Part shown: positions 1 through 35,669 of the stretch, in pieces
Numbering within the stretch: position 1 is the first letter of the stretch
Layout of the letters: each line of letters starts with the position of its first letter
NCBI GenBank assembly: GCA_020630215.1
Contig: JAHDBT010000014.1
Location: 1 to 35,669, forward strand
DNA length: 35,669 bases
DNA from: Bacteroidota bacterium
GTDB taxonomy: Bacteria; Bacteroidota; Bacteroidia; Chitinophagales; UBA2359
Direction of reading: 5' to 3'
Position numbers and translations under genes: made by a program
The notes under the pieces: generated by a model
What the model was told of the DNA's origin: nothing
Database searches by the model: none
Seen by the model: the letters and a program-made list of their open reading frames with translations, nothing else

Positions 1-430
1 AGCAAAATAAATATCCCTTTGGATATTTAAGCTAAGAGAACCGCTTGCGGCTATCTTAAAAGCTACATTGAGCATTTACAACGCAGTATAACGGAAAAAG
101 AGCCAATTAAGAATGTGTCGATTATTTTTGTCCGACTACTTCTTTACATGAATTAAAGGAGTGATGCCTATATAAATATATGGATTTAAAAAGGGGGTTG
201 TGTGGATTAATTGACTTGCTATTACTGCTATAAGGGGGATAAGCAGTTGGGTGGTGTTTTTTTGAAAAGTACAAATAATAATTTATGATTTTTTTTACAA
301 ATTATTGTGAGTTACTATTTGTGTACTCTTTAAATAATTGTTGGAACATCAATAATAATCAAAAGTTATACCAGATGTGAAAATATTCTCCCATTTATTC
401 TGTAATTTTACGACAAAATAGGAATTCTAA
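1..430. other. Gene-free left edge
   Basis: No coding frame here looks like a real protein. A perfect small hairpin lies at 9-28 (AAATATCC, loop CTTT, GGATATTT). It could end a gene lying left of the window, but it has no clear T-run. The rest is AT-rich, with G-runs near 190-240. The stretch just before the gene at 431 probably holds its promoter, but I could not pick out a convincing TTTG/TAxxTTTG pair. Confidence 0.4.
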
Positions 431-862
431 ATGACTAAAATGAACTATCCCGTTACTATATCTACAAGCGTTGCTTGGGGCGAAATGGATGCTTTTAACC
501 ATGTAAACAATATTATTTACTTTAGATATTTTGAGAATGCAAGGATTAAATACTTTGAAACCTTAGCCTTGATGGAAACCATGCAACAAACAGGAGTTGG
601 TCCTATCTTAGCACATACCGCTTGTCAGTATATAAAGCCAGTACAGTATCCCGATGTATTAAGGGTAAGTGCTAGGGTAAAATCTATGGGAACTTCTAGC
701 TTTGTAATGGAGTATTTAGTAGAAAGCCCTAAGCTAGGAAAAGCAGCTTTGGGAAGTGGCGTAATTGTAATGATGAACTACCGCACTTCCGAAAAAGTAG
801 CCATTCCTGATAAGGTACGTCAAAAGATTATGGCACTAGAAGGCGATAATTTGGAAGCCTAG
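431..862 (+). CDS. Acyl-CoA thioesterase, hotdog fold (YbgC/4HBT-like)
   Basis: This is probably a cytoplasmic thioesterase that hydrolyses acyl-CoA or a related thioester. At 143 residues it has the usual length for single-domain 4-hydroxybenzoyl-CoA thioesterase/YbgC-type hotdog proteins. The N-terminal motif DAFNHVNN (residues 20-27) is the family signature: Asp20 sits in the position of the catalytic aspartate and is followed by the His-Val-Asn-Asn turn and the long central helix. The substrate cannot be read from sequence. Two starts are possible, Met1 (431) and Met4 (440). The gene stands alone, and the stop is followed 8 bp later by a palindromic repeat element. Family membership is confident; the physiological role is not. 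Confidence 0.88.
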   Translation: MTKMNYPVTISTSVAWGEMDAFNHVNNIIYFRYFENARIKYFETLALMETMQQTGVGPILAHTACQYIKPVQYPDVLRVSARVKSMGTSSFVMEYLVESPKLGKAALGSGVIVMMNYRTSEKVAIPDKVRQKIMALEGDNLEA

Positions 863-870
863 CAAATCAA

Positions 871-1038
871 TTTAGGGACGGAGAATAAATAAGTGTCCGA
901 TTTTGAGGAAATATTTTTGTGCTATACAAGGCGGCAAAATCCGCGTTACGCCTAAGCGTAATAAGGGTTTTGTCAACGTAGGATAGTACAAAAAGATAAA
1001 GTCAAAACGGACAGTTATTTAGTTTGCGTCCCTTAAAC
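871..1038. repeat. Palindromic MITE-like element, copy E1
   Basis: This is an imperfect inverted repeat of about 167 bp filling most of the gap between the genes at 431 and 1065. The outer ends are GGGACG (875-880) and CGTCCC (1028-1033). The arms continue inward with matches such as TAAATAA, TGTCCG, TTTTGA, TTTTTGT and CTAT. At the apex is a perfect TTACGC-CTAA-GCGTAA stem. The core blocks ACAAGGCGGCAAAA (926-939) and the ATAAGGGTTTTG...CAACGTAG block (961-981) recur in the element at 21434-21592 with nearly the same spacing. There is no transposase inside. A non-autonomous mobile element or a structured repeat both fit. Confidence 0.7.
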
Positions 1039-1064
1039 CAATAATAGCAGATAATTACTAGCAA

Positions 1065-2282
1065 ATGGCTCATTTAAACGAACTAAAATTACTATACCAG
1101 CAATTAAAAAGGCAAAAGCAAGAACTTGATGTTGAGAACAACATCAGTGAGCAAATTTTTGTGTCTATAGAAGAAACAATTAGAGACGAGGAAATTAATA
1201 CGGAGAATAAAGCAATGGCATTAACGGCTTTACAAACAAAGTTAACGCAGTTAAGTCAATACCTTAGTAATTATAGTTTTTTTAATATGCTGACCAATAA
1301 ACGAGAAGTCTTAAAACAAAATTTCCCTCAAGAGTTACTAGAAAAATCGTACAATTTTAGAGCCGCCGAAAATTACATCTCGCAAATAACACAATATTTT
1401 AAGGAAGGACAATTTTTGAAAACGGGTTTGGTAACTACTTGCGCCCAACTAAATACTTACTTAGATAATTGCCCCAAGGAAATGAGGCAGTTACAGCAAA
1501 TTGTACATCCCGCACAGCATCCGTTACAATTAACGGGCTTTAGTAAATACTACCAGCAACAAGCAACAAAAAGTATGGTAGGCTTACAAGCATTTATTGC
1601 CAAAGAAATAAATACGAACACTAACATTCCTATAAAATGGCTGCAAGCAATAGAAAAAGGATTTACCAATTTACGCCTAAAATCTATGCAGCACCGAGCC
1701 GAAGGAAAACCGTTTACTTTGAATAAACCCATTAAAAAATTAAAAAAAGCTCTCCAAAATTTTGACGATGATGCCTTGCTAAAAGCAATAGCCGAATTTA
1801 AAGAACAAGTACCTCAAAGTAAAATTGTTTCTCACCAAAACAACAGCCGCATTTTAGATAAACGCATTGATTTAAAAGGACGAAGTGCCGAAAACAGTAT
1901 GGTGTTAGTTCGTTTAAATAATCAAAAAAAATGGGAAGTGCCTACCAATAAAAAAGGCGTATTTGTAGTACCAGATATAGAACTGAAATTTGGCGAAAAT
2001 TTAATTGAATTCGAAAATAAAGACTTTGGTTTTTTAGAAGCTGCACCACAGATTTTTCGGATACAGCTCGAAAAAAAATACTTATTCTTAGGACGTATCG
2101 ATCCGTTAACACAAATGGAATTTTCGGTAAGCCAAATTAAGGATATTATGCGTTGTGCCGATTGTTATAATTTTTGCTATAATTTTTCGGTGGAAGAAAA
2201 TGAAGGACGTTGTGCTATGCCAAAATGCGACGGAAAAACATTTTTTAATGCTAATGATACTGACTTTTGGTTGGAAGGGTAG
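1065..2282 (+). CDS. Unrecognised protein: coiled coil, Ig-like segment, Cys-rich C-terminus
   Basis: I do not recognise this 405-residue protein. It has no signal peptide or membrane segment, so it is probably cytoplasmic. The first ~85 residues are charged and Leu/Gln-rich, consistent with a coiled coil. Residues ~90-255 look mostly helical. Residues ~265-325 have the alternating pattern of a small beta-sandwich: a DLKGRSAENSMVLVRLNN stretch, then KKGVFVVPDI, then FGENLIEFENKD, resembling bacterial Ig-like modules. The C-terminus carries Cys364, Cys367, Cys371, Cys383 and Cys388, spaced like a zinc-ribbon or degenerate RING, preceded by a LGRIDPLTQ motif. A scaffolding or protein-binding role is possible but is only a guess. 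The frame ends just before a dispersed repeat and a terminator. Confidence 0.8.
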   Translation: MAHLNELKLLYQQLKRQKQELDVENNISEQIFVSIEETIRDEEINTENKAMALTALQTKLTQLSQYLSNYSFFNMLTNKREVLKQNFPQELLEKSYNFRAAENYISQITQYFKEGQFLKTGLVTTCAQLNTYLDNCPKEMRQLQQIVHPAQHPLQLTGFSKYYQQQATKSMVGLQAFIAKEINTNTNIPIKWLQAIEKGFTNLRLKSMQHRAEGKPFTLNKPIKKLKKALQNFDDDALLKAIAEFKEQVPQSKIVSHQNNSRILDKRIDLKGRSAENSMVLVRLNNQKKWEVPTNKKGVFVVPDIELKFGENLIEFENKDFGFLEAAPQIFRIQLEKKYLFLGRIDPLTQMEFSVSQIKDIMRCADCYNFCYNFSVEENEGRCAMPKCDGKTFFNANDTDFWLEG

Positions 2283-2295
2283 ATTTTTTTTTTTT

Positions 2296-2352
2296 CATTT
2301 AAAATTTAAAATCGAGGATTTAGCATTTAAAATTTTTGATATGCTGATGATT
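2296..2352 (+). repeat. Post-stop dispersed repeat, copy 1
   Basis: This AT-rich stretch contains ATCGAGGATTTAG followed by TTTTTGATATGCTG. It begins 14 bp after the stop of the upstream gene. Close copies occur at 17129-17182 and 33974-34030, in each case just downstream of a plus-strand stop codon. Confidence 0.6.
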
Positions 2353-2376
2353 GCCAATTTTTGAAACCACAATAAA

Positions 2377-2409
2377 AAAGCCCCAATTGTTTTGCACAAT
2401 TGGGGCTTT
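2377..2409. terminator. Bidirectional intrinsic terminator
   Basis: This is a perfect stem of AAAGCCCCAATTGT and its complement around a short TTTGC loop. There are A-rich bases before it and a T-run after it. It lies between the plus-strand gene ending at 2282 and the minus-strand exbD gene ending at 2529, so it can stop transcripts arriving from both sides. Confidence 0.85.
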
Positions 2410-2528
2410 GTTGATTTAAATAGTAGGTAATTATTTATATTGTTTGGTATGTTTTTTTTGGCGAAGAAAGTAGCTTGCAGGTAGGATATACCTTCTACGA
2501 ACTACTATATACCCGCTACCAACATCCC

Positions 2529-3032
2529 TTATAAATCGCTTGTACGAGGCACGGCAGAATAGTTAACTTTTAATGAGCCGATTTTACGTAGTTCTTGTTT
2601 TACATCCGTTACAATACCCATTTTTACTTCTTTATCAACACGCAAAGAAGTGGTCATTGCACCATGTAATTTTTCGTCTACTTTTTCTCGTTCATTTACA
2701 ATAAAGTTACGTACTTCTTGTACTTCGCTAGTAGTGCTTCCGTCTTCTGCTATAACCCGATAAACACGGTCGTTAAGCTGTACTACAGGAGCTGTTCCGT
2801 ACTTTGCTTCGTATTGCATCGTAGGAGGGCCGATATAGATATAGCTTACCAGTGATTTTTTTTCTAATTTTTCTAATTCTGTTCCTTTTACAGGTTTAAC
2901 CTGCACCATCAGCTCAGAATCTCTCATTACGGTAGCAACCATAAAGAAGAATAATAGAATGAAAATAATATCAGGCAACGAAGCGGTAGATATTGCTGGG
3001 GTTTCTTTCTTAACTTTTTTTCTAATTGGCAT
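2529..3032 (-). CDS. exbD: ExbD/TolR-family biopolymer transport protein (second copy)
   Basis: This 167-residue inner-membrane protein has the ExbD layout: a short basic cytoplasmic N-terminus (MPIRKKVKK), one transmembrane helix (about 20-40) containing the conserved proton-carrying aspartate (Asp21, in LPDIIFILL), and a periplasmic domain. ExbB/ExbD use the proton gradient to energise TonB at the outer membrane or a related motor. It is the last gene of the minus-strand operon with exbB and another exbD, 117 bp after the previous stop. Two dissimilar ExbD paralogues in tandem are common in Bacteroidota. There is no tonB gene next door. The symbol reflects the family; the exact substrate system is unknown. 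Confidence 0.92.
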   Translation of the reverse strand: MPIRKKVKKETPAISTASLPDIIFILLFFFMVATVMRDSELMVQVKPVKGTELEKLEKKSLVSYIYIGPPTMQYEAKYGTAPVVQLNDRVYRVIAEDGSTTSEVQEVRNFIVNEREKVDEKLHGAMTTSLRVDKEVKMGIVTDVKQELRKIGSLKVNYSAVPRTSDL

Positions 3033-3149
3033 AATTACAAATTTTTTAATGGTTTATCAATGACAAGGCAAATTGCTTAACTTTAGGTAAATATTTGAAT
3101 AGATGGTTTTGCTAAAGTGTGTCAACTAATAAAAACATTAATCACAAAA

Positions 3150-3722
3150 TTACTTGGAAAAATTTTCTGGTTCTGCTTCCGAAATTCTTAACGGATAGGC
3201 TTCCCTTACATCTTTCAGTTTGTCTCTTAACTGCTGATCATTTTTCCGGGATTTAAGTGCCAATTTTAATTCCGTAAAAGTTTCGCCAAATTTACCCCTT
3301 GCATAATCGTCTCGCAGTTCGTTATAAGCTGCTTTTAATTCGTTTTGCACGGTAATATAAATGTCGTAAGAAGTGCCACGGTCACTTTTAAGCGAAACCA
3401 CAGCCTCCCCTGGATTATCCGAAAAATCAGGGTCAACGCCATTGTTATTTACATGTCGTTTGCAAAGTTCTTTCAGTTCGGCAACTTCAAGGGGTTTTCC
3501 TTTTACCAGGAGCATGTCCTTCGAGTTTACCAAAATATCCAGTACATTCCGTTTGTTCTGCTTTGTTTCTGGTGGCGGTTCTTCCGAGTAAGGAGGTAGC
3601 AAGGTCATTAAACCTTTATCTACATCCATTGTAGTAGTTACCAAGAAAAAAATCAAAAGCAAGAAAGCGATGTCTGCCATAGAACTGGCATTAATTTCTG
3701 GTAGTTTCTTTCTGTTTGCCAT
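3150..3722 (-). CDS. exbD: ExbD/TolR-family protein with enlarged periplasmic domain
   Basis: This is the first of two adjacent ExbD paralogues, with 190 residues. After a short basic N-terminus comes the transmembrane helix with the conserved aspartate at position 17 (SSMADIAFLLLIFF). The periplasmic part is longer than in classical ExbD (about 140 residues): a Pro/Glu-rich linker (YSEEPPPETKQ), a region resembling the usual ExbD fold, and a charged helical tail near 150-180. It starts only 3 bp after the stop of the 118-residue membrane protein, so the two are almost certainly co-transcribed and perhaps translationally coupled. It would pair with the ExbB at 4175-4912 to form the stator-like proton channel. 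Confidence 0.92.
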   Translation of the reverse strand: MANRKKLPEINASSMADIAFLLLIFFLVTTTMDVDKGLMTLLPPYSEEPPPETKQNKRNVLDILVNSKDMLLVKGKPLEVAELKELCKRHVNNNGVDPDFSDNPGEAVVSLKSDRGTSYDIYITVQNELKAAYNELRDDYARGKFGETFTELKLALKSRKNDQQLRDKLKDVREAYPLRISEAEPENFSK

Positions 3723-3725
3723 GAT

Positions 3726-4082
3726 TTATCTATTTTGAAAAACACCTAATATTAAAGAAATACCCATCAAAAGACCTGTAAGAAGGGTTAGAAATGATGC
3801 GACACTAACTCCGCCAGCAACCAGTTTCATAATGCCCTCGGTAATATCTTTATATTTGCTTCCTGCAAATACACCTTCTTTTACTCCCGAAGCGAGTGAG
3901 TAAAATAGGAATAGAATTACTATAAAAATAAGTACCCCTGCAACACTTTTTATTGCTTCTTTAGGATTAGAAGCCAATGCCATTATTGTATGATATATTG
4001 CAAAACCAATCATCAGGATAATACCTATTAGGATGAGTAGCTGCGATAACATAATGGCTTGGGTTGATAAAAAACTTTCCAT
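3726..4082 (-). CDS. Small membrane protein of the ExbB/ExbD operon
   Basis: This 118-residue protein has three strongly hydrophobic segments: about 12-33 (LSQLLILIGIILMIGFAIY), 46-66 (VAGVLIFIVILFLFYSLA) and 87-114. It has no motif that I can tie to a known enzyme. Its position between exbB and exbD, with 3 bp to the next gene and 92 bp from exbB, suggests a subunit or assembly factor of that proton channel. That is inference from context only. I recall small proteins in the same slot in other Bacteroidota ExbB-ExbD-ExbD operons, but cannot confirm that here. Confidence 0.8.
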   Translation of the reverse strand: MESFLSTQAIMLSQLLILIGIILMIGFAIYHTIMALASNPKEAIKSVAGVLIFIVILFLFYSLASGVKEGVFAGSKYKDITEGIMKLVAGGVSVASFLTLLTGLLMGISLILGVFQNR

Positions 4083-4174
4083 AATGATATATTAAATAGT
4101 ATTAAAAAAGATGGTTAAATTTCAGTACCACATAAAATGTTACTGAAGAAAAAATGGATTGCTCCAAGCTTTAT

Positions 4175-4912
4175 TTATCTTTTGCGATAACTAGATAATA
4201 AATCCATGAAACCTAAAGACGCTTCTTCCATACCATTTACAATACTATCTATTTTAGATAAAATATAGTTATAGAAAATTTGAAGGATAACCGCCACAAT
4301 AAGACCAAATACGGTTGTTAAAAGTGCCACTTTAATACCCCCTGCTACTAAGCCTGGAGAAATATCACCCGCAACCTCAATAGCATCGAAGGCCTCAATC
4401 ATACCAAGTACTGTACCCATGAAACCAAGCATCGGAGCTAGTGCAATGAACAGCCCAATCCAAACCAAGCCTTTTTCTAATTTACCCATTTGTACCGAAC
4501 CCGATGATACAATCGACTTTTCAACCACATCCAAACCTTCGTCAGAGCGTTCGAGTCCTTGTAAAAAGATTTGGGCCACAGGGCCACGAGTAGATCTGCA
4601 TACTTCCTTGGCTCTTTCGATGCCTCCTTCTTGCAATGCACTTTCTACATTTCGTAAAAGTTTGTTGGTGTTTGTTGTAGCTAAGTTTAACATAAGAATA
4701 CGCTCAATACAAAGCGCTAAACCCAAAATTAAACAAACGAGTACAATACCCATAAACTGCCAGCCACCATCAATGAAATACTTTTTAAGTTTTTCTTGCC
4801 CAGTAACTTCCTCAGTTTGCGCACTACCTTGTGCTTGGGCAGAGTAGCTAATGCCAAGGGTAAATACCGTTAGCAATACACACGCCATTAATAGCGTAAA
4901 AAACTTTTTCAT
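4175..4912 (-). CDS. exbB: MotA/TolQ/ExbB proton channel family protein
   Basis: This 245-residue inner-membrane protein is the channel-forming partner of ExbD. It begins with a signal-peptide-like helix (residues ~3-30, ending near SAQAQG), an N-terminal extension often seen in Bacteroidota ExbB proteins. Then come TM1 (~52-72), a cytoplasmic helical loop, and two long TM helices around 148-170 and 188-212. The GFMGTVLGMIEAF stretch and the GLVAGGIKVALLTTVFGLIVA stretch are the hallmarks of the MotA/TolQ/ExbB family. It is first in a four-gene minus-strand operon. No clear promoter was found, although AT-rich TATATATTTTAT-like sequence lies about 35-50 bp upstream. Confidence 0.94.
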   Translation of the reverse strand: MKKFFTLLMACVLLTVFTLGISYSAQAQGSAQTEEVTGQEKLKKYFIDGGWQFMGIVLVCLILGLALCIERILMLNLATTNTNKLLRNVESALQEGGIERAKEVCRSTRGPVAQIFLQGLERSDEGLDVVEKSIVSSGSVQMGKLEKGLVWIGLFIALAPMLGFMGTVLGMIEAFDAIEVAGDISPGLVAGGIKVALLTTVFGLIVAVILQIFYNYILSKIDSIVNGMEEASLGFMDLLSSYRKR

Positions 4913-5216
4913 AATAATTTTCCTTTATGATTAAAAAATTAGTTATTCGTTAATAAAATATATAGCTAAAAAAATGCCCTGTGTAAATAGGAGTGATTCT
5001 AGCATTTTTTTAGTACTATTTAAAGTTTAGTTTTTAGTTTTGTTATTTATCTAAAATAAGTAAAATGTATGCTAAGTACATTTAAGCCCCTAATACTTCT
5101 TTATGCAAAGTACTATTTAACGATGTAAACTAGGTGTATAAATCAACCATGTTTTTCATCGCGTTTTTTTAACAAACAGTGAAGGGGAATACGGAGCAGA
5201 TTTTACAGTCCAAAAA

Positions 5217-5308
5217 TGGCGGAGAGAGAGGGATTCGAACCCTCGGTATCCCTGTAGGAATACACACGCTTTCCAGGCGTGCACCTTCAGCCACTCGGTC
5301 ACCTCTCC
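5217..5308 (-). tRNA. tRNA-Ser (anticodon GGA)
   Basis: Read on the minus strand, the sequence starts GGAGAGG and ends TCTCTCC followed by G and an encoded CCA (5219-5217). The anticodon arm is CACGC-CTGGAAA-GCGTG, giving anticodon GGA (serine UCC/UCU). The T-arm contains GGTTCGAATCC. The long variable arm (GTGTATTCCTACAGGGATAC region) is typical of class II serine tRNAs. At 92 nt the length fits. Confidence 0.97.
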
Positions 5309-5309
5309 T

Positions 5310-5836
5310 TGGATAGGTAATAAATAATAAAATAGCAAATGTTTATTTACTATATTTCGATGCAAATTAGTAACTATTGGAGTTGGCTAAAAGGCGATTT
5401 AAGTGCTTATTTATTTCCTATGCAGTCTGCGCTAACAAAAATTGAAAAAATTTGTTAATTATCAAAACATAAAGGCAATATTTCCTTACTTATTCATAAC
5501 TTTCATTACTTGATTTTGACAAACTTTGGCAAAACCATCTATTCAAGTGTTCAAGTTAAGCATTTTATCCTTTTTTTTTGCCTTTTTTTGAGTAGATGTG
5601 TATTTATGGCTATTAAATGTTTGATTTTGTGAATTAATGGTGATGATATGACCTTTTTTTTAACCTTTCTTCTTCGTTCTTAAATTGTTAAGCTCTTAGA
5701 ATTGCTAAATTACAAATACTACTTAATTGTAGAACGGTTACGAATTGCTAAAATTTTCATTTCAATCATTTTACATGCATTGCCATTTATCAACTTACTA
5801 TCTACCATTCACCAAATGCCATTCGCCATTTAACTC
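5310..5836. other. Gene-free interval between tRNA-Ser and tatD
   Basis: Apart from the tRNA promoter, I see no gene in this 527-bp AT-rich stretch. The region 5570-5680 is rich in T-runs, and 5780-5830 holds short similar words (ATTTATCA, CTACCATTCACC, CATTCGCCATT) without a firm repeat structure. Confidence 0.4.
5336..5366 (-). promoter_or_regulatory. Probable Bacteroidota promoter of tRNA-Ser
   Basis: On the minus strand a TTTG (5366-5363) is followed after exactly 19 nt by AACATTTG (5343-5336). This is close to the Bacteroidota sigma-A consensus TTTG-N19-TAxxTTTG, with one mismatch. Transcription would start about 20 nt before the tRNA 5' end, as expected for a processed leader. Confidence 0.5.
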
Positions 5837-6646
5837 CTAGCTAGGTACTTGTGCAAACTTAAAAGCTTGATGTGCATTTTGGGTTGTAATAGCTGCTACT
5901 TCGTCGTAGCTTATATTTTTAAGGGCAGCCACTTTTTTGGCAACCTCTACCATATACGAACTTTCGTTGCGGCGTTTTTTACGGTCTTTGGCCGAACGAT
6001 AAGGTTCTGGAGGTAAAAAGGGCGCATCGGTTTCTAGTACAAAATGTTTTAAGTCAATAGCTTTTACCGTTTCCTGCAAATCAGGACTGTTGCGGTAAGT
6101 AAGCACGCCACCTAAGCCCATGTAAAAATCACCTAGCTCAATTACTTTTTCAGCATCGGCAACCTTGCCTGTAAAACAATGAAAAATACCCGATAAACGC
6201 TCGTCTTTTAATTCCTTTACAATTTCATAGGTTTCGTCAAACGATTCTCGGCAATGCAATACAATAGGCAGCTCGTGTTGTTTTGCCAATTCAATTTGTT
6301 GGCGCAAAGCCATTTTTTGTTCTTCCTTATAAGTTACATCCCAATAAAAATCCAAGCCAATTTCTCCTACCGCATATAGTTTGCAAGGGGCATTATTCAA
6401 TTCGTGAGCAATAGCCGCCAAATGTTCTTCAAAATCTTCTTTAATATAACAAGGATGAATGCCCATCATGGCAAAACAAGTATCAGGGTAATTAGTTGCC
6501 AATTCATAAACCCCTGCAATTGTATCCTTATCTACATTGGGTAAAAAAATTTGACTTACGCCACTTTCAATAGCACGTTGTATAATCGCATCTCTTTCTT
6601 TCCTAAAATGTTTAAAGTACAAATGTGCGTGTGTATCAACTATCAT
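5837..6646 (-). CDS. TatD-family metal-dependent deoxyribonuclease
   Basis: This is a cytoplasmic amidohydrolase-fold nuclease of the TatD/YcfH/YjjV family. I place the start at the internal Met giving MIVDTHAHL (6646) rather than the upstream Met at 6709. Family members begin at this metal-binding DTHAHL motif, and the resulting 269 residues match the usual length. Other metal and active-site signatures are GEIGLDFYW (Glu ligand), PIVLHCRES (His ligand), FHCFTG (His ligand) and LETDAPFLPP (Asp ligand), in the order expected for a complete enzyme. It is monocistronic on the minus strand. Proposed roles of the family include DNA repair or degradation and tRNA or peptide quality control. The exact physiological substrate is not known. 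Confidence 0.93.
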   Translation of the reverse strand: MIVDTHAHLYFKHFRKERDAIIQRAIESGVSQIFLPNVDKDTIAGVYELATNYPDTCFAMMGIHPCYIKEDFEEHLAAIAHELNNAPCKLYAVGEIGLDFYWDVTYKEEQKMALRQQIELAKQHELPIVLHCRESFDETYEIVKELKDERLSGIFHCFTGKVADAEKVIELGDFYMGLGGVLTYRNSPDLQETVKAIDLKHFVLETDAPFLPPEPYRSAKDRKKRRNESSYMVEVAKKVAALKNISYDEVAAITTQNAHQAFKFAQVPS

Positions 6647-6709
6647 ATTATAATACTCTATCAACCGCATAGAACATACAAGGCGGCTAATGTTCAAAAA
6701 AAATAACAA

Positions 6710-7189
6710 ACTTCGGCGGTAAAGTTACACAAATCAATTACAATTTTTAATTAGATTAATTTTTATCTTTTTTTTTTTGTCATTAAAAACATTACCAAAG
6801 GCCTTACTATTAGGCATTTAGCATAACAGCACGCTCAATCATTGGTTTTAAAATTAAATAGTAAATGGCTGCAATTGAGCAAATTGGCATATTTTTCGTT
6901 AATTAAACCATACGATAACAAACTACTGAAAGGAAAATAAGCCTGTGTTCGTTGAAATAATAATGGTGTGAATTGTTATGTTTTTGATTCATTTATTGAA
7001 GAAAAGACCTCAACAAGTAAATGACGAAAAATATTTACCCCATTATTGTATGCTAGTAGCTACGTGAGGGAGCAATAACGTAGTAGCAGGAAAAAAAGAC
7101 AAGGCTTGGGTCATCAAGAACTTAGGTTTTGAGTCACTAGTAAAATAAAACAACAACACACAAAATAATGATAGAGCATCACTCGACTA
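6710..7189. other. Divergent intergenic region with a bulged inverted repeat
   Basis: This 480-bp AT-rich region between the divergent genes tatD and the thioredoxin-fold gene must hold both promoters. At 7051-7088 there is an inverted repeat, TGCTA-(GTAG)-CTACGT against ACGTAGTAGCA. It has 11-bp arms with a 4-nt bulge and lies about 130 bp before the start at 7217. I could not assign a convincing promoter. Confidence 0.45.
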
Positions 7190-7216
7190 ATGATTCTAAA
7201 TAAAACTGACTCTATC

Positions 7217-9502
7217 ATGAAAATATGTAAAAGCGCGAAAAATATTATACTAAGCCTTTTTTTGGTGTTTAGCATATGTTGTTCCGCCTATAGTAGCCTT
7301 GCTAACTCTACTTCGGGTATTTTTTTTAATAAAGGAAATATTGCAGAAAGTTACGACCAGGCCAAAGAAGAAGGAAAATACCTATTGGTATACATTGGGG
7401 CTAGTTGGTGCGGACCATGTAAATTTATGAAAAATCACATTTTTACCGACCTAGACCTCGGCATGTACGTAAACAATAATTATGTGGTACATGAATTAGA
7501 TGGCGATTCGGAAGATGCCAAAATGTTTAAGCTCTATTATAATGTAGAGGTATACCCCAGCTTTGCCTTTTTTAACCTAGATGGCAGCCTACTACACTTT
7601 ATAGAAGGAGGACGAGCTACCAGCGAACTTAAAGACCTTGCCGAGCAAGTAGTAGAAGGCAATGGCAATATTATTGACTTAAAAGGACGTAAACATGCTC
7701 CTTTTCAACCCGATGGAAATGGGGCAGGCATGTGGGCAAATAATGCGCCGCCGTCTGGTAGCAATTTACCTAGTACAAGTACGGTGCAACCTATTCCAGA
7801 ACCTAGCTACCCAATGCCCGAAACCGTATTGCCAGCCGTACCCGAAAATACGCTGGTAATTACCCCAACACCTAACTTTGGGCAAGCAACAGGTAAAACA
7901 GGTTTAGCAGAAATAGACCGAGGCTTAAAAAGTGCAACGCCAACTCCTTCGCAGCCTATAGTTGTTTCGCCAGGGAATTACCCCAACCCAAATTCGCCAC
8001 AAAATGTTGCGCCTTACCAACCTAATCCTGCGCCAATTTACCAGCCATCGGGTACACCTAATTACAACAATCCGCCCAACTACCAGCCACCTAATGGAGG
8101 CACGGGCGATATCGTAATTACTAATCCGCCTGCACCAGAAATTAATACCAATCCCTATCCAGCTAATCCACAGCCTAATACTGCGCCAACTTACGAGCCA
8201 GGTGCGCCAGTAGATAATGCCATTGCTGCACAAATTACCCCCGTAAAAATTAACTACAAAGAAAACGTGTATGTGATTCCTACTCGTAAAGTAGCCCTGC
8301 TACCATTTGACGATGATGATAACTACACCGCCGATACGGAAGTAAACGATTACGAAATGCAGCCTATAGAAATGGACCCTGAAGCAGGCGACCAAGCGGC
8401 AAACATCAGTTATACACTACCCAAAACAATGGACATTGTGTTATCGGAGGAAGTGTTGAGCGAAGTTGCTAACCCTAATTCGATAAACAGTGAGTTGGGC
8501 AGGGATGGCAGTTACCGTGCAGGAGCAAGTGTGAGTGCCTTTGGTAAAACCGAAAGCAACCTAAAAAGCATGTCAAACGCAGATGCCACTGCTGACGAGG
8601 ACCAGCCAAAGCTAGAACTCATGAACAATCCTACAGATGGACAAGGCAACAACGAAACTGCACCCATCCTAATTTATGCCGATTTGTTAGATAACGAAAG
8701 CAAACCCTACTACGAATCTATTAAGCAAACCTACACCGCACAACAAGGAAATGTGCCTGTAGAAATGTTGCTAGAATATGCTTACCTAGCTAAAAAGTTT
8801 AGAGAACCCTATAACCATTTGGTAAACCAATATTTAGAGAGCGATACTAGAGAAGTAGCGCAGGATAAAAATGTACGCTTTATCTTTGACTTTAGTAATA
8901 AACTAGACAACCATGCTATTGCCTACCTAGTAAACGACATCGACTTTTTTAAGGATAAGTATGGTGCAGAGCGAGTAAATAAAAAAATAAAAAGTGCCAT
9001 TAGAAACAGCATTATTGAGTCTATTTTAGCAGGCAAACAACAACAAGTTGTTTTAGACAAAGCCGTTGCCCTAGCACAAACCGCCCAATTTACCGACGAA
9101 AAAGCGTTTGTATTTGAAATGAAATCGCTGTACTACAAAGGCAACAAACAATGGGATGCTTATGCCGATTTAGCCAGCAATTACATCAAACAAGAAAAAA
9201 TAAACGACCCTACCGTTTTAAGCAATGTGGTAAGTGTTTTTCACCAATACGTAACAGAAACTAAATACTTAAAACAAGCTGTGAAATGGTCAGAAAAATC
9301 TATTAAACTCGACCGTTCTTACTTTAACTTATACCACCATGCCGCCCTACTATACCGCCTAGGACAAGATGACATGGCCGTAATTAACGCCCTAGAAGCC
9401 CGCACCCTAGCCATACACACCGACGCAGGTACTGCCGCCGTAGACGAGCTAATTACCAAAATGGGTGCCGCCGATTTAATCCCGAAAGGCGAGGGATATT
9501 AA
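7217..9502 (+). CDS. Exported thioredoxin-fold protein with proline-rich linker
   Basis: I take the start at 7217, because it leaves a classic signal peptide (MKICKSAKN, hydrophobic IILSLFLVFSICC, cleavage near SSLA-NS), giving 761 residues. The upstream Met at 7190 would add nine residues. Next is a thioredoxin-like domain (~35-150) with the redox motif WCGPC (Cys65, Cys68) and the cis-proline region VEVYPSFAFF. Residues ~165-340 are a Pro/Asn/Gln/Tyr-rich low-complexity tether with short NPP, QPN and YQP words. The C-terminal ~250 residues are helical and look like tetratricopeptide-type repeats (ALLYRLGQDDMAVINALEAR). It is probably periplasmic or surface-bound and may reduce or isomerise disulfides in exported proteins. 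The partner is unknown. Confidence 0.85.
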   Translation: MKICKSAKNIILSLFLVFSICCSAYSSLANSTSGIFFNKGNIAESYDQAKEEGKYLLVYIGASWCGPCKFMKNHIFTDLDLGMYVNNNYVVHELDGDSEDAKMFKLYYNVEVYPSFAFFNLDGSLLHFIEGGRATSELKDLAEQVVEGNGNIIDLKGRKHAPFQPDGNGAGMWANNAPPSGSNLPSTSTVQPIPEPSYPMPETVLPAVPENTLVITPTPNFGQATGKTGLAEIDRGLKSATPTPSQPIVVSPGNYPNPNSPQNVAPYQPNPAPIYQPSGTPNYNNPPNYQPPNGGTGDIVITNPPAPEINTNPYPANPQPNTAPTYEPGAPVDNAIAAQITPVKINYKENVYVIPTRKVALLPFDDDDNYTADTEVNDYEMQPIEMDPEAGDQAANISYTLPKTMDIVLSEEVLSEVANPNSINSELGRDGSYRAGASVSAFGKTESNLKSMSNADATADEDQPKLELMNNPTDGQGNNETAPILIYADLLDNESKPYYESIKQTYTAQQGNVPVEMLLEYAYLAKKFREPYNHLVNQYLESDTREVAQDKNVRFIFDFSNKLDNHAIAYLVNDIDFFKDKYGAERVNKKIKSAIRNSIIESILAGKQQQVVLDKAVALAQTAQFTDEKAFVFEMKSLYYKGNKQWDAYADLASNYIKQEKINDPTVLSNVVSVFHQYVTETKYLKQAVKWSEKSIKLDRSYFNLYHHAALLYRLGQDDMAVINALEARTLAIHTDAGTAAVDELITKMGAADLIPKGEGY

Positions 9503-9578
9503 TTTTGTAGCAGGTACTTTTGTAGAAAGTAGAATGTACTTTTGTAGCAAAGAAAAAGATTACTAGTATTTATTAGAA

Positions 9579-9624
9579 GGATGAACAATCCCCCAAATTT
9601 ATTAACTTTGGGTCTTGTTCGTCC
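9579..9624 (+). terminator. Stem-loop terminator after the thioredoxin-fold gene
   Basis: GGATGAACAA at the left pairs with TTGTTCGTCC at the right, and inner CCCAAA pairs with TTTGGG. A TTTT run follows. The hairpin lies about 75 bp after the stop at 9502. Confidence 0.65.
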
Positions 9625-9644
9625 TTTTGTTATATTTGGACGAC

Positions 9645-9677
9645 AGACTTACTATTTTTCCAAAAAATAGTAAGTCT
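9645..9677. terminator. Second strong hairpin, AGACTTACTATTTTT stem
   Basis: A near-perfect stem, AGACTTACTATTTTT and AAAAATAGTAAGTCT, surrounds a very short loop. It lies about 20 bp after the preceding hairpin and 60 bp before the next gene. It could be a second terminator or a leader structure of the kinase gene. Confidence 0.55.
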
Positions 9678-9739
9678 TTACCAAACCCAAAAAAACTCCG
9701 TACAAACCCTACTACAATTAATCTACAAACCCCTAATCC

Positions 9740-10306
9740 ATGAATTTACCAATCATTTTCATCGGTCCAGTAACCGCAGGCAAAAGCACCCAATGTAAAT
9801 TAGTAGCCGAAGCCCTACAAAAAGAAAGCATTAGTTTAGACTATATGGGCGCAACAAAATACTATCCCAAAGTAGGTTGGGATAAAGACACCTTACTAGG
9901 AAAAATAGAAAAAGAAGGCTATTTAAAAACCTACTTACAATGGCGCACCTGCTTTGCACACGTCATTAAACAAGTACTAAAAGACTACCCCAACGAGGTA
10001 ATAGATTTTGGTGCTGGACACTCCCACTACGACGAACCGAAACTGTTTGAGGAAGTACAAAAAATCCTGGTCCCCTACAAAAACATCATCCTACTCTTAC
10101 CCTCTCCCGATTTAAACAAAAGCGAAGCCATCCTAAAAGCCCGTTGCCTAGAACAACGCAAGCAAACCTGGATACGCGATGGCCACGATTTCATCAACCA
10201 CTGGGTACATGACGACGACAACCACCTTTTAGCGACCCGCACCGTCTATACCAAAGGTAAAACCTTGGAGGAAACTAGGGAGGAGATTTTGGAAGGATTG
10301 GTTTAG
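9740..10306 (+). CDS. P-loop nucleotide-binding protein, small-molecule kinase-like
   Basis: This 188-residue cytoplasmic protein has an N-terminal Walker A motif, GPVTAGKS (9-16), directly after a hydrophobic strand (LPIIFI), as in shikimate kinase, adenylate kinase and other small P-loop kinases. A later strand ends in EVIDFGAGHSHYDE (about 86-99), a plausible Walker B/substrate region. A basic segment, ARCLEQRKQTW, resembles the lid arginines of such kinases. The substrate cannot be assigned. The C-terminal KTLEETREEILEGL helix is also typical of shikimate-kinase-like folds. It heads a run of six plus-strand genes, although the 166-bp gap to the next gene argues for separate transcription. 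Confidence 0.72.
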   Translation: MNLPIIFIGPVTAGKSTQCKLVAEALQKESISLDYMGATKYYPKVGWDKDTLLGKIEKEGYLKTYLQWRTCFAHVIKQVLKDYPNEVIDFGAGHSHYDEPKLFEEVQKILVPYKNIILLLPSPDLNKSEAILKARCLEQRKQTWIRDGHDFINHWVHDDDNHLLATRTVYTKGKTLEETREEILEGLV

Positions 10307-10472
10307 ACCAACTAGTTTTAAACAACCAATTATCAATGCTCAAATTCCAAATAAATTTCAATGCTCAATTAAAAAAAAAATCAAACACCCCAATTTTACA
10401 ATTCCGTAGGAATGACCGACCTTGTAACCCCTGAATTTATTTGTGGGAAAATGATATAAAAAAACAAATAGT

Positions 10473-11198
10473 ATGAGCTTCTTAAAAGCAGAATGGCGAA
10501 AATTAGCCCTAGCCAATTACGCCATCCCACCCACCAAACTAAAGCCCTATTTACCAATGGGTACGGAGTTAGATTTATGGCAAGGCAACTGCTATGTCAG
10601 CTTGGTGGGGTTTAAGTTTGTAAATACCAGAGTACTAGGCATAAAAGTGCCTTTTCATGTTAATTTTGAAGAAGTAAATTTGCGCTTTTACGTAAAACGA
10701 TACGAAGCAGGCGAATGGAAACGGGGTGTAGTTTTTATTAAAGAAATTGTGCCAAAGGCAGCCATTACCTTTGTTGCCAATACCTTGTACAAAGAAAATT
10801 ACGAAACCCTCCCCATGAAACACCTTTGGGACGAAAACAAGGAAGAGCAAATAGTCGCCTACGAATGGCTAAAAAATAAAAAGTGGAATAAATTTAGCAT
10901 CCGTGCCGCTAAAGCATCCACTACTATAAGCCCTGCCAGCGAAACCGAATTTATTACCGAACACTATTGGGGCTATGCCAAAATAAACAACAAAAAAACC
11001 AACGAATACGAAGTTACCCACCCCAAATGGAATACCTACGAGGTACTAGATTATGAAATAGACGTAGATTTTAGCGCAGTTTATGGCCCTAGTTTTGCCT
11101 TTTTAAATAACCAACAACCCACATCCGTTATGCTTGCCGAAGGTTCGGAAATAACGGTGGAAAATAAAAGAACAATTAACCCCCAACTACTTTTCTAA
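10473..11198 (+). CDS. DUF2071 (YqjF/COG3361-type) protein
   Basis: This 241-residue soluble protein belongs to the uncharacterised DUF2071 family. The recognisable features are the N-terminal block WRKLALANYAI-PPTKLKPYLP, the following DLWQGNCYVSLVGFKF strand pair, FHVNFEEVNLRFYV, and GVVFIKEIVPK, all in the family order. The length is normal. No catalytic residues are known for the family and none are claimed here. It ends 23 bp before the GNAT gene, which suggests co-transcription with 11222 and 11729. Unlike many relatives it shows no fusion or truncation. Confidence 0.82.
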   Translation: MSFLKAEWRKLALANYAIPPTKLKPYLPMGTELDLWQGNCYVSLVGFKFVNTRVLGIKVPFHVNFEEVNLRFYVKRYEAGEWKRGVVFIKEIVPKAAITFVANTLYKENYETLPMKHLWDENKEEQIVAYEWLKNKKWNKFSIRAAKASTTISPASETEFITEHYWGYAKINNKKTNEYEVTHPKWNTYEVLDYEIDVDFSAVYGPSFAFLNNQQPTSVMLAEGSEITVENKRTINPQLLF

Positions 11199-11221
11199 TA
11201 AAAAAACAACCTCCCCAAAAA

Positions 11222-11695
11222 ATGAACACCCAAAAAATAACCATACGCCCCGCCCTCCCCACCGAAATAAGTTGGATAAACACCACCTATCAATCCATCA
11301 ACTTTGTAGACTCCCATTACGAAAACGAATTTATTGTAATTGCCGAAATAGCGCAAAAAAAAGTAGGGCTAGGAAGACTCGTAAAAATAGACCCCCAACA
11401 TATTGAGCTAGGCGGCATTTACGTATTCCCTAACTTTAGGCGGCTAGGCGTTGCCCAACAAATAGTCCATTCTTTAATTCAAAAAAATCCCTTTAAAGGA
11501 GCAACAATTTGGTGTTTGCCTTTCGAAAAACTGCTAGATTTTTACGCCAAATTTGGCTTTCAACATTGCCAACATACAAACGATTTTGTGCCAGCAGTTG
11601 TACTTAAAAAACACCACTGGTGCAACGAAGGAGGAGCTTACCAACAAAAAGTTTTGCTACTTTGCAAAAAAGGCGATATTTTGCCTAAAAATTAA
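11222..11695 (+). CDS. GNAT-family N-acetyltransferase
   Basis: This 157-residue single-domain GNAT enzyme is expected to move an acetyl group from acetyl-CoA to an amine. Motif A is clear: GGIYVFPNFRRLGVAQQIV (about 76-94), where the FRRLGVA segment forms the pyrophosphate-binding loop. The downstream LLDFYAKFGFQHC is the usual strand-helix end of the fold. The acceptor is unknown. It starts 23 bp after the DUF2071 gene and ends 33 bp before the DUF1801 gene, so the three probably form one operon. Confidence 0.85.
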   Translation: MNTQKITIRPALPTEISWINTTYQSINFVDSHYENEFIVIAEIAQKKVGLGRLVKIDPQHIELGGIYVFPNFRRLGVAQQIVHSLIQKNPFKGATIWCLPFEKLLDFYAKFGFQHCQHTNDFVPAVVLKKHHWCNEGGAYQQKVLLLCKKGDILPKN

Positions 11696-11728
11696 ACGCC
11701 ATAAATACCTACTCGAATCTTTGTAACA

Positions 11729-12148
11729 ATGAATATAACTACCAACCCACAAGTCGAAACCAAGTTTAGCAACTATCCGCCAAACATCAAAGCCAAATTG
11801 CTAAACCTACGCAGAATCATTTTAGAAACTGCGGAAGGAATAGATAGCATACAAGAATTGGAAGAAACCTTAAAATGGGGCGAACCAAGCTACCTCGTAA
11901 AAAAAGGCAGCACCGTGCGTATGGATTGGAAAGAGAAAACGCCCAACCAATATGCCATTTATTTTAAGTGTACCAGCAAACTGGTCAGCACGTTTAAAGT
12001 GGTTTATGGAGATACTTTTAACTATGAAAAAAATAGAGCCATTGTATTTAAATTAGATGAGGAAGTGCCAGAAGAAATACTGAGTCATTGTGTTGCTTTG
12101 GCTTTAACTTATCACCAAGTAAAACATCTTCCTTTGTTGGGGGCATAA
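11729..12148 (+). CDS. DUF1801-domain protein
   Basis: This 139-residue soluble protein is of the DUF1801 (YdhG/iron-chaperone-like fold) family. The typical features are YPPNIKAKLLNLRRIILETA near the N-terminus, EETLKWGEPSYL in the middle, the hydrophobic strand YAIYFKCTSKLV, and NRAIVFKLDEEVPEEIL before the final helix. The family is often found beside GNAT or DUF2071 genes, and this one follows a GNAT gene by 33 bp. The biochemical function of most members is unknown, and no metal-binding residues can be asserted here. Confidence 0.84.
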   Translation: MNITTNPQVETKFSNYPPNIKAKLLNLRRIILETAEGIDSIQELEETLKWGEPSYLVKKGSTVRMDWKEKTPNQYAIYFKCTSKLVSTFKVVYGDTFNYEKNRAIVFKLDEEVPEEILSHCVALALTYHQVKHLPLLGA

Positions 12149-12217
12149 AAATAAAAAATATTCCAGTCAATAATCAGACACCACAGGCTAAATTTTAAGG
12201 CACTATTTTATGGTTGA

Positions 12218-12251
12218 TTCGTAGAGAAAATTCATGAATTTTCTCTACGAA
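12218..12251. terminator. Perfect 34-nt palindrome
   Basis: The sequence from TTCGTAGAGAAAATTC to its exact reverse complement is a perfect 34-nt palindrome with no loop. It lies between the DUF1801 gene (stop 12148) and the membrane-protein gene (start 12276). A transcript hairpin here could terminate or process the message. A dimeric repressor operator 25 bp before the next start is an alternative. There is no long T-run. Confidence 0.55.
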
Positions 12252-12275
12252 CACTTCTATTTATCCAACACATAA

Positions 12276-12677
12276 ATGATGAACTTACCACAAATAATTA
12301 ATACCATAAGTCCTAGAAAACTTTTATTAGTAGATAGCATAGGGGCATTAGTATCGGCTTTTTTTTTAGGAATAGTTTTAGTGAAATGGCAAACTTTTAT
12401 TGGAATGCCTACAACCATACTTTATGGACTGGCATTAATTGCTTGTATTTTTGCTGTTTATTCGTTTGTAAGTTACAAGTACCTTGCAGGAGATAGCAAA
12501 CCTTACCTAAAAATAATTGCCATTGCCAATTTGTTATATGGCTGTTTAACAATGGGTTTGGTCATTTACTTTTATCCCCAACTTAGCAAGTTAGGCATCC
12601 TTTATTTTGTGGGCGAATTATTAATTATTATTAGTTTGGTAATTGTTGAACTAAAAACAGCGGCTAAGGTGTTGTAA
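12276..12677 (+). CDS. Small four-helix membrane protein
   Basis: This 133-residue protein has four predicted membrane helices at about 16-37, 44-66, 78-99 and 105-126 (for example ILYGLALIACIFAVYSFV and LLIIISLVIVEL). It has no signal peptide or catalytic motif. The N-terminal ISPRKLLLVDSIGALVSAF segment resembles small uncharacterised membrane proteins of Flavobacteriia and Saprospiria. It is followed 39 bp later by a GNAT gene, so the two are probably co-transcribed. Function unknown. Confidence 0.75.
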   Translation: MMNLPQIINTISPRKLLLVDSIGALVSAFFLGIVLVKWQTFIGMPTTILYGLALIACIFAVYSFVSYKYLAGDSKPYLKIIAIANLLYGCLTMGLVIYFYPQLSKLGILYFVGELLIIISLVIVELKTAAKVL

Positions 12678-12716
12678 TAAACATCCCGCAATAATCATTT
12701 AGAAAATAAATAAACC

Positions 12717-13679
12717 ATGATTCAAATTATTCCTATTAATAACCAAACACCTGATGAGCATTTTTTGAGCTACCATGAATGCACGCACGAAATTTTAGGA
12801 GACAATCCATTAGCACATTTATTCTTCACCTCAACTTTAGATAAATTTAAAGAAATCTCTTTAAAAAGATCCACTAGACTCGACATTTACCTTTTGCTGC
12901 ACCAAGAAGAATGTCTCGGAATAATTGAACACTTAAAGCAATCGGAATACGCTTGTATAAATATGATACGTTTTGATTTGTTAGTAGATGCTACTACGAC
13001 TATCCGTTCTTTTTTACAAAAAATTAGTGCCAACAGAACCCTCCGAATAACTACTTCCCAACAAAAAACGTGTGAGCTACTTACGAGTATAGGAGGCAAT
13101 TGTGTAATTCAAGATGTAATTCAGGAATTGCAGATAGCAGAATTAAACATCCCCCAATTAGAGCAATTATTTGGAGAAGCCCAAAGTAAAAAACAGGCGG
13201 GAATTAATTTTTATTGGCATTCTTTTTTAGAAGGAGAACTGCTAGATAAATACATTGCATTTCACAACGAAATACAAAAACAAATTCCCGTTTTTGATAT
13301 GGAAAATGGAGAAAAAGAGATAGACAAAGAAATGCTATTAAATAGATATAAAGGCATCAAAAAACAAGGAGGAGGGATGCATTATTTACTAGCCATAAAT
13401 AACAACAAAGAAATAATTGGATTAACAGAAGTCTACTACGTAGATAAAAATAATGTGGAACAAATTAGCAGCGGATTAACTGCCGTAAAAAAAGAATACC
13501 GACAACAAAAAATAGCGCAATTCCTTAAAATTAGTATGCTAAGAAAAATGCTAAAACTACATCCCAAATTAACTGTTATAGATACCGCTAACTCTGTAGT
13601 AAACATGCCTATTTTGCAGCTAAACAAAAAAATAGGCTTTGAGGCAGTTGGTAATGAGTATATTGTAGATTTTAGTTAA
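12717..13679 (+). CDS. Two-domain GNAT-type acetyltransferase
   Basis: This 320-residue protein seems to be a tandem GNAT. The C-terminal half is convincing: the strand GGGMHYLLAINNNKEIIGLTEV is followed by SSGLTAVKKEYRQQKIAQFL, in which the EYRQQKIAQ segment is the acetyl-CoA pyrophosphate loop, and then NSVVNMPILQLNKKIGFE, the classical end of the fold. The N-terminal half (~1-140) has a weaker GNAT-like pattern and may be a degenerate domain, as in mycothiol-synthase-type enzymes. The acceptor is unknown. It is the last gene of the plus-strand run and converges on the glycosyltransferase gene. Confidence 0.78.
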   Translation: MIQIIPINNQTPDEHFLSYHECTHEILGDNPLAHLFFTSTLDKFKEISLKRSTRLDIYLLLHQEECLGIIEHLKQSEYACINMIRFDLLVDATTTIRSFLQKISANRTLRITTSQQKTCELLTSIGGNCVIQDVIQELQIAELNIPQLEQLFGEAQSKKQAGINFYWHSFLEGELLDKYIAFHNEIQKQIPVFDMENGEKEIDKEMLLNRYKGIKKQGGGMHYLLAINNNKEIIGLTEVYYVDKNNVEQISSGLTAVKKEYRQQKIAQFLKISMLRKMLKLHPKLTVIDTANSVVNMPILQLNKKIGFEAVGNEYIVDFS

Positions 13680-13711
13680 ACTAATTAATTAGGAGCTTGT
13701 TATTTGGAGTG

Positions 13712-14494
13712 TTATTTTTTCTTAGTAATGTCTCGCAATTTAGCATAGCGTAAATAAGCGGCATAAGCAGAATTTTTATACACTTTATAACCATAATAAC
13801 CATCTAAAAAACCACCTTTGAAAAAATAATTCAACACAAATTTAAAAGCAGGTTTTATATAAAGGTAATAGCCGTTTGCCTGTTTTCCTTTTTGGTAAAG
13901 TTCTGCTGCTGCAAGGCTGGTAAATTTATCTATTTGTTTAAGATGTTGGTCTTCCGTATGAATAGTGTAATGCAATAAGTCCCCTTTTAAATGCCCCGTA
14001 TTATTTCCTTTTTTTAAAACTACTTTTTCGTGCACTTTAGCATTGTTCCAATTACCGTATTGTTTATTCCATAAACGCAATTGCCGGTCGGGATACCAAG
14101 AACCGTGTTTAATCCAAGTGCCGCAATAATTGTTAAGTCTATTACAATAATAACCCGCATATTGCCAATCGGTTTTAATAGTTTGTATCGTTTTAATTAA
14201 TTCGGGACTTAATGCTTCATCTGCATCTAATGATAATACATGCAAAAAATTAGCTAAAGAAAGGGCATAGTTTTTCTGTGCGGCATAACCCTCAAATGCA
14301 TGTTTTTCAAAATGCAAAGGAATGGTTAATTTACTAGCAAATTCCTTACAAATTATTTCCGTTGTATCTGTAGAAAACGAATCGACAATAATGATTTCGT
14401 CTGCTACTTCCTGTAAAGAAAGCAGGCAGCGTTTAATATTATTCGCTTCATTGTAAGTAATAATTAATACAGATAATTGCACCTTTTGCGACAT
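13712..14494 (-). CDS. Family 2 glycosyltransferase, LPS-core WaaE/KdtX-like
   Basis: This cytoplasmic, membrane-associated sugar transferase probably acts on lipopolysaccharide core or another surface glycan. I choose the start at 14494 (MSQKVQLSVLIITYNEA), giving 260 residues, because the GT2 fold begins there. The frame extends to 14581 but that extension is unlike the family. The key features are the nucleotide-binding strand LSVLIITYNEANNI, the EIIIVDSFSTDTT segment, AAQKNYAL, the metal-binding LDADEAL (DxD-type), and a WYPDRQLRLW/HEKV block characteristic of WaaE-like beta-glucosyltransferases. The C-terminal aromatic region (YLYIKPAFKFVLNYFFKGG) is a likely membrane contact. Confidence 0.88.
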   Translation of the reverse strand: MSQKVQLSVLIITYNEANNIKRCLLSLQEVADEIIIVDSFSTDTTEIICKEFASKLTIPLHFEKHAFEGYAAQKNYALSLANFLHVLSLDADEALSPELIKTIQTIKTDWQYAGYYCNRLNNYCGTWIKHGSWYPDRQLRLWNKQYGNWNNAKVHEKVVLKKGNNTGHLKGDLLHYTIHTEDQHLKQIDKFTSLAAAELYQKGKQANGYYLYIKPAFKFVLNYFFKGGFLDGYYGYKVYKNSAYAAYLRYAKLRDITKKK

Positions 14495-14534
14495 GGGTTT
14501 ATTGCTAATCAAAAAAAATAAAAAGATACTATCT

Positions 14535-14554
14535 CGGATGACTAAACTCATCCG
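14535..14554. repeat. CGGATGA small palindrome upstream of the glycosyltransferase
   Basis: CGGATGA and TCATCCG arms surround a 6-nt spacer. The same arms with a different spacer occur at 27894-27913 before the giant repeat protein. If the glycosyltransferase starts at 14494, this hairpin lies 41 bp before its start codon, in the leader. Confidence 0.45.
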
Positions 14555-14599
14555 TTCATTTTGCGCTTTCTGCAAAAACACTTGCTACTAAATAACTAA

Positions 14600-15451
14600 C
14601 TAAACTTCATCCTCCCAAGCTCTAAAAACCAAAACGGGGACGGGAGCTTCGGCGGCCATTTTTTTGGCAATGCTATTAATAAACAATTTATCGAGCAATG
14701 CTTTTTGGGGACGTTCTACAAAGCTAATTAAATGAATGGGTTTTGTGGCTAAATATTTAAGGAGGGTTTCTTCTACATCCTTATGGTTTATTTCTACAAG
14801 TTGAAAATTACTTTTTCCTATTACCGAATTCGTGCGTCCAATAAAATCGCTGCGTTTTTTCTTGTACGAACGCGTTTCTTCTGCAATAACATGTATAAAC
14901 TGCAAGCGACTATTAAAAATATCCTTTAGGTGTTTTAATTGTTCTAGTATGCTTATAGGAGTTTGCAACCTGGTGCTATATGCAATTTGTTCAATTTTAT
15001 GGTAGTTGGCATTTTCGGGAACGGCTAGTATTGCTGTATTTTTCACCTTATCAATCATCATTTCTACGCTACTACTAAAAAACATCTTTCGCAGTGCGTT
15101 TTGTTTTTTTGCCCCAACTACTAGCAAATCGTATTGTTCGGCTTCCGTCATTTCAATAATGGTGTCAACGGTTAAGTTAGCGGTATATAGGTATTCAAAT
15201 TCTACCGTTTCTAGTATTTCGGGGGTATGGGTATTTTGAACCTTTGCAATAAATTGGTCGCTGGCAATCGGTTCAATAGCTGCTAGGAGGGCCTGTATAT
15301 TATCGACCGGCCGCTGCTGATTCACAATCGGCACATGATAATCGTGCAGAATGGTTAAGGGGGCTTGCGCTTTTTGGGCTATTTGTATGGCATAGCTAAA
15401 AGCACGAGCCGTGTATGGCGAAAAATCAGTTGGAACTAATATGCTTTTCAT
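14600..15451 (-). CDS. Tandem universal stress protein (UspA family)
   Basis: This 283-residue cytoplasmic protein has two Usp domains. The first spans about 1-150, with MKSILVPTDFSPYTARAFSYA at its start and YDLLVVGAKKQNALRKMFF...TAILAVPEN at its end. The second spans about 155-280 and ends in APVPVLVFRAWE. The glycine-rich G-x2-G-x9-G-S/T ATP-binding loop is not preserved in either half: the first reads GAKKQNALRKMFFSSS and the second lacks glycines. It is therefore probably a non-ATP-binding type. It is divergently arranged to the iron-sulfur gene at 15787 and probably relates to energy or redox stress, which is inference from family and context. Confidence 0.9.
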   Translation of the reverse strand: MKSILVPTDFSPYTARAFSYAIQIAQKAQAPLTILHDYHVPIVNQQRPVDNIQALLAAIEPIASDQFIAKVQNTHTPEILETVEFEYLYTANLTVDTIIEMTEAEQYDLLVVGAKKQNALRKMFFSSSVEMMIDKVKNTAILAVPENANYHKIEQIAYSTRLQTPISILEQLKHLKDIFNSRLQFIHVIAEETRSYKKKRSDFIGRTNSVIGKSNFQLVEINHKDVEETLLKYLATKPIHLISFVERPQKALLDKLFINSIAKKMAAEAPVPVLVFRAWEDEV

Positions 15452-15786
15452 TGTTCAATTAAACAAAGATGAATTTTTAGTGTTTGTTGAGTTGTAAAGG
15501 CTAACAAGATACTAATAATTTGGCAAAAATGTATGAATAATAGCAATAGTAAATTTTTATCGAACCTCATTCCTATTAAATTGTTATAAATAGGAAAGTG
15601 GCTTGGGTTTTGTGAAATTCCTAAAAAAAGGCTTTTGGAGCACTATATTTTTGCATTTTTGGCAATGTAACAGCCATATCGAGTGTTAGAAAAAAATACT
15701 TGCCGAAGGAGTATGGTTATTAGCAAAATTGTTCTTATTTTTCCTCCTTCAAAAAGCGCATCGTTTTTCGACGAAAAAATTATTGT
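15452..15786. other. Divergent promoter region, Usp / Fe-S gene
   Basis: This 335-bp AT-rich region contains promoter-like words in both directions (TATATTTTTGC near 15648 on plus; CATCTTTG before the Usp start on minus). I see no full consensus pair. The hairpin TTTTTCG-A-CGAAAAA (15764-15778) sits 8 bp before the start codon at 15787 and could hinder ribosome binding. Confidence 0.4.
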
Positions 15787-17100
15787 ATGCAAATATTACA
15801 ACAACTTATCTTTTTTAATTTAGTAGGCATCACCTTATATTATGCCTATCAACGTTATCGAGAGGTATACCTAAATATTAAAATGGGCAAAGCCGAAGAT
15901 ATTTCGGGCAACCCAGAACAGCGATTTAAAAATATGGCCTTGTTGGCTTTGGGGCAAAAAAAGATGTTCCAAAACATGACTCCAGCCATATTGCACTTAT
16001 TTATTTATGTAGCGTTTTTGTTTACCCAAATCGAGCTTATCGAAATATTTATTGATGGCTTTACGGGTATTCACCGCTTTTTTTATAATGTAGTTCCGCT
16101 AGGATTTTTGTATACGGCTTTAATTAGCTTTATCGAAATCTTATCGGTAGGCGCATTTGTGGCAACGCTTGCATTTTTAGCTAGGCGTAATCTACTTAAA
16201 GTCCCCCGTTTTCAGATGGATGAAATGACGGGCTGGCCTAAATTGGATGGCAACCTTATTTTATACGGAGAATTATTGCTGTTACTAGGCATTTTTTCGA
16301 TGAATACGGCAGATATGGCCTTGCATAATAATGAGTATGGCTTTTTAATCAGCGGTTTTTTAAGCCCTATTTTTGAAGGCTGGCCAGTATGGTTACTACA
16401 CCTTATTGAGCGTGTTGGTTGGTGGCTTCATATTTCGGTGGTGTTTGCCTTTTTGTTGTATTTGCCACAATCCAAACACCTACACATTATGCTCGCATTT
16501 CCGAATGCTTATTTTGGGCCGCTAGATGGCGGTGAGCAGAAAGGAACGATGGTAAACATGCCTAAAATTACGGACGAAATCAAACTCATGATGGACCCGA
16601 ATGCGCCAATACCAGAGGAAGACCCGAATGCGGTACCTGAACCATTTGGTGCAAAGGATGTAACCGATTTAAGTTGGAAAAGCCTTTTAGATGCTTATAG
16701 CTGTACGGAATGTGGCCGTTGTACGGCTGCTTGTCCAGCCAATCAAACAGGAAAAAAATTATCGCCTCGTAAAATTATGATGGATACGAGAGATCGAATG
16801 GAAGAAAAAGGCAAAAATCTACGAGAAAAAGGTGCCGATTTTGACGATGGTAAATCGCTACTCAACGATTACGTTACCATAGAAGAACTACGTGCATGCA
16901 CTACTTGCAATGCTTGTGTACAAGAATGTCCTGTAAGCATTAATCCGCTAAATATTATTTTAGAATTGCGCCGATACGCCATCCTAGAAGAAGCCAATTC
17001 GCCAGAAGAATGGAACCTGATGTTTGGCAATATGGAAACGAATGGCGCAGTATGGAAAATGCCTGCTTCGGATAGAGATAAGTGGACGAAGGAGGTTTAG
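15787..17100 (+). CDS. Membrane Fe-S electron-transfer protein, HdrC/NarI-like
   Basis: This 437-residue integral membrane protein has about five to six hydrophobic segments in the first 240 residues (near 5-20, 65-90, 103-130, 158-176, 200-228). This arrangement resembles NarI/HdrE-like cytochrome modules. A soluble domain follows with two [4Fe-4S] motifs: Cys306-x2-Cys309-x2-Cys312-x3-Cys316-Pro (CTECGRCTAACP) and Cys371-x2-Cys374-x2-Cys377-x3-Cys381-Pro (CTTCNACVQECP). It probably passes electrons between the quinone pool and the CCG-domain partner encoded next (17407). The donor and acceptor are not known. The 306-bp gap to the partner is filled with repeats. Confidence 0.9.
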   Translation: MQILQQLIFFNLVGITLYYAYQRYREVYLNIKMGKAEDISGNPEQRFKNMALLALGQKKMFQNMTPAILHLFIYVAFLFTQIELIEIFIDGFTGIHRFFYNVVPLGFLYTALISFIEILSVGAFVATLAFLARRNLLKVPRFQMDEMTGWPKLDGNLILYGELLLLLGIFSMNTADMALHNNEYGFLISGFLSPIFEGWPVWLLHLIERVGWWLHISVVFAFLLYLPQSKHLHIMLAFPNAYFGPLDGGEQKGTMVNMPKITDEIKLMMDPNAPIPEEDPNAVPEPFGAKDVTDLSWKSLLDAYSCTECGRCTAACPANQTGKKLSPRKIMMDTRDRMEEKGKNLREKGADFDDGKSLLNDYVTIEELRACTTCNACVQECPVSINPLNIILELRRYAILEEANSPEEWNLMFGNMETNGAVWKMPASDRDKWTKEV

Positions 17101-17128
17101 GGAAAGAGGTTTGATTTTTGATTCTTTT

Positions 17129-17182
17129 CATTTAAAATTTAGAATCGAGGATTTAGAATTTAAGATTTTTGATATGCTGACG
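17129..17182 (+). repeat. Post-stop dispersed repeat, copy 2
   Basis: AATCGAGGATTTAGAATTTA and TTTTTGATATGCTGACG match the copies at 2296 and 33974. The repeat starts 28 bp after the stop at 17100. Confidence 0.6.
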
Positions 17183-17310
17183 TTGGGGAGGTTTGATTCT
17201 TGATTCTTGAAATTTGATTTTTGATAATTCAGACAATTACGCCAGCATAGCATCCAATAAATCCAAAAATCCAGTTCATCCAAATTCAGACAGTTACGCC
17301 AGCAGGAAAA

Positions 17311-17366
17311 CTGACAGCGCAGCGTTCTGACAGCGAGCGCAGCGAACGTTCTGACCACTGACCACT
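17311..17366. repeat. CTGACAGCGCAGCG repeat, copy 1
   Basis: This block (CTGACAGCGCAGCG, CTGACAGCGAGCGCAGCG, AACGTTCTGACC) recurs at 26039-26094. It lies 40 bp before the HdrB-like gene. Confidence 0.65.
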
Positions 17367-17406
17367 TTAAAAAAAAAGATTATTTAAAATTTATACGACA
17401 ACAAAA

Positions 17407-18204
17407 ATGGCAACAACAATAGAAATACCTTTAATGGCTGACCTCATGGCAAAAGGCGAAACCGCAGATGTTTTATTTTGGGTAGGCTGTGCTGGCAGTT
17501 TCGACCAGCGAGCGCAAAGCATTACCAAAGCCTTTGTAAAAATACTGCATCATGTAGGCGTTAAATTTGCCATTTTGGGGCAGGAGGAAGTCTGCACGGG
17601 CGACCCTGCACGTAGGGCGGGTAACGAGTTTTTGTTTCAAATGCAGGCAGTTACCAACATTGAAACACTCAATATGTATGGCGTTAAAAAAATAGTAACG
17701 GCTTGTCCGCATTGCTTTAATACCTTAAAAAATGAGTACCCTATTTTGGGAGGTAATTACGAGGTGATACACCATACTACCTTTTTGCAGCAGCTTATTG
17801 ATGAGGGGAAATTAAGCCTAGAAGGTGGCGGCACTTTTAAAGGCAAACGCATCACCTATCACGACTCGTGCTACCTAGGCCGTGCCAATGGCATTTACGA
17901 AGCTCCTAGAGCTTTGCTAGAAAAACTAGATGTAGAACTAGTAGAAATGCGCCGTTGTAAAACCAAAGGTTTGTGCTGTGGTGCTGGTGGCGCACAAATG
18001 TTTAAAGAAGAAGAAGATGGCAAACTTCGCATCAATCAAGAACGCAGTAAAGATATGATTGATAGCAAAGCCAGTATTGTAGCCGCCGCTTGTCCGTTTT
18101 GCATGACGATGCTAACCGACGGCATCAAAGAAAAAGAAAAACAAGACAGCATACAGGTGCTAGATGTTGCCGAATTAATTGCACAGGCAAAGGATTTGAT
18201 TTAG
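17407..18204 (+). CDS. CCG-domain Fe-S protein, HdrB/GlpC-like
   Basis: This 265-residue soluble subunit has two cysteine-rich CCG-type domains, as in heterodisulfide reductase subunit B, LutA/YkgE and GlpC. The first has Cys28 (WVGCAGS), Cys63 in EVCTGDPARRAGNE, and Cys100/Cys103 (ACPHC). The second has Cys155 (HDSCYLG), Cys184, Cys190-Cys191-Gly (LCCGAGG) and the final ACPFC. The first CCG is reduced to a single Cys-Thr-Gly, which I recall as usual in bacterial relatives. It should bind an iron-sulfur cluster and act with the membrane protein at 15787. A disulfide or lactate-type substrate has been suggested for relatives. The actual substrate here is unknown. Confidence 0.9.
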   Translation: MATTIEIPLMADLMAKGETADVLFWVGCAGSFDQRAQSITKAFVKILHHVGVKFAILGQEEVCTGDPARRAGNEFLFQMQAVTNIETLNMYGVKKIVTACPHCFNTLKNEYPILGGNYEVIHHTTFLQQLIDEGKLSLEGGGTFKGKRITYHDSCYLGRANGIYEAPRALLEKLDVELVEMRRCKTKGLCCGAGGAQMFKEEEDGKLRINQERSKDMIDSKASIVAAACPFCMTMLTDGIKEKEKQDSIQVLDVAELIAQAKDLI

Positions 18205-18290
18205 GAGTTGGTACTTGGTACTTGGTATTTAGTAGCGGGTATTAGGTACTTAGTAATTAGATTTAGCCACCTTTAAACCACAAAAAAAAC

Positions 18291-18803
18291 ATGCAAAGTA
18301 ATAACAATCACTTTAGCAAAATGCCCCCTCACACACGAGTATGGGTATACCAAAGCAACCGTGCTTTTAGCGAGCAAGAGGCACAACAACTACAAGCACA
18401 AATTGATGCGTTTACCCAACAATGGGCAACACACGGAAAAGAATTGGCGGCTTGTGGAGAAGTACTGTATCAGCAATTTATTGTATTGGCGGTAGATGAG
18501 CAATTGCAGGGGGCAAGCGGCTGTTCTATAGATAGCTCGGTGCATTTTATCAAGGAAATAGAACAGCAATATCAAGTCAATTTATTTGACCGTTTACTAA
18601 CCGCTTATTGGAATGCCGACCAAACACAAATTCTTACTGCCGACCGCCTCGCTTTTCAAAAGCTAGTAGCAGCAGGGCAAATTACCGAAGCAACAATTGT
18701 ATTTAATAACCTAGTACAAAACAAAAACGAGTTAAATACAAACTGGCAAATTCCAGTAAAAAACAGTTGGCATAAAAATATGATGCCTTTGGTAACAAAG
18801 TAA
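18291..18803 (+). CDS. Conserved Bacteroidota protein (often mislabelled ABC transporter ATPase)
   Basis: This 170-residue soluble protein matches a family I recognise from Flavobacteriia and Saprospiria, commonly deposited as ABC transporter ATPase. It has no Walker A motif, so that name is unsupported. The conserved parts are RVWVYQSNRAF near the start, SGCSIDSSVHFI (76-87) with a candidate functional Cys78, and the C-terminal IVFNNLVQNK and WHKN segments. A start at Met11 (MPPHTRVWVYQ) is also possible. From memory it usually follows the two Fe-S genes, as here, suggesting a shared role. It converges on the hairpin array at 18838-19260. Confidence 0.82.
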   Translation: MQSNNNHFSKMPPHTRVWVYQSNRAFSEQEAQQLQAQIDAFTQQWATHGKELAACGEVLYQQFIVLAVDEQLQGASGCSIDSSVHFIKEIEQQYQVNLFDRLLTAYWNADQTQILTADRLAFQKLVAAGQITEATIVFNNLVQNKNELNTNWQIPVKNSWHKNMMPLVTK

Positions 18804-18837
18804 CGAAAAATAAATCCTGCCTTTGTTTACGAACTAT

Positions 18838-18887
18838 AAAAAAAGCTCCTTTCTTCCCGAAGGAGAAAAGAGCTTTACCTTTTGTCT
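18838..18887 (-). ncRNA. Putative small RNA, array unit 4
   Basis: This is a minus-strand unit. A TTTG (18927-18924) lies 21 nt from TAATTTTTTG (18902-18893), resembling a Bacteroidota promoter. The predicted ~50-nt transcript ends in a strong stem, AAAGCTC...GAGCTTT (18876-18842), followed by a T-run at 18844-18838. The 5' part (ATAAGACAAAAGG) resembles those of the other units. The boundaries are estimates. Confidence 0.45.
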
Positions 18888-18892
18888 TATGA

Positions 18893-18927
18893 CAAAAAAT
18901 TACCTATTTACTTAAATATTCTGCAAA
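18893..18927 (-). promoter_or_regulatory. Promoter-like pair, array unit 4
   Basis: TTTG at 18927-18924, 21-nt spacer, TAATTTTTTG at 18902-18893 on the minus strand. The spacer words GCAGAATATTTAAGTA are shared with units 2 and 3. Confidence 0.45.
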
Positions 18928-18955
18928 TGTTCTTCGTGTTTTCTTCTGATTTTTA

Positions 18956-19017
18956 GAAAAGAAACTTCCACTAATTTATTGCTAATTTAGCAGAAGTTTC
19001 TAGTTCTTATTTTGCCT
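18956..19017 (-). ncRNA. Putative small RNA, array unit 3
   Basis: This is a minus-strand unit of about 62 nt. The 5' part is AGAGGCAAAATAAGAAC. The 3' part is the hairpin AGAAACTTC...GAAGTTTCT (19001-18960) followed by TTTT. The inner part of the hairpin (CTGCTAAATTAGCAATAAATTAG) is identical to unit 2. The preceding promoter-like pair is at 19055-19023. Confidence 0.5.
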
Positions 19018-19022
19018 CTTGG

Positions 19023-19055
19023 CAAAAATTACCTACTACTTAAATATTCTGCAAA
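19023..19055 (-). promoter_or_regulatory. Promoter-like pair, array unit 3
   Basis: TTTG at 19055-19052, 20-nt spacer, TAATTTTTG at 19031-19023 on the minus strand. It is close to the Bacteroidota consensus TTTG-N19/20-TAxxTTTG, with one extra base in the second box. Confidence 0.5.
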
Positions 19056-19096
19056 TATTATTTCTATTTATTCTTCGTATTTATTCCTGCATTTGT

Positions 19097-19158
19097 AAAA
19101 AGAAACTTCCACTAATTTATTGCTAATTTAGCAGAAGTTTCTAGTTCTTATTTTGCCT
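19097..19158 (-). ncRNA. Putative small RNA, array unit 2
   Basis: This is a minus-strand unit of about 62 nt, nearly identical to unit 3: 5' AGAGGCAAAATAAGAAC, then the hairpin at 19142-19101 and a T-run at 19100-19097. The promoter-like pair is at 19196-19164. The period between units 2 and 3 is 141 bp. Confidence 0.5.
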
Positions 19159-19163
19159 CTCGG

Positions 19164-19196
19164 CAAAAATTACCTACTACTTAAATATTCTGCAAA
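19164..19196 (-). promoter_or_regulatory. Promoter-like pair, array unit 2
   Basis: TTTG at 19196-19193, 20-nt spacer, TAATTTTTG at 19172-19164 on the minus strand. The spacer is identical to that of unit 3. Confidence 0.5.
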
Positions 19197-19222
19197 TATT
19201 ATTTCTATTTTTCCTGATTTTT

Positions 19223-19282
19223 AAAAAAGAAACTTCCACTAAAAATTAATAGAAGCCTCTAATCTTTTCTTATGAGAAAATT
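19223..19282 (-). ncRNA. Degenerate array unit 1
   Basis: On the minus strand CTCATAAGAAAAG is followed by AGAGGCTTC...GAAGTTTCT (19260-19228) and a six-T run (19228-19223). The stem holds only if two G-U pairs are allowed, which works on the minus-strand RNA and not on the plus strand. No TTTG box is found upstream. It may be a decayed unit or only a terminator. Confidence 0.35.
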
Positions 19283-19390
19283 TTCTTTTAACTAAATCAT
19301 TATTTTTATTTATTCTATAAAGTAAAATCAAGTTCAATTAAATTGGCTAGAAAAGCAGTACCTAATGAAATAAATCATTACGTGCTGCTA

Positions 19391-19424
19391 AAAGGTATTG
19401 CTCAATTATGTCGAGTATACCTTA
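19391..19424 (-). terminator. Terminator of the helical-protein gene
   Basis: On the minus strand AAGGTATACTC and GAGCAATACCTTTT form a stem followed by a short T-run. It lies about 180 bp after the stop of the gene at 19606-21027, just before the hairpin array. An adjacent GCAGTAC...GTGCTGC stem lies at about 19354-19389. Confidence 0.5.
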
Positions 19425-19605
19425 TTATTTGAATGACAATGTAAATATCGGGCAAGAAAAGAGAATAGGCAATCACAAATTTGAGCGTCTTTCAATAAAA
19501 AAGGAAGTTTTTTGAACAGGGAAATGTTGGCTTTTTAATTGTAACTGGTTGATTGTCAATGATTAAGCCTTATTAGGGGGAAGAAGGAATTGCCGCAAAA
19601 AATGA

Positions 19606-21027
19606 TTATAAACGAGCATCGATTTTTTGCATTAGCCAATTTAAATCGGCTACTTTTTTAGTGGTAAGCACTTTTTCCTTGAGTTGTTGCACTTTTTCTT
19701 TTTCAAAATCAGCAAAGCGACTTAGGCGGCGGGTAAACTCTGCTAAGTTCCTATAAATGGCTTTCATGTGTTCGGAGGCTAGGCGGTTGCGGCGTAGGTA
19801 AATTTTAAAAGCGTGGATGTGGGAATGTAATAAATCAATTTCATCTAATTCAAAATAAATTTTCATTAATAAAGTTTTAGAGTCAAAGCTATAATAAATA
19901 TCGGAAAATTCTACTTGCATTAACAATTGCATCGCTTCAGAATAATTTTTTTTATGAAAATTTAAATAAGCTAAATTATAGGCATAGGCATTTTGTCTAA
20001 AACTTTCATCAACATGTTCCTTGTAATTATCAATAAATTGTGCCGTCCAATCATAGTCGCCATTTCTTAGCGCTACGCTTACAATATTTTTATAGGTCCA
20101 AGGAGACAATAAGCCATCATCAAAAATAATTTCTTTATCCAATAGTTCTATATATAAATCGAACAAATCTTTTTGGTAATGTGTATGGCCACTATTAATT
20201 TTTCGGATGGTATAATTTACGGCATAAGTATAAATATTACGAGATTCGAAAGGCGAAAATAAATTACTGTATTGGCTTAATAAATTTTTTAGTTTTATAA
20301 AATGATTTTCCTGTTCGGTTTCTAATAGGGTTAATAAAATTTGTTGGTAAATACTTATACAAGGCACATCGTCGTGCGGGTTTTTTTCTAGGTAAGCCAA
20401 AATTTCATCTAGTAGTTTCACCTCATATTTTTCGGCTAACATTGTTTTCCTATTAATTACTTCACAACAACTTCTGAGTTTTGCAGATAGATAATAAATG
20501 TCTAAGTTATCTATTTTTTTGTGTAGACTGTCATCAAAATCGTGTTTTAATTGTTGGCTCCATAGCTGGTCATTGGCTTCTTCTAGTAAAAACTGATTGT
20601 GAAAAAAGGTAGAATCTTTATACGGAAATTTTTCTAGTAGTTGTTCATTTTCTTTAAAAGTACTGCGGTAATGTTTTTCTAATTGCCACTTACTGTATAG
20701 TTTCAGTAATTCGTTATTGTGTTTTATAGCGTCGTTCTCTACCGTATGAATCACTAAAAAACGTTCGGTTAACTTTACCAAATGACTCATGCAATAACCC
20801 AGCTTCTTAGCATCGTACTTTTCACCCTTAAAAACCTTTTTAAAAACCGTTTCTTTATTCAGCGCTTTTTCCTTACTAAAATCAGGTGCGTACTTAAAAA
20901 GGTACTTGTACAGCGTTATCAAATCCATATTTTTATTAAAATAGGGCGATGCAATAAAATCACCCAATTTTTTTAATTGTTTAGGTGATAAACAGTTCCA
21001 TACTTCCAATAGTTTACTATTCAGCAT
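19606..21027 (-). CDS. Unrecognised all-helical protein, Saprospiria-type family
   Basis: This 473-residue soluble protein has no signal peptide or catalytic motif I can name. The N-terminal block LSPKQLKKLGDFIASPYFN, followed by LYKYLFKYAPDF, is a pattern I associate with multi-copy uncharacterised proteins of Saprospiria. The rest is rich in Leu, Lys, Tyr and Phe, with helix-turn-helix periodicity like tetratricopeptide or other solenoid repeats (for example QNAYAYNLAYLNFHKKNYSEAMQLLMQ, about 340-366). A regulatory or protein-binding role is possible but unproven. It is transcribed alone on the minus strand. Confidence 0.8.
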   Translation of the reverse strand: MLNSKLLEVWNCLSPKQLKKLGDFIASPYFNKNMDLITLYKYLFKYAPDFSKEKALNKETVFKKVFKGEKYDAKKLGYCMSHLVKLTERFLVIHTVENDAIKHNNELLKLYSKWQLEKHYRSTFKENEQLLEKFPYKDSTFFHNQFLLEEANDQLWSQQLKHDFDDSLHKKIDNLDIYYLSAKLRSCCEVINRKTMLAEKYEVKLLDEILAYLEKNPHDDVPCISIYQQILLTLLETEQENHFIKLKNLLSQYSNLFSPFESRNIYTYAVNYTIRKINSGHTHYQKDLFDLYIELLDKEIIFDDGLLSPWTYKNIVSVALRNGDYDWTAQFIDNYKEHVDESFRQNAYAYNLAYLNFHKKNYSEAMQLLMQVEFSDIYYSFDSKTLLMKIYFELDEIDLLHSHIHAFKIYLRRNRLASEHMKAIYRNLAEFTRRLSRFADFEKEKVQQLKEKVLTTKKVADLNWLMQKIDARL

Positions 21028-21433
21028 TTCAATAAAATCATTTCATTAATTAACATCACAAATATCATACAACTGCAAGAAAAAAGCTTGTTCTTGAATA
21101 TTTGCACCAAAAGATTGGTAAAAATGCTAAAAAAATCTGGCAATTTAAAATTTATTTTTCTAAAGGTTTTTTGCTTAAATAATTAATTATCAGGTAGTTG
21201 TAGCCTAAAGCTCCTTTAGGGATAGCATTTTTTACTAGCATTTTTGTCTGGCAATATCCAAAACTTGTTGTTGTATATGTTACTGAATAGTGGGATATTT
21301 GAATAGTAATGTTATTTTGGGTAAATTATGCATTGTAAGTACCTGATTATAAGCCTAATGTTACAAATCAATGACTTAATGATAGCCGAAATGCTACAAA
21401 GTCACTTATCATAAACTAATCGTCTTATTGATA
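21028..21433. other. Intergenic region with small inverted repeats
   Basis: No gene is seen. CACTTATCA (21403-21411) and TGATAAGTG (21429-21437) form an inverted repeat that runs into the left end of the E2 element. A short stem, AGCTCCTTTAGGGA, is visible near 21210. The promoter of the minus-strand gene starting at 21027 must lie here but was not identified. Confidence 0.4.
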
Positions 21434-21592
21434 AGTGATGGATGCGAAATAAAATGAACCATTATGTGCGATTGTTTTGTTCAGAACAAGGCCGTAAAAA
21501 CGCAATATAGCAGCGCTACATAAGGCTTTTGCAACGTAGTGCTGGGCAAAAGAATAAACAATAATGGTTCATTTTATTTTGTTTCCATCACT
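21434..21592. repeat. Palindromic MITE-like element, copy E2
   Basis: The ends are AGTGATGG (21434-21441) and CCATCACT (21585-21592). Inside them the arm AAATAAAATGAACCATTAT pairs with ATAATGGTTCATTTTATTT. The core blocks ACAAGGCCGTAAAA (21486-21499) and ATAAGGCTTTTGCAACGTAG (21520-21539) match those of E1 (926-939 and 961-981). The apex stem is TAGC-AGC-GCTA. The element ends 38 bp before the secreted Kazal-protein gene. Confidence 0.72.
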
Positions 21593-21630
21593 AAGCATAA
21601 AAATAAGAAGGCCATTAAAACCATGAACTT

Positions 21631-23469
21631 ATGACTTATTTTAATTTCCATCGTTTTTTGTTATTGCTACTATTTGCAAGTTGTTTTTTTGCACTAGGAG
21701 AAAAAAGGGTGTTTGCACAAATTAATCATGCACCTAATCCTACTTACGACTATATTGTTTTTGATGCCGAAGACGAGTCGATTACCTTTGACGTATTAGC
21801 AAATGATTGGGATGCTGATGGCGACGAATTATTTATAACCGATTTTAATTGGCCAGCAAATGGTTGGTTAGAACAAGTAGCGGATGGCAGCGGTGTGTTT
21901 ACCTACACACTCGCATTTCCTATGCAGTTCGACTTTTTTTCTTACACCGTTTGTGATGATGGTTGGCCCCAAAAATGTAGCCAAAGTGGGGTGTTTATAG
22001 AAATTAACTGCGAAGTGCCTACCGAGGAGGTAGATTGTGGGGAAGAGCATAACGGAGGCAGTAGCGATGAGAATGAGTTTGATAATGAATGGGGAGAAGA
22101 TTGTGATTGTGAGGACAATTTTGAGCCTGTATGTACCGATGAAGGAGACATGTACTATAATGCTTGTTTTGCTGATTGTATAGGAATTTATGATTACTTA
22201 CCGTGCGACCTGGAAGAGCCAGAAGACGAAAGTATTGGCATTATTAATTTTGCCGATTGTGATTGCGATTTTGAACTTTGGGACCCTGTTTGTTTTAATG
22301 GGGAAGATGGAATGGAAGATGAATTTTTATTGCCCAATGCTTGTATTGCCGAATGTTTAGGTTTTACCAACTTTGTTAGCTGCGAATGGGAAGAAGAAGA
22401 AGAAATTGTACTCGAATGTACTAATGATTGTGTATGGCCTGGCGACGTAAACCAGGATGGTATTGCCAACCATTTTGATATTTTAGGATTAGGACTTGCC
22501 TTTGGACAAACAGGACCTGAACGGCCCGACGCTACTACTGAATGGATGCCACAATATGCTGAAGATTGGTTGAGTACTATTTTAGGTACAGTGAATAGCA
22601 ATCATGCCGATTGTGATGGTAATGGATGGGTTGATGAAGCGGATGTAGCCGTAATTAACGATAATTATTTATTAGCTAACACCAATTGGAATTTTGACGT
22701 AGATGCCACTACAAGCGTACCCTTTTATTTAGCCGAAGCCGAAGATGGCACAACTTCTGGCACCATAGAAATACCCATAATACTAGGAGAAGATGGCAAC
22801 GAAGCGTTCGACTTTTACGGCATTGCCTTTACCATCGAATACGACAACGAATACATCGAAGCTGGCAGCGTGGCACTAGCTTTTGAAAATTCGTGGATTG
22901 GCACTTCGGAAGATTTTATTGTCGTAGTGCAGGATTTTCCAGAAGTAGGAATTGTAGAAGTAGGCATTAGCTTAATTAATAACGAACCTACTACAGGTTA
23001 TGGCGAAATTGCCACTTTATCGGTAGTAATGGAAGACAACCTAGCAGGCAAGGATTTAACGGATGTAATTGATATTGATTTTTCTTTAAAAGCGATTTGC
23101 AATATGGGTACGGTAGGACATGTTACTCCTACAAGCATTGCCCCGATTTCGCAAAGTGTAGAAGTGGCTTTAACGAAAGAGCCAGTTATTAACAACCGCA
23201 TTTTTCCGAGTCAAGAAAAAATATATCCCAACCCTTGTACAACACAAGTAAAACTAGCTTTTACCGAAGCACAAATAACCAACGATTTTGAAATTAGCAT
23301 TCAAAATTTACTAGGGCAAACCCTTATTCAAAAAACCTACCATGCAGATACCCCCGAAGCTACCATTAACACGAGCAACCTAACACAAGGCGTTTATTTT
23401 GTAATAGGTACAAGCCTAAATGTTCAAAATAACGACGTATTGTTTACCCGTAAAATAGTAGTAGAGTAG
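21631..23469 (+). CDS. Secreted Kazal/cohesin-like/dockerin-like protein with T9SS sorting domain
   Basis: This is a 612-residue exported multidomain protein. The signal peptide ends at VFA|Q30. Residues ~35-110 look like a bacterial Ig/cadherin-like domain (FDVLANDWDADGDEL). Two Kazal-type inhibitor-like modules follow: 158-192 (C-x-C-x7-C-x10-C-x3-C-x8-C, with FEPVCTDEGDMYYNAC) and 210-251 (WDPVCFNGEDG...NACIAEC). Residues ~268-345 are a dockerin-like calcium region (GDVNQDGIANHFDILGLG; DCDGNGWVDEADVAVIND). Residues ~360-470 resemble a cohesin-type beta-sandwich. The C-terminal ~85 residues (IYPNPCTTQVKLAF...GVYFVIG...RKIVVE) are a T9SS type A sorting domain. It is probably surface-attached or released, perhaps as a protease inhibitor or adhesin. 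The acidic, low-complexity linkers are notable. Confidence 0.87.
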   Translation: MTYFNFHRFLLLLLFASCFFALGEKRVFAQINHAPNPTYDYIVFDAEDESITFDVLANDWDADGDELFITDFNWPANGWLEQVADGSGVFTYTLAFPMQFDFFSYTVCDDGWPQKCSQSGVFIEINCEVPTEEVDCGEEHNGGSSDENEFDNEWGEDCDCEDNFEPVCTDEGDMYYNACFADCIGIYDYLPCDLEEPEDESIGIINFADCDCDFELWDPVCFNGEDGMEDEFLLPNACIAECLGFTNFVSCEWEEEEEIVLECTNDCVWPGDVNQDGIANHFDILGLGLAFGQTGPERPDATTEWMPQYAEDWLSTILGTVNSNHADCDGNGWVDEADVAVINDNYLLANTNWNFDVDATTSVPFYLAEAEDGTTSGTIEIPIILGEDGNEAFDFYGIAFTIEYDNEYIEAGSVALAFENSWIGTSEDFIVVVQDFPEVGIVEVGISLINNEPTTGYGEIATLSVVMEDNLAGKDLTDVIDIDFSLKAICNMGTVGHVTPTSIAPISQSVEVALTKEPVINNRIFPSQEKIYPNPCTTQVKLAFTEAQITNDFEISIQNLLGQTLIQKTYHADTPEATINTSNLTQGVYFVIGTSLNVQNNDVLFTRKIVVE

Positions 23470-23516
23470 CGGCAAAGCAAAGCGTAGCCGTCCAAATACC
23501 AAGTACTATGTACCCA

Positions 23517-24125
23517 TTACCCTCTACCAGAAAAGCTGCCCTTATTAAAAATAATTACGCCTAGTAATCCTGCAACCAAAACAACAAACGGAATAGCAGG
23601 CAATTTTAATAAATAAGGAATAACCAACAAGCTATCGAAATAATAAAAAATCCAACTGCACAGGGCGATTATAAGAGCAATAGGAAAACAAATTAAGCCT
23701 ACCGCCATTGTGATGGTAAACGGATTTTTTTTACTGCCAGGCGCATCAAACAACACCGCAGAAAAGAAAGCGAAAAAAATACTAGGCAGTAGTAAAATGC
23801 CATAAACAATGCTTAGGTTAAATAAATGGTCGCCGCCCATAAAATCACTATTGGCATCGTAAACCCCAGTAGCATTAAACCAAAATAGTATGTTGCCATT
23901 GCCATCTTCATAGTGTGCAATGCCCTCGTAAGAACCTGAAATGCCTGTGGGGAAAGGCGTAGGCGGATCGGTACTGAAATCTAATCGAATTACATTCTCG
24001 AAACTATTAAAAAAAAGGTTTCTTTGTTCTTGTGCATGGCAAAAAACAGAGCTAATAATTAATCCTAGTAAGCATACTGCGGATATAAAACCATGCGTAA
24101 ATTTAGGCAATTGTGGTGCTATCAT
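23517..24125 (-). CDS. Hybrid protein: secreted-domain fragment plus membrane helices
   Basis: This 202-residue protein starts with a signal-peptide-like helix (~13-31) ending HA|Q32. Residues 34-100 (RNLFFNSFENVIRLDFST...SYEGIAHYEDGNGNILFW...GVYDANSDFM) resemble a degenerate copy of the domain that opens many large secreted Saprospiria proteins (typically YFG..AGLDF...EG.A...D.NGNLLFYTDG..VW). The C-terminal half has three hydrophobic helices (~104-125, 138-163, 166-192). The product is probably an inner-membrane protein with a small periplasmic domain. Function unknown. The gene faces the Kazal-protein gene, ending 48 bp from its stop. Confidence 0.7.
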   Translation of the reverse strand: MIAPQLPKFTHGFISAVCLLGLIISSVFCHAQEQRNLFFNSFENVIRLDFSTDPPTPFPTGISGSYEGIAHYEDGNGNILFWFNATGVYDANSDFMGGDHLFNLSIVYGILLLPSIFFAFFSAVLFDAPGSKKNPFTITMAVGLICFPIALIIALCSWIFYYFDSLLVIPYLLKLPAIPFVVLVAGLLGVIIFNKGSFSGRG

Positions 24126-24247
24126 AACAGTGTGTTTTACTGGTTACAAAGTAATACCATGTATTAGGTAGATAGTATTTTTTTCTAGCATTCCAATCAC
24201 AATACGCCCAAACTGTTTCCTAGCCAAACCATTCCGCAATTTACTTC

Positions 24248-25312
24248 CTATTTTCCCGCATCCTCATTATAAATAACCGTTAATAAAGTACGGCCAACAA
24301 CCTTCAAGGTCGATTTACTAATAATATCCATATCATCATCGTGTGTATGCCAAAATTCGCCAAAGCCTGTTGCTGTAGCGTCATTGCTATAATGGATAAT
24401 GTCAATAGTTGGAATTTTGGCAATTTTGTTAACATACAAGTGGTCATCCGTAATTCTACTAGCCGTATAGTCGTTAGAAAAATAAGTGCCATAGCCCAAT
24501 TTGTTAGCCGTTTCCCATACTTTTTTAACCACCTGCGGCGCATAGGCTAACGAGTAACGCTCTTTTAAAAAGAGGGCATCACTCGCACCAACCATGTCCA
24601 ATAAAATGCCATATTTTGCCGTGTAGCCAGGTTTGTGAGGCGTTCTACTCCAATACTGCGAACCCAAACAATAAGAATCCGTCACCTCTGGATTGCCATA
24701 ATCTTCTACATCAAAAAGGATAATATCCACCCCTAAATCAATAGGATTGGCTTTTAGTACCCGAGCAATTTCTAGCAATACACCTACGCCACTGCCACCA
24801 TCATTAGCTCCTAAAATAGGCTCTTTTTGTTTGGTCGCATCTGGGTCTTGTTCGGCAATATGGCGAGTATCCCAATGAGCGCAAAACATAATCCGTTCTT
24901 TATTCTCTGGATTAAAAGAACCAATAACATTGTACATTGGTAAATCTTGGCCTGTATAAGCCTTTACCGTTCCTTTTTGCACGATTACTTCCCCTGCATA
25001 CTTTTTTAACTCGCTTTCCAGCCAGCTTGCACAAGCCTTATGTGCATCTGTGCCAGGCATGCGAGGGCCAAAATCCACCTGCTTTTTAATATAATTATAA
25101 GCCGAAGCACCATCAAATTTAGGAACCGTTACGTCCTTTTTAGCAGCCGTACTACCAGCCCCCGAACCATTTGTTTTTGGTGTAGACGGATTATTATTAG
25201 TGCTGCTACCGCTATCTGGATCGCAAGCAGTAAAAAAAGCAAAAAAGCAACCTAATAGCAATACACAAATATAGGTGCTAGAGAATGAAGTAGTAAAAAA
25301 CGTTCTTTTCAT
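24248..25312 (-). CDS. Glutaminyl-peptide cyclotransferase (M28-type) lipoprotein
   Basis: This is a zinc-dependent glutaminyl cyclase of the animal/M28 type, which converts N-terminal glutamine of exported proteins to pyroglutamate. The N-terminus is a lipoprotein signal (hydrophobic segment, FFTAC with Cys30 as the lipid site), followed by a Ser/Asn/Gly-rich linker. Expected metal ligands are Asp171 (GANDGGSG), Glu203 (DVEDYG) and His322 (FWHTHDDD). His146 in FCAHWDTR, the FGPRMPGTDAH block and the DMVGASDALFLKE block support the M28/QC assignment. Bacteroidota use such cyclases on signal-peptidase products that begin with Gln. Three exported proteins in this window fit that rule. An aminopeptidase of the same fold is the main alternative. 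Confidence 0.85.
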   Translation of the reverse strand: MKRTFFTTSFSSTYICVLLLGCFFAFFTACDPDSGSSTNNNPSTPKTNGSGAGSTAAKKDVTVPKFDGASAYNYIKKQVDFGPRMPGTDAHKACASWLESELKKYAGEVIVQKGTVKAYTGQDLPMYNVIGSFNPENKERIMFCAHWDTRHIAEQDPDATKQKEPILGANDGGSGVGVLLEIARVLKANPIDLGVDIILFDVEDYGNPEVTDSYCLGSQYWSRTPHKPGYTAKYGILLDMVGASDALFLKERYSLAYAPQVVKKVWETANKLGYGTYFSNDYTASRITDDHLYVNKIAKIPTIDIIHYSNDATATGFGEFWHTHDDDMDIISKSTLKVVGRTLLTVIYNEDAGK

Positions 25313-25371
25313 GATGTTATATAAATAGTATGTTCATCGGAATAGTAAAAAAAATACGTTAGTGAAAAGGG

Positions 25372-25412
25372 ATAAGTAATAATGGTTCATTTTATTTTGT
25401 TTCCATTACTTA
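25372..25412. repeat. Solo arm of the E2-type element (E3)
   Basis: AATAATGGTTCATTTTATTT and the bases after it, up to TTTCCATTACT, match the right arm of E2 almost exactly. There is no core and no left arm. The flanks AAGTAAT and ATTACTT form a short inverted repeat around it. It lies 60 bp upstream of the glutaminyl cyclase start (minus strand), so it may affect that promoter. Confidence 0.6.
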
Positions 25413-25419
25413 GTAGCCT

Positions 25420-25487
25420 GTCAAGTTAATTATGATAAGTTGACACCCGATAAAACATGATGCGGAACTTATCATAAATTGGTTGAC
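25420..25487. repeat. 68-bp inverted repeat
   Basis: The arm GTCAA...TTATGATAAGTT (25420-25441) pairs with AACTTATCATAA...GTTGAC (25466-25487). This gives about 22-bp arms with a few mismatches. The spacer contains GACACCCGATAAAACATGATGCGG. It may be a different small palindromic element or a regulatory hairpin. The shared word CTTATCATAAA also occurs near 21405. Confidence 0.55.
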
Positions 25488-25514
25488 AAACCACTTAGTA
25501 TAACTAAAATAAAG

Positions 25515-26014
25515 AATCCCTAGCGTCAGTAAGAAAAAATCAAAATTCAAGAATCTAAATTTTCAATGAAAAACAGGTCGCACCTACGGCGCTTGTTGGT
25601 TTGATATTCGGGTTTCTATAAACAGGTTGTACCTACGGCACAAAAGTCAACAATCAAAAATCCTTACATCAGCATAATAAAACTCCGTGCAACTTAGTGC
25701 CAAACCTCGTGAGTCTCCGTGGGAACAATCGTCAGCAAGAAAAAATCAAAAATCAAATTTCAAGAATCAAAATTCAAAAATCCCTAGCGTCAGTAAGAAA
25801 AAATCAAGAATCTAAATTTTCAATGAAAAACAGGTCGCACCTACGGCGCTTGTTGGTTTGATATTCGGGTTTCTATAAACAGGTTGTACCTACGGCACAA
25901 AAGTCAACAATCAAAAATCCTTACATCAGCATAATAAAACTCCGTGCAACTTAGTGCCAAACCTCGTGAGTCTCCGTGGGAACAATCGTCAGCAGGAAAA
26001 AATCAAGAATCAAA
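25515..26014. repeat. Tandem duplication of a ~240-260-bp repeat-rich unit
   Basis: Unit 1 runs about 25515-25778 and unit 2 about 25779-26014, each starting AATCCCTAGCGTCAGTAAG. They are nearly identical, including GGTCGCACCTACGGCGCTTG and ACCTCGTGAGTCTCCGTGGG. They differ by a small indel near 25541-25548 and one near the junction. A third partial start (TCCCTAGCGTCAGC) is at 26017. The sequence is non-coding, with short inverted words. Confidence 0.8.
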
Positions 26015-26038
26015 AATCCCTAGCGTCAGCATAAAAAA

Positions 26039-26094
26039 CTGACAGCGCAGCGATCTGACAGAGAGCGAAGCGAACGATCTGACCCCTGACCACT
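26039..26094. repeat. CTGACAGCGCAGCG repeat, copy 2
   Basis: This block matches 17311-17366 with a few substitutions: CTGACAGCGCAGCG, CTGACAG, GAGCG, CGAACG, TCTGACC, then CTGACCACT. It lies 9 bp from the stop end of cysS. Confidence 0.65.
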
Positions 26095-26102
26095 AAAAAA
26101 AA

Positions 26103-27605
26103 CTACAAACTCCAAGACGACCCATCAGCCCCATCCTTAACCGTAATTTCCAACTCATTCAGTTTATCCCGAATCAAGTCAGAAGTATTCCAGTCTTTAT
26201 TGGTTCTAGCCTCGCTACGAATTTTTAGAATCAAATCCATTAAGCCATCCGTTAAGCCATCGTTGCCTGCATGTGTTTCATCAGATAAACCTAAAATATC
26301 GGTAATAAAGGCATTAAAATGCGTTTTTAATCGAGCAAAAGTCGCTGCACTAATAGCGTTTGCAGGCATTTGTTTATTATGCATGGCATTAATTTTACTA
26401 CTCAACTCAAACAATTCGGCTAATGCTCTAGCAGTATTGTAATCGTCGTTCATGTGTTCGTAGCAGTTGTCCATTGCTTTTAATACGGCAGCTTCTTCGT
26501 CAGCATTGCCAGCCGTTTCATTACCAGGATGAGCAAAACCATTCACCAGTTTTAAAGCCGACATTAAACGCTTATATCCTTTTTCGGCTGCTTGTAAAGC
26601 TTCGTTAGAAAAATCGACGGTGCTGCGATAATGTGCTTGCAACATAAAAAAGCGAATCGTCATAGGCGTATAGGCTTGTTCAAGTGCGGTGTGTTCGCCA
26701 TTGAATAACTGTTCGAGGGTAATAAAATTATTGAGCGATTTGCCCATTTTTTGCCCATTAATCGTAATCATATTATTGTGCATCCAATAGCGCACCGAAT
26801 CATGTCCACAGCAAGCAGTTGATTGAGCAATTTCACTTTCGTGATGCGGAAACAATAAGTCCATACCACCGCCATGAATATCAAACGTTTCACCTAGGTA
26901 CTTGGTACTCATTACCGAACACTCCAAATGCCAGCCCGGAAAACCACTGCCCCAGGGCGAAGTCCATTGCATAATATGTTCGGGAGCTGCTTTTTTCCAT
27001 ATTGCAAAATCAACATGGTGTCTTTTTTCCGATTGACCTTCTAGTTCTCGAACGGTTTCCCGTTCTAGTAAATCTTCCAATTTTCTACCCGATAAAATGC
27101 CATAAGGATGATCCGCACCATACTTCCGTACATCAAAATACACCGATCCATTCGACTCATAAGCATAACCCGACTCTAATATTTTTTGCACCCACTCAAT
27201 CTGTTCAATAATATGTCCCGATGCGGTAGGTTCTATACTAGGACGCAAGGTGTTGAGCAAGGCACAAGCATCGTGATAGCGGTCGGTGTAAAATTTTACA
27301 ATTTCCATAGGCTCCAGCTTTTCTAGCTTGGCCTTTTTTTCTACTTTGCTTTCGCCTTCACCAGCTACCTCATCTTCTAGGTGGCCTACATCCGTAATAT
27401 TACGCACATAACGCACCTTGTAGCCCAAATGCTTAAAATAACGGTTAACCACATCAAAGGTTACCGCAGGGCGTGCATGACCTAAATGCGGATCGCCATA
27501 AACCGTTGGCCCACACACATACATGCCTACATGACCCGCTTCTATAGGGGTGAAAACTTCCTTCTTTTTGCTAATCGTGTTAAATATCTTCAATTCGCCT
27601 TTCAT
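26103..27605 (-). CDS. cysS: Cysteinyl-tRNA synthetase
   Basis: This class I aminoacyl-tRNA synthetase attaches cysteine to tRNA-Cys in the cytoplasm. It has 500 residues, normal for the family. The signature [19 protein letters not shown] contains zinc-ligand Cys31 and the HIGH box (HLGH, 40-43). [12 protein letters not shown] and HHESEIAQ supply further zinc ligands. KMGKS (286-290) is the KMSKS box, and LNNFITL follows it. The C-terminal helical domain (about 320-470) and the short tail ending [10 protein letters not shown] are typical. The gene is alone on the minus strand. Its stop end abuts a dispersed repeat. No operon partner is seen. Confidence 0.97.
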
Positions 27606-28003
27606 AAACGTATACTTCTTTTGCTAAGTTTAAGAGGATTGATCTACTTTCTGAATTATAATAAAATATAATACAAATTCCTTTTTTCTTTAAAAGCCTC
27701 ATTATTATGGTAATAAAAAGACTTTATACAGTAATTTTATAAATGTTAGCCTATTATTATCTAAACAATTTAGTTTAACTTTGCGTAATAACTAAGGCAT
27801 CTTATTTGCTATTGTTGAATAGTAGTGCGCTTTAGCGTAGTCTAGCTTTTTGATAATGGATGAGGTAACCCATCCACTAATCTATTTACTGAACGGATGA
27901 GTGCTGTCATCCGCTACTTTGACTTCCCTAAACAACACCAAGACAAACTAAAAAGTGCCGCCCCTTTAAAGAAAATAGATTTTAATTATCCTAATTTGAT
28001 ATT
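27606..28003. other. Divergent region with two hairpins before the giant gene
   Basis: TAACTTTG at 27776-27783 (plus) fits the -7 half of a Bacteroidota promoter, but no TTTG lies at the right distance. Two hairpins follow in the possible leader: TGGATG...CATCCA (27857-27876, with inner GGTAACC) and CGGATGA...TCATCCG (27894-27913). The second pair of arms also occurs at 14535-14554. Confidence 0.45.
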
Positions 28004-31000
28004 ATGAAGCCGTTAAGATACGCTTTTTTTTGTATTTGCATTTTTCTAGCAGCCAATTTTTCCCCTATTTATGCACAATTAAACATGACCCTTACTGGCC
28101 AGTTGGCCTACAATGAGGGAATTAACGATATTTGGGGCTATACCGATCCTAGCGGAAACGAGTATGCCCTAGTTGGTACACAAACGGGCGTATCTATTGT
28201 AGATATCAGCACTACGCCTAGCACGCCTACCGAATTACACTTTATACCAGGTGTAAATAACAATTGGCGAGACCTCAAAACTTGGGGAACTCATGCTTAT
28301 GTAGTCAACGAATCTCCTAGTGGCGGCGGCTTATTAATTATTGATTTAAGTGGATTACCAGGCGCAATTACTACGTCTACCACCAACTTAGGTATTGGTT
28401 ATACCGATTCGCACAATATTTTTATTGACGAAAACGGCATTGGCTATTTATTTGGTGCTTACACAGGAACCGTAGGTAATGGAACCATTATTTGCGACAT
28501 CAATGCCAATCCTACCAATCCTACTTATTTAGGAATTTACAATACCAATTACGTTCATGACGGTTTTGTAAGAGGTGATACCATGTGGACCAGCGAAATT
28601 TATGCAGGACAATTAGGCGTAGTAGATGTAACCAACAAAGCGGCTCCCGTTTTATTAAGTTCGCAACCATCGCCAAAATCTTTTGCCCATGCTTGTTGGT
28701 TATCAGATGATGGTAATTATATCTTTTTAGTAGATGAAAAATCAGATGCATGGGTTACGGCTTACGATGTGTCTGATATTTATGATATTAAAGAATTAGA
28801 CCGATGGCAGTCCTTCCCCGGAACTAATGTAGTGCCACACAATACTTTTGTACTAGGAAACTTTGTAGTCAACTCCTACTATACCTCTGGTGTAGTAGTG
28901 CTAGATGCTACTTATCCTGATAACCTCATAGAAATTGCCAATTACGATACTTCGATTGGCTATTCTGGAAATGGTTATTTTGGCGATTGGGGGGTATATC
29001 CTTACTTTGCTACAGGTACTATTATTGCCAGCGACCGACAAGAAGGCTTACACGTATTTTCGCACACTTTTACCCAAGCCTGCTACCTAGAAGGAGTCAT
29101 TACCGACATGAATACAGGCGCAGTAATTCCAAATGCAGCAGTAGAGATTGTAGGCGTTTCTTCTTCGATAGATAATACTGATTTTTTGGGGATTTATAAA
29201 ACAGGCGCAGCTACCGTAGGCACGTATACCGTAAATGTTACCGCTACAGGATATTATCCAGGTACGGCTACCGTTATCTTATCAGCCAATGGCACCATTA
29301 CTTACTTAGATATAGAATTAACACCTATCCCTGCTTGTACTTTTGCTCCAGTAAATGTAACACATACCAATTTAACGGATGTATCGGTGCTGGTAACCTG
29401 GGATGCCGACCCCAATGCTATTGCTTATAATATTCAATACCGACCTGTTGGCAGTACTACTTGGACAAGCACTACTAGCCCACTCAACAATGTTACTTTA
29501 TCAGGATTAACCCCTGCTACCCCTTACGAAATAGAAATAGAAATTGATTGTGGAAGTGGGGTAGTAAGTCCTTTCTCTGTTACCCATAATTTTACTACTT
29601 ATGCTTCTTGCGCTGCACCAGTAATTACCTTCGGAACCATTACCGAAACAACTGCCGTTTTTAACTGGACAGCCATCAGCACCGCCAACGATTACACCAT
29701 TAGATATAGACCGCTTGGGGCATCTGCCTGGACAGGCAACAACGCTAATGCTTTAACCATTGGAGCCAATGGCTTACAAGGATGTACAGATTACGAAGTG
29801 CAAATACGAAGTAATTGCACGGGATTTTCGGGGGGCTACTCGGTAATTTATAATTTTACAACTACTGCACCTGATGCAACTTGGACAGGAGGCGCAAGCC
29901 TACTAACCTGTGACGCTGCCATCAACCTAAATTCACAAGTAACGGGTAATAGTGGTGGCACATGGACAGGTACAGGCGTAAGCACCACAGGCACATTCAA
30001 CCCTATTGGATTAACAGCAGGCACCTACCCCATTACCTACACCGTAGGCACAGGCACTTGCTTAGGCACAGATGTCCAAAACATAACCGTAAGCGCAGCC
30101 CCAGACCCGTCCTGGACACCAACAAGTTTGCAAGATTGCGATGCTAGTATTGATTTAAATACCTTAGTAGTTGGCACAAACGGAGGGTCTTGGACAGGTA
30201 CAGGCGTAAACACCACAGGCATTTTTGACCCTAGCAATTTAGCGAGTGGTATTTATCCAATAGCCTATACGGTAGGAACGGGTTCTTGCCAATTTACCAG
30301 CAATCAAAATATAACCATAACCACTGCTCCCGATGCTAGTTGGACAGGCACAAGCCTAGTGGAATGTGATGTAGCCATAGACCTAAATCCACAAGTCACA
30401 GGCACAAGCGGTGGCACCTGGACAGGCACAGGTGTAAGCACATCAGGCATGTTTAACCCTAGTGGATTAACCGCAGGCAATTATCCTATTACCTACACCG
30501 TAGGCATAGGCACTTGCCAATTTTCGACTAATCAAAATATCATTGTAACTGCCGCTCCCGACCCAAGTTGGACGGGTGTAAGCCTAGCGGAATGTGATGC
30601 AGCCATAGACCTAAATCCACAAGTAACAGGTACAAGCGGAGGCTCTTGGACAGGCACAGGCGTAAGCACATCTGGTATGTTCGATCCTAGCGGATTAACA
30701 GCAGGTACCTATCCAATAACTTACACGGTAGGTACTGGTTCTTGCCAATTTACCAACAATCAAAATATAACTGTAACCGCAGCCCCCGATGCGAGTTGGA
30801 CAGGCACAAGCATTGTGGAATGTGATGCGGCAATAGACTTAAACTTACAAGTAACAGGCAATAGCGGCGGTACTTGGTCAGGCACAGGTGTAAACACATC
30901 TGGCATGTTTAACCTTAGTGGATTAACAGCAGGCACTTACCCAATTACCTACACGGTAGGCACTGGCACTTGCCAGTTTTCTACCAACGAAAATATAACC

Positions 31001-33964
31001 GTAACCACAGCTCCTGATGCGAGTTGGACAGGCACAAGTTTAGCAGCATGTGATGCAGCAATAGATTTAAACCCACAAGTAAGTGGCACAAGTGGTGGCG
31101 CATGGACAGGCACAGGCGTAAGCGCATCTGGCATGTTTGACCCTAGCGGATTAACAGCAGGCACTTATCCCATTACTTACACTGTAGGCACCGGCACTTG
31201 CCAATTTTCTACCAACGAAAATATAACCATAACCGCAGCTCCTGATGCAAGCTGGACAGGTATAAGTCTAGCGGAATGCGATGCCATAATAGATTTAAAC
31301 CCACAAGTAAATGGCACAAGTGGCGGTGCATGGATAGGCACAGGCGTAAGCGCATCTGGCATGTTTGACCCTAGCGGATTAGCGGCAGGCACTTATCCAA
31401 TTACTTACACCGTAGGTACAGGCACTTGTCAATTTTCTACTAATGAAAATATAATTGTTACTGCCTCTCCCGATGCTACTTGGACAGGCACAAGCCTAGT
31501 GGAATGTGATGCAGCAATAGACTTAAATTTGCAAGTAACAGGCAATAGTGGTGGTGCTTGGACAGGCACAGGTGTAAGTGCAGCTGGCATGTTTGACCCT
31601 AGCGGATTAGCGGCAGGTACTTACCCAATTACCTACACAGTAGGCACAGGCACCTGCCAATTTTCTACTAATGAAAATATAACCGTAACCGCCGCCCCTG
31701 ATGCGAGTTGGACAGGCACAAGTTTAGCAACATGTGATGCCGTCTTAGACTTAAACCCACAAGTAACTGGCACAATTGGCGGTACATGGACAGGCACAGG
31801 CGTAAGCGCATCTGGTATGTTCGACCCTAGTGGACTAACCGCAGGCACTTACCCAATTACCTACACGGTAGGAACAAGCACCTGCCAATTTTCTACCAAT
31901 GAAAATATAACCATAACCGCCGCCCCTGATGCGAGTTGGACAGGCACAAGTTTAGCAACATGTGATGCCACCTTAGACCTAAATTTACAAGTAAGCGGCA
32001 CAAGTGGTGGCGCATGGACAGGCACAGGCGTAAGCGCATCTGGCATGTTTGACCCTAGCGGATTAACAGCAGGCACATATCCAATTACTTACACAGTAGG
32101 TACAGGCACTTGTCAATTTTCGGCTAATCAAAATATAACCATAACCACTGCTCCTAATGCTAGTTGGACAAGCACCAGCGTAGCCGAATGTGCACCTTCG
32201 ATAGATTTAAATGCTTTGGTAAATGGTACAAGCGGTGGTACTTGGAGTGGTACAGGCGTAAATTCTTCCGACATGTTTAATCCTAGTGGATTAGCTCCTG
32301 GCACTTATCCCGTTACCTATACGGTAGGCACAGGCACCTGTGAGTTTACTAGTACCGAAAACATAATGGTAATCGCTGCCCCCAATGCCGCTTGGACACC
32401 CCTCGTTCTAGCAACTTGCGATAGCACGGTAGATTTAAATACTTGGGTAACAGGCACAAATGGTGGTACTTGGACAGGCAGCACCCTTATAGGCAGCAGC
32501 TCGTTTGACCCACGCACCTTAGCCGTAGGAAACTACACCCTTACCTATACCGTAGGCACAGGCACTTGCCAAAATGCCGTTAGTCAAACCATTACTGTAG
32601 TAGCTGGTCCAGATCCTACTTGGAGTGGCGGTTTCGACATTGCTGTTTGTGATGCTTCGATAGATTTAAATACTATGGTAACAGGCACAAGCGGCGGTAC
32701 GTGGTCAGGAGGCAGCGTTGGAACGAATGGTATCTTCGACCCTTCTATTTATCCGTTTGGGGCATACTCCATTACCTATAGCGTAGGTACGGGCAGTTGT
32801 TCTACAAGCACCAGCCAAACCATTACTGTAATTGCTTCGCCAAGTGCTGCTTGGAACAACACCATTAACATTGCCGAATGCGACAATCCGATAGATTTAA
32901 ATGCTTTGGTAACAGGTACTAGTGGAGGCACTTGGTCTGGTTCAGGAGTCAATGCCGCAGGTATTTTTGATCCTAGCGGAATGAGTGTTGGTGCTTACAG
33001 CATTACTTATAGCGTAGGTGGAGGTTTGTGCCAAGATGTAGTAGGCGGCATCATAACCGTAGCTAGTGGACCCGATGCTAGTTGGACCCTACAAAACCTA
33101 GAAACTTGCGACACTGCCATTGATTTAAATACATTGGTAACAGGTACAAGCGGCGGTTCGTGGTCGGGAACAGGCGTAACAAATGCGGGCGTTTTTAATC
33201 CTGCTATTCTTGCCCCTGGCAATTACAGTATTACCTACACAACAGGCAGCAGCCCTTGTCAGGATATATTGAACCAAACCATTGTGCTAGAAGATTGTTC
33301 GGGTTTATTACAAGTAAAAGTATTTTTGGAAGGTCCGTATGATGCTACTAGTGGTATGATGGTGAATGGCATAAATGTAAACGGCTTACTACCTTTATCA
33401 CAACCCTACAACACCGCCCCGTGGGATTACGCTGGCACCGAAACCCTAAGCAGCATTTCTACCGATATGATAGATTGGGTATTGGTAGAAGTGAGAAACG
33501 GGGTAGATAACAACATCGTAGAATTTCAGTCTGCCGCCATTTTACTAGCCGACGGTTCGATAGTAGATGTACAAGGCAATGCAGGCATTAAGTTAAACAA
33601 CCTCCCTATCACCGACGATTACTACATCGTTGTACGACATAGAAACCACTTAGATGTACTCAGTAATACAAGCATCACCTTTGCCCCAACTACCTCCTAC
33701 GATTTTACCACCAACATCACCCAAGCTTATGGACCGAGCCAGTTAAAAGAAATGAGCGACGGCGTATCCGTACTACACACAGGCGATATAAATGGCGATG
33801 GCGTAATTACCGTCAACGATTTTAACAACTATGTAATAGAAGTCTCTGGCCTCAACCAATACCTCAACAGCGACCTCAACTTAGACCGTGCCGTTACCGT
33901 TTTCGATTTTAATTATTATCGCTTTAATGCTAGTAAAATTGGGGTGCAGCAGATACGGTATTAG
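28004..33964 (+). CDS. Giant secreted repeat protein, choice-of-anchor-B type
   Basis: This exported protein has 1986 residues. The signal peptide ends IYA|Q25. Residues ~26-355 are a beta-propeller-like choice-of-anchor-B domain (IWGYTDPSGNEYALVGTQTG; SHNIFIDENGIGYLFG). A carboxypeptidase-regulatory-like domain follows (~358-445, YLEGVITDMNTGAVIPNA), then two fibronectin type III modules (~450-535, ~540-621). Residues 622-1764 are fifteen ~76-residue repeats (consensus WTGTGV-S-GMFDPSGLTAGTYPITYTVG). The tail has a module (LEGPYD...QPYNTAPWDYAGTE...VRHRNHLDV) and a dockerin-like end (GDINGDGVITVNDFNNY; DLNLDRAVTVFDFNYY). No canonical T9SS domain is seen, so the tail may be the sorting or anchoring signal. 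An adhesin or surface-layer role is likely but inferred. Confidence 0.9.
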   Translation: MKPLRYAFFCICIFLAANFSPIYAQLNMTLTGQLAYNEGINDIWGYTDPSGNEYALVGTQTGVSIVDISTTPSTPTELHFIPGVNNNWRDLKTWGTHAYVVNESPSGGGLLIIDLSGLPGAITTSTTNLGIGYTDSHNIFIDENGIGYLFGAYTGTVGNGTIICDINANPTNPTYLGIYNTNYVHDGFVRGDTMWTSEIYAGQLGVVDVTNKAAPVLLSSQPSPKSFAHACWLSDDGNYIFLVDEKSDAWVTAYDVSDIYDIKELDRWQSFPGTNVVPHNTFVLGNFVVNSYYTSGVVVLDATYPDNLIEIANYDTSIGYSGNGYFGDWGVYPYFATGTIIASDRQEGLHVFSHTFTQACYLEGVITDMNTGAVIPNAAVEIVGVSSSIDNTDFLGIYKTGAATVGTYTVNVTATGYYPGTATVILSANGTITYLDIELTPIPACTFAPVNVTHTNLTDVSVLVTWDADPNAIAYNIQYRPVGSTTWTSTTSPLNNVTLSGLTPATPYEIEIEIDCGSGVVSPFSVTHNFTTYASCAAPVITFGTITETTAVFNWTAISTANDYTIRYRPLGASAWTGNNANALTIGANGLQGCTDYEVQIRSNCTGFSGGYSVIYNFTTTAPDATWTGGASLLTCDAAINLNSQVTGNSGGTWTGTGVSTTGTFNPIGLTAGTYPITYTVGTGTCLGTDVQNITVSAAPDPSWTPTSLQDCDASIDLNTLVVGTNGGSWTGTGVNTTGIFDPSNLASGIYPIAYTVGTGSCQFTSNQNITITTAPDASWTGTSLVECDVAIDLNPQVTGTSGGTWTGTGVSTSGMFNPSGLTAGNYPITYTVGIGTCQFSTNQNIIVTAAPDPSWTGVSLAECDAAIDLNPQVTGTSGGSWTGTGVSTSGMFDPSGLTAGTYPITYTVGTGSCQFTNNQNITVTAAPDASWTGTSIVECDAAIDLNLQVTGNSGGTWSGTGVNTSGMFNLSGLTAGTYPITYTVGTGTCQFSTNENITVTTAPDASWTGTSLAACDAAIDLNPQVSGTSGGAWTGTGVSASGMFDPSGLTAGTYPITYTVGTGTCQFSTNENITITAAPDASWTGISLAECDAIIDLNPQVNGTSGGAWIGTGVSASGMFDPSGLAAGTYPITYTVGTGTCQFSTNENIIVTASPDATWTGTSLVECDAAIDLNLQVTGNSGGAWTGTGVSAAGMFDPSGLAAGTYPITYTVGTGTCQFSTNENITVTAAPDASWTGTSLATCDAVLDLNPQVTGTIGGTWTGTGVSASGMFDPSGLTAGTYPITYTVGTSTCQFSTNENITITAAPDASWTGTSLATCDATLDLNLQVSGTSGGAWTGTGVSASGMFDPSGLTAGTYPITYTVGTGTCQFSANQNITITTAPNASWTSTSVAECAPSIDLNALVNGTSGGTWSGTGVNSSDMFNPSGLAPGTYPVTYTVGTGTCEFTSTENIMVIAAPNAAWTPLVLATCDSTVDLNTWVTGTNGGTWTGSTLIGSSSFDPRTLAVGNYTLTYTVGTGTCQNAVSQTITVVAGPDPTWSGGFDIAVCDASIDLNTMVTGTSGGTWSGGSVGTNGIFDPSIYPFGAYSITYSVGTGSCSTSTSQTITVIASPSAAWNNTINIAECDNPIDLNALVTGTSGGTWSGSGVNAAGIFDPSGMSVGAYSITYSVGGGLCQDVVGGIITVASGPDASWTLQNLETCDTAIDLNTLVTGTSGGSWSGTGVTNAGVFNPAILAPGNYSITYTTGSSPCQDILNQTIVLEDCSGLLQVKVFLEGPYDATSGMMVNGINVNGLLPLSQPYNTAPWDYAGTETLSSISTDMIDWVLVEVRNGVDNNIVEFQSAAILLADGSIVDVQGNAGIKLNNLPITDDYYIVVRHRNHLDVLSNTSITFAPTTSYDFTTNITQAYGPSQLKEMSDGVSVLHTGDINGDGVITVNDFNNYVIEVSGLNQYLNSDLNLDRAVTVFDFNYYRFNASKIGVQQIRY
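29867..33295 (+). repeat. Fifteen in-frame ~228-bp repeats
   Basis: Repeats begin at 29867 (77 residues), 30098 and 30326, then every 228 bp to at least 32150, and end near 33295. Repeats 3-10 (30326-32149) are almost identical at the DNA and protein level. Repeats 1-2 and 11-15 are divergent. Each carries two cysteines about 50 residues apart, which may form a disulfide. This pattern suggests recent expansion or homogenisation of the central block. Confidence 0.9.
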
Positions 33965-33973
33965 GAGGGTTCT

Positions 33974-34030
33974 CATTTAAGATCGAGGATTTAGGATTGA
34001 AGAATTAAAATTTTTGATATGCTGGCGATT
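33974..34030 (+). repeat. Post-stop dispersed repeat, copy 3
   Basis: ATCGAGGATTTAGG and TTTTTGATATGCTGGCG match copies 1 and 2. The repeat starts 9 bp after the stop of the giant gene. Confidence 0.55.
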
Positions 34031-34479
34031 GGATGTTATTTGGAATTTGTGATTTGATAATTGGTTATTGTTTCTTCACTTAGGAATGCCTTTGTACAAG
34101 AGCCAAAATAATCGGATTATCGTTTCTATAGTCGTTCGGAGTGCCTGTACTTGGCATCTCCAGATGACAAGCAAAAATCCAAAATTTGAGGATAGAAAAA
34201 AACTGCCGAGCAGCAAGCCTTTTACAATAGACTTACAAGTGCCTCTCGCAAGGTGCTTCGACTATCAGTTAAGGTACTAGCGGATCATTCTGGTAAGCGG
34301 TATTCAATCTGGAGATTGAATGTACAGGTGTTTCAAACCTCATTTTGTTTGTTGCAGGAGGAGTTTAGGATTTAAATTTGAGGTTAACATACCATCCAAA
34401 AAATCCAAGCAGCCAGCCCAACCAAATTCAGACATTTTGATATACGGGGGATTGTTCTCACAGAGGCACACAGAGCGGA

Positions 34480-34666
34480 CATTTTAAGGTAAATAAAATT
34501 AGCCATCCCGTTTAAAACAATGCCACCATTATTCGCTAAACAAAGCAAATTCCCTTTCCTTTGGTGGCGAGGCATTTTAAGGTAAATAAAATTAGCCATC
34601 CTGTTTAAAACAATACCACCATTATTCGCTAGACAAAGCAAATTCCCCTCCTTTGGAGGGGCGAGG
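34480..34666. repeat. Tandem 93-bp duplication
   Basis: Copy 1 (34480-34572) and copy 2 (34573-34666) both run from CATTTTAAGGTAAATAAAAT to the GGCGAGG words. They share AAAACAAT(G/A)CCACCATTATT and ACAAAGCAAATTCCC, with a few substitutions. Copy 2 ends in CCCCTCCTTTGGAGGGG, a small stem. A diverged inverted copy of the CTAGACAAAGCAAA-TTC end lies at about 35466-35512. Confidence 0.75.
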
Positions 34667-34782
34667 GGTGGGTAAAACCTAGCATGTTAACAAACCAAAT
34701 AGGTTGATTTTTGCCCACAAAACAATAGTATTAAACCAATTATAAAGCTAACTAAAATTTATGTTACAGAAAATTCCATCCG

Positions 34783-35254
34783 CTATTCCCCTCTTAAATC
34801 ATTAACAACATCCCTAATACTCCTCCCTATTTCTGCTAAAACCTCATCCTGTAATTGGTATTGACTAATGGGTTGGCCTTTTTCTGGTAAAGGATTAAAT
34901 TTAGCAAGGTCGGTATCCTCCCACAAACAATCACTCAAAATAATAGGAATAACTTTGGTCTGCCCAGTTTGTTCTCTTTCTAAAGCTAAGTGTACTTCTT
35001 CCTCCATAATTATAATCAGTGGCTAAAAAGTTGGCACTAATTAGGAAGAGCACCACATCTGCGCTGTGTAGTTCTGCTAGGATTTTTTCGTTCCATTTTT
35101 CGCCAGGGGCAATTTGGTTGTCGTGCCAGGTGTTGGCTTTTTTGATGGGGCGTAGGTATTTGTCTATTTCATCTCTTAGGGCTTTGTCTTTTTGGGCGTA
35201 GGAGAAGAAGATTTTTAAAGGGGCTGGAACAGGTACAAGCTGTTTATAGCATTT
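34783..35254 (-). pseudogene. TIR-domain protein, frameshifted and 5'-truncated
   Basis: Two adjacent minus-strand frames make one TIR domain. The upstream frame (35254 to about 35012) reads ...PAPLKIFFSYAQKDKALRDE...WHDNQIAPGEKWNEKI...SADVVLFLISANFLATDY. The lower frame (35007 to 34783) continues EEEVHLALEREQTGQTKVIP...LSDCLWEDTDLAKF...DEVLAEIGRSIRDVVNDL. The join needs removal of one base near 35008-35016, where an extra A is likely. The upstream frame is closed by TAA at 35257-35255 with no ATG after it, and the preceding KQLVPVPAPL looks like a linker. An N-terminal domain has therefore probably been lost. TIR domains act as NAD-cleaving or signalling modules in bacteria. This copy is likely inactive, unless the shift is a sequencing error. 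Confidence 0.75.
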
Positions 35255-35669
35255 TTAATGCAAAAAATTACAAACGCCGTAGGTGTGGTCTGTTTGATAT
35301 AGGTGGGGGATAGAACAAGTGAGGCGGGGTAATTAGGGCATCAATAGTTTAATAGGTCGCACCTACGGCGCTAGGTTTTATATTGCGTGTTTTTCTATAA
35401 AGAGGTTGCTCCTATGGAGCATGGTGTATTTTTTAGTATTTGGGTTTATTTATGTTTGGGGTTTTTACCCTCCTCTTAATCTCCTCCCAGGAGGAGAATT
35501 TTGCTTTGTCTAGGGAATAAAGGTAGCTATGATTTAGCAGCTTTTGTAGAACGGGTTTCAACCCGTTTTTTACAGTATCAGGACTTGATGCACCGTTGAC
35601 GGTTTCAACCCGTTTGTTACAGTTGTAAGCCCCATCATCCAACAAAAAGAGTCCTACAACAAACTACTT
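35255..35669. repeat. Dispersed repeats at the right edge
   Basis: No gene is supported. AGGTCGCACCTACGGCGCTAG (35349-35369) and CTATAAAGAGGTTGCTCCTA are diverged copies of the words at 25575-25640. A hairpin CTCCTCC-CA-GGAGGAG lies near 35480-35496. ACGGGTT-TC-AACCCGT with a T-run (35551-35570) looks like a terminator, and its core recurs at 35599-35623. Confidence 0.6.

Follow-up and report, generated by a model that had tools for sequence, protein, structure and literature searches.

The copies of LhrC1-5 in Listeria lie partly in tandem. Each copy of these multicopy small RNAs (sRNAs) has its own promoter, as tested by lacZ fusions (PMC5880928). In Neisseria, the tandem sibling sRNAs NmsRA and NmsRB are two copies with 70% identity; they are expressed, conservation extends across isolates, and their targets are known (PMC5362039). 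The FopS sRNAs of Bacteroides are paralogues of ~65-70 nt with a conserved 5′ seed to which a small RRM protein binds; they derive from 14 separate loci with canonical sigma promoters and are widespread in Bacteroidaceae (PMC11697453).

The locus considered here, positions 18838-19282 of a 35.7-kb contig (the window, that is, the whole stretch of DNA analysed), is like NmsRA/NmsRB in having similar structured units in tandem within one intergenic region, but it has four units, is predicted from sequence and is one for which no homologue was found. Where general layout is compared, it shares with FopS its multicopy nature, its phylum and a genome that also encodes small RRM proteins; unlike FopS it is one tandem locus and has no convincing promoter. 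The likeness to LhrC1-5, from another phylum, is that of multiple copies.

The source assembly is 7.4 Mb in 767 contigs and ~90% complete. Both the T9SS sorting domains that it encodes and the TAnnTTTGC boxes 5′ of its tRNA genes are marks of Bacteroidota. An earlier note on this DNA had described four related tandem hairpin units in the convergent gap between a 170-aa gene and a 473-aa gene. The four-unit array exists as a feature, with every sequence element then named present where it was placed:

18291-18803, plus strand: 170-aa flanking gene, with no confident Pfam match
18838-18931, minus strand: unit 4, with AACATTTGCA box (18931-18922), leader and small hairpin (18897-18880) with a compensatory change
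18876-18842, minus strand: 3′ part of unit 4, a UUCG-loop terminator-like stem plus U-run, unrelated to that of unit 2
18954-19059, minus strand: unit 3, a near-identical tandem copy of unit 2, with small hairpin (19027-19010) and terminator-like stem (19001-18960)
19095-19200, minus strand: unit 2, with AATATTTGCA box (19200-19191), unpaired leader and small hairpin (19168-19151)
19142-19101, minus strand: 3′ part of unit 2, a terminator-like stem with a U5 run
19222-19281, minus strand: unit 1, with small hairpin (19280-19265, TTTTCT/AGAAAA) and terminator-like stem (19260-19228) plus U-run
19354-19389, minus strand: a separate hairpin with TTTTCT directly 3′ of it, lying between array and 473-aa gene and unrelated to the units (fold z −4.6)
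19606-21027, minus strand: 473-aa flanking gene, of a large unnamed paralogous family

Each of the four minus-strand units consists of a small hairpin with a 4-nt loop and, 3′ of it, a terminator-like stem with a U-run. The stable stem followed directly by a U-run that defines intrinsic (Rho-independent) terminators is present in all four, as had been claimed, and the fold energies of the units are −14.9 to −18.4 kcal/mol. In structure the array resembles a sibling sRNA family, as similar folded units, each with a terminator, are repeated on one strand. Units 2 and 3 form a 141-nt tandem duplication with 92% identity, and from their sequences look like a recent birth by duplication beside older, diverged units 1 and 4. 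In unit 1 both hairpins are kept, and the leader of units 2-4 is missing or decayed.

Compared with dinucleotide shuffles (100 for the whole array and 200 for single units), the array folds with a z-score of −8.0 and none of the 100 shuffles is as good. For units 2, 3 and 4 the scores are −4.5, −4.4 and −4.9 (0/200 shuffles as good in each case). Unit 1 is weaker, at −2.05 on the minus strand and −0.44 on the plus strand. The preference for the minus strand is nevertheless clearest there, bearing out what had been proposed: its fold energy is −17.9 kcal/mol on the minus strand versus −6.7 on the plus strand. Where its 5′ arm differs from that of unit 2, pairing is retained as G-U on the minus strand alone, which is why its plus strand folds no better than shuffles.

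What is kept between units differs from one part to another. The unpaired leader of ~30 nt is identical at 28 of 30 positions between units 2 and 4. The small hairpin is identical at 14 of 20, with all seven pairs kept and a C-G to U-A change confirming the compensatory change that had been noticed in unit 4; the stem variants are GCC/GGC in units 2-3, GUC/GAC in unit 4 and CU/AG in unit 1. In the terminator stem, units 2 and 4 have unrelated sequences, yet unit 4 still forms a stem with a U-run. Because the leader is kept, the small stem compensates and the terminator stem is replaced, a duplicated small-RNA gene fits better than plain repeats; the pattern points to an RNA whose leader would count by sequence and whose stems would count by shape. 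It does not amount to independent covariation, since the four units are paralogues from a single locus and two are nearly identical; with no homologue found, all covariation rests on these.

The reading that we prefer, with a probability of about 0.5, is that the array encodes sibling sRNAs in tandem, a lineage-specific family in which each member has its own terminator and the leader serves as seed, transcription being inferred. Units 2-4 would be three sibling sRNAs and unit 1 a fourth, decayed or leaderless, all from the minus strand. Each predicted RNA, ~65-95 nt long, would begin with an unpaired 5′ leader (AUAUUUAAGUA..UAGGUAAU); the small hairpin would come next and, after a short linker, the stem and U-run of an intrinsic terminator. 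As the leader is kept while the stems change, it would be the likely segment for base-pairing with target mRNAs. In 679 sampled translation start regions, leader complementarity showed no excess over shuffles, and so gave no target signal.

The question of promoters is less simple. The earlier note had read the layout of units 2-4 as a promoter plus terminator repeated three times. The strings TTTG-20/21-TAATTTTT(T)G are indeed present on the minus strand, as are the terminators, but the boxes do not stand out as promoters. A profile was derived from 15 tRNA promoters in the same genome (−7 TAnnTTTGC, −33 TTG, spacer 18-21); it only modestly separates regions upstream of protein genes from controls in that genome. 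The tRNA promoters themselves score 13.6-25.4. The TTTG...TAATTTTTG boxes as originally placed reach 9.1, 7.2 and 3.7, the first of these ranking 62nd in the window; ~15%, 30% and 65% of the 108-nt control intervals do as well, so that the values are within background. With that placement the arrangement of a Bacteroidota sigma-A promoter (TTTG at −33, a spacer of ~18-21, TAnnTTTG at −7) is absent; TAATTTTTG has one base too many for it, and two in unit 4.

The boxes first taken as −33, AATATTTGCA or AACATTTGCA, score 8.8, 8.8 and 8.1 when rescored as −7 boxes, compared with 8.2 for the tRNA-Ser of the window, and chance alone gives ~0.4-0.6 boxes with such scores per kb and strand. [This tRNA-Ser(GGA), at 5217-5308 on the minus strand, has an atypical −7 box, AACATTTGC, plus a good −33 TTTG.] The −7-like TTTGCA box is at the same position in units 2-4, and a TAnnTTTG box has been reported at −12 to −5 in Flavobacterium psychrophilum (PMC9723704). 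No −33 TTG partner is found 5′ of AATATTTGCA or AACATTTGCA taken as the −7 box. By its sequence, the AATATTTGCA box fits a −7 role better than a −33 role, though partnerless. On the shifted reading, with the box at that distance, the putative RNAs would start near 19188, 19047 and 18919 and be ~82-93 nt long. These starts are ~29 nt earlier than those predicted with the original boxes (19159, 19018 and 18888), and the small hairpin would be inside the RNA, which does away with the puzzle raised in the earlier note, that hairpin and promoter box overlap. Neither reading yields a strong or proven promoter.

The searches for relatives turned up no array but this one. Its own genome has no second copy, either by DNA search or with a covariance model, for which the next match has E = 2.96. 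The covariance search that had been suggested for related genomes found no relative among 398 genomes of the order, with 12 candidates per genome scored and sensitivity limited accordingly; distant relatives may therefore have been missed. DNA search of 60 relatives gave nothing beyond weak matches of ~20-40 nt. In GTDB contigs and viral contigs there was no match to an exact pattern of 23 bases that allowed a gap of variable length, and the array had none in plasmids and phages. The idea that a known motif such as Flavo-1 might be involved did not hold: no Rfam family scored above its gathering score, and riboswitches and PyrR sites were below threshold as well. An interspersed or REP-like repeat is rejected given the single copy in the genome, and mobile, phage or plasmid origin given the absence of matches in viral contigs, plasmids and phages. 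Eight of the short DNA matches in the genome and its relatives were examined, and all eight lack the structure.

The family comparison set was 19 other genomes, none of the same genus. The array is absent downstream of orthologues of the 170-aa gene in 17 family genomes, and a contig scan of genomes with the 473-aa protein gave no close relative. This protein has no confident match in Pfam or NCBIfam, but its own genome contains 32 matches to it and each of the 19 others 2-41; weak PDB/Pfam matches to viral hemagglutinin are below the Pfam cut-off and look like chance helical matches. The hairpin at 19389-19354 is a possible terminator of the 473-aa gene, in which case the array would be cut off from that gene. 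With this hairpin in between and no conservation of the gene neighbourhood, the idea that the array belongs to the 3′ UTR of that gene was rejected. [Elsewhere in the window, 28004-33964 on the plus strand is a 1986-aa open frame with ~10.5 tandem repeats of 228 nt, the product of which is probably a large repetitive surface protein.]

Tandem repetition between genes occurs elsewhere in this genome. Within the window there are intergenic tandem duplications at 25542-26014 (257 nt × 1.8, with AGGTCGCACCTACGGCGC-type stretches that recur in 35000-35669) and at 34480-34656 (93 nt × 1.9). Another intergenic tandem array, on contig C673 (L108 16014-16321), has at least 4.4 copies of 70-nt units, each with a CTTTCCAGT/ACTGGAAAG hairpin, and ends in an assembly gap. 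A 1.1-Mb sample of the genome (~15%) showed no second cluster in which four terminator-like hairpins repeat on the same strand.

The rival that survives best, though we consider it somewhat unlikely, is that the array is a duplicated terminator region which at most stops read-through from the 473-aa gene into its neighbour. The position in a convergent gap, the terminator-like nature of all four stems (the last among the best), the existence of other intergenic tandem duplications in the genome and the weak promoter evidence all speak for it. It leaves unexplained, however, why between units 2 and 4 a 30-nt leader and a compensating small hairpin should be kept and the terminator stem itself replaced, and the 473-aa gene already has its own 3′ hairpin. 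It is improbable that the array gives a single long structured RNA, with eight hairpins, that reads through the U-runs and whose repeated leader acts, for instance, as a sponge that takes up an RNA-binding protein. The fold of the whole array would suit such an RNA, every unpaired leader would offer a binding site, and three RRM proteins are encoded in the genome; but the stem and U-run that close each unit should terminate transcription, and in the gap upstream of the array the strongest minus-strand promoter candidate, at 19449, has a score of 10.3, which does not rise above background. A DNA-level element, operator-like palindromes or other protein-binding repeats with no RNA product, would account for the perfect interrupted palindrome that the small hairpin forms in DNA and for a leader conserved as sequence, but is very improbable given that strand asymmetry and the G-U-tolerant changes of unit 1 are RNA features and that the array occurs once, in a convergent gap, next to no gene start.

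Besides the folding and the differences between units, points in favour of tandem sibling sRNAs, the preferred reading, are the hairpin that sets the array apart from the 473-aa gene, the TTTGCA box shared by units 2-4, the sibling and multicopy sRNAs of Neisseria and Bacteroides, and the RNA-binding proteins of the genome. Against it stand the weak promoters on either reading, the searches that found no homologue and the negative result for leader complementarity. The genome encodes three small RRM proteins of ~120 aa, of the RbpB class, and a search of it for Hfq gave no match, which agrees with RNA binding of the RbpB type, as known from Bacteroides (PMC11697453). The further idea that the leader is the conserved active part, with stems and terminators evolving freely around it, and that the leaders possibly form a joint protein sponge for a small RRM protein, is speculative and rather improbable. 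As with other sibling sRNA families, copy number would be expected to raise dosage. We know of no characterised sRNAs in this Bacteroidota lineage. If expressed, the array would be a tandem sibling-sRNA locus in it.
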